Below are positions 1 to 64,000 of a stretch of 64,000 bases of DNA, piece after piece. This DNA comes from Brevundimonas subvibrioides (GTDB lineage Bacteria > Pseudomonadota > Alphaproteobacteria > Caulobacterales > Caulobacteraceae), in contig NZ_CP114542.1 of the NCBI RefSeq assembly GCF_027271155.1, positions 1,054,001 through 1,118,000 of the forward strand, given 5' to 3'. Position 1 is the first letter of the stretch, and each line of letters opens with the position of its first letter. Below the pieces are notes generated by a model. That model was not told the DNA's origin. It worked only from the letters and a program-made list of their open reading frames with translations, and ran no database searches. A program made the position numbers and the translations under genes.

Positions 1-480
1 GAACAGCTGGCAGCCCAGGGCGACCAGCTGGACCGTGGTCTTCCATTTGGCCAGCAGGGTGACTTCCAGCTTGACCCTGCCTGCCATGGATTCGCGCAGG
101 GCCGACACCGCGAATTCCCGGAACAGGATCAGACCGCAGGGAATGGCGATCTGGGGCACCGATCCGGAGGTCAGGACGCCCAGGATGGCCCCGGTGACCA
201 GCACCTTGTCGGCTATGGGGTCCAGGATCGCGCCCCAGCGCGTCTCCGCATGCCAGCGCCGCGCCAGATAGCCGTCGATCCAGTCGGTCGAGGCGGCGAC
301 GACGAAGATGTAGAAGGCCACGCGGTACAGGCCGAACTGGTCCTCGGGGCTCAGATAGGCCGACAGCGGGCCGAAGCCCCCCGTCGCTCCCGCCAGGATC
401 AGGAACATCACGACCCCTGCCGCCAGTCGAAGGCCGGTCAGGATGTTGGGGATCGGATTGGCGTGGTGGGTGTGGGTCAT
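1..480 (-). CDS. pgsA: CDP-diacylglycerol--glycerol-3-phosphate 3-phosphatidyltransferase (3' end outside window)
   Basis: This inner-membrane enzyme makes phosphatidylglycerophosphate from CDP-diacylglycerol and glycerol-3-phosphate, the committed step to phosphatidylglycerol and cardiolipin. The 160 visible residues contain the complete CDP-alcohol phosphotransferase signature: D66, D69, G70, A73, R74, G83, D87 and D91 at the canonical spacing. Hydrophobic helices lie on both sides of it. The ATG at 478-480 precedes a short N-terminus (MTHTHHANPIPN) followed by the first membrane helix. The reading frame runs off the left edge, so the C-terminal membrane segments are not visible. The other CDP-alcohol transferases share the signature, but this length and context fit PgsA best. 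Confidence 0.93.
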   Translation of the reverse strand, partial: MTHTHHANPIPNILTGLRLAAGVVMFLILAGATGGFGPLSAYLSPEDQFGLYRVAFYIFVVAASTDWIDGYLARRWHAETRWGAILDPIADKVLVTGAILGVLTSGSVPQIAIPCGLILFREFAVSALRESMAGRVKLEVTLLAKWKTTVQLVALGCQLF

Positions 481-552
481 GGGGCGCTCCGATACCTCAA
501 ACGCGATCTGCCATGCTTTGCGCTCCGAAGCGAGACGTCTGAGTTCGCAGAC

Positions 553-1179
553 CTAGCCCAAGGCCTCGAACCGACCCGGCCCCTCAAGGGACCGCAGGAC
601 CCCGTCGGCGATGCCGAAATGAAGACCGCTCAGGGCCAGGGTTCCCGCAGCCTCGCGTTCGGCGATCCACGGAAAGGTGCGCAGGTTTTGCAGGGACAGG
701 CGCACGACGGCTTCCTCTGAGGCCTGCTCGATCTCGGCCGGATCGACGGCCTCGGCGACCTGACTGACGACGGGTGTGCCTTGCGCGATCCAGGGCGCGA
801 CGAAGTCCCTGACGCTGTCCGGCGCACCGTCGCGCATGGCGGCCACGCCGCCGCAATGGGCGTGGCCCATGACGACGATCCGGCCGACGTTCAGCATCTT
901 GACCCCGAACTCCAGCGCCGCCGACACGCCGTGCAGCTGGCCGTCCGGCTCATAGGGCGGGACCAGGTTGGCGACATTCCTGACCACGAACAACTGCCCC
1001 GGGGCGGCGTCGAAGATCAGGGCCGGATCGGCGCGGCTGTCCGAACAGGCCACGATCAATGTGTGCGGGGTCTGGCCATCGGCGGCGAGCGCCTCGTATT
1101 CGGCCCTGGCAGCAGGCCAGGTCTCCGCCCGGAAGCGGCGGTAGCCGGAGATCAGGGGGTCGGCGGAATCGTCGGACAT
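553..1179 (-). CDS. beta-class carbonic anhydrase
   Basis: This is a zinc enzyme that interconverts CO2 and bicarbonate, with a predicted product of 208 residues. The beta-class zinc ligands and dyad are visible as C45-x-D47-x-R49 and H106-x2-C109, and the length is normal for the family. The frame is open a further 26 codons upstream (to 1257), but that extension is proline- and glycine-rich and unlike the family. The ATG at 1177-1179 (MSDDSADPLISGYRRF) is therefore preferred. It is transcribed in the same direction as pgsA, 72 bp away. Confidence 0.93.
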   Translation of the reverse strand: MSDDSADPLISGYRRFRAETWPAARAEYEALAADGQTPHTLIVACSDSRADPALIFDAAPGQLFVVRNVANLVPPYEPDGQLHGVSAALEFGVKMLNVGRIVVMGHAHCGGVAAMRDGAPDSVRDFVAPWIAQGTPVVSQVAEAVDPAEIEQASEEAVVRLSLQNLRTFPWIAEREAAGTLALSGLHFGIADGVLRSLEGPGRFEALG

Positions 1180-1231
1180 GGCGAGGGTATAGGCAATCCA
1201 CGTCGGGCTGGGGAGGGGCAGGGTGCAGCCC

Positions 1232-1543
1232 TCAGCCTTGCGGCCGCCGCCTTGCATCGATCAGCACCGCCTGCTGCCAGCGGCCGGGGGCCTTGTCGGT
1301 TCGGTGGATGCAGCCGGCCCAGCAACACGGCCGCCCCTTGCCTTCGCGCAGTTCCTCGAGGGTCCGCCCGATGCGGCGCTCGCGTGTCTTCGGCTGTTTT
1401 GCGTCTTCCACCCAGCAGATGAACTCGTTCCGCCCCAATGGCGTCAGCCCTTGCCACCGGGCGAAGACCTCCGGGTCCGATCGCAGGGCCGATTCAAGAT
1501 CCGGACCGACGCGATGCACGGTGCCCTGGGCAAGATCGCTCAT
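1232..1543 (-). CDS. YdeI/OmpD-associated-type small protein
   Basis: This gene encodes a predicted soluble protein of 103 residues. The conserved core reads LTPLGRNEFICWVEDAKQ, followed by a basic stretch (KTRERRIGRTLEEL) and a late CCWAGCIHR segment. This is the pattern of YdeI/OmpD-associated (bacteriocin-resistance type) domain proteins, whose biochemical role is poorly defined. The ATG at 1541-1543 gives a compact protein (MSDLAQGTVHRVGPDL). The longer open frame upstream is the antisense shadow of the next gene. It lies between the carbonic anhydrase and the TPR protein, on the same strand as both. Confidence 0.75.
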   Translation of the reverse strand: MSDLAQGTVHRVGPDLESALRSDPEVFARWQGLTPLGRNEFICWVEDAKQPKTRERRIGRTLEELREGKGRPCCWAGCIHRTDKAPGRWQQAVLIDARRRPQG

Positions 1544-1613
1544 TGAGAACCCCCGTCGAACGGATGTCTGGCGTTGCTCTGGCGCCGTCCGGGAGGGACG
1601 CCGGACCCATCGA

Positions 1614-4600
1614 TCAAGGCTGCAGCTCTGGATGACGCTCCAGGACGATGCGGTAGTCATCGGCAACATCGGCATCCAGCAGCAGGGCGCGGGCCGAGTC
1701 CTGGCTCGCCTCGGCGTCACCCAGAGCCTTTCGGGCAAGGGCGCGACCGAACAGCGATGACGCCAGGTCGGGCTGGCCTTCCAGCGCCTGATCGTAGGCC
1801 GCCCTGGCTTCGGCATAGCGCTCCATCTGCAGAAGGACCATGGCGCGGCTGTCGATGAACCCCGCGACGGGCGCGGCCGCGATGGCGGCGTCACAGTCGG
1901 CCAGCGCGGCGTCCAGATCGAAGCCACTGATCGCCTGGGCCCAGCACACATTGTTCAGATTGGTGGGTTCGCCTTCGCCCCGCGCACGCACGAAGGCGAA
2001 ATCCTCGCGCGCCAATCCGGTCTGGCCCGCCAGGGCCCGGATCTGACCCCGCCAGCTTCTCAGGGTGACGTCATCCGGCTCCTGGGCGAGCGCGCTGTCG
2101 AGCGCCGGCAGGATCGCTTCCGGAGCCCCGCGTCGAAGCGCCAGTGTCACGCCCGTGTTCAGGGCGACCCGGTCGCCGGGTGCGTCCTGAAGTCGCTCGT
2201 CGATCAGGGTGCGAACCTCCCCATCGCGCTCGAGGCGCATCAGTGACCTCAGCTCTCCGGCCGCACCGGAATTGCTGTCAGGTGCCGCGAGCTTGAGGGC
2301 GCGATAGTCGTCCAGTGCCCGCTCCGTCCGGCCGAGCTGATAGTAGGCCAGTGCGCGGCCCCAAAGCGCGTTGACATCGCCGGGGTCGAGCCGCAGGGCC
2401 ACGGCATAGCTCACGACCGCGTCGGCGGGGCGACCGTCGCGAAGGGCCGTCCAGGCCTGCCCCTTCAATGCGTCGCTGTCGGCAGGGTCCAGATCGACCG
2501 CGTGATCGTAATCCGCCCGGGCACCCTCCAGATTGTCGTCGCTCAGATACGCGTTCCCGCGGGCCAGACGCGCCTTCAGATTGTCGGGTTCGCGCGCGAC
2601 GGCCGCATCGAGCAATGCCAGCGCACCGGTCGCGTCGTCGTTCTCGCTCAGGGCCTTGGCCCGCTCCAGCAGGGCATCGACATCGTCGTCCGCCGGATCG
2701 ATGCGGGCGAGATCGGCGGTCGTGCCGCGATAGTCGGCCGGTGCACGAATGCGGGCTCCGGCATCGTCGTCGGCCTCGCTTCGGGTCCGCGCGGTTTCCA
2801 TGTCCCGGGCACTGATTTCGGGCACCAGGCTGAGGCTTGTGGCCACGACATCGGCGACGCCGTCAACGATCCGGCCCGAACGCTGCTGGCGGAAGCCGCC
2901 GACTTCGACAGTCAGGTCCGCCCCCTCCAGACGAAAGCCCTCGCCACCGTTGGGCAGAATGACGCGCGTACGCTGCCGCACGTAGTACGGATAGGCCAGC
3001 GCATAAGGTTCATCCTTGAAGCCGGCGAGCAGACCGACCCGTTCATCCTGATGCGGGGTGGTGAAGGACGATTCGGACAGCGACAGAACGCGACCTCCCG
3101 ATCCCGAGAGCCAGGCCATCCTTGTCGTGCCGGTCAGGATCAGGTGAAAGGTGTGCGTCGCTTCATCGTAACGCGTCTCGACGCCCTCGAACTCCATGTT
3201 TTTGCTTTCGGCCAGGGAGGCGGCGAAACTGGTGCGAAGCTGTTCGGGTGTGACCGAGGCCAGACGCTCGCGGTATGTGGTTGCCGTGTCGCCGGTATAG
3301 GCCATGTCCATCTCGAACCTTCCGGCTGCGTCCAGACCTGCAGAGGCATCGATCGTGGCCGTAATGTCGGTCGAGGGCACGATCGCGGGGGGGACGTCGA
3401 TCCGCTCCAGCGTCGAACCCTGGGCGCGAACGGGCAGGGCCCAGTGAAAGAGGGGCGGCGGGATCAGCGCCAGGTCGCGATCGCCGGTCTTCGTGCCATC
3501 CAGCCAATAGACCCGACCGTCGATGGTCGCCCGGACGATGATGTGGTCGAACCACCCCATCAAGGGTAGCCGCTGATCGAGGCCGGCACCGTAGGACGTG
3601 GCGACCAGGGCAGGCTCACCCTCGATCCCGAGGCCGTGAAGCAGGGCGAGAAGCAGCGAGGTCTTGCCCTTGCAGTCGCCATAACGGCTCAGCCACACCG
3701 CGTCTGCCGATGCGGGGACATAGCCGCCTTCGCCCATCGAAAGGGCGACGTAGCGGATATCATCCTGAACCAGTCTCAGCGCGGCCGCGGCCCGATCCCC
3801 GGGTGTCGCGTAGGCCGTGCGAATGCGCTCGATCTCGGCCAGCAGGGGAGAGTCGGGATCAAGGGTCGTCGCCCGATCGTAGAGGGGGGCGACCAGAGCC
3901 GCCGTCGCCGACCAGTCGGCCAGGTCCGTGATTTCGATCGCATCATCGAGATAGTAGCGAGATGGCAGATTGTCGGGCAGGCGGGCCGGCTGCACATCGG
4001 TCCGTTCGACGACCAGTTCCCAGCCTTCCTGCGTCCGGCGTGGCTGTGTTTCGGGCCAGTCGGAAGGAAGCCGGACCCGCAGGGCCGCGTCGCCGGGCCA
4101 GCTGGCCCGGAACACAGCCCGGTCGATCGGCCAGGCCGAGCTCAGCCCGTCCAGGATTTCCTGGTGCGGGGCCAGCACGCCGCCGTTGTCGCGGATGGTG
4201 AACGAGGTTTCGAGAATGTCGCCGACGCGCAGATCGCGCGGTTGCAGGGTGGCGGTCAGACCTCCATCCAGCATTGACAGGCTGAGGTTGTTCTCGCGCC
4301 TCAGGATTTCAAAGGATTGACCGTCCAGAACGTCGATCCGCTGATCGCCGCGTTCGATACGGATCGTATGGACCTGAAGCGACTGCCGGGGCGGATACCA
4401 GGTCGCCGATACCGTGCTCAGCAGCTCAAGGCCCTGCTGGTTCTGGATGCGCGTGCGCCGACGGATGTAGGTGTCATTGCCATCCGGCGAGAAATGGACC
4501 TGGCGATCGATTTCCAGCACCCGGATCGGGGCATCCACGGCTGCCGTTGTCGTGGCTGCATCGGCGACCTGATCGGGCACGACCCAAGCCGGTGCCGACG

Positions 4601-4682
4601 TGCGTTCGACCTCCTGGGCGAGTGCCGAACCCGCCGTCATCAGAACAAGAGCAACTGCCGCCCACAGGACTTTACGCACCAT
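1614..4682 (-). CDS. exported DUF3857 / transglutaminase-like / TPR protein
   Basis: This predicted periplasmic protein has 1022 residues. A signal peptide is clear (MVRKVLWAAVALVLMTAGSA with an ALAQ cleavage site). A DUF3857 region covers about residues 50-230. A transglutaminase-like domain (about 280-390) has a Cys-His-Asp triad in SRYGDCKGK, FDHIIV and WLDGT. From about residue 650 there are tetratricopeptide repeats (for example ALLDAAVAREPDNLKARLAR), ending in repeats near the C-terminus. Proteins of this architecture are common in Caulobacterales and Xanthomonadales, but their substrate is unknown; envelope protein turnover or cross-linking is inference. The ATG at 4682 was chosen over one 24 bp upstream because the signal peptide starts there. 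Confidence 0.85.
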   Translation of the reverse strand: MVRKVLWAAVALVLMTAGSALAQEVERTSAPAWVVPDQVADAATTTAAVDAPIRVLEIDRQVHFSPDGNDTYIRRRTRIQNQQGLELLSTVSATWYPPRQSLQVHTIRIERGDQRIDVLDGQSFEILRRENNLSLSMLDGGLTATLQPRDLRVGDILETSFTIRDNGGVLAPHQEILDGLSSAWPIDRAVFRASWPGDAALRVRLPSDWPETQPRRTQEGWELVVERTDVQPARLPDNLPSRYYLDDAIEITDLADWSATAALVAPLYDRATTLDPDSPLLAEIERIRTAYATPGDRAAAALRLVQDDIRYVALSMGEGGYVPASADAVWLSRYGDCKGKTSLLLALLHGLGIEGEPALVATSYGAGLDQRLPLMGWFDHIIVRATIDGRVYWLDGTKTGDRDLALIPPPLFHWALPVRAQGSTLERIDVPPAIVPSTDITATIDASAGLDAAGRFEMDMAYTGDTATTYRERLASVTPEQLRTSFAASLAESKNMEFEGVETRYDEATHTFHLILTGTTRMAWLSGSGGRVLSLSESSFTTPHQDERVGLLAGFKDEPYALAYPYYVRQRTRVILPNGGEGFRLEGADLTVEVGGFRQQRSGRIVDGVADVVATSLSLVPEISARDMETARTRSEADDDAGARIRAPADYRGTTADLARIDPADDDVDALLERAKALSENDDATGALALLDAAVAREPDNLKARLARGNAYLSDDNLEGARADYDHAVDLDPADSDALKGQAWTALRDGRPADAVVSYAVALRLDPGDVNALWGRALAYYQLGRTERALDDYRALKLAAPDSNSGAAGELRSLMRLERDGEVRTLIDERLQDAPGDRVALNTGVTLALRRGAPEAILPALDSALAQEPDDVTLRSWRGQIRALAGQTGLAREDFAFVRARGEGEPTNLNNVCWAQAISGFDLDAALADCDAAIAAAPVAGFIDSRAMVLLQMERYAEARAAYDQALEGQPDLASSLFGRALARKALGDAEASQDSARALLLDADVADDYRIVLERHPELQP

Positions 4683-4745
4683 CCACCCACACCCCCCGGT
4701 CCGCAACGAATAGCACGGACAGGATGAATGCCCAGAGGGCCGCTC

Positions 4746-6653
4746 TCAGGATTTCCGGAAGAAGCCGTGTATCCGTTCGGCGAGGGCACGGTTGATGCCG
4801 TCGACCTTTTCCAGATCGACGACGGCGGCACGGCCCACGCCCTTGGCGGAGCCGAAGGCGTGCAGCAGGGCCTTCTTTCGGCCGGGCCCCACACCCTCGA
4901 TCTCGTCGAGCGGGTTCTTCTTGATGTCCATCGAGCGGCGGGTGCGGTGGGCCCCGTTGGCGAAACGGTGGGCCTCGTCGCGGAGCCGCTGGATATAGTA
5001 GAGGGCCGGCGATTTCAGCGGCAGCATGAAGGGCGGCTTGCCGGGGACGAAGAACCGCTCCATCCCCGCGTCCCGATCCGGCCCCTTGGCCACGCCGACC
5101 GCCAGAATGTCGTCGAGCCCGAGGTCGGCCAGCACCGCCTGGACCTCGGCCAGCTGCCCGGCACCGCCGTCGATCAGCAGCAGGTCCGGGCGGATGACCT
5201 CCTCGACGCCTTCCTCCTCGTCCTTGACCAGACGGCCGAAGCGACGGCGCATGACCTCGCGCATCATGCCGTAGTCGTCGCCCGGGGTGAGGTCGATCCC
5301 CTTGATGTTGAACTTGCGATATTGAGACTTCTGGAAGCCCTCGGGCCCGGCGACGATCATGCCGCCGACCGCGTTCGTGCCCTGGATGTGGGCATTGTCA
5401 TAGACCTCGATCCGCTCGGGGCGGCTCTCCAGCCCGAAGGCCTCGCAGACCTCATCCAGGATTTTGCCCTGGGCCGAACCCTCGGCCATCTTGCGACCCA
5501 GCGCCTCGCGGGCGTTGGTGTGGGCATGATCGACGAGGGACCGCTTGTCGCCTCGCATCGGCCGTTCGATCGCGACGACGCGGCGGCCGTCCGCCTCCCG
5601 CGCCTTCATCGAAAAGGCCTCTTCCAGCAACTCCTTCTCGAACGGCACGACGCTCGAAAGGATCAGGCGCGGAACCGGCTTGTCCTCGTAGAACTGGCCG
5701 AGAAAGGCCGACAGAATCTCGGCGTCGGTGTCGGACTTGTCCACGCGCGGGAAATAGGCCCTGCCGCCCCAGTTCTGGCCCCCGCGATAGAAGAAGACCT
5801 GCACGCAGGCCTGGCCACCCTCGCTGAACAGGGCGAAGACGTCGGCCTCGGCCACGCTGTCGGCGCTGACCGAATTCTCCATGGTGATGGCGGACAGGGC
5901 GCGGATGCGGTCGCGGACCCGGGCGGCCTGTTCGAAGTCCATGGCCTCGGCCGCCGCGGTCATCTCGTCCGACAGCCGGCCGATGACGGCGCGCGACTTG
6001 CCGCGCAGGAACAGCGACGCCTCCTCGACCAGGTCGCCATAGTCCTCCAGCGAGATCAGGCCGGTACACGGGGCCGAGCAGCGCTTGATCTGATGCAGCA
6101 TGCACGGCCGCGTCCGGGTCTCGTAGACGCTGTCCGAGCAGGACCGCAGCAGGAAGGCCTTCTGCAAGGTGTTCAGCGTCCGGTTCACCGCCCAGGTCGA
6201 GGCGAAAGGGCCGAAATAGTCACCCGGCGTCGTGTGCGATCCGCGATGCTTGCGGACCTGCGGGGCGCGGTGGTCCTTGCGGATCATCAGTTCGGCGAAC
6301 GACTTGTCGTCGCGCAGGACCACGTTGAAGCGGGGCTTCAGCTTCTTGATGAAGTTGGATTCCAGCAGCAGCGCCTCGGTCTCCGACGCCGTGACCACCA
6401 GCTCCATCGACCGGGTCAGCGAGACCATCAGGCCGATGCGCTGGGTATGGAACCGCCCCTGGGCATACTGCAGGATGCGCTTCTTGATGGAGCGCGCCTT
6501 GCCGACATACAGGCAGGTCCCGTCCTCGCCATACATGCGATAGACGCCCGGCTTGTCCGGCGCGCGCCTGGCCTCGTCGCGGATCAATTCGGCGGCGACA
6601 AGCGGCATGGCCGGCGAATCGGGGGCAGGGGTCTCCGGGGTCATCGCCGCCAA
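4746..6653 (-). CDS. uvrC: excinuclease ABC subunit C
   Basis: UvrC makes both incisions in nucleotide excision repair after UvrA and UvrB have located the damage. The 635-residue product has all expected parts. There is an N-terminal GIY-YIG nuclease (KPGVYRMYGEDGTCLYVGKA), a UVR motif (MDFEQAARVRDRIRAL) that binds UvrB, the RNase H-like domain (VYDNAHIQGTNAVGGMIV), and a C-terminal tandem helix-hairpin-helix (IEGVGPGRKKALLHAFG ... VDGINRALAERI). The length is normal. Two further ATG codons lie within the first 20 codons, so the exact start is uncertain. No SOS box is evident next to it. Confidence 0.97.
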   Translation of the reverse strand: MAAMTPETPAPDSPAMPLVAAELIRDEARRAPDKPGVYRMYGEDGTCLYVGKARSIKKRILQYAQGRFHTQRIGLMVSLTRSMELVVTASETEALLLESNFIKKLKPRFNVVLRDDKSFAELMIRKDHRAPQVRKHRGSHTTPGDYFGPFASTWAVNRTLNTLQKAFLLRSCSDSVYETRTRPCMLHQIKRCSAPCTGLISLEDYGDLVEEASLFLRGKSRAVIGRLSDEMTAAAEAMDFEQAARVRDRIRALSAITMENSVSADSVAEADVFALFSEGGQACVQVFFYRGGQNWGGRAYFPRVDKSDTDAEILSAFLGQFYEDKPVPRLILSSVVPFEKELLEEAFSMKAREADGRRVVAIERPMRGDKRSLVDHAHTNAREALGRKMAEGSAQGKILDEVCEAFGLESRPERIEVYDNAHIQGTNAVGGMIVAGPEGFQKSQYRKFNIKGIDLTPGDDYGMMREVMRRRFGRLVKDEEEGVEEVIRPDLLLIDGGAGQLAEVQAVLADLGLDDILAVGVAKGPDRDAGMERFFVPGKPPFMLPLKSPALYYIQRLRDEAHRFANGAHRTRRSMDIKKNPLDEIEGVGPGRKKALLHAFGSAKGVGRAAVVDLEKVDGINRALAERIHGFFRKS

Positions 6654-6682
6654 TATAGGCCTTCGCCCGCCGGAGCGAAGCC

Positions 6683-7429
6683 TCAGGGCTGCAGTCGACC
6701 CTTCGCCTTCTGCGCGGGGAACAGGACGTCCTTGTCAGGCCGGTCGACCTTTGCCCCGGGGCGACAGACGCGGTGCAGGATATGGCGGATGATGTTCAGC
6801 CGCGCCGCCTTCTTGTCGTCGGTGGCCACCACCGTCCATTCGGAATGGGGCGCGCCGGTCTCTTCCAGCATCCGGTCCCGGGCCCTGGAATAGTCGCTCC
6901 AGCGTTTCTGCGCCTCGGCGTCGAGCGCCGAGACCTTGAATCGCTTCAACGGGTCGGAGGTCCGTTCTTCCAGCCGCTTGGCCTGTTCGTCACGACTGAT
7001 GTCGAGCCAGAACTTGATCAGGACCATGCCCGATCCGGTCAGCATCCGCTCGAAATGCGGCGCATCGTTCAGGAACTGCTCGTATTGCGCCGGGGTGCAG
7101 AACCCCATGACCGGCTCGACGCCCGCGCGGTTGTACCAGGACCTGTTGAACAGGACGATCTCACCGGTGCCCGGCAGATGGGGGGCATAACGCTGGAAAT
7201 ACCACTGGCCGGTCTCGCGCTCGGTCGGCTTGGACAGGGCGACGACCCGGGTCTGGCGGGGTGACAGGTATTCGGTGATCCTCTTGATCGCCCCGTCCTT
7301 GCCCGCGGCGTCCCGCCCCTCGAACACGATCAGGACCTTCAGCCCCTGTTCGATGGCCCAGGCCTGGGTCGCGACCAGCTCGACCTGGAGCGCCTCCAGC
7401 TGTTCGTCGTAGTCCTTGATCTTGCCCAT
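6683..7429 (-). CDS. ppk2: polyphosphate kinase 2 (PPK2) family protein
   Basis: PPK2 enzymes phosphorylate nucleoside mono- or diphosphates using polyphosphate. The 248-residue protein has the Walker A loop GRDAAGKDG at 38-46, the conserved FNRSWYNRAGVEPVMGF segment (Walker B region) and the lid-module signature ERTSDPLKRFKVSALD. This is the single-domain form. Whether it acts on ADP, GDP or AMP cannot be decided by eye. It is co-directional with uvrC 29 bp away and divergent from the serine hydrolase gene. Confidence 0.92.
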   Translation of the reverse strand: MGKIKDYDEQLEALQVELVATQAWAIEQGLKVLIVFEGRDAAGKDGAIKRITEYLSPRQTRVVALSKPTERETGQWYFQRYAPHLPGTGEIVLFNRSWYNRAGVEPVMGFCTPAQYEQFLNDAPHFERMLTGSGMVLIKFWLDISRDEQAKRLEERTSDPLKRFKVSALDAEAQKRWSDYSRARDRMLEETGAPHSEWTVVATDDKKAARLNIIRHILHRVCRPGAKVDRPDKDVLFPAQKAKGRLQP

Positions 7430-7508
7430 TGGTCGCTCTCAGTGAGCCTTCACGTTGCGGTTATTTAACTGGCACGTCGAGGGGCGGCGTCAGAAGCTGT
7501 CGGTCAAC

Positions 7509-8600
7509 ATGCTGAACCGAAGACATCTCCTCGCTGCCACCGGCTCCCTGATCGTGCTGCCGGCCGGGGTCGCGCGCGCCGACGCCGCCGGTTGGGATGC
7601 CGCGCTCGATCAGGCGTTCGCGGCCGGTGCCGCCCCGGCGCTGGGCGGCATGGTCGTGGGGCCGCAGGGCGCGATCTGGACCGGCGCGAAGGGGCTGCGA
7701 CGGGCCAGAGGCACCGACCCGGCGACGGCCGGCGACCGGTGGCATCTGGGCTCCAACACCAAGGCCATGACCGCGGCCGTCTATGGACGGCTGGTGGATC
7801 AGGGCCAGGCTCGCTGGGACGCGACCCTGTCGTCGCTGCTGCCGGGCGTCGCCATGGATCCGGCCTGGCGCGATGTGCCGATCACGGCCGTGATGGGCCA
7901 TGTCGCGGGATTGAGCGATCAGACCGCCATGGGCATGACCTGGCTGATGACGGCGCGGGACGATCCGCGTACCCTGCCGGACAAGCGCCGTGCCCTGGTC
8001 GAGGCCTTCCTTGCCGTACCCCCGGCAGGCACGCCCGGCACCTTCGCCTATGCCAACGGCAACTATGTGCTCCTCGGCGCGGTGATCGAGCGCATCACCG
8101 GCGAGGCCTGGGAACAGGTGATGGGGAGCGAGCTGTTCCAGCCGCTGGGGATCGAAAGCGGTGGCTTCGGCGCACCGACCGGGGCTCAGCCGTGGGGACA
8201 CCGTGCCCGTCGGCCGGTCGATCCGGCCGGTCCCGGCTCCGACAATCCCCTCGCCATCGGGCCAGCCGGAACCGCCCACATGACCCTGGCCGACTATGGC
8301 CGGTTCCTGAGTGTCTTCCTGAACGACGCGGGCGACTGGCTGTCCGCGGAAAGCCGGGCGCGGCTGATGCGTCCGATGGGCAGCGGGCAGCCGCCCTATG
8401 CCGGTGGCTGGATGGTCGTCGAGGGCCAGCCCTGGGCCGACGGCCCGGCCCTGACCCACGATGGGTCCAACACTATGTGGTATGTCTCCGCCTGGGTCGC
8501 GCCGGGAACGCAGCGCGCCTTCGTCGCGGTCTCCAATGACGGCGAGGCAGGTCGGGCCGCCTGTCAGGCCCTGATCCCCGGATTGATCCGGGCGACCTGA
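7509..8600 (+). CDS. exported serine hydrolase, beta-lactamase/esterase family
   Basis: The protein has 363 residues with a predicted export signal (MLNRRHLLAATGSLIVLPAG; a twin arginine is followed by a hydrophobic stretch, so Tat export is possible). The penicillin-binding catalytic motifs are present: S82-N-T-K85, Y181-A-N183 and a late HDGSNTMW in the KTG position. This is the class C beta-lactamase-like family, which also includes esterases and D-aminopeptidases. The SNTK and HDG variants favour esterase or peptidase activity over true antibiotic hydrolysis, but this is inference. The ATG at 7509 begins the signal peptide; the open frame extends 18 codons further upstream. Confidence 0.87.
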   Translation: MLNRRHLLAATGSLIVLPAGVARADAAGWDAALDQAFAAGAAPALGGMVVGPQGAIWTGAKGLRRARGTDPATAGDRWHLGSNTKAMTAAVYGRLVDQGQARWDATLSSLLPGVAMDPAWRDVPITAVMGHVAGLSDQTAMGMTWLMTARDDPRTLPDKRRALVEAFLAVPPAGTPGTFAYANGNYVLLGAVIERITGEAWEQVMGSELFQPLGIESGGFGAPTGAQPWGHRARRPVDPAGPGSDNPLAIGPAGTAHMTLADYGRFLSVFLNDAGDWLSAESRARLMRPMGSGQPPYAGGWMVVEGQPWADGPALTHDGSNTMWYVSAWVAPGTQRAFVAVSNDGEAGRAACQALIPGLIRAT

Positions 8601-8648
8601 CGGATCGCGTCTGGCGGATCGACCCCGGGTGCCTCATGTTGCGGGGGC

Positions 8649-9422
8649 ATGAAGCGAGACTTCGCCGACTTCTGGAACCTGATGTGGGAGGCGATGCTCG
8701 GCGTGTGCGCCGTCTTCGCGCTGCTGAACGCCTTCGCCCCGCCCCAGGACCTGTTCTGGAAGCCGCTGGATCTGGACCGGCCGGTGGGTCAGGCAACGGC
8801 GGCCAAGGTCGCCGATTTCGTGGTCGCGCCCGGCGCAGCACCGGAGGAAATCGAGGGCGCGACCGCTGCCTGCATCCAGACCCTGCGCGATGCCGGCGTC
8901 GGGGTGCGGCGCGCCGGGGACCGCGACGACGGCGGCTTCTGTCAGGTGCGCGGTGCCGTCACCATCACGGGCGGGGCGGTCACCCCGCTGAAGCCCGGTG
9001 GCCTGACCATGCAGTGCCCGCTGGCGGTCCGCTATGTGATCTGGGACCGCCAGACGCTGCAGCCCGCAGCGCGGTCGGTCTATGGCTCGCGCGCCGTGGC
9101 GGTGAACAACTACGGCACCTATGCCTGCCGCCGGATCTATGGCTCGACCGACGTCGCCGACCGGCCCAGCGAGCATGCGCGGGCCAATGCCCTGGACGTG
9201 GCCTCGATCACCCTGGCGGACGGGCGCACGGTGTCGGTGGAGGCGGACTGGAGCGGCGACGGCCCGCAGGGCGCGGCGGGTTCGGTCTTCCTAAAGCGGC
9301 TGCGCGACGGGGCCTGCCGGGTGTTCTCGACCGTCCTGACGCCCGACTACAACGCGGCGCACAGAAACCACCTGCACCTGGACGGCGCCCCCCGGTCGCT
9401 CTGCGTGACCGGACCGCGTTAG
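8649..9422 (+). CDS. extensin-like C-terminal domain protein
   Basis: This is a 257-residue protein with one N-terminal hydrophobic segment (about residues 13-28) that probably anchors or exports it. The C-terminal half carries the extensin-like signature: paired cysteines, [12 protein letters not shown] and [15 protein letters not shown]. The His/Asp pattern resembles D-Ala-D-Ala carboxypeptidase and LAS metallopeptidase folds, so a peptidoglycan role is plausible, but family function is not established. It lies 48 bp downstream of the serine hydrolase and may be cotranscribed with it. Confidence 0.85.
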
Positions 9423-9618
9423 CCACGCTCGCCTTGACGGCGAATCGTTTCGGGTTGACCGCGCCTTCACTCCGCGAGAAAACAGGCGCGCAATCCGGAT
9501 TTCGCGTGGGGTCCAAACCTGCGTTTCGCTCCTTCGACTGAACGAGCTGTCCAGATGGGTTGTCGGGCCCCCTCGTAAGGGCGTCCGCCTGGAAAAGCGC
9601 GTTTATGGAGACGCAACA

Positions 9619-9822
9619 ATGGCGACCGGTACGGTCAAGTGGTTCAACCCCACGAAAGGCTTCGGCTTCATCCAGCCGGAAAGCGGCGGCGCAGATGTGT
9701 TCGTTCACATCACCGCCGTCCAGAAGGCTGGCCTGACGGGCCTCGATGAAAATGCCAAGGTGTCCTACGAGCTGGAATCCCAGCGCGGCAAGACCTCGGC
9801 CGTCGATCTGAAGCTGCTCTGA
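9619..9822 (+). CDS. cspA: cold-shock domain protein, CspA type
   Basis: This is a 67-residue single cold-shock domain that binds single-stranded RNA and DNA and acts as an RNA chaperone. RNP1 (KGFGFI) and RNP2 (VFVHI) are intact and the length is standard. A good ribosome site, GGAG at 9607-9610, lies 8 nt before the ATG. The 196 bp upstream holds no gene and probably includes a structured leader typical of csp genes. Several csp paralogues usually exist per genome, so the gene symbol is generic. Confidence 0.95.
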
Positions 9823-9853
9823 TCCTTCCGGGATCGGGGTCGCTGGACGACCA

Positions 9854-10768
9854 TCAGGCGGGCGCGGGACCTTCGGGTGCCGCGCCCGTTTTCGTTCTGG
9901 CCCCCATGGCGGCTGACCACTGCGCCAGCACGATCGCGCACAGGACCAGCGCGCCGCCCAGGGCCTGAACTGGAGCCAGGGTCTCGCCGAAGATCAGCCA
10001 GCTGAGCCCTGCGGCGACCAGCGGCTGGATCAGAATGGTCACCGCCGTGATCGAGGCCGGCAGACGTCCCAGGGCCCAGGCGACACCGCCCTGGCCCGCC
10101 ACATGCATCAGCCCCATGGCCACGCAGGCGGCCCAGCCCGCCGCCGTCGCCGGGATCATGTCCTCGCCCAGCAGCAGCGCCACCCCGCCCATCAGCGGCA
10201 GCCCGGCCAGCGTCGCCCAGAAGGTGACCCGCAGCGCTCCCGCCGTGGTCCGCGCCTGCTTCACCATCAGGAAATAGCCCGCGTACCAGAACGATACCGT
10301 CAGCGAGAGGATGTCGCCCAGGATCGGATGGGTGCCCTGTCCGCCCTCGGCGGCGGCCGCCATGGCAAAGGCCCCCGCCATGGCCAGGGCCAGCGCCAGG
10401 AGGAACAGCCGGGCGGGCGTCTCCTTGAAGAACAGCCAGCCGATCAGGGTCACGACGACGGGCGTCAGGTTGCACAGCACCGTGGCATTGGCGACCGAGG
10501 TCATGACGATCCCATAGTGCCAGAAGCTGAGGTCCAGCGAAAAGAACAGCCCCGCCAGCAGCATCCATTTCGACGGCCGGGCGATGCCCTCGCCGCCCGG
10601 CCGGGACAGGATCAGGACCAGCAGCGGCAAGGCGAACATGAACCGCCAGAACCCTGCCGCCGCCGGGCCGGTCTCGGTCAGCCGAACGAGAATGGGGGCC
10701 AGCCCCAGGATGCTGGCGGACACCAGGACGACCAGCAGCGGAATCAATCGGGGGGCGGGCGTCGTCAT
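9854..10768 (-). CDS. EamA/DMT-family membrane transporter
   Basis: This inner-membrane protein has 304 residues and about ten hydrophobic helices arranged as two EamA repeats (from about residues 15 and 160). It matches the drug/metabolite transporter superfamily in size and pattern, including the early LAPILVRLTETGPAAAGFWR segment and the late LIQPLVAAGLSWLIFGETL segment. The substrate cannot be inferred. It is convergent with cspA (31 bp gap) and upstream on the same strand from gluQ's 3' end. Confidence 0.9.
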   Translation of the reverse strand: MTTPAPRLIPLLVVLVSASILGLAPILVRLTETGPAAAGFWRFMFALPLLVLILSRPGGEGIARPSKWMLLAGLFFSLDLSFWHYGIVMTSVANATVLCNLTPVVVTLIGWLFFKETPARLFLLALALAMAGAFAMAAAAEGGQGTHPILGDILSLTVSFWYAGYFLMVKQARTTAGALRVTFWATLAGLPLMGGVALLLGEDMIPATAAGWAACVAMGLMHVAGQGGVAWALGRLPASITAVTILIQPLVAAGLSWLIFGETLAPVQALGGALVLCAIVLAQWSAAMGARTKTGAAPEGPAPA

Positions 10769-10787
10769 GCAGGGTCACTAGCGTGTC

Positions 10788-10808
10788 CCCTCTCCCGCCG
10801 GGAGAGGG
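10788..10808 (-). terminator. perfect hairpin after gluQ
   Basis: A 9-bp perfect stem with a 3-nt loop (CCCTCTCCC gcc GGGAGAGGG) lies just beyond the gluQ stop codon, between gluQ and the EamA gene. There is no clear U-tract, so it could be an mRNA-stabilising or rho-assisted structure instead. Similar G-rich hairpins recur in the window near 37.95, 58.32 and 60.72 kb. Confidence 0.45.
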
Positions 10809-10812
10809 AAAG

Positions 10813-11661
10813 CTACACGAACCCCAGCTCCGCCCTCAGCTCTTCCGCCGTCACGCCCGCCTCGCGCAGGGCCATGATCGTTACCGATCCGTCCCGTTTG
10901 GCATAGCGTTTTCCGTCCGGGCCCAGCAGGAGGGGGTGGTGGCGATAGACCGGGGTAGGCAGGCCCAGCAGGGCCTGGAGCAGGCGCTGGACCGAGGTCG
11001 CGGGGATCAGGTCCTCGCCCCGCACCACATGGGTCACGCCCTGCAGCGCGTCGTCGACGACCGAGGCGATGACATAGCCTGCGCCGATGTCCTTTCGCCC
11101 CAGGACCATGTCGCCCAGCGCCTCTGGCCGGGCGGTCCGGGTGCCCGGATCGGCCGTTTCCTCGACCCAGGTCAGGGCTTCGAACCCGCCCAGCCGCGCC
11201 CGCGCCGCCGCCAGCGACAGCCGCCAGGCGAAGGGTTGGCCGGCTGCCAGTCGTTCGGCCTCCTCGCCCGGATCCAGCGGTCCCCCGGCAGAGGCATGGG
11301 CATCGGCGGGATCGTCGTCATGGGGCGCGACGCCGGCCAGGGCCATCAGCTCCTTTCGCGTCCGGAAGCAGCGATACAGCACGCCCTGACCCCGCAGCCG
11401 CTCCAGCGCCGCGTCATAGGCCGCGCGATGATCCGACTGCCGCCGGATCGGGCCTTCCCAGTTGAGGCCCAGCCAGGCCAGGTCCTCCAGCAGGGCGGTC
11501 TCATATTCCGGCCGACACCGGGTGAAGTCGGTGTCCTCGATCCGCAGCAGGAACCGTCCGCCCGCCTCCCTTGCAGCCGTCCAGGCCGTCAGGGCCGAAT
11601 AGGCGTGGCCGCGGTGCAGAAGCCCGGTGGGGGAGGGGGCGAAGCGGGTGACGAAGCTCAT
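10813..11661 (-). CDS. gluQ: glutamyl-Q tRNA(Asp) synthetase
   Basis: GluQRS attaches glutamate to the queuosine base at position 34 of tRNA(Asp). It is a paralogue of glutamyl-tRNA synthetase that lacks the anticodon-binding domain. The 282-residue product has the class I HIGH-like motif HRGHA at 16-20, the RFAPSPTG entry motif, a glutamate-binding RIEDTD and a KMSKS-like KRDGS. The short length (not about 470) separates it from GltX. The zinc-binding cysteine cluster seen in E. coli YadB seems absent: only one cysteine remains in YRCFRTRKEL. The ATG at 11659-11661 begins MSFVTRFAPSPTG; the long upstream open frame is antisense to the glycosylase gene. Confidence 0.92.
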   Translation of the reverse strand: MSFVTRFAPSPTGLLHRGHAYSALTAWTAAREAGGRFLLRIEDTDFTRCRPEYETALLEDLAWLGLNWEGPIRRQSDHRAAYDAALERLRGQGVLYRCFRTRKELMALAGVAPHDDDPADAHASAGGPLDPGEEAERLAAGQPFAWRLSLAAARARLGGFEALTWVEETADPGTRTARPEALGDMVLGRKDIGAGYVIASVVDDALQGVTHVVRGEDLIPATSVQRLLQALLGLPTPVYRHHPLLLGPDGKRYAKRDGSVTIMALREAGVTAEELRAELGFV

Positions 11662-11802
11662 TGTCGGGCGCAAGGTTCCGGCGGTTTTCGGCTGCTGTCG
11701 TCCGAAGGGGCAGACGCGGGGGTGATCGGAGCGGCGAGATCGTCCAGACTGGGCATGGCCGGACGCTACCGTTCCACGGCCGCGCTTGTCGACAAGGACG
11801 TC

Positions 11803-12447
11803 ATGCCCATCACGCCCGACGAATTGGCCGCCGCGCGCGAGACCCTGGCCCGGCTCGACCCGGCCCTGGCCCGCGCCCATGCCCTGACACCGCCGTTTGA
11901 ATGGCGGGTGCGTCAGGCCGGATTCGTCGGCCTGTTCCGCATGATCGTGGAGCAGCAGGTGTCGGTGGCCTCGGCGGCCTCCGTCTGGGCGCGGCTGCAG
12001 GCGGGTCTGGGCGATATCACGCCGGCCAACCTGCTGGCTCACGATCTGGACAGTCTTCGCGGCATGGGCCTGTCGCGGCAGAAGGCGACCTATGGCCAGG
12101 GTATGGCAAGGGCCCAGATGGATGGCACCATCGATCTGGAGCATCTGGCCACACTGGACGATGCCTCGGCGATCGAGGCGCTGGTCGCGCTGAAGGGCGT
12201 GGGACTCTGGACGGCCGAGGCCTATCTGTTGCTGTGCGAGGGACGGACCGATGTCTTCCCCGGCGGCGACGTGGCCCTGCAGGAGGCCATTAAATGGGCC
12301 GACGGCACCGAGACCCGGCCCGATACGAAGGGGGCCTATGCCCGGGCCGAGGTCTGGCGGCCGTGGCGCGGGGTGGCCACCCACCTGCTGTGGGCTTGGT
12401 ACACCGGCGTGAAGAAGGGCGAGATCGCGCCGGGTGATCCCGCATGA
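11803..12447 (+). CDS. DNA-3-methyladenine glycosylase II family (AlkA-like)
   Basis: This is a base-excision repair glycosylase of 214 residues. The helix-hairpin-helix (LKGVGLWTAEAYLLL, from residue 129) is followed by the HhH-GPD catalytic aspartate D155 in FPGGDVALQE. It lacks the N-terminal domain of E. coli AlkA, as many alphaproteobacterial forms do. AAGGA lies just before the ATG at 11803; an in-frame ATG at 11755 is an alternative. Its TGA overlaps the ATG of the TRIC gene (ATGA), so the two are probably translated together. Confidence 0.88.
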   Translation: MPITPDELAAARETLARLDPALARAHALTPPFEWRVRQAGFVGLFRMIVEQQVSVASAASVWARLQAGLGDITPANLLAHDLDSLRGMGLSRQKATYGQGMARAQMDGTIDLEHLATLDDASAIEALVALKGVGLWTAEAYLLLCEGRTDVFPGGDVALQEAIKWADGTETRPDTKGAYARAEVWRPWRGVATHLLWAWYTGVKKGEIAPGDPA

Positions 12448-13112
12448 CGACCCTGGTCGATCCGACGCTGCTGACACCGGCCCTGGCGCATCCCGAAACG
12501 GTGCTGGGCGCGCTCGACTTCGCAGGCGTGGCGGTGTTCGCGGCGACGGGGGCGCTGGCCGCCGCGCGAGAGAAGCATGACCTCGTCACCTTCGGATTCT
12601 TCGCCGCCATCACGGGCGTCGGCGGTGGGACCCTGCGCGACCTGCTGATCGACGCACCTGTCTTCTGGGTCCAGGACTGGCGCTATATCGCCGTCTGTCT
12701 GGCCAGCGCGGCGGTCGTCTGGATCATCGGGGCCGGGGCCTGGCGGTTTCGGGCGTTGCTGTGGCTGGATGCGATCGGGCTGGGTGCCTATGGCGTTCTG
12801 GGCGCGGCCAAGGCCGAGGCGTTCGGCGTCCCGCCGCTGATCTGCATCGTCATGGGGGCGCTGACAGCCTGTTTCGGCGGGATCGTGCGCGACATCCTGG
12901 CCGGCCAGCCGTCGATCCTGCTGCGGCGAGAGATCACGGTCTCGGCGGCCCTGCTGGCGGCCACCGTCTACGTCGTGGCGCGGCTTCTCGGGCTGGACAA
13001 CTGGCCCGCCGCGGCCATCGCGGCACCCGCCGGCTTCCTTCTGCGCGGCGGGGCGTTGATCTGGGGCTGGGCCCAGCCGGGCTTTCCCGGAGGTCTGGTG
13101 CGAAAGGGCTAG
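12444..13112 (+). CDS. trimeric intracellular cation channel (TRIC/UPF0126) family protein
   Basis: This inner-membrane protein has 222 residues and about seven helices in two internal repeats. The hallmark motifs are AITGVGGGTLRDLLID in the first repeat and CFGGIVRDILAG in the second. Bacterial TRIC proteins conduct monovalent cations, but their physiological role is unclear. The start overlaps the glycosylase stop by 4 bp. The functional link between the two genes is unknown. Confidence 0.9.
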   Translation: MTTLVDPTLLTPALAHPETVLGALDFAGVAVFAATGALAAAREKHDLVTFGFFAAITGVGGGTLRDLLIDAPVFWVQDWRYIAVCLASAAVVWIIGAGAWRFRALLWLDAIGLGAYGVLGAAKAEAFGVPPLICIVMGALTACFGGIVRDILAGQPSILLRREITVSAALLAATVYVVARLLGLDNWPAAAIAAPAGFLLRGGALIWGWAQPGFPGGLVRKG

Positions 13113-13241
13113 TCACGAAACCGATGCAAGCCCGTCATGGCGGCGCACACGAATCGGGGATAGGCTGGAGGCACCAGAGAGAAGGAGCGACGTCTTCAGT
13201 CCTATTTCCTCGATCCAGTCCGGCGTGAGCGGGAGGGCCTG

Positions 13242-13802
13242 ATGCAGGTGCTCCACAAGCCGCCGTCCGGCTTTCCGGCCCTGGTGCTGAACGCCGATTT
13301 TCGCCCGCTGTCCTACTACCCGCTGTCGCTCTGGCCGTGGGAAGAGGCCGTGAAGGCCGTCTATCAGGACCGCGTCGATGTCGTGTCCGTCTACGACAAG
13401 GTCGTGCGCAGCCCGTCGATGGAGATGGCGATCCCCAGCGTGATCGCGCTGAAGTCCTACGTCGACCAGAACCGCGCCCCGGCCTTCACCCGCTTCAACG
13501 TTTTCCTGCGTGACGGCTTCACCTGCCAGTATTGCGGTGACACCGCAGAGCTGACCTTCGATCACGTCATTCCGCGCAGCCGGGGCGGGCGTACGACCTG
13601 GGAAAACATCGTCGCCGCCTGCTCGCCCTGCAATCTGAAGAAGGGTGGCCGCACCCCGCAGCAGGCGCAAATGCCCGTGCGGCGCGCGCCGCATCGACCG
13701 AACGCCTATCAGTTGCAGGACGCCGGCCGCCGGTTCCCGCCGCACTATCTGCACCAGAGCTGGCTGGACTACCTGTACTGGGACATCGAGCTGGAGCCCT
13801 GA
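13242..13802 (+). CDS. HNH endonuclease
   Basis: This soluble protein has 186 residues. The HNH core lies at about residues 92-130: a zinc-binding CQYCG, then FDHVIPRSRGG with the catalytic histidine, then NIVAACSPCN with a second CxxC. The N-terminal region (LVLNADFRPLSYYPLSLWPW) matches the widespread chromosomal single-copy HNH family, not intron or phage nucleases. No methylase partner or mobile element is nearby. Its cellular job is not known to me; a repair role is a guess. Confidence 0.88.
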   Translation: MQVLHKPPSGFPALVLNADFRPLSYYPLSLWPWEEAVKAVYQDRVDVVSVYDKVVRSPSMEMAIPSVIALKSYVDQNRAPAFTRFNVFLRDGFTCQYCGDTAELTFDHVIPRSRGGRTTWENIVAACSPCNLKKGGRTPQQAQMPVRRAPHRPNAYQLQDAGRRFPPHYLHQSWLDYLYWDIELEP

Positions 13803-13871
13803 GCGGCGCGATGGCCTTGCGGATCGCGGCCCGTCGCCTAGCTTGACTGTTCGTATCGCGGAGGCCTGTCG

Positions 13872-15830
13872 ATGTCGGAAACCCAGGCGCAATCGCCCAC
13901 CCGCGAACAGCTATGGGGCCTGCTGCAGGAGGCCGCCGAGGTCGAGCACAATCTGATGTGCTGCTACCTCTATGCCCTGTTCAGCCTGAAGCAGGGCGTG
14001 GACGAGGACGTCACAGCGGAGGAACTGGCCGCCATCACGCGCTGGCGCGGTGCCATTCTGGACGTCGCCATCGACGAGATGGCGCACCTGGCCATCGTCA
14101 CCAACATCCTGTCCAGCCTGGGGGCCCCGCCGCATTTCCTGCGGCCCAACTTCCCGATCGCGCCCGGCTATCATCCCGCCGGCGTCGTGGTGCGGCTGAC
14201 ACCATTCAACATGGAAACGCTCGACCACTTCATCTTCCTGGAACGGCCGGAAGGGTCGGACCTGATCGACGGGGCCGGGTTCGATGCGGGCAGCTACGTA
14301 CGGCCCACAATCACGGGCCGGTTGATGCCGGCCGCGCGGGATTATGCGACGGTGGGCGAGTTTTATGCCGCCATCTCGGCCCTGTTGACCGCGGCGGTCG
14401 AGGAGCGGGGCGAGGCGGCCATCTTCATCGGCGATCCGGCGCACCAGATCGGCCCGGCCGTTCTGTCGATGGCCAATCTGACAGAAGTGCGCTGCCTGAA
14501 GACGGCGCTGGCGGCCATCGAGGCGATCGTGGTCCAGGGGGAGGGGTCCGACGCGGACCGAGCCGACTCCCATTTCTATCGGTTCAAGGCCGTGCGCGAG
14601 GAATACAGCGCCCTGCTGGCCAAACGGCCCGATTTCCGTCCCGGACGGCCCGCCGCCCACAATCCGGTCATGCGCCGCCCGCCCATTCCGGACGGTCGGG
14701 TCTGGGTGGATGCCGAACCGGCGGCGAGCACGCTGGACCTCGGCAACGCCCTGTACAACCACAGCCTTCGGTGCCTGTCCCTGGCCTGGTCCGGGGTGGA
14801 TGTGGATCGCCAGAGGGCACTCGTGGATGTGGCGATCGGCCTGATGGGACTGGTCAGTCCCGTCGCCTCGCGGCTGACTCAGTTGCCGGCCAACGCCGAA
14901 CAGGCCGACTGTCACGCGGGCATGAGCTTCGCCACACTGAGGTCCGGGGCCGCGCTCTCGACAGGCCCTTCCGCCTTTCAGGCCCTGGTGGAGCGGCTGG
15001 AGGAGATCGGGGCCCGGGCGACGACCCTCGCCTCGAGCGATCCGGCCCTGTCCACCGTCGCCCCGACGGTCGAGCGGTTCGCGGCGACGCTGCGGGGCCT
15101 GATAGTGGCCGACGGCGCGGCACCGGTCGCCACAGCGGAGGCCCCGCAGCCGAAGCCCGGCGGCGCCGCACCCGTTCCCATCGCCCAGGCCGACGGGTCG
15201 GAGGTGATCGAGGGCGCGACGCTGGACCTGCATTTCTCGGCGACGCGCTGCATCCACGCCCGTCACTGCGTCCTGGGCCAGCCCGGCGTGTTTCAGGCCA
15301 ATGTGGAGGGGCCGTGGATCCATCCGGACGCTGCCTCGACCGAGGGCCTGGTCACCGTCGCCCACATGTGTCCGTCGGGCGCGATCCAGTATCGGCGCAA
15401 GGACGGCGGCGAGGACGAGCCCGCGCCGAAGGTCAACCTGGTGCAACTGCGCGAGAACGGCCCGCTCGGGCTTCGAGCGGACATGGTGCTGGACGGGGAA
15501 CGGGTCGGATATCGCGCCACCCTGTGCCGGTGCGGCGCGTCGAAGAACAAGCCCTTCTGCGACGGCAGCCATAATGCCATCGCCTTTCAGGCGACGGGCG
15601 AGCCGGAGACGCGGCCGTCCCAGCCTCTGGCCGAGCGGGGCGGGATGCTGGTCATCGAGCCCGAGCGCGACGGGCCCCTGGTGGTCAGCGGAAATCTGGA
15701 AATCTGCGCCGGGACCGGGCGGACGGTAGATCGCGTGACGCGCGCCAGGCTGTGCCGCTGCGGCGGGTCGGCGACCAAGCCGTTCTGCGACGGGACGCAC
15801 CGCAGGATCGGGTTCAGCAGCGCCACCTGA
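13872..15830 (+). CDS. ferritin-like / 4Fe-4S mono-cluster / double CDGSH fusion protein
   Basis: This is a 652-residue multidomain protein. Residues about 8-230 resemble the ferritin-like iminophenyl-pyruvate dimer synthase (VioB/RebD N-terminal) domain, with EVEHNLMCCYLYALF and DEMAHLAIVTNIL supplying Glu/His metal ligands. A linker rich in Ala, Pro and Glu follows. A divergent 4Fe-4S mono-cluster domain (about 450-515) shows TRCIHARHCVLG and HMCPSGAIQYRRK. Two CDGSH iron-sulfur domains follow, CRCGASKNKPFCDGSH and CRCGGSATKPFCDGTH. All cluster ligands are present in each. There is no signal peptide, so it should be cytoplasmic. A redox or iron-storage role is inferred; no substrate is known. 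It stands alone, 70 bp after the HNH gene. Confidence 0.87.
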   Translation: MSETQAQSPTREQLWGLLQEAAEVEHNLMCCYLYALFSLKQGVDEDVTAEELAAITRWRGAILDVAIDEMAHLAIVTNILSSLGAPPHFLRPNFPIAPGYHPAGVVVRLTPFNMETLDHFIFLERPEGSDLIDGAGFDAGSYVRPTITGRLMPAARDYATVGEFYAAISALLTAAVEERGEAAIFIGDPAHQIGPAVLSMANLTEVRCLKTALAAIEAIVVQGEGSDADRADSHFYRFKAVREEYSALLAKRPDFRPGRPAAHNPVMRRPPIPDGRVWVDAEPAASTLDLGNALYNHSLRCLSLAWSGVDVDRQRALVDVAIGLMGLVSPVASRLTQLPANAEQADCHAGMSFATLRSGAALSTGPSAFQALVERLEEIGARATTLASSDPALSTVAPTVERFAATLRGLIVADGAAPVATAEAPQPKPGGAAPVPIAQADGSEVIEGATLDLHFSATRCIHARHCVLGQPGVFQANVEGPWIHPDAASTEGLVTVAHMCPSGAIQYRRKDGGEDEPAPKVNLVQLRENGPLGLRADMVLDGERVGYRATLCRCGASKNKPFCDGSHNAIAFQATGEPETRPSQPLAERGGMLVIEPERDGPLVVSGNLEICAGTGRTVDRVTRARLCRCGGSATKPFCDGTHRRIGFSSAT

Positions 15831-15940
15831 TCCTGTGCCGCTCCCCGCTTCCGGTGGCCCCAAAACCTGCTAGACCGCGCTCCCGGAACGGAGCGCAGCG
15901 CCCGGCGTTGCCCTCTTCGCCCTGCTTTCCAAGGACCTCC

Positions 15941-16741
15941 ATGAAGATCCGCGTCCGCGCTGAACTGGTCTATCGCTTCGATCCGCCGACCGATGCGATC
16001 TACAAGATTCAGGTCGCGCACTGGCCGGGTCAGACCGTGATCGAGGAGCGGCTGGTCACCAACCCGCCCCAGGATTTCCACGAGGACGAAGACGCGGACT
16101 TCGGTGCCCGAACCCTGCGCGCACGCCTGTCGGGCGAGGTGGCCGTCGCCTATGAGGCGGTTGTCGACAACGGCACCCTGATGGGCCTGCCGCCGGGCGC
16201 GACCCAGCACGACTGGAACGACCTGCCGGCCGAGGTCCTGACCTATCTGTGGCCGAGCCGGTACTGCCCGTCTGACCAGTTCGGACGCTTTGCGGAGCGC
16301 CAGTTCGGCGACACCTCGGGCGGCGAGCGGGTGCTGGCGATCCTGGGCTGGATCACCGAGAACATCGACTACGAGGCCGGAGTCTCGGATTCGGAGACGA
16401 CCGCGTCGCGCACCTTCATCGACCGTGCCGGGGTGTGCCGCGACTTTACCCACATGGGCATTACCCTGTGTCGGGCCTCGGGCATTCCGGCGCGCGCCGT
16501 CAGCGCCTTCGCCCATCAGCTGAGCCCGCCGGACTTCCACGCCATCTTCGAGGTCTGGCTGTCGAACGGCTGGTGGCTGGTCGATCCGACGGGCCTCGCC
16601 CCGATCGAGGGGCTGGTGCGGATCGCCTGCGGTCGCGACGCCGCCGACATCGCCTTCCTGTCCACCCAGGGCACCTGCGAGCTGGTACGCCAGTCCATTA
16701 CCGCCGTGGCCGAGGATGCCGACGGCCTCAAGGCCGCCTGA
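15941..16741 (+). CDS. transglutaminase-like cysteine peptidase family protein
   Basis: This cytoplasmic protein has 266 residues with an N-terminal beta region (MKIRVRAELVYRFDPP) and a transglutaminase-like catalytic domain. The Cys-His-Asp triad is visible in RAGVCRDFTHMG, DFHAIFEVW and VDPTG. This family is widespread in bacteria; several members occur in operons with alpha-E and circularly permuted ATP-grasp proteins, but neither is present here. AAGGA lies upstream of the ATG at 15941. It converges on the M1 peptidase with only 3 bp between the stop codons. Confidence 0.87.
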   Translation: MKIRVRAELVYRFDPPTDAIYKIQVAHWPGQTVIEERLVTNPPQDFHEDEDADFGARTLRARLSGEVAVAYEAVVDNGTLMGLPPGATQHDWNDLPAEVLTYLWPSRYCPSDQFGRFAERQFGDTSGGERVLAILGWITENIDYEAGVSDSETTASRTFIDRAGVCRDFTHMGITLCRASGIPARAVSAFAHQLSPPDFHAIFEVWLSNGWWLVDPTGLAPIEGLVRIACGRDAADIAFLSTQGTCELVRQSITAVAEDADGLKAA

Positions 16742-16744
16742 GGC

Positions 16745-18433
16745 CTACCGTCCCGGTCGGGCGCGCCAGGTCTCGATGAAGTCCAGCCGCCGCAGGACCT
16801 TGTTGGCGGGGTCGATCAGGACATGGGCTCCGGCCGGGACGGGGATCGACCCTCGCCCGTCGGCCATCGGCACGGTCTGGACCATACCGTCGATCTCGAT
16901 CTCCACCGGCATGGGGAAGACCCCGCCATCGCCGGTGGTCCATGACAGGGTCAGGGTGTCGCCCTCGCGCGTCGCGGCCAGGTCCGGCAGGGCGGCGTTG
17001 TACAGGTAGCCCCGGAAGAACCAGCCATAGTCGCCACCCGTCACCTCGTTGACGATCCGCAGGAAGTCGGGCGTCGAGCGATAGACGGTGGTGAAGTTGC
17101 CGGGTGCCGGATCGTGCCGGCCATAGACGAGGGTCGTGATCGCCCGATGGAAGGCCGCATCGCCGATCAGCATCCGCAGCGAGTGGGCGACCAGCGCGCC
17201 CTTGAAATAGATGTCGTTGCCCGGCCCGGTTTCGCCCTTGTAGACCTCGTCCTCGCTCTTGAACGTGCCCGAGACGACGGGAAACTGGTTGCGCAGGTCC
17301 TGCTGAAGCTTCGCCAGTTCGGTCTGCATGTAGCGATCGCCATGCAGCCAGCGGCCGTACAGTGGCTGCATATAGCTGCCCAGCCCCTCGTGCAGCCACA
17401 TGTCGTCGGCGTTGGCGTTGGTCAGCTGGTTGCCGAACCACTCGTGCGACAGCTCGTGCTGCAAAAGCCAGTCATAACCGCGGCCATCCAGCCTGTAGCC
17501 GTTGCCATAGGCATTGATCGTCTGGTGCTCCATGCCCAGGTGCGGGGTCTCGACCACGCCCATCTTCTCGTCGCCGAAGGGGAAGGGGCCGACGGTGGCC
17601 TCGTAGAAGTCCAGCTGCTTGGGAAACTCGGCGAACAGGGCGGCCGCCTGCGCCGGATCGTCGGACTTCAGATACCAGTACTGCATCGGGAAGGTGTTGC
17701 CGAAACGGCTGCGATAGTCGGCGCGCAGCTCCACATACGGCCCGATGTTCAGGGCGATCGCATAGGTGTTGGGGTGGGCGGCGGACCAGTTCCAGGTCGT
17801 CCAGCCGTCGCCGTGATCCTGAGCGCCCAGGAAACGGCCGTTCGACGGAGCCGACAGGCCGGTCGGCACGGTGATGTGCAGATCGACCCGGCCGGGCTCG
17901 GCCAGGGGGCTGTCGATGCAGGGCCACAGCAGATCGCAGCCCTCGCCCTGGATGGCGGTGGCGATCCAGGGTTCGCCCGTTGGCGCGGTGGACCAGACGA
18001 AGCCTCCGTCCCACGGCGCATTCGGCGCCACGCGGGGCTTGCCGGCATAGGCGATCCGCAGGGTCGTCGTTTCGCCCGCTGCCAGCGTCCGGGGCAGGGC
18101 GACGGTCATGCGGCCCTCGGGGTTGGTCCATTCGGCCGGCTGGCCGTCAACCGACACGGCCGAGACGGTGAACAGGGTGTCCAGTTCGACCACCAGCCGG
18201 GCGACGGGGGCGGTCGCGCTGAAGGTCAGCTCGGCGACGGCGTCGATCGCCCTGTCGGCCGGAAGGACCTTGATCGACAGGTCGGCCAGGTCGATGCGCA
18301 GGGCTTCCTGTTCCACCGTTCGCGGCTGGTCGGTCCGCAGGGTGAAGGCGGTGGATTCGCGGGGCGGCGTGTCCTGGGCGTTGGCCGAGGTGGCCAGCAA
18401 ACTCGCGGCAAGAACGGACAGGGCGGCTCGCAT
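16745..18433 (-). CDS. exported M1-family metallopeptidase
   Basis: This gluzincin aminopeptidase has 562 residues. A signal peptide is present (MRAALSVLAASLLATSANA). The zinc site is HELSH with the third ligand 18 residues later in WLHEG. The exopeptidase motif that is normally GAMEN appears here as LGMEHQT. That variant is typical of the divergent bacterial M1 subfamily, and the protein is shorter than canonical PepN (about 870 residues). It probably trims peptides in the periplasm. It is read toward the transglutaminase gene and downstream of rpmB, separated from rpmB by a strong terminator. Confidence 0.9.
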   Translation of the reverse strand: MRAALSVLAASLLATSANAQDTPPRESTAFTLRTDQPRTVEQEALRIDLADLSIKVLPADRAIDAVAELTFSATAPVARLVVELDTLFTVSAVSVDGQPAEWTNPEGRMTVALPRTLAAGETTTLRIAYAGKPRVAPNAPWDGGFVWSTAPTGEPWIATAIQGEGCDLLWPCIDSPLAEPGRVDLHITVPTGLSAPSNGRFLGAQDHGDGWTTWNWSAAHPNTYAIALNIGPYVELRADYRSRFGNTFPMQYWYLKSDDPAQAAALFAEFPKQLDFYEATVGPFPFGDEKMGVVETPHLGMEHQTINAYGNGYRLDGRGYDWLLQHELSHEWFGNQLTNANADDMWLHEGLGSYMQPLYGRWLHGDRYMQTELAKLQQDLRNQFPVVSGTFKSEDEVYKGETGPGNDIYFKGALVAHSLRMLIGDAAFHRAITTLVYGRHDPAPGNFTTVYRSTPDFLRIVNEVTGGDYGWFFRGYLYNAALPDLAATREGDTLTLSWTTGDGGVFPMPVEIEIDGMVQTVPMADGRGSIPVPAGAHVLIDPANKVLRRLDFIETWRARPGR

Positions 18434-18479
18434 CGGGACTCCTCGGAACGGGGGTCGAACCTACGCGGTGTGCCGGAAT

Positions 18480-18507
18480 TGAAAAAGGCCGGTGTTTCCA
18501 CCGGCCT
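18480..18507 (-). terminator. rho-independent terminator of rpmB
   Basis: On the minus strand a 9-bp perfect stem (AGGCCGGTG, loop GAAA, CACCGGCCT; 18507 to 18486) is followed directly by a run of five T. It lies 27 bp beyond the rpmB stop codon and separates it from the M1 peptidase gene. Confidence 0.9.
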
Positions 18508-18533
18508 CTCCCGAAATCGCTAGTCGTCGATAA

Positions 18534-18830
18534 TCAGGCGGCGGCCAGCTCGGCCAGCTTGGCCTTGACCTGACGCTTGATGCGCTGGGCCGCGACCGAC
18601 AGCTTCTCGTCGTCGGCCTTGACGATGAAGGGATCGAGGCCGCCCTTGAAGTCGAGGGTGCGCAGCGCGGCGTTCGAGATGCGCAGCGTGTAGGTCTGGC
18701 CCAGGGCTTCCGACGCCAGCTTGACCTTCTTCAGCGACGGCAGGAACCGGCGCTTGGTCTTCACATTCGAGTGGCTGACCAGATTACCGACCATCGGGCC
18801 GATACCGGTGAGTTCGCAACGACGTGACAT
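18534..18830 (-). CDS. rpmB: 50S ribosomal protein L28
   Basis: This is a component of the large ribosomal subunit. The 98-residue product starts with the family signature MSRRCELTGIGPMVGNLVSH and continues with NVKTKRRFLPSLKKV. The length matches alphaproteobacterial L28, which is longer than the 78-residue E. coli protein. It has its own terminator immediately downstream and no other ribosomal gene beside it, so it is monocistronic. Confidence 0.97.
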   Translation of the reverse strand: MSRRCELTGIGPMVGNLVSHSNVKTKRRFLPSLKKVKLASEALGQTYTLRISNAALRTLDFKGGLDPFIVKADDEKLSVAAQRIKRQVKAKLAELAAA

Positions 18831-19077
18831 CGTCAGATCCTTAGGGCACGGCGTCCACTCCGAAGCATGGGGGACGCATGAAACAAATGCGCGCGGGGTG
18901 GCTCCCCGCGCGAGAGGGGGCCGTATAGAGGAAGCGATCGCGCGCCGTCAAGGCTGGCAGGCATGAAACCGGGGCTGACGGCGTCGTTCATGCGTCGTTC
19001 AATCGCCAAATTCCAATGCTTCAGCTATGCGGGTCCATGCGTCAGCCCTTCGCGACAGCCCGAACGAGAGATCGCCG

Positions 19078-19536
19078 ATGACTCTGCCTCGCTTCGTCCT
19101 TCGTACCCTCGCCGTCGCTGCGCCCGCCGTGGCCGGTGTCGTTATGCTGGCCGCGCCGTCGTCGGCCCAGGCCCCGACCAGCGAGGTCCTGCCGGGATAC
19201 TGGGAATACACGACCAATGCCGTGGGCATCCGCAGCACCGAACAGAAATGCGTGCGCCCCAGCGAGATCAACCGCTTCTTCGGCGGCCTGTCCACGCGCC
19301 GCTGGCGCTGCGTGTATCCGACGCGCGAGGTCGGCAACGGCAATGCTCGCTTCGAGGGGACCTGCACCGACCCGCGCGGACGCCGGGTGAACGTCCGCCT
19401 GCGCGGCCCCTACCAGGCCGAGAGCTTCCGCTTCTCGGGTGGCGCGCAGCTGGCACGCGGCACACCTTATCTGCCAGCCAGCATCACGGCTCACCGGCTT
19501 TCGGCCGTCTGCCCGGCCAACGCCGAATACTTCTAG
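19078..19536 (+). CDS. exported hypothetical protein, DUF3617-like
   Basis: The predicted product has 152 residues and an N-terminal signal peptide (about residues 1-30, ending SSAQA). The mature part starts LPGYWEYTTNAVGI and carries conserved cysteines (KCVRPSEINRFFGG, RWRCVYP, GTCTD). This order resembles DUF3617 proteins, which are small exported proteins of unknown role; the assignment is by eye and tentative. The ATG at 19078 starts the signal sequence. Its 3' end overlaps the convergent LysR gene by 4 bp. Confidence 0.65.
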   Translation: MTLPRFVLRTLAVAAPAVAGVVMLAAPSSAQAPTSEVLPGYWEYTTNAVGIRSTEQKCVRPSEINRFFGGLSTRRWRCVYPTREVGNGNARFEGTCTDPRGRRVNVRLRGPYQAESFRFSGGAQLARGTPYLPASITAHRLSAVCPANAEYF

Positions 19537-20441
19537 GCGGCGGCAGCGGCGATGGCCGGATCGGCGGCGGCCTCGGCCAGCAGCCAGTCGCGGAAACGCG
19601 CGATCTTGGGCGAGCGCCGCCGGTCCTCTGGCCAGGCGATCCAGTAACCCTTGGACAGGGTGACGGTCCGGGTGAATGGCCGGATCAGCAGACCGGCCGC
19701 GATCTCGCGCGCGAACAGGATGGGGGAGCCCAGCGCCACCCCCTGGCCACCCAGGGCCGCCGCCACCTCCAGTCCCTGGATGTCGGCCTGCAGCCGGGAT
19801 GCGGGTGTCGTCGTCGTCTCGACCCCGGCGCAGGCGAACCAGGCGGCCCATTCCTTTTCATCGCCCACGCGCGGGGCACCGAGCAGGTCGGACGGTGAGG
19901 TCAGCCGCAGGTTCGCGCACAGGGCCGGGCTGCACAGGGGGGTGAAGACGCTGGGCATCAGCAGGGCCGATTCCACACCCGGCCAGTCGCCGTCCCCGAC
20001 GCGCAGGGCGATGTCCACATTCTCACGTGCCAGGTCCATCATGCGCGGACTGGTGTCCAGCCGCACGGCCAGGCCCGGATTGGCCAGCTGGAATGCACCG
20101 AGCCGGGGAGCCAGCCACTGGGTCGCCAGGGTGGTCAGGGTGGTGATGGTCAGGACGCCTTGATCCTGCTCGGTCACCTCGGCGAAGGCACGGCGCAGCA
20201 AGGTCATGGCCTCGGTCGCCGCACGCGACAGCCGCTCGCCCGGCTCGGTCGGGCGTACCTCGCGGGGCAGGCGGCGGAACAGGCTGATCCCCAGTCGGGT
20301 CTCCAGCGCCTTGATCTGCCAGCTGACTGCCGCCTGGGTCATGCCCAGTTCCTCCGCCGCGCGGGTGAAGCTGTTCAGGCGCGCTGCGGCCTCGAACACC
20401 CGGATCGAGGACAGCGGCAGGCCGGACAGGGGATCAGACAT
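19533..20441 (-). CDS. LysR-family transcriptional regulator (GcvA-like)
   Basis: This DNA-binding regulator has 302 residues. The N-terminal winged helix (LSSIRVFEAAARLNSFTRAA ... MTQAAVSWQIKALETRLGI) is followed by a LysR substrate-binding domain. The PLSSIRVFEAAAR start is typical of the GcvA/AmpR branch. LysR regulators often control a divergent gene; here upstream DNA is a 331-bp gap before a DUF885 gene read in the other direction. That gene is a candidate target, though nothing in the sequence proves it. Confidence 0.92.
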   Translation of the reverse strand: MSDPLSGLPLSSIRVFEAAARLNSFTRAAEELGMTQAAVSWQIKALETRLGISLFRRLPREVRPTEPGERLSRAATEAMTLLRRAFAEVTEQDQGVLTITTLTTLATQWLAPRLGAFQLANPGLAVRLDTSPRMMDLARENVDIALRVGDGDWPGVESALLMPSVFTPLCSPALCANLRLTSPSDLLGAPRVGDEKEWAAWFACAGVETTTTPASRLQADIQGLEVAAALGGQGVALGSPILFAREIAAGLLIRPFTRTVTLSKGYWIAWPEDRRRSPKIARFRDWLLAEAAADPAIAAAAA

Positions 20442-20772
20442 AAGTTCACCCAGGGCATTGATAGCCTACTACTGGTTTGTCAGGTGCCGCTGTCAAGCCG
20501 ACAGTCCAATGAGCAAATGTGAATCGGCAGGATCGGCACATGGAAGAATCACATCGGACTCATAAGGAACCTGTATTCGGCTGGCTCAAGGCCGTTCTGG
20601 ACGAGCTGGCCTGGCTCAGCCTGGGGACGCTCAGGGTTCGCAGACGCCGCGCCGGCTGTGCGACGCCGCGGGCCGTGTGCGAGCGGCCGGTCTAACGGTT
20701 TTGTAATCCAGCGCATCTTGTGGGCGGTCCAAGGTTGGTGGCCAATGCGCCGGCTTATTGGGAGTAGCCGCC
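20442..20772. other. 331-bp intergenic region between divergent genes
   Basis: This gap separates the LysR gene from the DUF885 gene, read away from each other, so it should hold both promoters. The part next to the LysR start (about 20442-20530) is visibly AT-richer than its surroundings. A 51-codon ORF lies in the middle (listed separately). I see no tRNA, riboswitch or clear operator. Confidence 0.5.
20540..20695 (+). CDS. possible 51-residue ORF
   Basis: An ATG-to-TAA frame encodes 51 residues starting MEESHRTHKEPVFGWLKAVL and ending in an Arg/Cys-rich tail. The N-terminal half could form an amphipathic helix. It has a weak purine-rich stretch upstream and no recognised relatives. It fills an otherwise non-coding gap and may be spurious or the leader of the DUF885 gene. 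Confidence 0.25.
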   Translation: MEESHRTHKEPVFGWLKAVLDELAWLSLGTLRVRRRRAGCATPRAVCERPV

Positions 20773-22602
20773 ATGATCGACCGTCGCCGCCTGATGTTCA
20801 CCGCCGCCGCCGGGGCCAGTCTGATGGCGACCGGCCAGGCAATCGCCCGTCCCCAGGCTGCGGCCACGGCCTCTGCCGCGCTGAAGGCGGTGATGGACAC
20901 CATCGTTCAGGAGACTCTGCTGACGTCGCCCGAACTTCTGACCCAGCTCGGATTCGACAAGGGACCGAACGCGGCGATGAAGGCGAAGCTGGACGACCGG
21001 TCCCAAGCCAAGGTCGAGGCGGATCAGGTCCGGTTCCGCGCCCATATCGTCGACCTCAAGGCCGTCGATCGCGCCGCGCTGAACGCCGATGAGAAGGTCT
21101 ATTTCGACACGCTGGAATTCTTCGGCGACACGGCGATCGAGGGCTTTGGCTTCGGCTATGGCGGTGGCGGGTTCGGACCCTCGCCCTATACGATCAGCCA
21201 GCTGACGGGTTCGTATCAGTCGATCCCCGATTTTCTGGACAGCCAGCATTCCATCGAGACGGCCGAGGACGCCGAGGCGTACCTCAGCCGGGTCTCGGCC
21301 TTCGCCACGGCGCTGGATCAGGAAACAGCGCGGATGCAGCGCGATTTTGCGGCCGGGGCCGTGCCGCCGGACTTCGTGATCGAGCGCACCCTGACCCAGA
21401 TGAATGCCACGATGCAGCCGGGTGCGGCGGCCACGACCCTCGTCCAGTCCATCGTTCGCCGCACGGCCGGGAAGGGAATCGCCGGCGACTGGGGCAGCCG
21501 GGCCGAGGCCATCGTCAACGATGCGGTCTTCCCCGCCCTGGCCCGTCAGGCCGACGCGTTGAAGGCCCGGCAGGCCGGGGCGACCCACGAGGCCGGCGTC
21601 TGGCGGTTGCCCGAGGGCGAGGCCTTCTACGACTACGGCATCAAGAGCTACACCACGACGACCCTCAGCGGCGACGAGATCCACCGGATCGGTCTGGACC
21701 AGCTGGCCGAACTGACCGCGCGCGCCGACGTCCTCTTGCGAGAGCAGGGCATGACCCAGGGGACGGTCGGCGAGCGGATCGCGGCCCTCGGCGACGACCC
21801 GCAGTACCTTTACCCCAACACCGACGAGGCCAAGGAGACCCTGCTGGCCGACCTCAACGCCCAGGTCATCGAGGTGCGCCGTCGCATGCCCGAGTATTTC
21901 GGCCGGCTGCCGACCTCCGGCGTCGAGATCCGGCGGGTGCCCAAGGCCATCGAGGCGGGTGCGCCCGGTGGCTATTACAACGCGCCGTCGCTGGATGGGT
22001 CGCGACCGGGGGCCTATTACATCAACCTGCGCGACACGTCGGAATGGCCCAAATGGCAGTTGCCGACCCTGACCTACCACGAGGCAGTGCCCGGCCATCA
22101 CCATCAGATCAGCCTGGCCCAGGAAAAGGCCAACACGCCCTTGCTGATGAAGGTTCTGGGCTTCTCGGCCTATTCGGAGGGCTGGGCGCTGTATGCTGAA
22201 CAGCTGGCCGACGAGATGGGGATGTACGAGACCGATCCCATCGGCAAGATCGGCTACATCCAGTCCGCCATGTTCCGCGCGACCCGTCTGGTCGTGGACA
22301 GCGGCATGCACGCCAAGCGCTGGAGCCGCGAGCGCGCGATCGAGTTCATGACCACGGCGCTGGGCGATTCACCCACGGCCGTGACGACGGAAATCGAGCG
22401 CTACTGCGTCTGGCCGGGTCAGGCCTGCTCCTACAAGCTGGGTCACAACAAATGGGTCGAACTGCGTAACCGCGCCCAGACCACGCTGGGCGACCGGTTC
22501 GACATCAAGAGCTTCCACGATGCGGGCATGAATACCGGGGGCGTGCCCCTGACCGTTCTGGACCGTGTCATGACGGAGTGGATGGCGGCTCAGACCGCCT
22601 GA
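20773..22602 (+). CDS. exported DUF885-family protein (putative metallopeptidase)
   Basis: The predicted product has 609 residues. The N-terminus MIDRRRLMFTAAAGASLMA is an export signal with a Tat-like RRR motif. The C-terminal half carries the DUF885 hallmark YHEAVPGHHHQISLA, an HExxxGHH arrangement likely to bind metal, with a downstream FSAYSEGWALYAEQL helix that could supply a Glu ligand. DUF885 members are thought to be peptidases. A paralogue of similar length occurs at 36.0-37.8 kb. Its 3' end overlaps the convergent oxidoreductase by 13 bp. Confidence 0.87.
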   Translation: MIDRRRLMFTAAAGASLMATGQAIARPQAAATASAALKAVMDTIVQETLLTSPELLTQLGFDKGPNAAMKAKLDDRSQAKVEADQVRFRAHIVDLKAVDRAALNADEKVYFDTLEFFGDTAIEGFGFGYGGGGFGPSPYTISQLTGSYQSIPDFLDSQHSIETAEDAEAYLSRVSAFATALDQETARMQRDFAAGAVPPDFVIERTLTQMNATMQPGAAATTLVQSIVRRTAGKGIAGDWGSRAEAIVNDAVFPALARQADALKARQAGATHEAGVWRLPEGEAFYDYGIKSYTTTTLSGDEIHRIGLDQLAELTARADVLLREQGMTQGTVGERIAALGDDPQYLYPNTDEAKETLLADLNAQVIEVRRRMPEYFGRLPTSGVEIRRVPKAIEAGAPGGYYNAPSLDGSRPGAYYINLRDTSEWPKWQLPTLTYHEAVPGHHHQISLAQEKANTPLLMKVLGFSAYSEGWALYAEQLADEMGMYETDPIGKIGYIQSAMFRATRLVVDSGMHAKRWSRERAIEFMTTALGDSPTAVTTEIERYCVWPGQACSYKLGHNKWVELRNRAQTTLGDRFDIKSFHDAGMNTGGVPLTVLDRVMTEWMAAQTA

Positions 22603-23516
22603 ACGGTCCGGCCTTCCGCACGCCGCAGGGCGTTATGAATGTCGGTGGCGGCGACCGCGGCCTCGGCTGTCGCCACCGCGATCTGGTTCAGACCGCGCAC
22701 GACGTCCCCGGCGGCATACAGGCCGGGGATGCTCGTCCGCTGGTGCAGGTCGGTCTCGACCCGGCCGTCCTCCGCGCAAAGACGCGCGCCGACGGCGGAA
22801 AGCAGTTCGGCATTGGCCACCGTGCCAAGCGCCGAATAGACGGTATCGAAGGCGCTGTACTGGCCGTTCCAGCACAGGGCGGTGACGCGGTCGCCCTCCA
22901 GCCGGACGTTCTCGATCGCCGTCTCCACCAGGGCGATGCCCAGCCGCTCCAGCGCGGCCCTCTCGGTCAGGGCGTCCGGCGCGCCGGTGTGGATCAGGGT
23001 CACCCGGTCGGAGTATCCGCGCAGGAAGGCCGCCTCGCGCACGCCCATGTCGCTGTCGCCAATGACGGCGATCCGCTGATCGGACGCCTCGAAGCCGTCG
23101 CAGATCGGACAGATGCGCACAAGGGCCCGCTCGATCGCCTGCTCCACCCCCGGCAGGTCGGGGTGGTTGTCCACCACGCCGGTCGCCATCAGGACCGCCC
23201 GTGCCGTGACGGTTCGACCGTTGAGGGTCGCATGGAACAGGCCGTCGGCCTGGGTCAGGACCTCGACCCGGCCGGCCTCGACGGCGGCGCCGTATTCCAG
23301 CGTCTGCTCGCGCATCCGGGCCAGGATGGCGTCGCCCGTGATCCCGGCCGGAAAGCCCGGCATGTTGTGGCTGACAGGAATCCAGCCGGCGCGCGGCTGG
23401 CCTCCGTCCGCCACCAGCACGTTGCGCCGGAACCGACCCAGATAGGTCGCCGCCGTCAGCCCGGCCGGGCCGGCCCCGACGATCAGGACGTCGACGTCGG
23501 CCGTCGGTTGACTCAC
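22590..23516 (-). CDS. NAD(P)/FAD-dependent oxidoreductase, thioredoxin-reductase-like
   Basis: The protein has 308 residues with an FAD-binding GAGPAGL at about 14, a second nucleotide-binding region (VIGDSDMG) near 150 and a C-terminal FAD motif YAAGDVVRGLNQ. A CPICDG motif near 135 sits where thioredoxin reductase has its redox-active CxxC pair. The second Rossmann glycines are altered (GDSDMG instead of GGGDSA), so NADPH binding may be unusual. It could reduce a small disulfide protein. Its ATG overlaps the stop of the DUF1176 gene (ATGA), suggesting translational coupling. Confidence 0.85.
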   Translation of the reverse strand: MSQPTADVDVLIVGAGPAGLTAATYLGRFRRNVLVADGGQPRAGWIPVSHNMPGFPAGITGDAILARMREQTLEYGAAVEAGRVEVLTQADGLFHATLNGRTVTARAVLMATGVVDNHPDLPGVEQAIERALVRICPICDGFEASDQRIAVIGDSDMGVREAAFLRGYSDRVTLIHTGAPDALTERAALERLGIALVETAIENVRLEGDRVTALCWNGQYSAFDTVYSALGTVANAELLSAVGARLCAEDGRVETDLHQRTSIPGLYAAGDVVRGLNQIAVATAEAAVAATDIHNALRRAEGRTVQAV

Positions 23517-24613
23517 CGGGTGACCCAGAAGGTCGGCCAGTATTCGCTGGGTACGCCATTGCAGTCGGACATGCCGCTGCTTGTCTTCAGAACGAAGCCC
23601 CGGTCGGTCCAGGTCCAGCTGGATGCCGTGCCGCAGTCGCCCAGGCCCCGGCCCTTGTCGAAGGCATCGATCACCCGCGTGACCGGATCGTAGGAAGCAT
23701 TGACCAGCAGATCCAGCGGTTCCCCGGTGCTGGGGAAGGTCAGGCGGCGCGGGTTGCTGCCGTCCGGGCGGGTCGTGAAATAGGCATTCGAGAAATTATA
23801 GGCCCCGGCTCCGCAGGGCACGCCCCACAGGACGGTATCGGCATCCAGTCGGGCCGAGACGATGGCGGCCTGGAGGTCCGGATTGAAGTCGGTGTCGGCG
23901 CGGCACTGGACCACGTCGGGCAGTTCCTCGATCGTGGTCGGCAACGCCTGACCTTCCTGATCTCCGTAGCGCCCTTGTGCCACCGCGGCGGCAGGATTGA
24001 CGACCGGGAGGGCAGGGGCCGACGGCACCGTGGACGGCGGTCGGTCGCCCTTGCGGATCAGGGCTGTCGTGGTGCCCAGCCGACCCTGGCGCTCGTCGAT
24101 CCACAGCAGTGAGGCCGCAGCACCGCTGAGCGATATGGAAACGGTCTCGCCACCGGCTTTCAAGGTCATGGCCTCGCCCTGGGTCATGGTGGCGATCAAG
24201 GCCTCGACCTGTGGGGCGCGAACCAGGGCGACCGGATAGTCGTCGTCATCGCCCACCGGGTCGGTCGCCGCCACGACGCCGGTGCCCGCCACCTGTGCCG
24301 TGACAGCGCCGGAGAATGCGCCGTTCTCTGGCCAGAAGCCGAGGACGATGTCCGGCTTTCCGTCGGGGCCGGCAGGCATGGCGACCCGCACCCAGGCGGT
24401 GCCCTCGGTCGCATGGCCGAAGGCGTAGCAGGCGTTTGCGTTGTTGCAGACAACATACCAGTCGCGGAACGTCCGTTCTCCCGGCTGGGGGGCCGAGGGG
24501 GTCGCGCCAGGTCTCTCGGTTGGCCCCTGTTGAGTCCCGGCACTTTGGGCCGCCTGGCCGTCGCCGCAGGCCGCAAGGGTGATCGCCATCAAAAACAGCG
24601 CTGTAAGCCGCAT
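23513..24613 (-). CDS. DUF1176 lipoprotein
   Basis: The predicted lipoprotein has 366 residues. The signal ends in a lipobox (LAAC, lipidated C16). The mature region starts with a Pro/Gly-rich linker and then FRDWYVVCNNANACYAFG, the signature of DUF1176 exported proteins, whose function is unknown. The ATG at 24611-24613 (MRLTALFLMAITLAAC) gives an ideal signal; an ATG 15 bp upstream is a less likely start. It overlaps the oxidoreductase by 4 bp, so both are probably made from one mRNA. Confidence 0.83.
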   Translation of the reverse strand: MRLTALFLMAITLAACGDGQAAQSAGTQQGPTERPGATPSAPQPGERTFRDWYVVCNNANACYAFGHATEGTAWVRVAMPAGPDGKPDIVLGFWPENGAFSGAVTAQVAGTGVVAATDPVGDDDDYPVALVRAPQVEALIATMTQGEAMTLKAGGETVSISLSGAAASLLWIDERQGRLGTTTALIRKGDRPPSTVPSAPALPVVNPAAAVAQGRYGDQEGQALPTTIEELPDVVQCRADTDFNPDLQAAIVSARLDADTVLWGVPCGAGAYNFSNAYFTTRPDGSNPRRLTFPSTGEPLDLLVNASYDPVTRVIDAFDKGRGLGDCGTASSWTWTDRGFVLKTSSGMSDCNGVPSEYWPTFWVTR

Positions 24614-24643
24614 CTTGCCCTCCACCAAGGCGATGACGTCGTG

Positions 24644-24856
24644 TCAGGCCTTGCGCAGTTCCGACGGCCTGTGCGCCGCCCTGGCACCGGTCCTGGTGCT
24701 TTCGACAAGATATTCGGGGTTATCCTCTGACGCCGCAACCTTGTGCGACTTGATCGTCGTGGGCGAGGTCAGCTTGCGCACAACCTTTCCCGTGGTCGTC
24801 CCCTGGCTATGGTCCCAGGCGACGGTCTCGCCCGCCTTGAACGTCCTGTCGGTCAT
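24644..24856 (-). CDS. DUF2945 (hypervirulence-associated Tudor-like) protein
   Basis: This small basic protein has 70 residues: MTDRTFKAGETVAWDHSQGT, then a KVVRKLTSPT strand and SEDNPEYLVESTRTG. This matches the DUF2945 Tudor-like domain, a small beta-barrel fold of unclear function in bacteria. Its ATG overlaps the stop of the 46-codon ORF upstream (ATGA). The ATG at 24856 was chosen for its match to the family N-terminus. Confidence 0.82.
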   Translation of the reverse strand: MTDRTFKAGETVAWDHSQGTTTGKVVRKLTSPTTIKSHKVAASEDNPEYLVESTRTGARAAHRPSELRKA

Positions 24857-24993
24857 GGTCTGCTGCCCGCGTTCGAGTGGCTTTTCAGCACGACGCGCAT
24901 CAGCTCGGGATCGATCAGAACGGGCATTTCGCAGAACGCCATGATCCACTGCTGGATCAAGGCCTCGGTGTCGCGGGCTTTTGAATCGGTCAT
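24853..24993 (-). CDS. 46-residue conserved-looking small protein, coupled to DUF2945 gene
   Basis: This small ORF starts MTDSKARDTEALIQQWIMAF and continues CEMPVLIDPELMRVVLKSHS. It begins with ATG and its TGA overlaps the ATG of the DUF2945 gene (ATGA at 24856-24853), a classic translational-coupling arrangement. The N-terminal part could form an amphipathic helix. I do not recognise a family. The clean junction makes it more likely to be real than most short frames. Confidence 0.55.
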   Translation of the reverse strand: MTDSKARDTEALIQQWIMAFCEMPVLIDPELMRVVLKSHSNAGSRP

Positions 24994-25243
24994 GGTGATA
25001 GAACACGCATCCGAAGGTGGGGTTCAGCCCTGCCGAAGATCCAGCCACAGGATTCTCTCCCGATTCGTCGGCTATTGGACCGGATCGTCCCGATGTCGCC
25101 GTCATCGATCGCACAGGCGTGTAGCGAAGCGCGACAGCGGACGCCGTCGCGCGCGATGACGCTGCAGGCTCGCGCCGGCGGCGATTTGGGATTAGGCACC
25201 CAACGACCCGGTCGCTCGGGACTGCCAGTACAGGGAAAGATCG

Positions 25244-26227
25244 ATGACGGTTGTCGTCACGGGTGCCGCAGGTTTCATCGGCATGCACGTTGCCCAGCGT
25301 TTGCTGGATCTGGGCGAAGATGTGATCGGGGTCGATAACTTCAATGCCTACTACGACCCCCAGCTGAAGCGGCTTCGGGCGGAGCATCTGGCATCGCGCG
25401 CCGCGTTCCGCATGGTCGAGGCCGACATCGCCGAACCCCGGGCCATGGCCGATCTGATCGGCGGGCACGGGGTCAGACAGGTGGTTCATCTCGCCGCCCA
25501 GGCCGGTGTCCGGTATTCCATCGACAATCCGTTCGCCTATGAACGATCGAACCTGGCGGGCCATCTCTCAATCCTGGAGGCCTGTCGACACGCCGGCGTC
25601 GATCATCTGGTCTATGCGTCGTCCAGTTCCGTCTATGGCGACCGGCCATTGGATGGCGCCGGATTTCGGGAGGACGATCCGACCGTATCGCCGGTGTCGC
25701 TTTATGCTGCCACCAAACGTTCGTGCGAGCTGCTGAGCCAGAGCTATGCGACGCTCTACGGGTTTCCCCAGTCGGGATTGCGGTTCTTTACCGTGTACGG
25801 ACCGATGGGCAGACCCGACATGGCCTATTTCGGCTTTACCGAGAAGATCATGCGAGGCGAGCCGATCGAGGTCTATGGCGAGGGCCAGATGGCGCGCGAC
25901 TTCACCTATATCGACGATATCGTGGACGGCGTGCTGGGCGTTCTGGACAATCCCCCGGCGGCCGGCGGACACGAGATCTACAACATCGGAGACTCGAGGC
26001 CTGTCGGGCTGATGGATATGATCTCGACGCTGGAACGGGCGCTCGGCCGCGAGGCTGTCAAGATCATGCGGCCGATGCAGCCCGGCGACGTGACCGCCAC
26101 CTATGCCGATATCACCAAGCTGAACGCCATGACCGGCTATGCGCCCAGGATCGACCTCGCCGAGGGTCTGCCCCGCTTCGTGGAGTGGTGGCGCGGATGG
26201 AACGGCCGGAACGGTACCCGGTCCTGA
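25244..26227 (+). CDS. NAD-dependent nucleotide-sugar epimerase (UDP-glucuronate 4-epimerase-like)
   Basis: This extended short-chain dehydrogenase has 327 residues. The NAD-binding GAAGFIG is at 7-13, followed by VIGVDNFNAYYDPQLKRLR, which is typical of UDP-glucuronate epimerases of the Cap1J/LspL group. The catalytic Y-x3-K lies in SLYAATKRS. It would convert UDP-glucuronate to UDP-galacturonate for surface polysaccharide; substrate assignment is inference. It sits at the head of the glycan cluster, convergent with the methyltransferase. Confidence 0.88.
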   Translation: MTVVVTGAAGFIGMHVAQRLLDLGEDVIGVDNFNAYYDPQLKRLRAEHLASRAAFRMVEADIAEPRAMADLIGGHGVRQVVHLAAQAGVRYSIDNPFAYERSNLAGHLSILEACRHAGVDHLVYASSSSVYGDRPLDGAGFREDDPTVSPVSLYAATKRSCELLSQSYATLYGFPQSGLRFFTVYGPMGRPDMAYFGFTEKIMRGEPIEVYGEGQMARDFTYIDDIVDGVLGVLDNPPAAGGHEIYNIGDSRPVGLMDMISTLERALGREAVKIMRPMQPGDVTATYADITKLNAMTGYAPRIDLAEGLPRFVEWWRGWNGRNGTRS

Positions 26228-26263
26228 GCAAGGCCCCGGTCGCCGCGGTCACCGACCGACCCG

Positions 26264-26857
26264 TCAGGCGGGCGCGTCGGTACGCACCATCAGGTCATAG
26301 ACGTGATCGACGGAGTCGAACGTGACCCTGGCGTCCTGTCCGGCATAGGGCTCGGGTCGGAAGGCCGGCGTCGCGAGCCCGGCGGCCAGAGGATCGTCGA
26401 TCCGGCCCGTGTTCCAGCCCAGCAGCAGCCGTCCGCCGGGGCGCAGGATGGCCGCGATACCGTCCAGCGTACGCTTCTGCTGTTCAGGAGTATCGACGCC
26501 ATGACCCAGCACCCCGTTGCACAGGACTGCGTCGAACGTCAGGTCGCCGAACACCTTGTCCAGGTCGCAGGCGTCGCCGGTCCGGTGCCGCCCGGTCACG
26601 CCCCATCGCGCGGCGCGGGGATCGATATCTGTGGTCCACAGCTCGGCCCCCTGCGCCTGCAGGGGCGCATGGTCCTCCAGATTATAGGCGCGGACACCCA
26701 ATGCCAGGATGCGGCCGCCGTCGGCGGCGAAGGCGGGAATGTAGGCTTCGGCCATCAGCACCCGATCCGGCAGGGCGACGATGGCGTTCGCTCCGCGCGA
26801 CCGCATCCGCCGGGCGGCCTTGTCGCCGAAAAACAGTCTGGCCAGAAAGGGCGGCAT
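26264..26857 (-). CDS. SAM-dependent methyltransferase in glycan cluster
   Basis: The product has 197 residues. The Rossmann-like core shows GGRILALGVRAYNLED (motif I position), an acidic DIDP, then DAVLCNGVLGHG and AILRPGGRLLLGWN, the usual class I methyltransferase order. Motif I (LALGVRA) is atypical because it lacks the canonical GxGxG. The acceptor is unknown; the location suggests a sugar or polysaccharide. The ATG at 26857 avoids a 17-residue extension without conserved features. Confidence 0.78.
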   Translation of the reverse strand: MPPFLARLFFGDKAARRMRSRGANAIVALPDRVLMAEAYIPAFAADGGRILALGVRAYNLEDHAPLQAQGAELWTTDIDPRAARWGVTGRHRTGDACDLDKVFGDLTFDAVLCNGVLGHGVDTPEQQKRTLDGIAAILRPGGRLLLGWNTGRIDDPLAAGLATPAFRPEPYAGQDARVTFDSVDHVYDLMVRTDAPA

Positions 26858-26955
26858 GGCCGATGTCCTTGCTCCCGTCACGGGGCCCGGTTCAAGACCA
26901 AACGTCACGGGCCACGCGGGGAGGGTGTCGGTCGTTACAGACCGGGGTTACGGGA

Positions 26956-28119
26956 TCAGCTTGCGACGCGCGGTTCCCGGGGGCCGGCGAACATCCGGGT
27001 CATGACCTGGTGCCATGACGGCGGCCGACCCGGGCCGATCGTCATGGTGCGGTCAACAAGGCCGTCGCGCAGGTCGTCCAGCCGCGACGACCACAGACCC
27101 GGCGCATACACCTTTTGCACGCGCGCCTGCGCCGCGCGGGTCATTCGCAGACGTAGCTGCGGTTGATCCACCAGGGATCGCATGGCCTCTGCCATTCCGG
27201 CCACATCGTCGGGATCGCAATAGAGAGCGTGATCCCCGCTGGCCTCGGCCAGGCCGCCCCTGCCGGAAGAAATCAAGGCCGCCCCCGCCGCGTGCGCTTC
27301 CAGGGCCGTCAAACCCAGCGCCTCCGCCACGCGCGACGGGGTCACGGCGATGGCGGCGCGCCGCGTCACTGACCGAACGAGCTCCATTTCGGCCGATGTG
27401 TGGATCTCTATGCGGTCGCCGAACCGCGACAGCGCCTCTATATGGGGCGAGGCCCAATCGGCATGACGGTCCCAGTCGGCCAGCAACAGGGCGCCTCGCC
27501 AGTCCTGCCGTTCGTCCAGAACCCGGGCCAGACTTCCACAGAATGTATCCAGGCCCTTGTCCGCCATGGCACGGCCGGAAAACATGATCAGCCTGTCGCG
27601 CTTGCCGACCGGCTGGTGCCAATCCGCCATGTCCAGGGGATTGAAGATGACCGACGCCCGTTCGGCCAGTGTCGGATAGTCCGCCGCGAACTCGCGCTCG
27701 GCCGCGGTACTGACGAAGATGAGCCGGTCGAACGCTGCAAGGCGGTGGCGATAGCGAAGGCGTTCGATCCGGTTCGACGGTGGCTTGATCCGGGTATGAC
27801 GGTGAAGGACATGGATGCGGTGCGGGCACCGGCGCGCGAGGGCTTCGGCAGGACCCAATTGCTGATGGTATTCGATGATCTCGGGATCGAAGGCCTCGAT
27901 CGCGCGGGCGACGGCCTCGGTGCGAGCCTTGCGCCCCAGGTCGGCCGGCACGGTCATCAGATCGAGATGGGGAACGGGGTTGCTGCCCTCGTCGCAGATG
28001 ATCTTCAGCGATCCCTTCCAGCGGCTGCTTTCGGCCAGGGTCCGGGCCACGGTCTCCATCGAGTTGGGCTTGTCGGCCGACATGGAGCAGCCACGGGGCA
28101 TGACGACGGCGACGCGCAT
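26956..28119 (-). CDS. glycosyltransferase family 4 (GT-B) protein
   Basis: The predicted cytoplasmic enzyme has 387 residues. The C-terminal nucleotide-sugar domain shows IMFSGRAMADKGLDTF, then AVTPSRVAEALGLTALEAHA (the EX7E region) and SGRGGLAEASGDHALYCDP. The N-terminal acceptor domain is intact. It would transfer a sugar in building an envelope glycan; donor and acceptor are unknown. Its ATG begins 1 bp after the stop codon of the GINT1-like gene, so the two are translated as a unit. Confidence 0.88.
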   Translation of the reverse strand: MRVAVVMPRGCSMSADKPNSMETVARTLAESSRWKGSLKIICDEGSNPVPHLDLMTVPADLGRKARTEAVARAIEAFDPEIIEYHQQLGPAEALARRCPHRIHVLHRHTRIKPPSNRIERLRYRHRLAAFDRLIFVSTAAEREFAADYPTLAERASVIFNPLDMADWHQPVGKRDRLIMFSGRAMADKGLDTFCGSLARVLDERQDWRGALLLADWDRHADWASPHIEALSRFGDRIEIHTSAEMELVRSVTRRAAIAVTPSRVAEALGLTALEAHAAGAALISSGRGGLAEASGDHALYCDPDDVAGMAEAMRSLVDQPQLRLRMTRAAQARVQKVYAPGLWSSRLDDLRDGLVDRTMTIGPGRPPSWHQVMTRMFAGPREPRVAS

Positions 28120-28120
28120 A

Positions 28121-29188
28121 TCAGGATAGTCCCATGGACCGGGCGGGGGCCGCGCGCTGCGGGCGCGGCGTGGCCGCGTCGGTCACGGGACGCCGCCGCG
28201 GCCGGGTGAGGCCCAGGAGGCGACGAACCTTGTACTGGGCCTTGATCCAGCCTTCGGCCGGCGATGTCCGGATGGATTTGACGTCGATGCAGGTTACGGT
28301 GTCATCGCCCGAGAGCGTGTGCAGGCCGTTACCATAGCCGGCCAGGAGATGCCCGGGCTCGAACCGCCGAATGACCGTCGCCCCGAACACGTCAGGCGTC
28401 AGGGTGTCGATCCGCAGCAGGTCGATCGCTGCACCATAGGTGCTGGAGCAGTCCTGGATCGGCAGGTGAAGCCGCCCGTCGATCTCGAACGCGGTGCCGC
28501 CGGGGCGACCCTGCGCGAAGCCCCGGGCGACCGGATTGGCGGCGTGCTGGATCCAGGGTCCGGTCAGGACCTCTGCATGGGCGACGTGCAGCTCTCGCAT
28601 CGCCCGGTCGCCCGGGCCGGGCAGGGCATAGAACATCCACCACCGGTCGCCGTGGCGAACCACCGAGGCATCGATAGCCGGAGCCCTTAGCACAGGCTCG
28701 GGCAGGCGTTCCCACCGGTCGGGAAAACGGATGCATCGGTAAAGATGCAGCGCCCCGCTCTTGTGCCCTTCCGGCAGCATGAACAGCTCATCGCCGTCGA
28801 CGACCAGCCCGGGATAGGACAGGTGAAACGGCTCGGCCAGCGCCAACCCCTGATCGATCAGCCGATCGTCGGCATCATACTGGAAATAGTGAATCTCGCC
28901 GCGCCGATCCCGGTAGTCGAAGGCCTCGACGAAGACGGTCAGCCGGTGGTCGCGCACGATCGCGAACGGATCGGCCACATAACGAAAGCCGGTCGGGTCG
29001 TCGGGCAGCCAGACGATCTCGTCCGGCCGCGGCGGCGTGTCGATCATGCTGGGGACGGAACGCCGCACGAACCCTGAACGCCACAGATCATACACCGCGC
29101 GAAACTCCGTCCACGTAGGGTGTGATCGTCCGATCGAGATGAAGGTCGTGACACAAAGGCGAACCCCCACCGCCTGCCTGGCGGTCAT
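28121..29188 (-). CDS. GINT1-like (glucosamine inositolphosphorylceramide transferase N-terminal) domain protein
   Basis: The predicted product has 355 residues. The central region has repeated beta-propeller-type strands: RYVADPFAIVRDHRLTVFVE, HYFQYDADDRLI, LSYPGLVVDGDELFMLPEG, APAIDASVVRHGDRWWMFY and GGTAFEIDGRLHLPIQD. This matches the domain at the N-terminus of plant glucosamine inositolphosphorylceramide transferase 1, which resembles glycoside hydrolase family 43/68 propellers. Bacterial copies sit in polysaccharide clusters but are uncharacterised. It lacks the C-terminal GT64 domain of the plant enzyme. The exact start is uncertain. It is cotranscribed with the GT4 gene. Confidence 0.8.
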   Translation of the reverse strand: MTARQAVGVRLCVTTFISIGRSHPTWTEFRAVYDLWRSGFVRRSVPSMIDTPPRPDEIVWLPDDPTGFRYVADPFAIVRDHRLTVFVEAFDYRDRRGEIHYFQYDADDRLIDQGLALAEPFHLSYPGLVVDGDELFMLPEGHKSGALHLYRCIRFPDRWERLPEPVLRAPAIDASVVRHGDRWWMFYALPGPGDRAMRELHVAHAEVLTGPWIQHAANPVARGFAQGRPGGTAFEIDGRLHLPIQDCSSTYGAAIDLLRIDTLTPDVFGATVIRRFEPGHLLAGYGNGLHTLSGDDTVTCIDVKSIRTSPAEGWIKAQYKVRRLLGLTRPRRRPVTDAATPRPQRAAPARSMGLS

Positions 29189-29376
29189 GTGGTTAGACGC
29201 CTCCGGTGGAGCTGAACCTCACGGGATCGTCGCCAATCGGGGTGACGCTGTCGTGTAGTGTCGGAAATTCATCGACTTTTCACCACTTGCCTGCCCTGCG
29301 CGCAGGGGCCATTAACGTCCCGTCGGCACCTTCGGGTGCATCCGCCGGCCACGGCCGTAGGCAGGGAACCAAGGAC

Positions 29377-29901
29377 TTGGCCGCGGAGCCTGTGCATTTC
29401 CTGATCCCGGTCTATCTGGAACAGCGTGACGCCCTGGCTCGTTTCCTGCGCGCGCGCCTCGGCAGTGACAGCGACATCGAGGATCTGCTGCAGGACCTGT
29501 ATCTGAAGATCGTTTCGCTCGACCCCGACTATGCGGTCGCAGAGCCGCGCGCCTTTCTCTATCGGCTGGCGTCCAATCTGTTGCTGGATCGTGCGCGGTC
29601 GGTCCGCCGGTCGCAGGCCAGGGATACGGCCTGGCGACAGGTTGCCCACCACACCGACGGGACGGATGACGTGGCCGACAGCCCAGCCGCCGATACCGCT
29701 GTGATGGATCGCCAGGCGCTGCATACCCTTCTGCAGACATTGGAGACCCTTCCCGAGCGAACGCGGAACATCTTCCGCATGCACAAGTTCGATGGCCTGA
29801 GCTACGCCGAGGTGGCCACGACCGTTGGCATCTCGCGCAGCGCGGTCGAAAAACACATGATGCAGGCCTTGCGGGCGCTTTCGCGCGTGCGCGGATCGTG
29901 A
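29377..29901 (+). CDS. ECF-family RNA polymerase sigma factor, FecI-like
   Basis: The protein has about 174 residues. Region 2 (LARFLRARLGSDSDIEDLLQDLYLKI) and region 4 (LETLPERTRNIFRMHKFDGL ... SYAEVATTVGISRSAVEKHM) are clear. Together with the adjacent fecR-like and TonB-receptor genes this is the FecI type, activated by ligand binding at the outer membrane. The start is uncertain: the frame is open from a GTG at 29206, but family length favours TTG 29377 (after AAGGA) or GTG 29392. The preceding 190 bp are non-coding and should contain its promoter. Confidence 0.88.
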   Translation: MAAEPVHFLIPVYLEQRDALARFLRARLGSDSDIEDLLQDLYLKIVSLDPDYAVAEPRAFLYRLASNLLLDRARSVRRSQARDTAWRQVAHHTDGTDDVADSPAADTAVMDRQALHTLLQTLETLPERTRNIFRMHKFDGLSYAEVATTVGISRSAVEKHMMQALRALSRVRGS

Positions 29902-29997
29902 ACCGGAACGCATTTTTCGGGTTTGGTGGAGGTCACCACCGATCGGCGACGTCCTATCCATGAGCGCCATTCGGCCGTCTCAACAGCCCCGGCATCC

Positions 29998-30954
29998 ATG
30001 ACCGACGCCTCCGTCCACGATCAGGCTCTCCGCTGGTTCGCCGCCTTGCGCGACGATGGCGCTGAAGAAGGCGCATGGCTGGCGTTCCGGGACTGGCTGG
30101 AAGCCGATCCTGAACACGCGCGGCAGTACGACGCCCTCGAGCGGTTGTGGCTGGATCTGGAGGAAGGGGCTGGAGCGCCCGGGATCGTCGCGCCTGGGCC
30201 GGCCGCGCGCCGGCGGCTTCCGGTGCGGCGCGTGTCGGCGACGCGGCGATTGGCTCCAACTTTCGCGATTGCGGCATCCCTGGTCCTGGCGGCAGGTCTC
30301 TGGATCAATCTGTCCGCCCGGCCGCAGACCTTTGTGACGACCGATGCGGCCCGGGTCGTGGTGCTGAAGGACGGGTCCAGCGTCCATCTCAATCGCCACA
30401 GCCGCATGTCGGTGGCGATGACCGCCGGGCAGCGCGCCGTGACACTGGACGAAGGCGAGGCCGCCTTCGACGTCGTTCATCGCCCCGATCGGCCTTTTGT
30501 GGTGTCGTCGGGACAGCGCTCCGTTCGTGTCCTCGGCACCGCCTTTGATGTCCTGAGCCACAAGGGCCGCTATCGCGTGGCGGTGCAGAGGGGTTCTGTG
30601 GACGTTGATACGGGACCCGACGACGCCGGTTCACGCCTGACCGCAGGCCAGGCCATCGAACGCGTGGGCGAGGCGCGGCCCGTTCATTCCAGCCTGTCGC
30701 CGGACGAGGCGCTCGCCTGGACCCAGGGTACGCTCATCTATCGAAACGCCTCCCTTTCGACCGTCGCCGACGACCTGTCGCGTTATCTCGACAAGCCTGT
30801 TATTGTTGGTGATCCTGCAAAGCGCGTGATGTTCACCGGCGTTCTGCAGGTCGGAGACGAGGCGACGATGGCGAGGCAGCTGGAGGATCTTCTACCGATC
30901 CGTGTCAGTCGGTCCTCGACCGAGGTCCGCCTGACATTGCGTGGCCAGGACTGA
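29998..30954 (+). CDS. FecR-family anti-sigma / sigma regulator
   Basis: The product has 318 residues. An N-terminal FecR_N domain (LRWFAALRDDGAEEGAWLAF ... PEHARQYDALERLW) binds the sigma factor. A transmembrane segment (TFAIAASLVLAAGLWINLSA) follows, then a periplasmic FecR domain with VVLKDGSSVHLNRHSRM and a C-terminal STN-like region (SLSTVADDLSRYLDKPV). It relays a signal from the TonB receptor to the FecI-like sigma. The ATG at 29998 fits the family start; a TTG 75 bp upstream is open but unlikely. The end overlaps the receptor gene by 14 bp. Confidence 0.92.
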   Translation: MTDASVHDQALRWFAALRDDGAEEGAWLAFRDWLEADPEHARQYDALERLWLDLEEGAGAPGIVAPGPAARRRLPVRRVSATRRLAPTFAIAASLVLAAGLWINLSARPQTFVTTDAARVVVLKDGSSVHLNRHSRMSVAMTAGQRAVTLDEGEAAFDVVHRPDRPFVVSSGQRSVRVLGTAFDVLSHKGRYRVAVQRGSVDVDTGPDDAGSRLTAGQAIERVGEARPVHSSLSPDEALAWTQGTLIYRNASLSTVADDLSRYLDKPVIVGDPAKRVMFTGVLQVGDEATMARQLEDLLPIRVSRSSTEVRLTLRGQD

Positions 30955-33415
30955 CCACCGGGGTGCACGCCCGACAGCCCGGGTTTTCGGTTTCGCCACT
31001 GTCCTGACGCTGTCGGTCGCAGGCCCGACCCTGGCGCAGGTGCTGCCGCGATCGTCCGTCCCCCTGACCTTCAACATCCCGCGTCAGAGGGTCGAGGAGG
31101 CCCTGCTGCAGGTGGCCCTGCAGTCACGCCGGTCCCTCGGCGGCGACATGGCGCAATGTCGGTCCATCAGCCCGACCGTGCGGGGGACGATGACGCTGGA
31201 TCAGGCGCTGGGCCGGGTCCTGCAGGGTTCGGGTTGCGGCTGGACCCTGTCGTCGAGCGGAGCCATTCTCATCCGACGCGTCGCAACGGCTGGTCCGGTC
31301 GCCGTGCCGCCCCCCCCGTCCCGACCCGCGCCGGCCCCATCGGCCACGCCCCCGCCGGTCGAGAGGGCGGTCGAGTTGTCGGACATCATCGTCACGGCAG
31401 AACGCCAGATCGGCCGGGCCCAGGTGTCGGCCACCAGCCTCAGTGGGCTGGACGAGGATCGCCTGCGTCTTGCCGGGGTCACCGACATGATCGGCCTCGA
31501 CGCCCTGGTGCCGGGCATGACGGTCACCAACCTCGGCTCAGGGCGCAACAAGATCCTGCTGCGGGGCATGTCGGACGGGACCTTCACCGGCCTGACCCAT
31601 TCGACCGTGGGCCTGTATCTGGACCGCGTTCCACTGACCTACAGCGCCCCCGATCCGGACCTGAAGCTGATCGACGTCGATCGGGTCGAGGTTTTGCGGG
31701 GACCTCAGGGAACGCTCTATGGAACAGGTCCGATCGGCGGCGTCGTCCGGATCGTGCCGCGCGGGCCGGAACCCTTTCGCGCCGATCTGGGCGTGTCGCT
31801 CGGCCGGTCCTGGACGCGGCAGGGCGGCGAGAACCGCGACGAATCCGTTGTGGCCAACCTGCCTCTGTTCGGTGGCGATCTGGCGCTTAGGGGTTTGGTC
31901 TACGAAGAGCGGTTCGGGGGCTATATCAACGACATCAGCCTGGCCACGCCCCGCGTCAACGAAGGCGCGCGGCGGGGCGGACGATTTTCGCTGATCCGGC
32001 GGCTGACGGACGACTGGTCCGCCAATCTCGGGGTCGTTCGCCAGACGATCAAGACCGAGGACACCCATTATATCTACCGCACCCTGGGCGGTCTGACCCG
32101 GGCCAACCTGGTCCGCGAGCCGCATCGGAATACCTTCGACGAGATGCACGCCGGACTCAGCGGGCGCGGCGAATGGGGCCAGATCGACGTCACCGTCGCT
32201 TCGGTCCGGCACAGGTTCGCGAGCCGGTACGATGCATCCAGCGCCCTTCGATCGTTCGGCTCGAGTGCGACCCTCGGTGCCTTGGACGATTTTCAGCACA
32301 CCGACCTGACGACGGTCGATATCAGCTATGCCTCAAGACCTCTGGGACGGTGGCGCTGGACCGGCGGCGCCTTCTATTCCAGCGGGACGACGCGCGTGGA
32401 CAGCCAGGTGCAGGCGCTGCGCACGGTCGAGACGACGATCTATCGCGAAGTGCGACGCGATCGGACCAGCGAGCTCGCTGCCTTTGGCCAGGTCAGCCTG
32501 GACCTGACGTCCGACTGGACCCTGACGACCGGTGCCCGCCTGTCGACCTTCGATCAGCGGGTGACGTCCAGCGTTACGCACCGCGGCGCGATCCGACGGT
32601 TCAGCGGTGACGACAGGACGACGACCCTGTCGCCCATGGTCTCGCTGTCCTGGCAGCCCAACGACGTGCTGAACCTCTACGGACTGATCAGCCAGGGCCG
32701 ACGATCCGGAGGCTTCAACACCGCGGGTCCGTCCGGGCAGTCGTTCAATGGACAACTGGGCAATCCCGCGCGCCAGTATTCGCCCGACACCCTGACCAAC
32801 TACGAGCTGGGAGCCAAGGTGCAGCTATGGCACGGCCGCGTTCAGGCGCGCGCGACGGCATTCCTGGCCGATTGGCATGATGTTCAGAGCGATCAATTCC
32901 TGGCCAGCGGCCTGTCCTATGCCGTCAACGTCGGCGACGGACGGAACGCCGGTCTGGAAGTCGAGGTCAACTGGCAGGCGACGCCAGACCTGCAAATCCG
33001 TGCCAACGGGCTTCTGGCGCACCCGGAGATCACGAACCCGAGCCCGGGCTTCAACTCTCGCCTCAACGCCGGCCTGCCCGGCGTGCCGGAAAGCTCGGCC
33101 AACATCTCCGCCGAGTATCGCCGACCGATCGGTCGCGGCCTGAACCTGATCGGGCAGGCGACGGTGGCCTATGTCGGCGAGTCGCGGCTGACCTTTGATG
33201 CGGCGAAACGCTATCGTATGGGCGAATATGTGACCGGACGTGCGTCGATCGGTGTGGAGGCGCGGCGGTGGTCGGCCACCGCCTTCATCGACAACCCGTT
33301 CGATACCGAAGCCAACACCTTCTCGTATGGCGACCCCTTCCGCCTGCCAGAGGCGTTGGCCAGCACGCCGCTGCGGCCGATTACGGGGGGTCTGACCCTT
33401 ACGTTCAGGCGCTAG
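30941..33415 (+). CDS. TonB-dependent outer-membrane receptor with STN signalling domain
   Basis: The protein has 824 residues: a signal peptide (ending PTLAQ), an STN secretin/TonB signalling domain at about 40-110 (FNIPRQRVEEALLQVALQS), a proline-rich linker, a TonB-box-like ELSDIIVTAERQ, a plug domain with VEVLRGPQGTLYGTGPIGG, and a 22-strand beta-barrel ending TGGLTLTFRR. The C-terminal residue is arginine, not the usual phenylalanine. The STN domain marks it as a transducer that signals to FecR. The ligand is unknown; ferric siderophore, heme or vitamin are all possible. It starts with GTG 30941 inside the end of fecR. Confidence 0.92.
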   Translation: MARTDHRGARPTARVFGFATVLTLSVAGPTLAQVLPRSSVPLTFNIPRQRVEEALLQVALQSRRSLGGDMAQCRSISPTVRGTMTLDQALGRVLQGSGCGWTLSSSGAILIRRVATAGPVAVPPPPSRPAPAPSATPPPVERAVELSDIIVTAERQIGRAQVSATSLSGLDEDRLRLAGVTDMIGLDALVPGMTVTNLGSGRNKILLRGMSDGTFTGLTHSTVGLYLDRVPLTYSAPDPDLKLIDVDRVEVLRGPQGTLYGTGPIGGVVRIVPRGPEPFRADLGVSLGRSWTRQGGENRDESVVANLPLFGGDLALRGLVYEERFGGYINDISLATPRVNEGARRGGRFSLIRRLTDDWSANLGVVRQTIKTEDTHYIYRTLGGLTRANLVREPHRNTFDEMHAGLSGRGEWGQIDVTVASVRHRFASRYDASSALRSFGSSATLGALDDFQHTDLTTVDISYASRPLGRWRWTGGAFYSSGTTRVDSQVQALRTVETTIYREVRRDRTSELAAFGQVSLDLTSDWTLTTGARLSTFDQRVTSSVTHRGAIRRFSGDDRTTTLSPMVSLSWQPNDVLNLYGLISQGRRSGGFNTAGPSGQSFNGQLGNPARQYSPDTLTNYELGAKVQLWHGRVQARATAFLADWHDVQSDQFLASGLSYAVNVGDGRNAGLEVEVNWQATPDLQIRANGLLAHPEITNPSPGFNSRLNAGLPGVPESSANISAEYRRPIGRGLNLIGQATVAYVGESRLTFDAAKRYRMGEYVTGRASIGVEARRWSATAFIDNPFDTEANTFSYGDPFRLPEALASTPLRPITGGLTLTFRR

Positions 33416-33496
33416 ACGCTTCGCCTTTGCCTCGCGGCCGCCGCGTCGCTATACCGCCCGCCACCCCCTGAATATCCAGCACGCAAGGACCGCCCC

Positions 33497-34717
33497 ATGG
33501 CCAAGATCCAGGTCGCCAACCCCATCGTCGACATCGACGGCGACGAGATGACCCGCATCATCTGGCAGTGGATCAAGGACAAGCTGGTCTTCCCGTTCGT
33601 CGACCTGAAACTCGACTACTACGACCTGTCGATGGAGAACCGCGACGCCACCGACGATCAGGTCACGATCGATGCGGCCCACGCGATCCAGAAGCACGGC
33701 GTCGGCGTGAAATGCGCCACCATCACCCCGGACGAGGCCCGCGTGGCGGAGTTCGGTCTCAAGAAGATGTGGAAGTCGCCCAACGGCACGATCCGCAACA
33801 TCCTGGGCGGCGTGGTCTTCCGCGAGCCGATCATCTGCTCGAACGTGCCGCGCCTGGTGCCCGGCTGGACCCAGCCGATCGTCGTCGGCCGCCATGCCTT
33901 CGGCGACCAGTACAAGGCCACCGACTTCAAGGTCCCCGGTCCCGGCAAGCTGACCATGAAATGGGTCGGCAGCGACGGCCAGGAGCTGAACTACGAGGTG
34001 TTCGACTTCCCCTCGGCCGGCGTGGCCATGGGCATGTACAATCTGGACGACTCGATCACCGATTTCGCCCACGCCAGCTTCGCCTTCGGCCTGCAGCGGA
34101 ACTATCCGGTCTATCTGTCGACCAAGAACACCATCCTGAAAGCCTATGACGGGCGCTTCAAGGATATCTTCCAGGCCGTGTTCGACGCGCACTATGCTGC
34201 CGAGTTCAAGGCCAGGGGCCTGACCTATGAGCACCGTCTGATCGACGACATGGTGGCCGCGGCGATCAAATGGTCGGGCGGCTTCGTCTGGGCGTGCAAG
34301 AACTACGACGGCGACGTCCAGTCCGACATCGTGGCCCAGGGCTTCGGCTCGCTGGGCCTGATGACGTCGGTCCTGCTGACGCCGGACGGCAAAGTGCTGG
34401 AATCCGAGGCCGCCCACGGCACCGTGACCCGTCACTATCGCCAGCATCAGAAAGGCGAGGCGACCTCGACCAACTCCATCGCCTCGATCTATGCCTGGAC
34501 GCGGGGCTTTGCCCACCGGGCCAAGCTGGATGACAATGCCGAACTGGCCACCTTCGCCGAGACGCTGGAACGTGTCGTGGTCGAGACGGTCGAGGCCGGG
34601 TACATGACCAAGGATCTGGCGCTTCTGGTCGGGGACCAGCAGGGCTGGCTGACCACCGAGGGCTTCCTCGACAAGGTCGCCGAGAACCTGAAGGCCGCGC
34701 TGCCCGACCTGGGTTAG
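33497..34717 (+). CDS. icd: NADP-dependent isocitrate dehydrogenase (eukaryotic-type dimer)
   Basis: This TCA-cycle enzyme converts isocitrate to 2-oxoglutarate with NADPH production. The 406-residue product begins [20 protein letters not shown] and includes the substrate loop [19 protein letters not shown], the catalytic [20 protein letters not shown] and the coenzyme motif [10 protein letters not shown]. This pattern is the IDP subfamily shared by alphaproteobacteria and eukaryotic mitochondria, not the E. coli type. It is monocistronic, 81 bp after the TonB receptor. Confidence 0.97.
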
Positions 34718-34891
34718 GGCGCGATCGCTCGCAGCACGGCTCTCTGCCTGGATGCGGGGCCGTGCCGACCGCAACGGGGCTCGCTGGTGACAGCGGGCCC
34801 CTGTTGTCTCAGGCCATGCGCTTGCGCCTTGGACCCTTCGTTAACCTCGTGCATTCATGCCGTCTCGGCCGGAGGAGGGGGAGACCACCGC

Positions 34892-35482
34892 GTGAAGACT
34901 ATTCCGGGCAGGCTGGTGCTGATCGCCATCGCGCTGGCGGTCGTGTCGTTTTTCGCGGCGCCGGCCGTGGTGTTTTTCGGCATAAGGTCGGCGGCCCGGT
35001 CGGACGATGTCGCCGGGCTGCAGCGGCTGGTGGATTTCGACGCGGTGCGGGCGTCGCTGCGCCCCCAGCTGTCGAACCGCCCCGAGGCCCTGACGCCGCC
35101 GCCGTCCTTCATGAACGACCCCATCGGCGCCTTCCGCCGCCAGTTCGAGGAGACGGTCGCGCCGCAGGGGCCCGACCCCGACGCCTATTTGACCCCTGAC
35201 GCCATCGACGGCCTGATGCGGGGCGAGGGACGCTATGCCGCCGTCCGGACGGCCGCGTCGGACCCTGACGCCGCCGCCGCGCCCTGGCCCCATCCCGCCT
35301 ACTGGGGCGTCAACCGCGCCCGGTTGGCCGTGACCGACGGGGGCGGGTCCGACACCGTCTTCACCTTCGAGCGCAAGGGGCCGTATGAATGGAAGCTGGT
35401 CCATATCGGCCTGCCCGACGGTTCCACCCCGCGCACGACCCCAACCCCGACACCCAAGGCGACGCCGGAGACGAAGCGATGA
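34892..35482 (+). CDS. DUF2939 membrane-anchored protein, copy 1
   Basis: The predicted product has 196 residues. The GTG at 34892, preceded by a strong GGAGGAGGGGGAG ribosome site, starts a hydrophobic helix (about residues 5-27) and then a periplasmic domain with RSDDVAGLQRLVDFDAVRAS, the DUF2939 signature. Later segments (VFTFERKGPYEWKLVHIGLP) match the second copy. The C-terminus is Thr/Pro-rich. Function is unknown. Its stop overlaps the start of copy 2 (ATGA). Confidence 0.8.
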   Translation: MKTIPGRLVLIAIALAVVSFFAAPAVVFFGIRSAARSDDVAGLQRLVDFDAVRASLRPQLSNRPEALTPPPSFMNDPIGAFRRQFEETVAPQGPDPDAYLTPDAIDGLMRGEGRYAAVRTAASDPDAAAAPWPHPAYWGVNRARLAVTDGGGSDTVFTFERKGPYEWKLVHIGLPDGSTPRTTPTPTPKATPETKR

Positions 35483-36024
35483 AGGGCCTGTTCAAGGGGC
35501 TGATCGGCCTGGCGATCCTCGGCTTTCTGGTCGCCTATTTCGGTTCGCCCATCCTGACCGTACGCGCCCTGGTCACGGCCGCCGAGGCCGGTGACGAGGC
35601 GGCCCTGGAACGGCTGGTCGACTTCCCCGCGTTCCGCGACAGCCTGAAGGACGAACTGACGGCCCGACTGATGGCCAGGGCCCAGGCCGATCCGCGTGTC
35701 CGCGACAGCGGGCTGGGCGGTCTGGGCATGATCCTGGGGCCGATGCTGGTCGGCGGGGCGGTGGATGCCCTGGTCAATGCGCCGACGGTCGCGGCCATCG
35801 TCCGAACGGCCAGGGTGCCCGATCCGGGCGATCGTGCCGCCGGGGCGCCTGCGGCCGGGGATGATGGATCTGACATCCGCCAGACCTATGGCTATCGGGA
35901 CCTGAACACCCTCGCCGTCCGGCTGACGAACGTGGAGCGGCCGAACCAGACGCTGAAGCTGCTGCTGACGCGTCAGGGCCTGTTCGACTGGAAGCTGACG
36001 GGCATCGACCTGCCGGCCGGCTGA
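35479..36024 (+). CDS. DUF2939 membrane-anchored protein, copy 2
   Basis: The product has 181 residues, a tandem paralogue of the preceding gene. It has the same plan: an N-terminal helix (FKGLIGLAILGFLVAYFGS), AAEAGDEAALERLVDFPAFR, and a C-terminal TRQGLFDWKLTGIDLPAG that aligns with copy 1. The two genes overlap by 4 bp, so they are translationally coupled and might form a heteromer; that is inference. It converges on the second DUF885 gene 6 bp away. Confidence 0.8.
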   Translation: MKGLFKGLIGLAILGFLVAYFGSPILTVRALVTAAEAGDEAALERLVDFPAFRDSLKDELTARLMARAQADPRVRDSGLGGLGMILGPMLVGGAVDALVNAPTVAAIVRTARVPDPGDRAAGAPAAGDDGSDIRQTYGYRDLNTLAVRLTNVERPNQTLKLLLTRQGLFDWKLTGIDLPAG

Positions 36025-36030
36025 TGCCGT

Positions 36031-37830
36031 TCAGGGCCGGTCCGATGACGCGGTCTGCGCCTCGATCCATGCATTCATGCGCTGGTCCAGAAGATCCAGC
36101 GGCAGGGGTCCGTCGACCAGCAGCGCATCGTGGAAATCGCGCACATTGAACCGCGCGCCCAGGGCCTGTTCCGCCCGGGTGCGGATGGCCCGCAGACGGA
36201 TCTCGCCGATCTTGTAGGCCAGGGCCTGACCCGGCCATCCGATGTAGCGTTGCAGCTCGGTCTCGATGTTGTGGGGCGCCAGCGCCGAGTTGTCGGTGAA
36301 GCAGGCCCGCGCCTGCTCCGTCGTCCAGCCCATCCAGTGCATCCCGGTGTCGGCCACCAGCCGGCAGGCCCGCCACATCTCGTAGGACAGCCGGCCGAAC
36401 CGTTCTTCCGGGGTCCGGTAGAAGCCCATCTCCTCGCCGAGGAACTCCGAATACAGGCCCCAGCCCTCGGTGAAGGCGGTGACGTCGACGTTCCGGCGGA
36501 AATAGGGGCCCTGGGCTGCCTCCTGCTGCAGGGCGATCTGCAGATGGTGGCCGGGGACCGCCTCGTGCAGGGTCAGGGCCGGGAGCTCGTACAGCGGCCG
36601 CTGGTCCAGCTTGCCGGTATTGACGATGTAGCCGCCCGGCACGCCGTCGGCGAGCGAGCCGCCGTTGTAGCGCCCGGTCGTATAGGTGTCCTCGATGTCC
36701 AGCGGCACGGGCCGGACATTGTAGGTCAGGCGCGGCAGGGTCCGGAACAGGGCCGGCAGGCCGCCGTCGGCCCGTTTGGCCATCTCCGAGGCCTTCTCCA
36801 GCATGTCCTCGCGCGACGTCGCATAGAAGCGGGGGTCGGTCCTCAGGTGGTTCAGGAAGCCGGCGAAATCGCCGGTCCAGCCGGAGGCCCGCATTTCCCC
36901 GTCCATGCGGGCGCGGATGCGGGCGACCTCGTCCAGGCCGATCTGGTGGATCTGATCCGGGGTCAGGTCGGTGGTCGTATAGCTGCGGGCCTGGAAGGCG
37001 TAATACGCGCGTCCACCGGGCCGCGAGCCGATGCCGACCTCGGGCCGGGCCGCCGGCAGGTATTCGTCCTGGACGAAGGCCAGCCAGAGGCGACGGCGCG
37101 GCGCGATCCGGTCGCCGACGATGGCCATGGCGCGGGCCCGGAAATCCTCCTGTTCCAGCGCCGGGATCGAGGCCGGCAGGCTGGCGAACGGCCGCAGCAA
37201 CGGGTCGGTTTCGGGCGTGAAGGCGACCTCGTTCCTCAGCGACACCAGAAAGCTTTCCACCACCGAGGTCGGCTGGGTGAAGCCGGTCTCCAGCCCCCGT
37301 CGCGCATTGGCCAGGGCATCGTCATAGAGGGTCGGCAAGCCGCCCAGCCGCGCCAGCCAGGCCTCGGCATCCTCAGCGCTGCTGATCCGCGTCACCGAGG
37401 CCAGATAGTTCGCGGTCTGGCCGGGGCCGCCCTCGGAATCGAAGGCCAGGCGTCCGGAATCGAACCCGATCGCCTCGATCGAGCGGTTCAGGACCCAGAT
37501 CAGGAAGTCGCGGTTCAGCCGGTCCTCCGACGACAGACCGTCCGTCGGAAGGGCGCTCGCCCGGGCGAGGAAGGCCTCCAGCGGCGCCTGACGGGCGACC
37601 TCGGCGGCGCGGGAGAGGTCGGGCAGCCGGGCCTTGGCGGCCAGGTCGCCTTCCTGCCCGGCGGAGATGGGATCGTTGGCCTTCAGGAAGGCCTCATAGT
37701 CCGCGAGCAGGGCCGCCAGCGCCGGATCGGGGCTCGGCGCCGCGACCTCGGCGGGCGTCGTCCGGGCCACGGCGGGCAGGGCGGTCGAGGTCAACAGGAG
37801 GGCGGCGAGGCCTGCGGCGATGATCTTCAT
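36031..37830 (-). CDS. exported DUF885-family protein, second paralogue
   Basis: The product has 599 residues. A signal peptide MKIIAAGLAALLLTSTALPA is followed by the same architecture as the 20.8 kb paralogue, with the metal motif LHEAVPGHHLQIALQ and the helix AFTEGWGLYSEFLGEEMG. The two paralogues share motif order and length but are clearly diverged. Putative periplasmic metallopeptidase. The ATG at 37830 starts the signal; the open frame extends 17 codons further upstream. Confidence 0.87.
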   Translation of the reverse strand: MKIIAAGLAALLLTSTALPAVARTTPAEVAAPSPDPALAALLADYEAFLKANDPISAGQEGDLAAKARLPDLSRAAEVARQAPLEAFLARASALPTDGLSSEDRLNRDFLIWVLNRSIEAIGFDSGRLAFDSEGGPGQTANYLASVTRISSAEDAEAWLARLGGLPTLYDDALANARRGLETGFTQPTSVVESFLVSLRNEVAFTPETDPLLRPFASLPASIPALEQEDFRARAMAIVGDRIAPRRRLWLAFVQDEYLPAARPEVGIGSRPGGRAYYAFQARSYTTTDLTPDQIHQIGLDEVARIRARMDGEMRASGWTGDFAGFLNHLRTDPRFYATSREDMLEKASEMAKRADGGLPALFRTLPRLTYNVRPVPLDIEDTYTTGRYNGGSLADGVPGGYIVNTGKLDQRPLYELPALTLHEAVPGHHLQIALQQEAAQGPYFRRNVDVTAFTEGWGLYSEFLGEEMGFYRTPEERFGRLSYEMWRACRLVADTGMHWMGWTTEQARACFTDNSALAPHNIETELQRYIGWPGQALAYKIGEIRLRAIRTRAEQALGARFNVRDFHDALLVDGPLPLDLLDQRMNAWIEAQTASSDRP

Positions 37831-37947
37831 GGTGTCCCCCAACGAGGGCGGCATGGGGACCGAACACCGTCGCGGCGTCAATCCCGTCTCCTCCCCGTCC
37901 CGCAGGGATGGGAAACGAAGCCATGCGCAGGGTCACGGGCCGACATT

Positions 37948-38103
37948 CCTTCTCCCCTTGCGGGAGAAGGTGGCCGAGCAAAGCGAGGTCGGATGAGGGG
38001 TGAAACCCGGTCCGGCCGGTCAGCGCCTGTCCGACCACCTTGTCCGCGTCTTCGTACCCCTCATCCGCCCCTCCGGGGCACCTTCTCCCGCAAGGGGAGA
38101 AGG
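37948..38103. repeat. pair of inverted mosaic repeats between alaS and DUF885 gene
   Basis: Two copies of a roughly 50-nt element face each other. Both contain the core TTCTCCCCTTGCGGGAGAAG and end in a GGATGAGGGG block. The left copy (37948-38000) reads on the plus strand and the right copy (38056-38103) on the minus strand. Each core is itself a palindrome, so the unit can form nested hairpins. This looks like a dispersed extragenic palindrome of the REP/BIME type, and it may end or stabilise the alaS message. Confidence 0.7.
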
Positions 38104-38110
38104 GGACGCC

Positions 38111-40756
38111 TTATCCCGCCAGCGCTGCCCGCACGGCCGCCAGACCGGCCTCGGCCTTTGAGCCGTCCGGGGCGCCGCCCTGGGCGAAGTCGGGCTTGCC
38201 GCCGGCGCCCTGGCCGCCCATGGCGAGGACGGCGGCGCGGGCGAGGTCTGCGGCGTTGATCCGGTCGATGATGTCACTGGTCGCGGCGACGGTGACGGCC
38301 GCCTTGCCGTCGGTCACGCCGATCAGGGCGACGACGCCGGAGCCGACCTGTTTCCTGAAATCCTCGGCCACGCCGCGCAGACCCTTGCCGTCGACGCCGT
38401 CGAGGATGCGGGCGATCAGCCGGATGCCGTTGATCTCTTCCGGAGCGGCCGGGGCCGAACCGCCGCCGCCCAGGGCCAGCTGTTTCTTGAGCTCGGCGAC
38501 CTGTTTCTCCAGCGTCTTGCGTTCGGTTGACAGGGCCTCGACGCGGGCGGGGACGTCCAGAGGCTGGACCTTGAAGGTCTGGGCCAGGGATCTGGCCACG
38601 CCGGCCTGGGCCAGCAGGAACTGGCGGGCGGCCTCGCCGGTCAGGGCCTCGACGCGGCGGATACCGGCGGCGATGCCGGTCTCTGACGTGATCCTGAACA
38701 GGCCGATGTCGCCGGTGCGGGCCACATGGGTGCCGCCGCACAGTTCGACGGAATAGGGCGCGTCGCCGGTCAGGCTGCGACCCAGGGTCAGGACGCGGAC
38801 CTCGTCGCCATATTTCTCGCCGAACAGGGCGACGGCACCGGCCTCGATGGCCTCCTGCGGACCCATCAGCTTCGTTTCGGCGGGCAGGTTCTGGCGGATG
38901 ACCGCATTCACCTCGGTCTCGATCCGGGCCAGCTCGTCCTCGGTCAGGGGGGCGTTGTGGCTGAAGTCGAAGCGCATGCGCTCGGCATCGACCAGCTGGC
39001 CCTTCTGGGCGACGTGGGGGCCGAGCACATTCTTCAGCGCCGCATGGACCAGGTGGGCGGCGGAATGGTTGGCGCGGGTGGTCAGGCGCGCATCGGGCGC
39101 GGCGCGCAGCTGGGTGCGGGTGCCGATCGCGAGGGTGCCCGAGGTGACCTCGATCGTGTGGGCATAGAGGTCGCCGGTCGGCTTCTGGACATCGAGGACG
39201 CGGGCGCTGCCCCCCGACCATTCGATCTCGCCGCGATCGCCGGCCTGGCCGCCGCCTTCGCCATAGAAGGGGGTCTGGTCGAACAGGACCTCGGCGGTTT
39301 CGCCGGTCTCGACGCTGTCGGCGGCGGTGCCGTCCTTCAGGATCGCCAGCACCTCGCCCGAGCCGTCGACGGCGTCGTAGCCGGTGAAGACGGTCGGTCC
39401 CAGACGGTCCTTCAGCGCCAGCCATTCGCCGGTCGAGGCGGTCTGGCCCGAGCCCTTCCAGTTGGCCTTGCCGCGGGTCTTCTGCTCTTCCATGGCCGCG
39501 TCGAAGGCCTCGGTATCGACGGTGAAGCCGCGACGGCGCGCCTCGTCCTGGGTCAGGTCCAGCGGGAAGCCATAGGTGTCGTAAAGGGTAAAGGCGGTGC
39601 GGCCGGGGATGACGCCGCCTTCGGCCAGGTCCGCCGTGGCGTCCTCCAGCAGGCCCATGCCGCGCCCCAGGGTGGTGCGGAAGCGGATTTCCTCCTGTTT
39701 CAGCGTGTCCTCGATGCTGGCCTGGGCGCGGGCCAGTTCGGGATAGGCCTCGCCCATTTCGCCGACCAGGGTCGGGACCAGGCGGTGCATCAGCGGATCG
39801 GCGGCCCCCAGCAGGTGGGCATGGCGCATGGCGCGGCGCATGATGCGGCGCAGGACATAGCCGCGCCCCTCGTTCGACGGGGTGACCCCGTCGGCGATCA
39901 GGAAGGACGACGACCGCAGGTGGTCGGCGATGACGCGGTGGCTGGCAGCGCGGTCACCCTCGGCCTTCGTCGAGGTGGCGTCCTCGGAGGCGGCGATCAG
40001 GGTCTGGAACAGGTCGGTGTCGAACACCGAGTTCTTGCCCTGCAGCACGCTGGTCATCCGCTCCAGACCCATGCCGGTGTCGACGCTGGGCTTGGGAAGG
40101 CTGCGAACGATCTCGTCGTTCTCCTTCTCGAACTGCATGAAGACGTTGTTCCAGATCTCGACATAGCGGTCGCCGTCCTCGTCCGGCGAACCGGGAGGGC
40201 CGCCGGCGACATGGTCGCCGTAGTCCCAGAAGATCTCGGTGCAGGGACCGCAGGGACCGGAGTCGCCCATGGCCCAGAAGTTGTCGGAGCCGGCGATGCG
40301 GATGATCCGGTCGTCGGAAAAGCCGGTCACCTTCTTCCAGATCGCGGCGGCCTCATCGTCGTCGATATAGACGGTGACCAGCAGGCGCTTGGCGTCGAGG
40401 CCATACCCTTCGGTGACCAGTTTCCACGCCTGTTCGATGGCGTGTTCCTTGAAATAGTCGCCGAAGGAGAAATTCCCCAGCATCTCGAAGAAGGTCAGGT
40501 GGCGCGCCGTATAGCCGACGTTGTCCAGGTCGTTGTGCTTGCCGCCGGCCCGGACGCATTTCTGCGAAGAGGTCGCGCGCGGGTAAGGGGGCGTCGCCGC
40601 GCCGGTGAAATAGTCCTTGAACGGCACCATGCCCGCATTGACGAACATCAGCGTCGGATCGTTCTGCGGCACCAGCGGGGCGGAGTGGACCCGGGCGTGT
40701 CCGTCGGCCGCAAAGAAGTCGAGGAAGGTCGAACGGATCTGTTTCAGGCTGGACAT
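38111..40756 (-). CDS. alaS: alanyl-tRNA synthetase
   Basis: This enzyme charges tRNA(Ala) with alanine. The 881-residue protein has the class II core at the N-terminus (IRSTFLDFFAADGHARV ... PLVPQNDPTLMFVNAGMVPF), the editing domain with zinc motifs NHSAAHLVHAAL and CGGTHVARTG, and the C-terminal DHHA1 domain (GGGGSAPAAPEEINGIRL onward). Length and motifs are normal. It is followed by the inverted mosaic repeat and preceded by a small conserved-looking gene. Confidence 0.97.
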   Translation of the reverse strand: MSSLKQIRSTFLDFFAADGHARVHSAPLVPQNDPTLMFVNAGMVPFKDYFTGAATPPYPRATSSQKCVRAGGKHNDLDNVGYTARHLTFFEMLGNFSFGDYFKEHAIEQAWKLVTEGYGLDAKRLLVTVYIDDDEAAAIWKKVTGFSDDRIIRIAGSDNFWAMGDSGPCGPCTEIFWDYGDHVAGGPPGSPDEDGDRYVEIWNNVFMQFEKENDEIVRSLPKPSVDTGMGLERMTSVLQGKNSVFDTDLFQTLIAASEDATSTKAEGDRAASHRVIADHLRSSSFLIADGVTPSNEGRGYVLRRIMRRAMRHAHLLGAADPLMHRLVPTLVGEMGEAYPELARAQASIEDTLKQEEIRFRTTLGRGMGLLEDATADLAEGGVIPGRTAFTLYDTYGFPLDLTQDEARRRGFTVDTEAFDAAMEEQKTRGKANWKGSGQTASTGEWLALKDRLGPTVFTGYDAVDGSGEVLAILKDGTAADSVETGETAEVLFDQTPFYGEGGGQAGDRGEIEWSGGSARVLDVQKPTGDLYAHTIEVTSGTLAIGTRTQLRAAPDARLTTRANHSAAHLVHAALKNVLGPHVAQKGQLVDAERMRFDFSHNAPLTEDELARIETEVNAVIRQNLPAETKLMGPQEAIEAGAVALFGEKYGDEVRVLTLGRSLTGDAPYSVELCGGTHVARTGDIGLFRITSETGIAAGIRRVEALTGEAARQFLLAQAGVARSLAQTFKVQPLDVPARVEALSTERKTLEKQVAELKKQLALGGGGSAPAAPEEINGIRLIARILDGVDGKGLRGVAEDFRKQVGSGVVALIGVTDGKAAVTVAATSDIIDRINAADLARAAVLAMGGQGAGGKPDFAQGGAPDGSKAEAGLAAVRAALAG

Positions 40757-40837
40757 GGCGATCAGTCTTCAGGCGAGCGGCGAACGGGAAGGGGCCTCAT
40801 ATAGGCTTTCTCGGGCGCTGGCATCACCTGTGGGCCA

Positions 40838-41029
40838 TCAAGCCTCGTCTATGGCGTCATCCTCGTCGGACAGCAGGGCGTCGAGGGCTTCAATGATGGC
40901 GTCGAGCTGTTCGGCGCTGGCGGCGACACGCAGGAGGCCACCGGCATGGCCGCCGATCTCGAGCACATAGCCGTCGTCGGTCTCGGCCAGGTTGAACTGG
41001 GTCAGGGTCTGGATGTCGTCTTCGGCCAT
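40838..41029 (-). CDS. small acidic hypothetical protein (63 residues)
   Basis: The predicted product has 63 residues: MAEDDIQTLTQFNLAETDDG, then a short beta/alpha stretch and a strongly acidic tail (LLSDEDDAIDEA). It is not in a recognised family, but its acidic composition, codon use like its neighbours and position 81 bp upstream of alaS on the same strand suggest a real gene. The ATG at 41029 gives a compact product; the larger open frame is antisense to the DCC gene. Confidence 0.6.
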   Translation of the reverse strand: MAEDDIQTLTQFNLAETDDGYVLEIGGHAGGLLRVAASAEQLDAIIEALDALLSDEDDAIDEA

Positions 41030-41161
41030 GGCGGGATTCCGTGAGGGAGAGGGAGCGATGCAGGGCATGAAGCGCGCGAAGGGGGCATGAGCGAGGCCGA
41101 TCGACGGTGCGCGGCATCCCGGCGCGGGGACGGCCGTCGCCGGACGGGCTAGGGTGGAGCC

Positions 41162-41512
41162 ATGGCAAGGCTGGAAGTCTGGTTCGACGGGGATTGTCCG
41201 CTGTGTCGGCGGGAGATCAACCTGATGCGGCGGCTGGACCGGCGGGGGGCCATCGTCTTCACCGACGTGGCGACCGGCCAGGGCGTTTGCCCGATCGACC
41301 GCGCCGAACTGCTGGCCCGGTTCCATGCGCGCGAGGACGGGCGGATGGTGTCGGGGGCCGAGGCGTTCGCGGCCATGTGGCGGGCGATCCCGATACTGGC
41401 GCCGTTGGGGCAGCTGGCGCGGAATGGCGTCGTGCTGACGCTCATGGAGCGCCTGTATCTGGCCTTCCTCAGGGTCCGGCCTTCGCTGCAGCGGGCCCTG
41501 CGCGGGACCTGA
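41162..41512 (+). CDS. DCC-family (DUF393) thiol protein
   Basis: This protein has 116 residues. The motif DGDCPLCRRE near residue 10 supplies the DxxCPLC redox-like cysteines that define DUF393 (thiol-disulfide oxidoreductase DCC family); PALA-type AMWRAIPILAPLGQL follows. Members have a thioredoxin-like fold but an unclear role. A perfect hairpin lies 17 bp downstream. Confidence 0.85.
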   Translation: MARLEVWFDGDCPLCRREINLMRRLDRRGAIVFTDVATGQGVCPIDRAELLARFHAREDGRMVSGAEAFAAMWRAIPILAPLGQLARNGVVLTLMERLYLAFLRVRPSLQRALRGT

Positions 41513-41528
41513 ACGCCGATCGAAAAGA

Positions 41529-41556
41529 AGGCCGTCCGGCTTGCACCGGACGGCCT
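41529..41556. terminator. bidirectional hairpin between the DCC gene and recA
   Basis: A perfect 11-bp stem with a 6-nt loop (AGGCCGTCCGG, loop, CCGGACGGCCT). Read on the minus strand it is followed by TTCTTTTC, so it can end transcripts coming from recA; read on the plus strand it can act for the DCC gene. Confidence 0.75.
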
Positions 41557-41670
41557 GACTCCGTCCGGCCCGATCCCGGCGGGGGTCGGCGGCGGGTCGC
41601 AGGGACCAGCCGGACGGAGTGTCTCGCTCATCCTCCCTCGATGGGGAGGGACGACCGGGAAGTGCACTCG

Positions 41671-41697
41671 GAAAAAAACAGTGCACTTTCGTGCACA
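41671..41697 (-). terminator. rho-independent terminator of recA
   Basis: On the minus strand a 6-bp stem GTGCAC with a GAAA tetraloop is followed by TG and then seven T. It sits 17 bp after the recA stop codon. A third GTGCAC lies at 41662-41667, so the hairpin can pair in more than one way. Confidence 0.85.
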
Positions 41698-41713
41698 TTC
41701 CGGACGGCGAGGC

Positions 41714-42817
41714 TCAGCCCTCGAGGTCCTGGCCTTCGTCGGGCTCGGGCGTGCCGAGCAGCTCGTCGGCGATCTTGTCGGTGGACCGGCGCACCTTCTG
41801 CTCGATCGCATCGGCCATGTCGGGGTTGGCCTTCAGGAAGGCACGGACGTTCTCGCGGCCCTGACCGATGCGGGTCGAGTCGTAGGAGAACCAGGAGCCG
41901 GACTTCTCGATGATCCCGGCCTTGACGCCCAGATCGATGATCTCGCCCAGCTTGGAGATGCCCTCGCCGTACATGATGTCGAAGATGACCTCGCGGAACG
42001 GCGGGGCGACCTTGTTCTTGACGACCTTGACCCGGGTGGTGTTGCCCACGACCTCGTCGCGGTCCTTGATCGCGCCGGTGCGGCGGATGTCGAGACGCAC
42101 AGAGGCGTAGAACTTCAGCGCATTGCCGCCGGTCGTCGTCTCCGGCGAGCCGTACATCACGCCGATCTTGTGACGGATCTGGTTGATGAACAGGACGATG
42201 CAGTTGGACTTGGAAATGGAGGCGGTCAGCTTGCGCAGGGCCTGCGACATCAGACGGGCCTGAAGACCCGGCAGGCTGTCGCCCATCTCGCCCTCGATCT
42301 CGGCGCGGGGCGTCAGGGCGGCGACGGAATCGACGACCACAATGTCCACGGCCCCCGACCGCACCAGGGTGTCGACGATCTCCAGCGCCTGCTCGCCCGT
42401 GTCGGGCTGGGAGACCAGCAGATCGTCGAGGTTGACGCCCAGCTTCTGGGCATAGCCGGGGTCGAGCGCGTGTTCGGCATCGACGAAGGCGGCCGTGCCG
42501 CCCGACTTCTGGATCTCGGCCACGGTATGCAGGGCAAGGGTCGTCTTGCCCGAGGATTCGGGACCGAACACCTCGATCACCCGTCCGCGGGGCAGGCCGC
42601 CGATGCCGAGCGCCATGTCCAGGCCCAGCGAGCCGGTGGAGACCGAGGGGATCACGTCGGCGACCCCGCCCTTGCCCAGCTTCATGACCGAGCCCTTGCC
42701 GAAGGCCCGATCGATCTGTGCGATCGCCGCCTCCAGCGCGCGCTGCTTGTCGCCGTCGTCCTTGCCCACCAATTTCAATGCTGCCTGCGATGCCACCTTG
42801 CCACTCTCCCTTGCCAT
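41714..42817 (-). CDS. recA: recombinase A
   Basis: RecA forms filaments on single-stranded DNA, drives homologous recombination and triggers LexA self-cleavage in the SOS response. The 367-residue product has the Walker A GPESSGKT at 85-92, [19 protein letters not shown], the L2 region ([18 protein letters not shown]) and a normal acidic C-terminus. A possible SOS box lies about 95 bp upstream. A tight terminator follows. The gene is divergent from the AT-richer OmpA-type operon. Confidence 0.98.
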
Positions 42818-42911
42818 GATTCCCGTTCACGCCCTGGGGGAGAGGCCCGCCTTCGATCCAATGACCGTGACCCGCTCCCTGTGAGCCGGACTATGTGCAC
42901 GATTTGTTCCG

Positions 42912-42926
42912 GTTGCCAATATGTTC
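42912..42926 (-). promoter_or_regulatory. candidate SOS (LexA) box upstream of recA
   Basis: Alphaproteobacterial LexA recognises GTTC-N7-GTTC. Here the plus strand reads GTTG, seven bases, GTTC: one mismatch to the consensus. It lies 95 bp upstream of recA and 92 bp upstream of the divergent exported-protein gene, so it could serve either or both. A second GTTC half-site at 42906-42909 does not have the right spacing. Confidence 0.5.
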
Positions 42927-43017
42927 TTTTTCGAATTGGGCATGCAGTTCGTTTTCGCGGACCGGTTGCAGCGTCAGTTCCAATTGAGTAACGGTGATAT
43001 GGATATCGGAGGGGCGA

Positions 43018-44136
43018 ATGAAGACTGTTGCGATTATCCTAGCCTTGATTGCCGTGGTCTTTCCCCATCAGGCGACGGCCCAGTCCAACCCCTATGTCAG
43101 AGCCAATGGCCGTATCCATCTCGCCAATCTCAACCGGGACTGCGAAGGGGCTCCGGCGTATTCGGTAGGCTGGATCGGCTTTGTGGGGGGCGGGGGCGCT
43201 GAGATATCCGCCGAAGCCCTTAAGAAGGCACACAAAGCCTTCACGCGCTTCGTCCCGGATGGAACGACCGTCACTGTCCAGGGGCGGGCGGCGTTCGTCA
43301 GAGCGAACAGCGGCGCTTACGCAAGCGACGCCTATTTCAAGGTCGTGCGAAACTATTTTTGCAGGCTGATCAACGTTTATCCCGAGAAGCGCACCGAGCT
43401 GGAAGCTGCTGAACTGCGCCTTCAGAATTTCTTCGCCAACATCTACACCTACGAGGAACGGACAGCCGCTCAGCGGGCGCAGTTCGAGCTTGAGCAACGC
43501 AATGCCCTCCTTACCCAGTCTGGCGCGATCCTGACCACCGCGCAGGTCACCCGGGCGGTGAGCAATGGAGAACAGCCGACGAACCCGTCAGGCTTCAATT
43601 TCAATGTCATCATGACCTTCCAGACCTATATGACGGGTCGGGTTGGGACGTTGATGTCAGCGAGGGGATGCCTCGGAACAGGCTTCGCGTCCCCCTATGC
43701 CATCGATACCCGCGTTCTGAACGGCCTTCAGAGCCTGCGCTCGAATCTCGGCCTGTATCTGAGCGGCCAAGGCCAGTTGGCCGCCATCCCCTGGCTTGGA
43801 GCTCCGCGCGACATCTTCCAGTCGCCGCTGCCGCCAATGACGAACCAGCAGATTACAGACCTAGTGTGCCTCAATACTGTCGCACAGCAGTTGGTCGCAC
43901 AAGACACACCTGCTGCGCCGACCGCTGATCCCGCAGCGCCCGTAGTCGCTCCGGCGTCGTCTGGAACCCCTGCGGCCCCGGCAACCTCGGCGACGTCGTC
44001 CGGTTCAGCGCCATCCACGCCTGCCGCTACCACTCTCTCTGCAAACCCCGCTTCGTCGCCAACACACTCGGTGGCGGCAGGAAATGCCGTTTCAACGCTA
44101 TCTCCTGCGTGGCCACGAGGAGAGGTTCCGGCTTGA
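43018..44136 (+). CDS. exported protein of unknown function, operon with OmpA lipoprotein
   Basis: The product has 372 residues with a signal peptide (MKTVAIILALIAVVFPHQATA). The mature part has no motif I recognise; it includes the repeat-like ANLNRDCEGAPAYSVGW, cysteines at several positions and a predicted globular region to about residue 300, followed by an Ala/Pro/Ser/Thr-rich tail. A strong GGAGGGGCGA ribosome site precedes the ATG at 43018. It is visibly AT-richer than its flanks, which suggests later acquisition. The stop overlaps the next gene by 4 bp. Confidence 0.7.
   Translation: MKTVAIILALIAVVFPHQATAQSNPYVRANGRIHLANLNRDCEGAPAYSVGWIGFVGGGGAEISAEALKKAHKAFTRFVPDGTTVTVQGRAAFVRANSGAYASDAYFKVVRNYFCRLINVYPEKRTELEAAELRLQNFFANIYTYEERTAAQRAQFELEQRNALLTQSGAILTTAQVTRAVSNGEQPTNPSGFNFNVIMTFQTYMTGRVGTLMSARGCLGTGFASPYAIDTRVLNGLQSLRSNLGLYLSGQGQLAAIPWLGAPRDIFQSPLPPMTNQQITDLVCLNTVAQQLVAQDTPAAPTADPAAPVVAPASSGTPAAPATSATSSGSAPSTPAATTLSANPASSPTHSVAAGNAVSTLSPAWPRGEVPA
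44116..44124 (+). promoter_or_regulatory. ribosome binding site selecting the TTG start of the OmpA lipoprotein
   Basis: GAGGAGAGG sits 8 nt before TTG at 44133, which overlaps the upstream TGA (TTGA). This spacing, plus the lipobox at the right distance, decides that start over a GTG at 44109. Confidence 0.7.
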
Positions 44137-45161
44137 AGGGTCTGATCGCCGGGAGCGCCGTGGTTCTTTCCTTGCTGGCTCAAGGGTGCCAGACGGCCAG
44201 CGTCTACAGCCGGGCTGATCCAGATCGCAAACTCGTATGCGACGAGATGCAAAGTTCGCTCAACTCCGACATTGACGTTGGTGGTTTCCTGTCGATCCTC
44301 GGATTCGACTTTCGACGGGATGTCGCGAACGACATTACCGAACAGCGGCTCGAAGCCTTGAAGCGAATGATCGCTCATTGTCGACAATGGTCTCTGGGAG
44401 AGATCAGCAGCGATGCCTTCGCCGAGCGGTTAAGTCAGTCGAGTTCAGTATACGTCGCCGATCTCCCGGCCAACGCTGCAGCCGCCGACCGCCGTCTTGC
44501 GTTGTTGGAGACGGGTCTGGGAAGCCTTGATGACCGCATCCGAAAAGAGATACTGGCCGCGATTTCCGTGCGCGCGCAAACGCTCGGTTCTGACGGCACG
44601 TCCGAGGGCCTGTTGACTGCCATGACGGCGGAGATTTCCCGGGCGGACCTGGCGACCAGATCAACGGTAGAGGAATTGGCGGCGCAGTCTCAGTCCAGGC
44701 ACAACGAAACCGCCGGGACACTTTCACAGCTGCAAACCCGGATCGAAACTCTGGAACAGCACCGTAATTCCGCTGAAGAAGGCGATACGAATGACCCCGC
44801 TTCTCTAAGTGATCATCCCACAACGGAGCCATCACCCCCTGGCGGTTACCTGTCCGTATTTTTTGAGGTGGCTGACGACAGGCTCACGGGCGCTGCGATC
44901 GCCGACATTGACCGGCTCATCAACCGAACCAACCTGCGATCAGGCAATGTGGTCGTTCAAGGCTTCGCCGACGCCAGCGGCCCGAGAGCCCTCAACCTAG
45001 CGCTGAGTGAAAGGAGAGCCTCTGCAGTGGCTAACTATCTTAGGGATAAAGGCGTCCATGTCACCGGAGCCAGCGGATTCGGTGAAACAAGGGATTTTTC
45101 GACCGAAGCTCATGGCAACAGGCGAGTAACAATTGAGGTTTTGGAAAACGCCCTGTTCTGA
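44133..45161 (+). CDS. OmpA-type outer-membrane lipoprotein
   Basis: The product has 342 residues. A lipoprotein signal (MKGLIAGSAVVLSLLAQGC, lipidated C19) is followed by a helical, Gln/Glu-rich region (about 60-230, with coiled-coil character) and a C-terminal OmpA-like peptidoglycan-binding domain (VVVQGFADASGPRALNLALS ... RRASAVANYLRDKGV). It would link the outer membrane to peptidoglycan. It is coupled to the preceding exported protein, so the pair may act together in the envelope. Codon use is AT-richer than in the flanking core genes. Confidence 0.85.
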   Translation: MKGLIAGSAVVLSLLAQGCQTASVYSRADPDRKLVCDEMQSSLNSDIDVGGFLSILGFDFRRDVANDITEQRLEALKRMIAHCRQWSLGEISSDAFAERLSQSSSVYVADLPANAAAADRRLALLETGLGSLDDRIRKEILAAISVRAQTLGSDGTSEGLLTAMTAEISRADLATRSTVEELAAQSQSRHNETAGTLSQLQTRIETLEQHRNSAEEGDTNDPASLSDHPTTEPSPPGGYLSVFFEVADDRLTGAAIADIDRLINRTNLRSGNVVVQGFADASGPRALNLALSERRASAVANYLRDKGVHVTGASGFGETRDFSTEAHGNRRVTIEVLENALF

Positions 45162-45246
45162 ACTTGCGCTGTCAGCGCCGTCACAGACCCAATAGGATCA
45201 GCGTCTGACAAAGGCACCCTAGCAGGACTGGGCAGCGGGCGGCCGT

Positions 45247-46056
45247 CTACTCCTTCAGATGGGCGTCCAGCAGGGTGTACCAGGTCGAGGTGAGGCGCTC
45301 GAACTCGGCGGGGCACTGTTCGGCGCGTTCGGGCGTCAGCCACTCCTCCTCGAGCAGGTTGGCGTATTTGTCCGGGTCGGAGCCGTACACCAGGCAGGTC
45401 AGGGTGTAGTACCGCTGCTGGCTGAGCGAGTGTTCGTCGGCGAAATCGCTCTCCTCCAGATCGCCGGCCTCTTCGGGGTCGGTATAGAAGCTGAGGGCGC
45501 CGGAGATGGCGGATTCCTCGCCGTCGTCGCCGTCGATCAGCCACCATGCCGCCAGACTGTCGGCGGTGTCCTCCTCCCGGCCGGTGAAGGGGATGTCCAG
45601 AACGTCCACCAGGGCGTGGCCGACTTCGTGGAAGACGGTGAAGAGAAACGATCCGTTGACCGCGTCCTCGATCTCCTCATCGGTGTCGTAATAGGCGGCG
45701 AAGGTCTCGCGTTCGCCATCGAACATCTCGATACAGATCTGGATCTCGCGATCCTCGGGGATGTAGTAGGCGTTGTTCTCGCCGCATTCGGCGAAGCGCA
45801 TACCGATGTCGACCGGAAGACTCAGGCTCTCGTTCAGCACATCGGCGACGTCTTCCAGCCAGCGTTCCTCGGACAGCTGTTCCGCCAGTTCGGTATAGTC
45901 GTCGCTGGTCAGCTCGGCCGGGCGGACGACGAAATCCCCCCGGTCCTGGCCGGATGCGGCCACGCTCTCGCTGGAACAGGCCCCCAAGGCGACGAAGGCA
46001 GCGGCTGCGACGGCGAGGCCCATGCCGCCGACGCGGCCCGTGATGGTCTTTTTCAT
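45247..46056 (-). CDS. DUF4344 lipoprotein, putative metallopeptidase
   Basis: The product has 269 residues. The signal ends in a lipobox (VALGAC, C27). A zinc-type HEVGHALV motif lies mid-protein in FTVFHEVGHALVDVLD, and a later Glu-rich region (DGDDGEESAISGAL) could supply a further ligand. These features match DUF4344 metallopeptidases. The protein is strongly acidic. Its substrate is unknown; exposure in the periplasm is expected from the lipobox. Confidence 0.85.
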   Translation of the reverse strand: MKKTITGRVGGMGLAVAAAAFVALGACSSESVAASGQDRGDFVVRPAELTSDDYTELAEQLSEERWLEDVADVLNESLSLPVDIGMRFAECGENNAYYIPEDREIQICIEMFDGERETFAAYYDTDEEIEDAVNGSFLFTVFHEVGHALVDVLDIPFTGREEDTADSLAAWWLIDGDDGEESAISGALSFYTDPEEAGDLEESDFADEHSLSQQRYYTLTCLVYGSDPDKYANLLEEEWLTPERAEQCPAEFERLTSTWYTLLDAHLKE

Positions 46057-46137
46057 GATCAGTCTCCCCTGCCGCGACCTTAGTCATACGGGGGCCGGTC
46101 ACAATGGGGTCGAGGTCCGCCGTCAGGCGACGTCAGA

Positions 46138-46923
46138 TCAGCCCCGGGCGGCGGCCAGGATCGGACCGCCATTCGGGGCCTGGACGAGAACGGCCGTCGC
46201 CAGACCGGCGCGGGTCGTGGCCGGAAGGCGATAGCCGACGGTCTGACCCCGCCAGTCGCCCAGGCGGACCAGTTCGCGCACCACATCCGCGTGGGGCAGG
46301 GTGCGGCCGCCGTTCTCGCCGTGCTCCACCGGCACATTGATCGGACGCGGCTCGTAGCGCACCAGCCAGACGTCGGCGGGGACGGAGGGCGCGGCTCCGC
46401 CCGCGAAGCCGACAGCGCCGTCGCGGAACTGAACGGTCGGCCCGGAGAAGGGGCGGTGCCGGTCGATCAGGCCCTGGATCTGGGCCATGCGCTGGCCGAC
46501 GACGTGGTCCCGGCCGTCGACGACCACCTGGGGCGTCCAGACATTGTCAGTGCCCAGGCCGCGCTGATAGTCGCGCTGGCGGCGGGTGAAGGAATCCTGG
46601 GCGAAGGTGTCCCTCCAGCCCAGGCCGTCCCAGTAGGTGACGTTCCAGCTCAGCGCCAGGATGTCCGGTCGGCTCGACAGGGTCACCAGATTGGCGTTGG
46701 CGGGCGGGCAGGCGTTGCACCCCTGGCTGGTGAACAGTTCCACCACCGTCAGACCCGACGCGGCGGGCGGAGGCGACGCCATGGGGGTGGGGTCGGCCGG
46801 CCGCGCTGTGCTCCCACCCGCGATCAGGGCGGCGGCGACGACGCCGATGCTGGCGAACAGCGCCAGCCGACGACGCAGGTCGGGGTGGCTGGACAGAGTG
46901 GCGATGCGGACAGGGCGCGTCAT
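46138..46923 (-). CDS. DUF1223 thioredoxin-like exported protein
   Basis: The product has 261 residues with an N-terminal transmembrane/signal segment (RRLALFASIGVVAAALIAGG). After it comes VVELFTSQGCNACPPANANL, a CNAC redox-like pair in a thioredoxin-like start, then SWNVTYWDGLGWRDTFA and a QVVVDGRDHVVG segment. This is the DUF1223 family, often seen near oxidase or metal-related genes, with unproven disulfide activity. Its neighbours here give no further clue. Confidence 0.85.
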   Translation of the reverse strand: MTRPVRIATLSSHPDLRRRLALFASIGVVAAALIAGGSTARPADPTPMASPPPAASGLTVVELFTSQGCNACPPANANLVTLSSRPDILALSWNVTYWDGLGWRDTFAQDSFTRRQRDYQRGLGTDNVWTPQVVVDGRDHVVGQRMAQIQGLIDRHRPFSGPTVQFRDGAVGFAGGAAPSVPADVWLVRYEPRPINVPVEHGENGGRTLPHADVVRELVRLGDWRGQTVGYRLPATTRAGLATAVLVQAPNGGPILAAARG

Positions 46924-46992
46924 GGCGGGTCTCTCGAACGATCTGCCCCGGCCTTCGCCGGGCGCGTCGCAGAGGTTACCGCGTGGTCGATG

Positions 46993-47685
46993 TCAGTGCG
47001 ATGTCGGCGCGCGCACGGCGATCAGCGACTTGGTCATGCCCGCGACCACTTCGTCGTGGTGGACGGCGTCGGGATACAGGAACCGGAACTGTCCCTTGTC
47101 CAGCAGACGGGCGTGCTGAACGTCGCGCATCGCCTGGCCCATGTCCCGGGCCCTAGGCGAAAAGCCATGGCTGCGTTTCAGCAGGGCGCGGGCCCGGCTC
47201 TGTTCCGAGCGCCAGTGGAAAAAGGGCGCGCTGAAATGCGGCTCGACCGGGAACCAGAAATAGGGCGTCTGCACATAGTAGGCCGGGGCCAGGCGGCGGC
47301 AGGACGCGGCGAAGGCCTCCATCCGCGCCCAGTCGCCGACGTGTTCGATGACCGAGTTGGAATGGACCAGGTCGAAGGCGTGGTCCGCATATTGAGGCAG
47401 GTCGCAGGCGTCGCCGTCGACGATCTCGAACAAGGCGGGGTCGGCGGTCTCGTCGATGCCGCCGGGATTGACCAGGGTGATCCGGACCTTGCAGGCGTCC
47501 AGGAACGCCCGGTCGAACAGCGTCCAGTAGTTGGCCTCTCCGCCCAGATCGATGATCGACACCGCGCCCTTGCGGGCATGGATGCGCTGGATCAGATCGA
47601 CGATGCGGCGCGCGCGGGCGCGGCGGAACCGCGACACCAGCGAGTTGGGATCGGTATTGTCCTGCAGGGCGTGGATCAGGTTCAT
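46993..47685 (-). CDS. class I SAM-dependent methyltransferase
   Basis: The product has 230 residues. Motif I is SIIDLGGEANYW, the acidic loop is LVNPGGID, and a conserved HSNSVIEHVGDW segment follows (motif IV/post-IV), typical of small-molecule or lipid/sugar methyltransferases. A hydrophobic, aromatic C-terminal part (YVQTPYFWFPVEPHFSAPFF) is common in relatives near polysaccharide genes. The substrate is unknown. Confidence 0.85.
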   Translation of the reverse strand: MNLIHALQDNTDPNSLVSRFRRARARRIVDLIQRIHARKGAVSIIDLGGEANYWTLFDRAFLDACKVRITLVNPGGIDETADPALFEIVDGDACDLPQYADHAFDLVHSNSVIEHVGDWARMEAFAASCRRLAPAYYVQTPYFWFPVEPHFSAPFFHWRSEQSRARALLKRSHGFSPRARDMGQAMRDVQHARLLDKGQFRFLYPDAVHHDEVVAGMTKSLIAVRAPTSH

Positions 47686-47697
47686 GCGACCCTGATA

Positions 47698-47718
47698 CCG
47701 GACGGGGTTTTCGTCCGG
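47698..47718. terminator. hairpin between the M28 peptidase and methyltransferase genes
   Basis: A perfect 7-bp stem (CCGGACG, 7-nt loop, CGTCCGG) lies 26 bp past the M28 stop codon and 13 bp before the methyltransferase ATG. There is no U-tract, so it may be an attenuator-like or stabilising structure. Confidence 0.35.
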
Positions 47719-47743
47719 CTTAAGTCACAGCCTTAACCGGAGC

Positions 47744-49639
47744 CTAAGTCGGGCCGCCGGCGACGGGCGCGGGCATGGGCTCGACATAGCGCGCGGTCAG
47801 GGACAGACCGCAGGCCAGGATCAGACAGGCGGCCGCCCCCGCCGCCAGCGTCGCCCGCCCATGCTCCGGGGCCAGGGGACGCGCGAACAGCAGAACCAGA
47901 AGCGCCATCAGGGCCAGGACGCCGGGGATGTCCATACCGACGCCCAGGAAGACGGGATGGGCCAGAGTCACAATCCACGCCCCGCCCAGAACCGTGGCCA
48001 GCGCCGCCGGGATCAGGGAGCGGGCGCTCTGCAGCCGCGCCCCGATCAGGGCGCAGGCGGCCGCCGCAAGGGCCGCGACCAGACCGGGCCAGACGAAGAT
48101 CAGCGCCGCCTCAGGGGCGAACGTCTGGGCGACGCACCCCAGGAGCAGGATCAGGGCGATCAGCCCCAGCCATCCGCCCCATGGGGTCTTCGGGGCAGTC
48201 TGGCTCCAGGTCGACAGGGCGATGGCGACGCCGCCCGCGCCCAGCACGACGGCGTCGAAGCCATTCATCACCATCACCGCCATGACGGCCGCGATCACCA
48301 CCCCCGCCAGCAATCGGGGCCCCAGGGCGGCGCGTCCCGCCAGCGCGGCCAGGGCCACCGCCACCACGGCCAGGCCCGTCCCCGCCTCCATCCAGGGCAG
48401 ACGCCTCAGCAGGGTGTAATAGACCTCGGCCGACTCTGCCCGCGCGACGGACGGCCCGGCCAGGGCCCGCACGCCATGGGTCACCACGATCCCCATGGCC
48501 AGCAGCCACAGGCCGGACAGCAGGCCGCGTCCGACATCGGCGGCGGTGACGCCCGTCGCATGGCGGGCCCCCCAGGCGGCAAAGGCCAGCAGGGCCGCGG
48601 TGACGGCCAGCAGCGTCCACCCCAGCCCGGTCGAATGGACGATGAAGATCCGGCCCAGCACGTCGCCATAGACGACATTGGCCCCCGCGACGGGCAGGGC
48701 GTCGGCACGGACGTGCGCGTCGGTCGCTTCCAGCGCCTGGGAGCCCAGGTGCTGCAACGCGCCCTGGTCGAGGTTTTCGGGTGTGGCGCTCGGGGAGTGG
48801 TACTGCGACGGGCGGCCGATGAAGGCGAAGTTGACCCCGCCGATGCCCCGGTTCTTCGGGATGGTGAAGTCGGTGCCGTTGGGCATGTTCTCATAGACGA
48901 AGATCGACAGCGCGTTGGACGTCGCGCCGCCGTCGGCCTTCCTTGCGGCCTTTGTGAACAGGGCGATCGTTTCGGCATTGCCCCGGCCGGTCTCGAACAT
49001 CATCGCCCGGCCGCCGCCGCCGCGTGCCTCAAGATTGACAACCGCCCCGATCCGGTCGCGCAGGGGATTTTCCGAAAAGAAGAGGCGCGCGCCGTCCAGG
49101 TTCAGTTCTTCCGCATCGGTGAACAGGATGACCAGGGTCCGGTCCGCCGGACCGCGCGCCTTGATGGCCCGGACGGCTTCCAGCACCGCCGCCACGCCCG
49201 CGCCATCGTCCGCCGCGCCCGGCGAGCCCCAGGTGCTGTCGTAGTGGGCCATCAGTACGACGGCCGCCGCGCCCGGATCGCGCCCGGGCAGGATGCCGAC
49301 GATGTCCACCGCGACATTGCCCGCCGCCTCCGGATCGCCGCCCCAACGGGTCAGGCGCTCGATCGCCTCGGGCGACAGGGCTCCGGCCTGGAGGACCGGA
49401 TTCAGACCGAGGGACGCCATCCGCTGGAAGAGATAGTCCTGGACGCGCGCATGGTCGGCCGATCCGACGGGGTGGGGGCGGGCACCGATCTGGCGCACAT
49501 CGGCCATGGCGCGCCGGGCCGAGAATTCGGTGGGGGACGCGCTGGCGTCGCGCGGTGCAGGCACCTGCAGCGCCCAGACCCCGATCACCAGCGCGAGCGC
49601 CAGGGAACCCAGAAACAGAGCCCACCGCATGTTCGTCAT
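47744..49639 (-). CDS. M28-family zinc peptidase with membrane domain
   Basis: The product has 631 residues. An N-terminal helix (LFLGSLALALVIGVWALQV) anchors a periplasmic M28 domain with VLMAHYDSTWGSPGAADDGA (zinc-binding His and Asp), DAEELNLDGARLF and a later FAFIGRPSQYHSPSATPENL. From about residue 330 it has about eight hydrophobic helices. This resembles the endoplasmic-reticulum Fxna-type M28 architecture. It may process peptides at the membrane. Confidence 0.9.
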   Translation of the reverse strand: MTNMRWALFLGSLALALVIGVWALQVPAPRDASASPTEFSARRAMADVRQIGARPHPVGSADHARVQDYLFQRMASLGLNPVLQAGALSPEAIERLTRWGGDPEAAGNVAVDIVGILPGRDPGAAAVVLMAHYDSTWGSPGAADDGAGVAAVLEAVRAIKARGPADRTLVILFTDAEELNLDGARLFFSENPLRDRIGAVVNLEARGGGGRAMMFETGRGNAETIALFTKAARKADGGATSNALSIFVYENMPNGTDFTIPKNRGIGGVNFAFIGRPSQYHSPSATPENLDQGALQHLGSQALEATDAHVRADALPVAGANVVYGDVLGRIFIVHSTGLGWTLLAVTAALLAFAAWGARHATGVTAADVGRGLLSGLWLLAMGIVVTHGVRALAGPSVARAESAEVYYTLLRRLPWMEAGTGLAVVAVALAALAGRAALGPRLLAGVVIAAVMAVMVMNGFDAVVLGAGGVAIALSTWSQTAPKTPWGGWLGLIALILLLGCVAQTFAPEAALIFVWPGLVAALAAAACALIGARLQSARSLIPAALATVLGGAWIVTLAHPVFLGVGMDIPGVLALMALLVLLFARPLAPEHGRATLAAGAAACLILACGLSLTARYVEPMPAPVAGGPT

Positions 49640-49711
49640 CCCCGATACCCGGTCAGGATAGGGGGCGAAGCCGGACCGTGTCGATGCCCAAACCGGCGGG
49701 GGACGCGCGCC

Positions 49712-50527
49712 CTACGCCGCCCGGCTGACCGCCGAGGGGGACTTTACATACAGGCCGCTCCGCCCGCCGACGGGGCGGAAGGCGATGGTGTCGCCGTCGA
49801 TGCGCTCCTCGGCCCCCAGCACCAGCACGCCGTCATCGACCAGGCGGCGCTCCAGATAGTCGACCACCTGTCCGCGCCTGGAGGGCTCCATCTCGGTCAG
49901 CACGTTGCGGCACACGATGATGTCGAACCGGGCGTCGTCGGTCGGCGCGTCGAGCAGGTTGTGGCGGGCGAAGCGAACGACGTTCCTGAGCGCGGGTCGC
50001 ACCGCCCAGGCGTCCTCGGCCGGTTCGAACCAGTGCAGCATCATCCGGGCCGACAGGCCGCGCTGCACCTCGAAGGCGCTGAAGACACCCGATCGTGCCT
50101 TGTCCAGCGCGCGTTGCGACAGGTCGGTGGCGATGACGTCGATATTGGCCCCGGCCTCCAGACCGGCCATGGCCAGGGAATAGGCCTCCTGACCGCTGGA
50201 GCATCCGGCCGACCAGACCTGTACGCGGCCCTCGGGACGGACACGGCCGATTGCCGGCAGGAGCTCCCGGGCAAAGGTGTCGAACACGGCCCGGTCGCGC
50301 CGGAACCAGGTTTCGGGGTTCAGCAGGGCCTCGATGACCGCCCAGCCCAGCGATGCCACCGGCTTGACCCAGAGGGTGGCCAGCAGGGCCTCGACGCTGT
50401 CGAAGCCTTCGCGCCGTGCCACGGGCGCCAGTCGATGCTCGGCCAGATGGATCCGGTCGCGGCCCAGCCGGAAGCCGGCCCTCGAGGAGAGCAGCGCCTG
50501 CAGACGATCGAAGTCGTCCTGGGTCAT
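49712..50527 (-). CDS. cheR: chemotaxis protein methyltransferase CheR
   Basis: CheR methylates glutamates on chemoreceptors. The 271-residue product has the N-terminal helical domain (FDRLQALLSSRAGFRLGRDR), the SAM-binding WSAGCSSGQEAYSLAM and the CRNVLTEME motif. It forms a unit with the receiver protein and ChpT upstream, the arrangement seen next to chpT in Caulobacter; no che structural operon is in the window. The ATG at 50525-50527 (MTQDDFDRLQ) is chosen; the longer frame upstream is a shadow of cheY. Confidence 0.9.
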   Translation of the reverse strand: MTQDDFDRLQALLSSRAGFRLGRDRIHLAEHRLAPVARREGFDSVEALLATLWVKPVASLGWAVIEALLNPETWFRRDRAVFDTFARELLPAIGRVRPEGRVQVWSAGCSSGQEAYSLAMAGLEAGANIDVIATDLSQRALDKARSGVFSAFEVQRGLSARMMLHWFEPAEDAWAVRPALRNVVRFARHNLLDAPTDDARFDIIVCRNVLTEMEPSRRGQVVDYLERRLVDDGVLVLGAEERIDGDTIAFRPVGGRSGLYVKSPSAVSRAA

Positions 50528-50559
50528 AGCTGAACGGCGGGGGCGGGCATGGGTCGGCT

Positions 50560-50931
50560 TCAGATGGCTCCGACTTCGGACAGTTTGGAATGAAGGATTT
50601 CGCCGTCGAACGGCTTCATGATGTAGTCGTCGGCGCCCGCGCCCAGAGCCTCGGCGATGCGTTCGGGTGCCGTCTCGATGGTGCAGAACAGCACCTTCGG
50701 GTGGTCGCCGCCCGCCTGGTCGCGCAGGCGTCGGATGAAGGTCAGACCGTCCATGACCGGCATGTTCCAGTCCAGCAGGATGACGTCGGGCATCAGGCCG
50801 ACGCAATAGGACAGGGCCTCGATGCCGTCGGCGGCCTCGTCGACCTCGAACCCCAGACCCTCCACGATGCGGCGCGCGACCTTCCGGATGATCCGGCTGT
50901 CGTCGACGATGAGGCAGGTCCGGACATCCAC
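50560..50931 (-). CDS. single-domain response regulator, CheY-like
   Basis: This receiver-only protein has 123 residues. The acidic pocket (IVDDS), the phospho-acceptor Asp in LLDWNMPVMDG, the Thr in FCTIETAPE and the Lys in YIMKPFDGE are all in place. With no output domain it works by binding a partner. Its position between chpT and cheR matches the Caulobacter cheYIII-like gene order; possible partners are ChpT or the flagellar switch. It lies 32 bp from cheR. Confidence 0.9.
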   Translation of the reverse strand: MDVRTCLIVDDSRIIRKVARRIVEGLGFEVDEAADGIEALSYCVGLMPDVILLDWNMPVMDGLTFIRRLRDQAGGDHPKVLFCTIETAPERIAEALGAGADDYIMKPFDGEILHSKLSEVGAI

Positions 50932-51021
50932 GGTGTGTCGTCTCCCAACGGCCGGAATCAGCTTCGCCGTTTCGACTCCATAATCGGGTCCGGGCGGTTA
51001 ATGACTCGTTGGTGGCGTCGA

Positions 51022-51690
51022 TTAAGACGGCATTGTTCCCGTCAAAACGACACGGCCCTCCACCGTCTCGACGTCCAGCCATCCGCCCTGCTGCTGAAGG
51101 GTCAGCCAGAGCCAGTAAGGCTGGACCCACTGACCGGTCAGGCCCTCGGTCAACCGCTGTCCGGCCAGACCTGTCGCTGCCTCCGGCTTGAGCCGGGCGC
51201 GGGCGCCCTCGGCGGTACCCGTCAGAACCAGACCGTCTGCACCTATCCGCGCCGAGACCACGGCCTGGCCGCCCATGGGCAGGGCCGCGGCCGTCAGATA
51301 GGCCAGGTTCACGAGCGCTCGCGCCTGGGGTTTGCCGAAATCCGCAACCTCCAGCTGCCAGTCCAGCCTGGCCCGCCCGTCCCGGGTCACGCCGTCGACC
51401 AGCGCCTTCAGCTCGTCACCCGTGAACCGTTCGGCGGTGGTCGCCGCGCCGAAAGCCACGCGAAAGAACTGGACCTGGGCCACCATCTTTCGGGCGCTGT
51501 CGGTCAACAGGGCGATCGCGTCGTCGCGCATGTACTGGGCGGTCGGATCGTTCAGCAGGTCCAGCCCCGACACGATGGCACCCGACGGGCTGATGAAATC
51601 GTGACACAGCTTGGCCACAAGCAGGCTGGCCAGTTCAGATCCATCCAGGGACAGGGCGTCGAGCGGGATGTCGAAGTCGGTATCGTTCAT
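51022..51690 (-). CDS. chpT: histidine phosphotransferase ChpT
   Basis: ChpT carries phosphate from the CckA hybrid kinase to the cell-cycle regulator CtrA and to CpdR. The 222-residue product has the DHp helix signature LASLLVAKLCHDFISPSGAI with phospho-acceptor H30, and a degenerate ATPase-like C-terminal domain. In Caulobacter crescentus the corresponding residue is a His at about position 33. It is divergent from cysQ and 90 bp upstream of the receiver gene, forming a chpT-cheY-cheR unit. Confidence 0.92.
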   Translation of the reverse strand: MNDTDFDIPLDALSLDGSELASLLVAKLCHDFISPSGAIVSGLDLLNDPTAQYMRDDAIALLTDSARKMVAQVQFFRVAFGAATTAERFTGDELKALVDGVTRDGRARLDWQLEVADFGKPQARALVNLAYLTAAALPMGGQAVVSARIGADGLVLTGTAEGARARLKPEAATGLAGQRLTEGLTGQWVQPYWLWLTLQQQGGWLDVETVEGRVVLTGTMPS

Positions 51691-51754
51691 GGGTGCCAGG
51701 ATGGGGTGATTTGCCCCTTCGCGAAACCACCCTGCATGGTCTATCCCCGGCGAA

Positions 51755-52561
51755 ATGATCGCCTCCCTGCCTGCCGCCCTGGCCGCCGACCTCGCCTCCG
51801 GTGCCCTGCATGACCACCTCGCCGCGATCGCGGAGGACGCTGCACGCGTGATCCTGCCCTACTGGCGGGCGGGCGGAGCGGTCTTCACCAAGGCCGACGA
51901 CAGCCCCGTGACCCTGGCCGACCAGAAGGCCGAGGCCCTGATCCTGTCGCGGCTCGCGGCCCTGTATCCCGACATCCAGGCCGTAGCCGAGGAACAGTCG
52001 GAGGCCGAGGGTCGCCCGGCCAGCGCCGATGCCGTCTTCTGGCTGATCGACCCGCTGGACGGCACACGGGGCTTCGTTGCGGGCAAGGAGAGCTTCACCG
52101 TCAACATCGCCCTGATCCACGACGGTCGCCCGGTCGCCGGTGTCGTCACCGCGCCCGCCACCTCGACCACCTGGCGCACCACGTCTGACGGCACGGCCGA
52201 GATGCGGCGCTATGCCGAGACGGGCAACGACCCCTGGCGCGCGATCAAGGTCCGCGACCGTCCCGACGAAGGCATCGCCCTGTTGAGCCATAGCGTCACC
52301 GATGCGGAGGCGGCCCGCCTCGCGTCGCGCCACGGCTGCACCCGGTGGCAGGGGACTGACTCGTCGCTGAAGTTCTGTCTGATCGCGGAGGGTCGCTTCG
52401 ACGCCTATCCCCGCACCGGCCCCACGTCGGAATGGGACACGGCCGCCGGCCAGGCGGTGCTGGAAGCGGCCGGTGGCCGGGTTCTGGCCGCGGACGGATC
52501 GCCCCTGGCCTATGGCAAGCCGGGGTTCGCCAACGGCGGGTTCGTGGCGATGGGCGGATAG
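51755..52561 (+). CDS. cysQ: 3'(2'),5'-bisphosphate nucleotidase
   Basis: This lithium-sensitive phosphatase removes the 3'-phosphate from adenosine 3',5'-bisphosphate, a by-product of sulfate assimilation. The 268-residue product has the metal motifs VAEEQSEAEG, DPLDGTRGF and SEWDTAAGQAVLEAAGG of the inositol monophosphatase superfamily. Similar motifs occur in SuhB, but the CysQ-like YPRTGPTSEWDTAAG favours CysQ. It lies 64 bp from chpT on the opposite strand. Confidence 0.9.
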   Translation: MIASLPAALAADLASGALHDHLAAIAEDAARVILPYWRAGGAVFTKADDSPVTLADQKAEALILSRLAALYPDIQAVAEEQSEAEGRPASADAVFWLIDPLDGTRGFVAGKESFTVNIALIHDGRPVAGVVTAPATSTTWRTTSDGTAEMRRYAETGNDPWRAIKVRDRPDEGIALLSHSVTDAEAARLASRHGCTRWQGTDSSLKFCLIAEGRFDAYPRTGPTSEWDTAAGQAVLEAAGGRVLAADGSPLAYGKPGFANGGFVAMGG

Positions 52562-52607
52562 GCCCCGGGGCCGGTCCTTCGGGGCCTGCCGACGGGGCGG
52601 GGCCGGG

Positions 52608-53279
52608 TCAGGGCGCGAAGCGGGCATTCTCGGGAACATCGGCGGGCGCGCAGTGCGTCCACTGGTCTTCCTCGACGCTGCCGTCCAGCGCAAGGCGGGC
52701 CGTGCGTTTCAGGGTGCCGGCGTCGAGGACCTCATAGCTGATGGTATAGGCCCCGGCGTCGCCGCCCAGTTCGGTCTGGCAGCGCTGGTCCTCGCGCCAG
52801 CTGTTGGGACCGGTCTGCAGCCACTGTCCCGGCTCGCAGCCGCCGAAGTCGATGGTGAAGGACGTCGGGGTGGCGAAGGCCAGGTCGCCATCGCCCGGCC
52901 AGACCTCGGCGCAGTCCTTGTCGCCCCGGGCATAGTAGCCGAGCGCCAGCGGGATGGGCTCGGGCTCGGTCTCGCCCTCGGCCAGGGTCACACCGGGGGC
53001 GGAGGCTGTGGCGTCCGGACCCAGCAGGTCGGCCAGGACGTCGTCCAGGCTGCGTGCCTGCGGGGGCTTCGGCTTGCCCGCCGGCGAACGGGCCGCAGGC
53101 GTCTGGTCCACAGGCGGCCGGGCATTCAGGCGCGGGTTCAACGTGGATTGCGCCGGGGCGGTGTTCAGCGCCCGGGTCGTGGCGCTGCCCTGATCCTGGG
53201 CCGAGGCGCCCGCAGCGAACAGGATGGCACCGCCCGTCAGGGCCAGAACCGTTCCGGAGCGTGTCGATCGAGCATTCAT
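52608..53279 (-). CDS. exported hypothetical protein
   Basis: The product has 223 residues with a signal peptide (ALTGGAILFAAGASAQ), a low-complexity Pro/Ala/Lys-rich linker (about 30-80) and a C-terminal domain with several cysteines (KDCAEVWPGD, FGGCEPGQWLQTG, QRCQTELGG, THCAPADV) that may form disulfides. I do not recognise a family. It is on the same strand as the displaced prfC tail. Confidence 0.7.
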   Translation of the reverse strand: MNARSTRSGTVLALTGGAILFAAGASAQDQGSATTRALNTAPAQSTLNPRLNARPPVDQTPAARSPAGKPKPPQARSLDDVLADLLGPDATASAPGVTLAEGETEPEPIPLALGYYARGDKDCAEVWPGDGDLAFATPTSFTIDFGGCEPGQWLQTGPNSWREDQRCQTELGGDAGAYTISYEVLDAGTLKRTARLALDGSVEEDQWTHCAPADVPENARFAP

Positions 53280-53333
53280 ACAGTCCCTTGGACCACGCGG
53301 TCGCGACAGAACAATGGCACGAAACCTGACGGT

Positions 53334-53489
53334 TCAGCCCCGCTCCTTCGTCTTGGTGAACGCCACCTTCGGGAAGCGTTCCATCACATAGCCGGTCTCC
53401 CACGACGACTTGGCCAGGAAGACCGGGGCCTGGTCGATGTCGCGGGCCATCTGGCCGCGGTATTTGCCCATGAAGGCCTCGACGTCGGC
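53334..53489 (-). pseudogene. displaced, diverged copy of the prfC 3' end
   Basis: This 156-bp segment repeats the last 51 codons plus stop of prfC (54769-54924) with 7 mismatches. Six of the seven are silent, including one serine coded TCG here and AGC in prfC; only one changes a residue (Ala for Asp). Upstream of 53489 the two sequences diverge abruptly. The open frame continues to an ATG at 53540 (MAMFFIRQTAPAPGGAAA), but this 68-residue product has no GTPase domain. The copy lies beyond the fic gene, so it looks like a tail left behind when DNA entered the prfC 3' end. Confidence 0.85.
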
Positions 53490-53550
53490 GGCGGCTCCGC
53501 CCGGCGCGGGCGCTGTTTGACGGATGAAAAACATAGCCACTTCCAGGCTT

Positions 53551-53577
53551 CCATATTATACAGATCGAATAATATGG
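53551..53577 (+). promoter_or_regulatory. inverted repeat in the fic promoter region
   Basis: A perfect 9-bp inverted repeat with a 9-nt spacer (CCATATTAT, spacer, ATAATATGG) lies 19 bp before the fic ATG. The block is unusually AT-rich against this background and resembles an operator overlapping a promoter. GGAG at 53576-53579 may serve as the ribosome site. Confidence 0.5.
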
Positions 53578-53595
53578 AGCGAGTGATACGGCGCT

Positions 53596-54768
53596 ATGAG
53601 CCATTCTGAACATAGCGGTGCGAGGGGGCGAAGTCAGAGGGCCGGGCGGTATGTCCGGCAGACGCGGGGCTATAGGGCCTTCATCCCGGACGTCCTTCCG
53701 CCGCCCGATCTCGATCTGAAGGGGCCGGTGACGGCGTCGCTGAGTCGCGCCGATCTCGCGCTCGGCCGACTTGACGGCGCGGTGGAGACCCTGCCGCATC
53801 CCGAACTGTTCACGGCCATGTATGTCCGGCGCGAGGCGGTGCTTTCCAGTCAGATCGAAGGCACACAGGCCTCGCTCGATGACCTTGTCGCCGCAGAAGC
53901 CCGGTTGCGGGGCGAAAGGCCTTTGGGCGATGTGAACGAGGTCATCAACTATACCGCCGCTCTCAATTTCGGCATCGCCCGACTGGCCGAACTGCCGGTA
54001 TCCGGTCGGCTGTTGCGGGAGATTCATGAAATCCTGATGTCGGGCGTGCGGGGTGGGCACGCCACGCCCGGCGCATTTCGAACCACACAGAACTGGATCG
54101 GGGCCGCCGGGGCGACACTGTCGGACGCCGTGTTCGTGCCACCGCCGCCCGAGACGGTGCCGGATCAGATCGGGGCCCTTGAAGACTTCCTGCACCGGCC
54201 CACGGAGTTGCCGTTGCTGGTTCAGGTCGGGCTGGCCCACGCCCAGTTCGAAACCATCCACCCCTTTGTCGATGGAAACGGCCGGTTGGGACGGCTGCTG
54301 ATCACCTTCCTGCTTTGCGAGCGGTCGGTTCTGGGCAAGCCGGTTCTCTATGTCTCACTGACCCTGAAAAGGCGGCGTGAGGAGTACTACAGGCGACTTC
54401 AGGCCGTTCGCGACGACGGCGCATGGGAAGAATGGCTGATCTTCTTTCTGGACTGCGTGGCCGAAGCGGCGCTGGACGCGGCCCGTCTGGCGAAGAGCAT
54501 TCTCAGTCTTCGGGAAGCGCATCGCGACGCGATCGTCAATGAAATGGGCGCGCGGGCAGGCAAGGCGATCCGGCTCCTCGAGCGGCTGTATCGCGATCCC
54601 TATATCGAGGTGAACGAGGCGGTCAGGGTGCTGGGCGTCAGCTATGCGAACGCCAATACCATCGTCTGGGACATGGAGAGGCTCGGCATTCTGAGAGAGG
54701 CGACGGGCCAGCAACGCAACCGCATCTTCGTGTACGAGGACTATATCGCCCTGTTCCGCGAGCTGTAG
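53596..54768 (+). CDS. Fic-family AMP transferase, class II
   Basis: The product has 390 residues. It has the catalytic loop HPFVDGNGRLGR (H222 to R233) of Fic enzymes, which transfer AMP (or another nucleotide) from ATP to protein hydroxyls. The N-terminal inhibitory helix reads SSQIEG (S84, E88, G89), the class II self-inhibition motif (S/T)xxxE(G/N). A C-terminal winged-helix-like region (about 320-380) follows. No separate antitoxin gene is needed or seen. Its TAG ends at 54768, directly against the prfC stop, and it is the only gene here between the two prfC tails. Role in stress or defence is inference. Confidence 0.9.
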   Translation: MSHSEHSGARGRSQRAGRYVRQTRGYRAFIPDVLPPPDLDLKGPVTASLSRADLALGRLDGAVETLPHPELFTAMYVRREAVLSSQIEGTQASLDDLVAAEARLRGERPLGDVNEVINYTAALNFGIARLAELPVSGRLLREIHEILMSGVRGGHATPGAFRTTQNWIGAAGATLSDAVFVPPPPETVPDQIGALEDFLHRPTELPLLVQVGLAHAQFETIHPFVDGNGRLGRLLITFLLCERSVLGKPVLYVSLTLKRRREEYYRRLQAVRDDGAWEEWLIFFLDCVAEAALDAARLAKSILSLREAHRDAIVNEMGARAGKAIRLLERLYRDPYIEVNEAVRVLGVSYANANTIVWDMERLGILREATGQQRNRIFVYEDYIALFREL

Positions 54769-56415
54769 TCAGCCCCGCTCCTTCGTCTTGGTGAACGCCA
54801 CCTTGGGGAAGCGCTCCATCACATAGCCCGTCTCCCAGCTCGACTTGGCCAGGAAGACCGGGGCCTGGTCGATGTCGCGGGCCATCTGGCCGCGGTATTT
54901 GCCCATGAAGTCCTCGACGTCGGCCTTCTCTCCGTCGATCCAGCGGGCCTCGGCATAGGGGCTGTGTTCGAAGATGACTTCCAGGCCGTATTCCTCGCCC
55001 AGCCGGTCGGCCATGACCTCGAACTGCAGCTGGCCCACCGCACCGACGATGAAGTCCGCGCCGATCTCGGGCCGGAACAGCTGGGTCACGCCTTCCTCGG
55101 CCAGACCGTCCAGGGCCTTCTTCAGGTGCTTGGCCTTCAGCGGATCCTTGACCCGGACGCGCTGCAGGATTTCGGGGGCGAAGTTGGGCAGTCCGGCGAA
55201 GCGGATCATCCCGCTTTCCGACAGGCTGTCGCCGACGCGCAGCACGCCGTGGTTGGGAATGCCGATCACGTCGCCGGCGAAGGCGTCCTCGGCCAGTTCC
55301 CGGTCGCTGGCGAAGAACATGATCGGGGCGTTGACCGACAGCTGCTTGCCGGTGTTCTGGACCTTCAGCTTCATGCCGCGCTTGAACGAGCCCGAGGCCA
55401 TGCGGAACATGGCGATCCGGTCGCGGTGGTTGGGGTCCATATTGGCCTGGACCTTGAAGACGAAGCCGGTGACCTCGTCCGAGCCGGGCTGGATGGTCAG
55501 TTCGACGGGGGCCGGGGCGTTGCGGGTCTCGGGCGGGGCCTCCTTGCGCGCCGGCATGACTTTCGGCGGGGGCGCCCATTCGCCGATGGCGGCCAGCAGT
55601 TCGTCGATGCCGAAGTGGCGCAGGGCCGAGCCCCACAGGACCGGCGTCATATGGCCCTCGAGGAAGGATTGGCGGTCGAAGGCGGGGTAGCCGCCGGTCA
55701 CCAGTTCGGCCGCCTCAATCAGCTCTTCCTGCTCGCCCGGCTCGAAATAGCGGGCGGCCTCGGACAGGGGCAGGGGAGGGGGATGGCCGGCATCCTCGAC
55801 CGCGCCGGGGACCTTGCGGGCATAAGGCTGGAACCGTCCGGTGCCCATCTCGACCATGCCGCGCAGGCGGTTGCCGCTCTGGGCCGGCCACCAGACGGGG
55901 GCGGGGTCCAGTTGCAGCTTCGACGCGATCTCGTCCAGCAGCTCCAGCGGATCGAGGGCCTCCCGGTCCAGCTTGTTGATGAAGGTGATGATCGGGATGT
56001 CGCGCAGACGGCAGACCTCGAACAGCTTCAGCGTCTGGGGCTCGATGCCCTTGGCGGCGTCCAGCACCATGATGGCGCAGTCGGCGGCCGTCAGGGTGCG
56101 ATAGGTGTCCTCCGAGAAGTCCTCGTGCCCCGGCGTGTCGAGCAGGTTGAACATCTTGGCCACGCCGTCGGACGTGGTGTGCTCGAACGTCATGACCGAG
56201 GCGCTGACCGAGATGCCGCGCTCCTTCTCGATCTTCATCCAGTCCGACTGGGTCCGCCGGTTCTCGCCCCGCGCCCGCACCGCCCCCGCCGCCCGGATGG
56301 CCCCGCCGGACAGCAGGATATGCTCCGTCAGCGTCGTCTTGCCGGCGTCGGGGTGCGCAATGATGGCGAAGGTTCGCCGGCGGGCGGCCTCCTCGGCGAG
56401 GGTCAGTTTCGACAT
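54769..56415 (-). CDS. prfC: peptide chain release factor 3
   Basis: RF3 is a translational GTPase that recycles RF1/RF2 from the ribosome. The 548-residue product has the P-loop HPDAGKTTL, the switch II DTPGHEDF, NKLD and the standard RF3 length. The last 51 codons have a near copy 1.3 kb away at 53334-53489. Because fic begins 19 bp after an AT-rich repeat and ends at this stop codon, the present tail may be an incoming replacement. The reading frame is intact, so the protein should work. Confidence 0.97.
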   Translation of the reverse strand: MSKLTLAEEAARRRTFAIIAHPDAGKTTLTEHILLSGGAIRAAGAVRARGENRRTQSDWMKIEKERGISVSASVMTFEHTTSDGVAKMFNLLDTPGHEDFSEDTYRTLTAADCAIMVLDAAKGIEPQTLKLFEVCRLRDIPIITFINKLDREALDPLELLDEIASKLQLDPAPVWWPAQSGNRLRGMVEMGTGRFQPYARKVPGAVEDAGHPPPLPLSEAARYFEPGEQEELIEAAELVTGGYPAFDRQSFLEGHMTPVLWGSALRHFGIDELLAAIGEWAPPPKVMPARKEAPPETRNAPAPVELTIQPGSDEVTGFVFKVQANMDPNHRDRIAMFRMASGSFKRGMKLKVQNTGKQLSVNAPIMFFASDRELAEDAFAGDVIGIPNHGVLRVGDSLSESGMIRFAGLPNFAPEILQRVRVKDPLKAKHLKKALDGLAEEGVTQLFRPEIGADFIVGAVGQLQFEVMADRLGEEYGLEVIFEHSPYAEARWIDGEKADVEDFMGKYRGQMARDIDQAPVFLAKSSWETGYVMERFPKVAFTKTKERG

Positions 56416-56519
56416 GGGGGCGGGAGGTAGCGCGCGCGCCCGCGAAAGTCACGCGTGGCCCGTATCCGTCCGGCATGACCGGACCCGCGCCAGGGGCGCT
56501 TGCGGCTTTAGCCCGGCGA

Positions 56520-56888
56520 TCAGGCCGCCATGCGACCCCAGACGGCGCGGTCGGCCGCGGCGGCGTCCAGACGGCCCTTGCCGCTCTTGGCCTTGAGCTG
56601 CTTCAGCACTGCGGCGGGCAGGGCGCAGAAGAGCGGCTCGACCAGGGCCGGATCGCAGTCCATATCCGGTGCCGCGAACAGGGCAGCGTTCACCTCGGGC
56701 GACCGGTCGTGGATCAGCCAGGCCAGTCGGCGCGCCCGCTCCGGATCGTTCCGGTGCAACAGCGGGTCCCCGGCGAACAGCTCGCAGCCCAGTTCCATCA
56801 GATAGTCGAAGCCCAGCTTCTCGAACCGGCGCGCATCGGCCGACGTGACCGGAGAGGCCTCGTCCAGGTCGAACACAACGTCGTTCAT
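56520..56888 (-). CDS. hypothetical protein, about 122 residues
   Basis: The product starts MNDVVFDLDEASPVTSADAR and contains LGFDYLMELGCELFAGDPLL and a Lys-rich LKQLKAKSGKGR. It is soluble and has no motif I recognise. The ATG at 56886-56888 looks best; ATG codons at 56900 and 56951 are also in frame. Codon use matches its neighbours and no long frame competes on the other strand. Confidence 0.6.
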   Translation of the reverse strand: MNDVVFDLDEASPVTSADARRFEKLGFDYLMELGCELFAGDPLLHRNDPERARRLAWLIHDRSPEVNAALFAAPDMDCDPALVEPLFCALPAAVLKQLKAKSGKGRLDAAAADRAVWGRMAA

Positions 56889-57031
56889 GAGAAACAGCAT
56901 AGGGAAAGCCACCCGGTCGACGCCGACGGCTCTGTCGACAACCGTCACCATGCACCGGGTTGGTTTTCGGTTCTGTGTCCGAACGGGGTTAGCGAGGGGT
57001 TATCCGCGCCGAAGCGCAGGGACGGGGAGGA

Positions 57032-57361
57032 TCATTCTCCCTCGACCCTTTCCGTCAGAAAGTGCCGCCCCTGGCGGTCCTCGATCTCGACCACCCACAG
57101 GTCGGGGTCATAGCCGCGCTGACGCTCGACATAGGCGTCCAGCTCGCTCTCGGTACCTTTCACCGGCTCGATCCACAGCCGGTCGCCATCCTGCCCGAAA
57201 GCCTCGCTGAACAGGCGCGCCGTGCGCTCCGACGTGTTGTAGGCTTTCACGATCACGGATCCCGCGCGCGCATCCCCCTTGCGGACCACCGTGGCATTGG
57301 CCCCCTCGATCCCGGCCCTGCGGATCAGGGCGCCGACCCACAGGTCTGAGTTCAGAAGCAA
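57032..57361 (-). CDS. DUF1491 family protein
   Basis: This is a soluble protein of 109 residues. It starts MLLNSDLWVGALIRRAGIEG and continues with ATVVRKGDARAGSVIVKAYN and a C-terminal VEIEDRQGRHFLTER. This is the DUF1491 pattern, conserved in alphaproteobacteria and of unknown function. It is divergent from the exported hypothetical gene at 57418. Confidence 0.8.
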   Translation of the reverse strand: MLLNSDLWVGALIRRAGIEGANATVVRKGDARAGSVIVKAYNTSERTARLFSEAFGQDGDRLWIEPVKGTESELDAYVERQRGYDPDLWVVEIEDRQGRHFLTERVEGE

Positions 57362-57417
57362 ATCGGTAACCCTGCTCGGAAACGGGACCGGAACGTCATG
57401 GCGTTACGGTCGGTCCC

Positions 57418-58308
57418 ATGAGGATAGGCCGTTTCTCCCGTATCGCCAGCGCCGTGACCATCGGTGCCGTCCTGGCCCTGTCGCCCGTCCTGGCTGCGGC
57501 CGAGGGCGGCGGAACCTATTACGACCGGACCTTCGTCCTGGCCGCCGACCGGAAATGTCGTCTGTTCCAGGCACCGGTCGCCGGGGCGCTGACGGCGGCG
57601 ACGCTGCAGTCGCGCGGCGCTGCCCTGAGGGGCGGCGTGGCCGAGGCCACCCTGAACGAGACCGCCGCCCGCGCCCGTTACCGGGCCGCGCGGGTGGATT
57701 GCGCCAACCCCGAGCTGGCAATGGTGCGCGACCGGGTCGCCGACGCCTTCGCCGGATGGCAGCGCATTCCGCGCATGGACTTCATAGGCGACCGCGCCAC
57801 CTGGACCGCCGACCGCGTCCGGCGCGAGGATGCTGCCTGGCGACTGGTCCAGCCCTCGGTGGTCGGGGCCTCGCCGGTCCGGTTCGGCCTCAGCGCCAGT
57901 CCGCCCCAGCCCGGTACGGTGTTTGGCGGCAACGTCCTGTCGGCCGTGGTGTCCTTCGTCGGAAGACCGAGGCCCTATGCGGCGCGGATCGTGATGCGCG
58001 ACCCGGCCCTGGCTCCGCGCCCGTGGCTGACCGCCGCCGGGGCCGGAGTCCTGCCGCCGGTCTCGGCGCGCCAGGAAGTCTGGTCGGCCGGAACCGCTGC
58101 CGCAGCCCCGACCCTGCTGGCCACCGGCCGGACCCAGGGCGAGATCTGGCGCTTCCCCCAGACCGGGGCCGATGCCCTGGCCACACTGGATCCGCGCGAG
58201 CCCTTTCTGGTCGAGTTCCTGTTCCGGGACGGCAGCGTCGCGACCACCACCTTCGAGGCTGGCGACTTCGCCGCGGCGCGGGCGTTCGTGGCGTTGGGGA
58301 CGGTCTGA
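57418..58308 (+). CDS. exported hypothetical protein
   Basis: The product has 296 residues with a signal peptide (ASAVTIGAVLALSPVLAAA). The mature part begins GGTYYDRTFVLAADRKCRLF and has repeated Ala/Arg-rich helical segments and a C-terminal beta-rich region. I do not recognise a family. It converges with the histidine kinase gene, with a hairpin between them. Confidence 0.65.
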   Translation: MRIGRFSRIASAVTIGAVLALSPVLAAAEGGGTYYDRTFVLAADRKCRLFQAPVAGALTAATLQSRGAALRGGVAEATLNETAARARYRAARVDCANPELAMVRDRVADAFAGWQRIPRMDFIGDRATWTADRVRREDAAWRLVQPSVVGASPVRFGLSASPPQPGTVFGGNVLSAVVSFVGRPRPYAARIVMRDPALAPRPWLTAAGAGVLPPVSARQEVWSAGTAAAAPTLLATGRTQGEIWRFPQTGADALATLDPREPFLVEFLFRDGSVATTTFEAGDFAAARAFVALGTV

Positions 58309-58318
58309 CATCTTCGTC

Positions 58319-58338
58319 CCTCTCCCTGCGGGGAGGGG
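58319..58338. terminator. hairpin between convergent genes
   Basis: An 8-bp stem with one G-U pair (CCTCTCCC, loop TGCG, GGGAGGGG) lies 10 bp past the exported-protein gene and 14 bp before the kinase stop. It lacks a U-tract on either strand, so termination is uncertain. Confidence 0.4.
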
Positions 58339-58352
58339 AAACGACGCCGCAG

Positions 58353-60188
58353 CTATTCTCCCGCGTTCAGCGGAATGATCTCCGCCCCGCCTTCCGGCGG
58401 CCCGGCCCTGCCCACGGACACCACCGGCAGGCGCACCGTGACGGCCGTGCCTTCGCCCAGGGTGGAGTCGATGCTCATACGCCCCCCGTGCAGTTCGGCC
58501 AGGGCGCGGACCAGCGACAGACCGAGGCCTGTGCCTCTGGCCCGCTGATCGGCCTCGCCCGCCTGCTCGAACGGACGACCCAGGCGCTTCAGGTCGCTGG
58601 CGGCGATGCCGACGCCGGTGTCGGCCACGACCAGCTCCAGATACGGCCCGATCGTCTCCAGCGTCAGGGTCACGGACCCGCCGGACGGCGTGAATTTGAT
58701 GGCGTTGGACAGCAGGTTCAGCGTGATCTGCTTCAGGGCCCGGCGGTCGGCGTCGACGCCGAGCGGATCGTCCGGCAGCAGGCTGGCCAGGGTGACGCCC
58801 CTGTCCGTGGCGGCGACGCGCACCAGGGCCACAGCGGCCGAGACGACCTCGCGCGCATCGAACGCCTCGCGGCTGAGCTCGTAGCGTTCGGCCTCGATCT
58901 TTGACACGTCCAGCACGTCGCCGATCAGGTCCAGCAGGTGCGATCCGGCCTCGTGAATGTTGTCGGCGTATTCGGCGTATTTCGGCGACAGGGGCCCGAA
59001 CAGGCGCTGGCGCATCACGTCGCTGAACCCCAGGACGGCGTTCAGGGGGGTGCGCAGTTCGTGACTCATATTGGCCAGGAAGCGGGTCTTGCCGGCGTTC
59101 TGGGCCTCGGCCTCGGCGCGGGCCGCCTCCAGCCCGATCTCGGTGGCGAACTGGCGGGTACCGTCGAAGGCCTGGGCGATCAGGCGCGGCCGACCGGCAG
59201 CATCGTCGGCCCGGCGCAGGATCAGGATGACGCGCCGGTCCAGCGCCTGACGCGGGGCTAGGCTGATCTGGGCGGGGTGTCCGCGCAGCGCCGTATCGAT
59301 GGCGTCGAGGAGCGGGCGCCGGTCCGGGGCATGGACCGCCGCGATCAGCCCCTGTTCGAACAGCGCATCGACGTTCAGCGCGGGCGGCGCAGAGCCATAG
59401 GCCCCCTGGACGCGTCCCGACGGTTCCAGCACCAGGGTCAGTCCCGGCTGGCTCGTCAGCAGGGCCTCGATCCGGCGGGTCGTCTCCTCAGCCACCACCA
59501 GCCGTGTCTCGCGGATCCGCCACGCCAGGCGCATGGCCAGCCAGGCCGCGACCGCCGCCAGCAGGGCCGAGCCGGTGGCCACGCCGATATTGGTCAGGGG
59601 GGCTCCGACCAGCCAGGCGGACAGCTGACCGCCCCCTGCGGCGATGGCCGAACCCAGGGCACCGCCCTGCGCCAGCCGCACGCCGTGCCTCGGCCCGCCC
59701 AGCGCCAGGCCGGCCACGAACGGCATGGCGATGACCCCGACCAGAGGTCCGCCGAGACCGCCCGACAGCACCGAGGCGGCCAGGGCGAAGAGCGTCCAGA
59801 CCACCAGGACCAGGGCACGCTCGCCCGTGCCGTCCCAGCGGATCAGTGCCAGTCCCGCCAGGCCAGGGATCAGCATGGCCAGGCCGCCGATCGCAGCGGG
59901 GCCACCCAGGGCACCGATCCAGATCGCCACCAGGGTGGCCAGCATGATCGCCGCCGTCCATGCCCCGTGCCATGCGGCCAGGGCAGGCACGCCTTCGGCG
60001 ACCGTCGCACGGGGCCCTGCGCCTTTGGCCAGACCGTCCTTGTCGTCCAGCGATGAGGGGGCGGGTGAGGTCAAGCGTGGGTCCGGAGCCTTCGGGCGAA
60101 AGGCGGGGCAGGGGAGTCGCACCGAACCCCACACTAGACCTGCGTATGAGTCGTCCAAAGCCCGCACCCGCGTGGGGCGAACCCCCAA
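58353..60188 (-). CDS. membrane sensor histidine kinase
   Basis: The product has up to 611 residues. Several hydrophobic helices (about 70-220) are followed by a linker, a DHp helix with the phospho-acceptor in NMSHELRTPLNAVLGFSDVM, an N-box (NLLSNAIKFTPSGG), G1 (VADTGVGI) and GTGLGLSLVRALAELHGGRM. No response regulator is adjacent. The HK type is the family common in Caulobacterales. The N-terminal 40 residues have no conserved features, so the true start may be a little downstream of 60188. Confidence 0.87.
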   Translation of the reverse strand: MGVRPTRVRALDDSYAGLVWGSVRLPCPAFRPKAPDPRLTSPAPSSLDDKDGLAKGAGPRATVAEGVPALAAWHGAWTAAIMLATLVAIWIGALGGPAAIGGLAMLIPGLAGLALIRWDGTGERALVLVVWTLFALAASVLSGGLGGPLVGVIAMPFVAGLALGGPRHGVRLAQGGALGSAIAAGGGQLSAWLVGAPLTNIGVATGSALLAAVAAWLAMRLAWRIRETRLVVAEETTRRIEALLTSQPGLTLVLEPSGRVQGAYGSAPPALNVDALFEQGLIAAVHAPDRRPLLDAIDTALRGHPAQISLAPRQALDRRVILILRRADDAAGRPRLIAQAFDGTRQFATEIGLEAARAEAEAQNAGKTRFLANMSHELRTPLNAVLGFSDVMRQRLFGPLSPKYAEYADNIHEAGSHLLDLIGDVLDVSKIEAERYELSREAFDAREVVSAAVALVRVAATDRGVTLASLLPDDPLGVDADRRALKQITLNLLSNAIKFTPSGGSVTLTLETIGPYLELVVADTGVGIAASDLKRLGRPFEQAGEADQRARGTGLGLSLVRALAELHGGRMSIDSTLGEGTAVTVRLPVVSVGRAGPPEGGAEIIPLNAGE

Positions 60189-60263
60189 CGGGGACGGCAG
60201 GCCGGGCCGCCGGGGACGATCCGCCCCGTTGTCCTTAACCCATGCCGGGGTTATCTGCGCGCC

Positions 60264-60704
60264 ATGACCGAAGCTGGTACGATCGACGACACCCTGGCCG
60301 AGCTGATCGAGGACTTCGACGTGCTGGAGGACTGGGAACAGCGCATCGCCTATGTGATCGATCTGGGGAAGGATCTGGCTCCGCTGCCGGATGAGGACCG
60401 GGTCGAGGCGAACAAGGTGCCGGGGTGTGCCGCCCAGGTCTGGCTGGCGTCAGGCCGCACCGGGGACGGGAAGGGGGGCGACCGCCTGACCTTCCGCGCC
60501 GACAGCGACAGCGCGATCTCCAAGGGCAATGTGGCCCTGTTGCTGAAGCTCTATTCCGACCGCACGGGTCCGGAGATCCTGGCCTTCGACGCCAGGGCCG
60601 CGCTGGACCGGCTGGGCCTGCCGCAGGCCCTGACCCGTCAGAGAGCCAATGGCCTGAACGCCATGGTCGGCCGCATCCGGCAGGAGGCAATGGCTGCCGG
60701 ATAA
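60264..60704 (+). CDS. sufE: SufE-family sulfur acceptor protein
   Basis: SufE accepts persulfide sulfur from the cysteine desulfurase SufS for Fe-S cluster assembly. The 146-residue product has the reactive cysteine C55 in VPGCAAQVWL and the terminal NAMVGRIRQEA typical of the family. Other suf genes are not in the window. It has a perfect terminator-like stem 5 bp downstream. Confidence 0.9.
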   Translation: MTEAGTIDDTLAELIEDFDVLEDWEQRIAYVIDLGKDLAPLPDEDRVEANKVPGCAAQVWLASGRTGDGKGGDRLTFRADSDSAISKGNVALLLKLYSDRTGPEILAFDARAALDRLGLPQALTRQRANGLNAMVGRIRQEAMAAG

Positions 60705-60705
60705 C

Positions 60706-60736
60706 AAAACCCTCCCCCGTTCTTCACGGGGGAGGG
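60706..60736 (-). terminator. rho-independent terminator of mucR
   Basis: A perfect 11-bp stem with a 5-nt loop (60710-60736; CCCTCCCCCGT and its complement). On the minus strand it is followed by TTTTGTT, so it ends mucR; it may also serve sufE from the other side. Confidence 0.85.
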
Positions 60737-60761
60737 CGACCACCGAAGCGGTAGAGGCCTG

Positions 60762-61214
60762 TTACTTCTTGGCGGCGCGCGGCGCGCGGGCGGGTTTGCG
60801 GCCGCCCTGGCCCAGGCCCATCTGCTTGGCCAGGTCCGAGCGGGCCTTGGCATAGTTGGGGGCGACCATCGGATAGTCTTTCGGCAGACCCCATTTGGCG
60901 CGGTATTCCTCGGGGCTCATGTCATACTTGGTGCGCAGGTGGCGCTTCAGCGACTTGAACTTGCGGCCGTCTTCCAGGCAGATCAGGAAATCGGGGCTGA
61001 TGGACTTGCGGATCGGCACGGCCGGTTCCTTGACCTCGGGCTCCACCTCGACCACGCCGGTCGAGACCTGGCTCAGTGCCGCATGGATATTGGAGATCAG
61101 CGACGGCAGATCATTGGCCGACACGCTGTTGTTGCCGACATAGGCCGACACGATGTCCGCCGTCATTTCCAGAAGCTCGGACCGGTCGTCCATTCTTGTC
61201 GCGTCCATCGTCAT
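60762..61214 (-). CDS. mucR: MucR/Ros-family transcriptional regulator
   Basis: The product has 150 residues. The DNA-binding core is [20 protein letters not shown] and [10 protein letters not shown]. The zinc site is reduced: C79 and H92 are kept, but D82 replaces the second cysteine and K96 replaces the second histidine, as in zinc-free Ros homologues. In Caulobacter, MucR proteins help control the G1-to-S transition together with SciP. The ATG at 61214 (after AGGGA) was chosen over one at 61208. Confidence 0.92.
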
Positions 61215-61364
61215 TTCCCTGCCTAGACTTGTCGCACTGTGGCGATTGTGATTCGGGAAATACTGATATTTCAATCTGAAAGCAATGCGTCGCCGCGTCT
61301 TCTTCAAGAGAACGACCGGACAAGAGCAATCTTGACTATAGACGCGCACCGGCCTCGCCGGAGA

Positions 61365-62597
61365 TCAACGGCCAAAGTTTTCGGACAGGGCCATCATCGC
61401 CGCGCGTTCGGGCGCCGAATAGTCGTCGACGCTTTCGTCGTCGCCCTCGCGGATCGCCTTCAGCAAGGCGGGTGACAGGGCGGACGACAGTGACCAGTTC
61501 CAGTAGCGCAGAACCGTCTGGGCGCGATCGACCGCCAGCATCTCATAGGTGATCTGCACCCGCTCCCAGTCGGGATGCACGGAGCCGTCGGCCCGGGTCT
61601 CAGGCCGCCGTATCGAACGCCACAGGGTCTGCAGATCGACCCGTGACAGGCCGGTGGCCTTGCAAAGGATGGCCAGGGGTTCACCGCCGACGTCGCCCAG
61701 AATCTTGGCTCCGGTCAGGGGCTTGATGCCGGCCAGATAGGCGATCTCGGCGGCAATCTCGCGGCTCAGGCCCGTCCTGGCGGCCTCGGCGACGGCATCT
61801 TCCAGACTGCCATAGGGGCTCTTCTGGACCGCCGAACGGTTCCTCTGGCGGCGCTCGATGAACTGCAGGGCCTTGCGCGACACCGGGTCCTGCCAGCCTT
61901 CGTCGGCGGCCATGGCGAAGACGTCCTCGACGACCTCCTGCATGACCTCGCGCGACACGGCGAACCGCTGCAGGATGGTTTTCCGGTCCTCTGCCCCGCA
62001 CCACCAGAACATCACATAGGCCCCGGACGGTCGCAGCTCTGACCGGCGCAGCAGATGGCCGCACAGCTCGGGCGAGGACCGGCTCAGGCTGACGATCGCC
62101 TCGACCCCGCTCTGGGACAGGCGGGCGGTGGAGTTCCTCAGGACCCCCTCGATCACCGGGGCCTCGTCGTAGGCGATCAGGGTCTCGGTGACGACCTCCG
62201 ACAGGCCGCGTCGGCTGGCCATCAGGAATCGGTGCTCGATGCCGGTGTCGCGGGCGCAGGCGACCAGGTCGGCGTCGCTGAGGGAGGCGCAGCCCTCGAT
62301 CAGCAGGCCGGCGATGGCGGGTTCGTCGCGTATCAGCATCCGCGCCAGGCTGTTGGGCACCTCGCCGAGCGGTGCCAGGCGCTGGGCCACGCGATGGCGT
62401 TCTCGCGGGGCCGCCAGTCGCAGCATCTCGACCAGCAGATCCCCGACCACCGATCGCTCGAAGGTGTTGACCCGGCTGGCGGGCAACGACACCACATCGG
62501 CCAGCCGCTTCAGCAGCGCATAACGCGCGCGGGCGGCCGTGGGCGGGGCGACCGCCGGCGGGGCATCAGGCGCGGAGGTTGGGGCCGGATTGGACAT
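61365..62597 (-). CDS. DUF2336 family protein
   Basis: The soluble product has 410 residues. The DUF2336 signature appears as LLKRLADVVSLPASRVNTFE and ASLSDADLVACARDTGIEHR; the rest is a helical array of HEAT-like repeats. The C-terminal segment includes RVQITYEMLAVDRAQTVLRY. This family is mostly restricted to alphaproteobacteria and uncharacterised. It is 150 bp upstream of mucR on the same strand. The ATG at 62597 avoids an Arg-rich 21-residue extension. Confidence 0.83.
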   Translation of the reverse strand: MSNPAPTSAPDAPPAVAPPTAARARYALLKRLADVVSLPASRVNTFERSVVGDLLVEMLRLAAPRERHRVAQRLAPLGEVPNSLARMLIRDEPAIAGLLIEGCASLSDADLVACARDTGIEHRFLMASRRGLSEVVTETLIAYDEAPVIEGVLRNSTARLSQSGVEAIVSLSRSSPELCGHLLRRSELRPSGAYVMFWWCGAEDRKTILQRFAVSREVMQEVVEDVFAMAADEGWQDPVSRKALQFIERRQRNRSAVQKSPYGSLEDAVAEAARTGLSREIAAEIAYLAGIKPLTGAKILGDVGGEPLAILCKATGLSRVDLQTLWRSIRRPETRADGSVHPDWERVQITYEMLAVDRAQTVLRYWNWSLSSALSPALLKAIREGDDESVDDYSAPERAAMMALSENFGR

Positions 62598-62770
62598 GTC
62601 GAGGCAGTGTAGCGCCGTGCGGGTTAACCGGCGATGACAGCGAGGCCGGGCGCGCCTCAACGAATGGGGAATCGCATAACCAGGTTCTCACGACAACGTT
62701 ATGCCAGCCTGCTTGTTTCGCCTCCGCCAAACTCTATGGTTGTGCCGATCGAATCCGGATGGGCACGGAT

Positions 62771-62986
62771 ATGGACTGGTTGTTCGAGATCCCAAACGGA
62801 CCCGCGGACGCACCTGGGTCCTTCGACCCGCATTCCGGGCTGCGACCCGCGTCGTTCGACTGGAACTCGGATCCCGGACTCGTGGTCAAGGGTGGCGACC
62901 ACCCCTTTTTTCTGCCGGACGGCCCCGAAACCCCGGTGGATGATGTGATCGTCAACGGCGTCCGCCCCAACTTCGCATGCCCATAA
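62771..62986 (+). CDS. small acidic hypothetical protein, overlaps next gene
   Basis: The product has 71 residues: MDWLFEIPNGPADAPGSFDP, then HSGLRPASFDWNSDPGLVVK and a C-terminal DDVIVNGVRPNFACP. It is Pro/Gly/Asp-rich with no signal and no family I know. An ATG at 62759 is in frame. It overlaps the next gene by 10 bp, which supports a shared transcript. Confidence 0.5.
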   Translation: MDWLFEIPNGPADAPGSFDPHSGLRPASFDWNSDPGLVVKGGDHPFFLPDGPETPVDDVIVNGVRPNFACP

Positions 62987-63387
62987 TCTCCTTTCTCGCA
63001 CTGCTGACCTTCCCCGAGCCCCAGGGCAGACCGACCCCCTTGATCCACTATCTGCCGCCGCACATCGGCGAAACGGAATCCCGCTTCACGTGTGGGCAAA
63101 CCGAGGTCCGCTTCCGGGTCGAGGTGACCGAGGACCGGGTTTCGGTGGTGTCCTATCGGGGGGCGGCCGGTCAGGCCTCGCCCGAACAACTCGCGCGGTG
63201 GAACGCCTGGCTCGCCCCGATGCGCAAGATGGTCTCCCAGCGCTTTGTCTGCGTGGGAGAGAACGAGAATCTTGAGATTCAAGGCACGCGCACGCAGATC
63301 GACGGCCCGATCAGCGTGTCCGTCTACTGGTATCAGGGCCAGATGAACCGCTATCCCGACCCGAACGAATTGTATCGCCAGCCTTGA
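62977..63387 (+). CDS. small protein with secretion-like N-terminus, paralogue A
   Basis: The product has 136 residues. A short hydrophobic start (IISFLALLTF) may act as a signal; later it has ESRFTCGQTEVRFRVEVTED, PEQLARWNAWLAPM and a Tyr/Trp-rich end (VSVYWYQGQMNRYPD). Its body aligns by eye with the protein at 63466, so the two are likely paralogues. Family unknown. Confidence 0.6.
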   Translation: MPIISFLALLTFPEPQGRPTPLIHYLPPHIGETESRFTCGQTEVRFRVEVTEDRVSVVSYRGAAGQASPEQLARWNAWLAPMRKMVSQRFVCVGENENLEIQGTRTQIDGPISVSVYWYQGQMNRYPDPNELYRQP

Positions 63388-63465
63388 ATAGATCCCTTCG
63401 ATGGCTTGCCGCGAGGGTCATCGAATAGAGGGGTTCAAGTCCGGTGACTATCAGCCTGGAACACA

Positions 63466-63921
63466 ATGCCCATGACGGCTTCTTTCGCCCTGGCAACTCT
63501 GCTTGCCGGCAGTGCCATCCAGTCAGCGGCTGTGCCGCCACCCTGGTCGGGAGTTCATCTGCTGGCTGCGCCAGGCATTGAGACAGGAACCTATTCCTGC
63601 GATGCTGGAGAGGTCCGCATCGTGATTGAACGGCCTGGCTTTCAGGGTTCACCGCGCGTTCAGTCGTTCACGGTCGATCGGGTAACCGCATCACAAGAGG
63701 CATTGCAGCAGTTGAACGGCTGGCTTGCCGAGTTTGCGATCTATCAGTCCTACTCGCTGTCGTGTCGGGGGCCGTGGATCGGTGTTTCGATAAGGGGTTT
63801 CAGCCGGGGCGAAGGGTTAGCCAGGACGATCGGCCTGTTTTGGCGGGGTGGCCAATGGTGGCGGGACGATCCCCCGACTGATCAGACCCACATCGCCCCT
63901 TCGGCCGAGGCCCCTGGATAA
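63466..63921 (+). CDS. small exported protein, paralogue B
   Basis: The product has 151 residues with a signal peptide (FALATLLAGSAIQSAAV). The body reads TGTYSCDAGEVRIVIERP, LQQLNGWLAEFAIYQSYSLS and a Trp/Arg-rich FWRGGQWWRDDP. It matches paralogue A in the position of one cysteine, the GEVR/TEVR strand, the QLNGWLA/RWNAWLA helix and a late WYQGQ/WRGGQ. Function unknown. Confidence 0.6.
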   Translation: MPMTASFALATLLAGSAIQSAAVPPPWSGVHLLAAPGIETGTYSCDAGEVRIVIERPGFQGSPRVQSFTVDRVTASQEALQQLNGWLAEFAIYQSYSLSCRGPWIGVSIRGFSRGEGLARTIGLFWRGGQWWRDDPPTDQTHIAPSAEAPG

Positions 63922-64000
63922 CTCTTCGACAGATGCAGTGCGCCAAGGCGGGCGAAAGATGTTCGGGATGGGCATAAAATGGAGCGGGGAGACCCAGACC

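Follow-up and report, generated by a model that had tools for sequence, protein, structure and literature searches.

The SXT/R391 elements, which have prfC as insertion site in common with the locus described here, are large conjugative elements with an integrase and stand at the 5′ end of that gene. Insertion with long target duplication was reportedly described for restriction-modification genes by Nobusato et al. in 2000 and by Furuta et al. in 2010. In the passages compared, restriction-modification genes insert with long, variable target duplications, which are described there without a mechanism (PMC3874152, PMC1643837, PMC3031569). The minimal mobile element is defined, in the portion of its description consulted, between two conserved genes within Neisseria strains (PMC3082526). 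On homology-facilitated illegitimate recombination and on single crossovers of circularised fragments, the excerpts report that most of the E. coli clones examined had a duplicated homologous end, with duplications of 109–950 bp in 14 sequenced clones taken to stem from one crossover with circularised DNA (PMC3240628). A limited literature search joining Brevundimonas and prfC found no paper, and among the papers listed, those for any two of Fic, prfC and release factor 3 were, by title, about SXT elements or unrelated.

The locus lies in a 64,000-nt stretch of the Brevundimonas subvibrioides contig NZ_CP114542.1, called here the window, from a genome assembled in one contig and 100% complete. 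In this window, prfC encodes an intact RF3 that scores above the cut-off of the NCBIfam prfC equivalog. As the original prediction stated, the last 156 bp of the gene, which correspond to codons 498–548 and the stop (codon 549 in the numbering used), occur a second time with 7 mismatches (96% identity), and a single fic gene lies between the two tails (Table 1). The tail pair is not a product of chance, since the best other ungapped match to the 156-nt tail in the window reaches only 74/156. No further gene is coded between the tails, and the TAG of fic directly adjoins the prfC stop. The mismatches fall in five codons (Ser, Thr, Glu, Pro and Asp/Ala). Six of the mismatched nucleotides are silent, three of them in the TCG/AGC switch of Ser 526, and the seventh exchanges Asp and Ala at codon 502; the prediction had read the silent sites and the serine correctly but left the Asp/Ala exchange unnamed. 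The copies are identical between codons 502 and 526, and three of the six sites that discriminate them afterwards belong to one codon; the Ser, Thr, Glu and Pro codons read TCG/ACC/GAA/CCG in the stranded tail and AGC/ACG/GAG/CCC in the used one.

Table 1. Features of the prfC–fic locus (positions in the window).
Feature	Position	Strand	Remark
Native prfC downstream	52608..53333	-	223-aa gene at 52608-53279
Tail copy 2, stranded	53334..53489	-	native from about codon 526 onward, by comparison
Open frame of 66 aa	53334..53534	-	fusion of 15 left-flank codons with the stranded RF3 tail
Left flank of the cassette (fic upstream region)	53490..53595	.	joined to prfC codon 498 at 53489/53490
Inverted repeat upstream of fic	53550..53578	.	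possible operator
fic, cargo	53596..54768	+	390 aa; SoFic-like protein adenylyltransferase; Pfam Fic_N and Fic
Tail copy 1, in use	54769..54924	-	differences in 54769-54840 (codons 526-stop), donor-looking
Stretch identical in both tails	54841..54909	-	codons 503-525, inferred from mismatch positions
prfC, host gene	54769..56415	-	RF3, 548 aa; body native to about codon 525, by comparison

The fic product matches the PADLOC SoFic model (E = 7.9e-116, 385 bits) and is related in sequence to solved SoFic chains, with a score of 148.4 bits against the 550 required by the NCBIfam SoFic equivalog. It carries HPFVDGNGR at residue 222 and SSQIEG at residue 84, which we take to be the active and inhibitory motifs of class II Fic proteins. 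The consulted part of the paper that gives the Fic class scheme describes SoFic as an abortive-infection toxin with anti-phage activity (PMC12249575); the window protein resembles it in the class II layout and in the PADLOC match, and differs from it in staying below the NCBI equivalog cut-off. From family resemblance only, fic would probably be a one-protein anti-phage toxin.

AT-rich inverted repeats similar to the one upstream of fic occur at six of the seven genus loci examined, and the repeat may be an operator. A consensus scan of positions 53300-53800 for a promoter and a terminator gave none. An RNA element at the locus was ruled out, as an Rfam scan of 53000-55200 gave no match at the gathering score, and so was tRNA-associated integration, as the window gave no tRNA with ARAGORN. 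A plasmid or phage as carrier of a close fic was also ruled out by the low identities: the best plasmid match among those listed is near 55%, one of 1,111 plasmid records falls in the 60–80% band and the others below it, and all 32 phage records are below 60%. In nine fic loci outside the genus, the search for a neighbouring prfC gave no match.

The genus search covered 131 genomes, and prfC 3′ ends with some downstream DNA were compared in 119 of them, with some flanks short (from 278 nt), plus ten more; duplicates (L016, L229, L259) and two entries without a prfC end (L079, L190) were left out before the counts. A complete second tail occurs in 2/119 genomes, the window genome and G118, both fic-bearing, and in none of the added ten, while 28 other genomes give only short, weak matches to the pooled tails. 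A second tail standing without fic, which had been named beforehand as contrary evidence, was therefore not seen. The native downstream 223-aa gene begins 52–54 nt past the prfC stop in G102, G120, G091 and G089. In G120, which has no fic at prfC, the gene runs straight into sequence matching that below 53334, as predicted for a fic-free relative, with 78.8% identity to the continuation of the stranded tail over 240 nt. The target is thus single and uninterrupted in G120 and others, with one tail followed by the native downstream gene. In the sister genome G079, 333 nt match the same continuation at 91.9% identity, but a 3-kb insert belonging to that genome comes before them.

The two tails also differ in their affinities. 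Against the tail of G079, the stranded copy shows 8/156 differences and the used copy 13/156, and at all six copy-distinguishing sites after codon 525 it is the stranded tail that agrees with G079. Along prfC, the window and G079 differ at 52/1572 positions before codon 525 and at 10/75 after it (Fisher p = 0.0003, for a boundary picked after inspection), a comparison that is in part weakened because the tail end of G079 was altered by its TPR insertion. In its last 72 nt, the used tail is nearest to the fic-bearing G107 and to copy 1 of G118 (4 differences each), followed by G019 and G108 (5 differences); the donor was not found, as even these nearest relatives are 4/72 off. Judged by these comparisons, the stranded tail is the native one, and the used tail resembles the host as far as codon 525 and looks foreign from there on. 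The proposal that fic came in with a foreign prfC tail, restoring the host gene and pushing the old tail aside, is supported as an import, but the foreign look is confined to roughly the last 24 codons and does not extend to all 156 bp. In the window as in G118, each of the two copies has its own genome's variants at codons ~517–525, which requires the assumption either of conversion toward the host or of a donor already host-like in that part.

These data bear on a plain insertion with long target duplication, in which both tails would be the host's own and would have diverged after the entry of fic. Such insertions are published for restriction-modification genes, in the passages compared (PMC3874152, PMC1643837, PMC3031569), and the agreement of the window and G118 tails with each other over codons 503–525 would suit one, as would a near-identical 385-nt pair at a locus outside the genus (L360). 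We consider it very unlikely here, given that the stranded tail has the G079 nucleotide at each of the six distinguishing sites after codon 525, that the TCG/AGC switch takes several changes, and that the end of the used tail is closer to the fic-bearing G107 and G118. The locus is like the published insertions, as far as the compared passages go, in having a lone defence-type gene, direct repeats of the target of about 100 bp and no mobility gene; it differs in its fic cargo and in that one repeat copy looks imported. An origin of both copies from the recipient does not hold for the end of the used tail, and the middle of both is host-like.

G118, a distant congener, has this cassette too, joined on the left at the same place and with a second tail of its own; its contig stops 159 nt past that tail. 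The 66-aa frame is open there as well, with 6 residue differences, and the left flanks differ at 6/106 nt. No relative holding the empty site of G118 was found among the genus genomes examined. Between the window and G118, fic is 96.4% identical and the first 1,480 nt of prfC 87.3%; between G118 and G107, the values are 85.3% for fic and 92.5% for prfC. In a prfC tree of 38 chosen genomes, the window and G079 are sisters, as are G118 and G105 (100/99 each), whereas the fic tree joins the window and G118 (100/100) and conflicts with it. The presence of fic at prfC needs four changes. G105 gives no fic match at all, and G079 has distant ones elsewhere only (43% and less), none at prfC. Since fic is so much more alike than prfC and both sister genomes are without it at prfC, we infer from these alignments that fic moved between species.

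The junction of fic with prfC falls at the same nucleotide in the window, G118, G107 and G022, and in G108, where a 74-aa remnant is left, which indicates that it is old; fic stands 7 nt from prfC in G119, 0.8 kb off in G087 and 2.5 kb off in G075. This shared junction is what would be expected if the prfC–fic pair were ancestral in the genus and mostly lost, the second tail being an old relic. We give such a vertical history hardly any credence, because the fic and prfC trees conflict, with fic of the window and G118 far more alike than prfC, because neither sister genome has fic at prfC, and because the complete second tail is confined to 2 of 119 genomes. The left joint, common to the window and G118, would have arisen once. 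The similarity of G107 to the left flank reaches as far as the joint, beyond which its sequence continues differently, so the window–G118 joint looks derived and single.

As suggested by these comparisons, a fragment from another Brevundimonas that carried a prfC tail and a SoFic-like gene probably recombined with the prfC tail of the host. Genome comparison shows the cassette, its sharing with a congener, occupied and empty sites, a stranded tail of native affinity and a change of affinity near codon 525; the mosaic of the used tail fits an entry by homologous recombination, and the sole flanking homology on the far side is the second tail. In the proposed course of events, the donor DNA would have consisted of a prfC tail joined to the SoFic-like gene, and its end beyond the fic promoter would have been joined to its prfC end, at codon 498, forming a circle. 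This circle could then have entered through a single crossover lying between codons 502 and 526, giving the order host body, donor tail end, fic, left flank and host tail. prfC would stay whole because the host body continues into the donor tail end. The exchange is placed in codons 502–526 because the used tail is foreign-looking and the stranded tail native beyond them, and the copies are identical within; it most likely occurred within the stretch common to both tails (Table 1). In an alternative form, a linear fragment would have entered by one exchange in each tail. After a single origin of the joint, the cassette would have moved with prfC tail sequence on both sides.

The vehicle may be guessed to be natural uptake or a gene transfer agent (GTA), acting together with RecA. 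The window genome has a GTA gene (PF13547) and ComEC (PF03772), and Caulobacter GTAs are described, in the excerpt available, as delivering fragments of about 8.3 kb that are then recombined (PMC9632790). The proposed crossover is like homology-facilitated illegitimate recombination, as excerpted, in its one-end homology and in the duplicated homologous end (PMC3240628); those events were made in the laboratory in E. coli, whereas the window case is deduced from comparison only.

Other cargo is also found at this site. In G079 and G092, a related TPR gene stands close behind prfC. The first 1,239 nt of a second contig of G092 match the insert of G079 at 85%, and are followed by 32 nt of prfC tail and then by the native downstream gene. 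Read in this way, G092 is a case of a stranded prfC tail with other cargo and another joint, its two contigs being linked by homology to G079 only. In G079, some of the ten differences counted after codon 525 sit at its own altered end. A related TPR gene lies elsewhere in G109, a genome with 5% contamination, and has 65–70 nt of prfC tail attached; it is near a glmU-like gene, so named by eye. These stubs were sought among the matches listed, to about E 5e-4, and weaker ones may exist. Across the genus, other genes stand behind prfC; nine of the ten examined have a Pfam match, in no case to an integrase. The joints differ by cargo: the window and G118 have theirs at codon 498, G092 at 32 nt short of the gene end, and G079 at the stop.

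The original prediction had likened the arrangement to the way in which integrative elements use the 3′ ends of conserved genes, and had noted that no integrase is visible, which holds. A site-specific element of this kind, moved by a recombinase acting from outside on an attachment core at the 3′ end of prfC and restoring the gene with its own prfC end, would explain the repaired gene end, the left joint shared by the window and G118, and the many different genes at the prfC site across the genus. We regard it as unlikely: fic alone is coded between the tails, the genome's six PF00589 matches are all about 659 kb or more from the locus, and an integrase is a poor fit to joints that keep no fixed attachment position but vary among the window with G118, G092 and G079. 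The minimal mobile element, in the consulted portion of its description (PMC3082526), is alike in its varied whole-gene cassettes beside a conserved gene and in the absence of mobility genes, and would be alike in an entry by homologous recombination; at prfC, by contrast, the neighbour on the far side is not constant from species to species, and the cassette has prfC sequence of its own at either end. The different cassettes behind prfC (fic, TPR and others) were found between species rather than between strains.

Flanking repeats were also scored at 130 SoFic-family loci outside Brevundimonas prfC, with 900-nt flanks. Of these, 72 come from the best 80 of 588 candidates and 58 from 385 drawn alphaproteobacterial genomes (60 of the places listed there), after removal of L088 and L089 (Caulobacterales, contigs already included as G107 and G075) and of loci with less than 300 nt on one side (6/78 and 2/60; 4/73 in the control). 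Direct repeats on both sides were present at 13/130 SoFic-family loci, against 4/69 in three other defence families with the same flanks (Abi_2 1/10, Mrr 1/29, AbiEii 2/30; p = 0.43), and the idea that stranded ends are special to SoFic was rejected on this count. Offset windows of the same SoFic loci, which are not accessory genes, gave 10/406 (p = 0.0007).

By Pfam and reading frame, seven of the 13 repeats are 3′ parts of genes: GroEL (L124), HsdM (L118), a 4Fe-4S protein (L110), a GH57 enzyme (L099), a YhhN protein (L107), an ABC ATPase (L362) and a 379-aa protein without Pfam match, whose repeat has 385 nt at 99.5% identity (L360). The others look by eye like operator repeats (L123, L131) or a tRNA-like repeat (L160), correspond by Pfam to a gene 5′ end (L357), or were not matched by eye to a known gene (L373, L374). 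Two repeats of the control families (L388, L425) also read as gene ends by eye. The displaced copies at L107 and L362 show no read-through to a matching stop. Codon positions were counted in eight tail pairs (window, G118 and six others, with L107 left out), and inner stops are absent from the compared stretch of every displaced copy (0/8). Third positions hold 51/105 of the differences (p = 0.0009), or 44/92 without the two Brevundimonas pairs (p = 0.003), with an uneven share (14/36 at L099, 0/2 at L360). Such an excess would be expected of copies that diverged while the genes were working; L360 fits a recent duplication equally well. As the rate is no higher than in the three other defence families, the repeats are not peculiar to fic, and flanking repeats look like a habit of accessory defence genes. 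With a similar architecture found at other genes and for other cargo, the arrangement is no peculiarity of this fic.

The locus bears on how single defence genes may spread in the absence of integrases and transposases. Here, import and duplication can be told apart by test because the locus offers a sister genome for comparison, an empty site of native form and one cassette shared by two species. What is new is the evidence that one repeat copy was imported, which is absent from the compared passages on long target duplication. Tentatively, and as a single claim that we hold to be possible rather than probable, what is called insertion with long target duplication may often be the import of a donor gene end, a form of RecA-only mobility of defence genes. 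SoFic genes, and with them probably Abi_2 and AbiEii genes, might then travel with the gene end of a neighbour, which would serve as the homology by which RecA places the cargo behind the same gene in other species; the target gene would be completed and its old end stranded. Gene-end homology on two sides would thereby make a mobile unit without a mobility gene, and the stranded gene end would be a sign by which any genome could be searched.

The stranded prfC tail belongs to a longer open frame for the C-terminal end of RF3 (Table). In G118, a distant congener with the same fic cassette and its own second tail, this frame is likewise open and differs from that of the window by six residues. 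Judged from sequence, it is predicted to encode a small protein that could be produced beside fic.

Upstream of fic lies an AT-rich inverted repeat, and similar ones are found in this position at six of seven fic loci examined in the genus. Repeats of the CCAT...ATGG type occur on the fic flanks at two SoFic-family loci outside the genus, L131 and L123. The AT-rich repeat is perhaps an operator for the fic C-terminal domain.

Features of the prfC-fic locus and of related loci
Feature	Location	Coordinates	Strand	Remarks
66-aa RF3 C-terminal fragment frame	window	53334-53534	-	start codon in left flank (fic upstream region), in frame with stranded prfC tail
AT-rich inverted repeat	window	53550-53578		upstream of fic
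prfC tail stub	L079 (G109:C33)	7939-8007		tblastn; joined to a TPR gene at a site other than prfC
Open frame of 733 aa	L373	4963-7164		fic is its continuation

At L373, a SoFic-family locus outside the genus, the upstream part of the long frame resembles the end of HsdM, as judged by eye, and the frame is a possible HsdM-Fic fusion.

Direct repeats, read by eye as gene ends, also flank genes of other defence families: an Abi_2 gene (L388; 116 nt, 94%) and an AbiEii gene (L425; 135 nt, 96%). A GTA_TIM gene is located about 59 kb from the prfC-fic locus (G000:C1:1167591-1168475), within a 1,234-aa frame.

Elsewhere in Brevundimonas, the tail stub of G109 corresponds in tblastn to RF3 residues 526-548, and its stop is not intact. 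The prfC 3' flanks of G007, G040 and G081 (L180, L179 and L085) present a second CTGA shortly behind the prfC stop, followed by the usual downstream DNA, which is possibly the minimal remnant of an older, cargo-free tail replacement.
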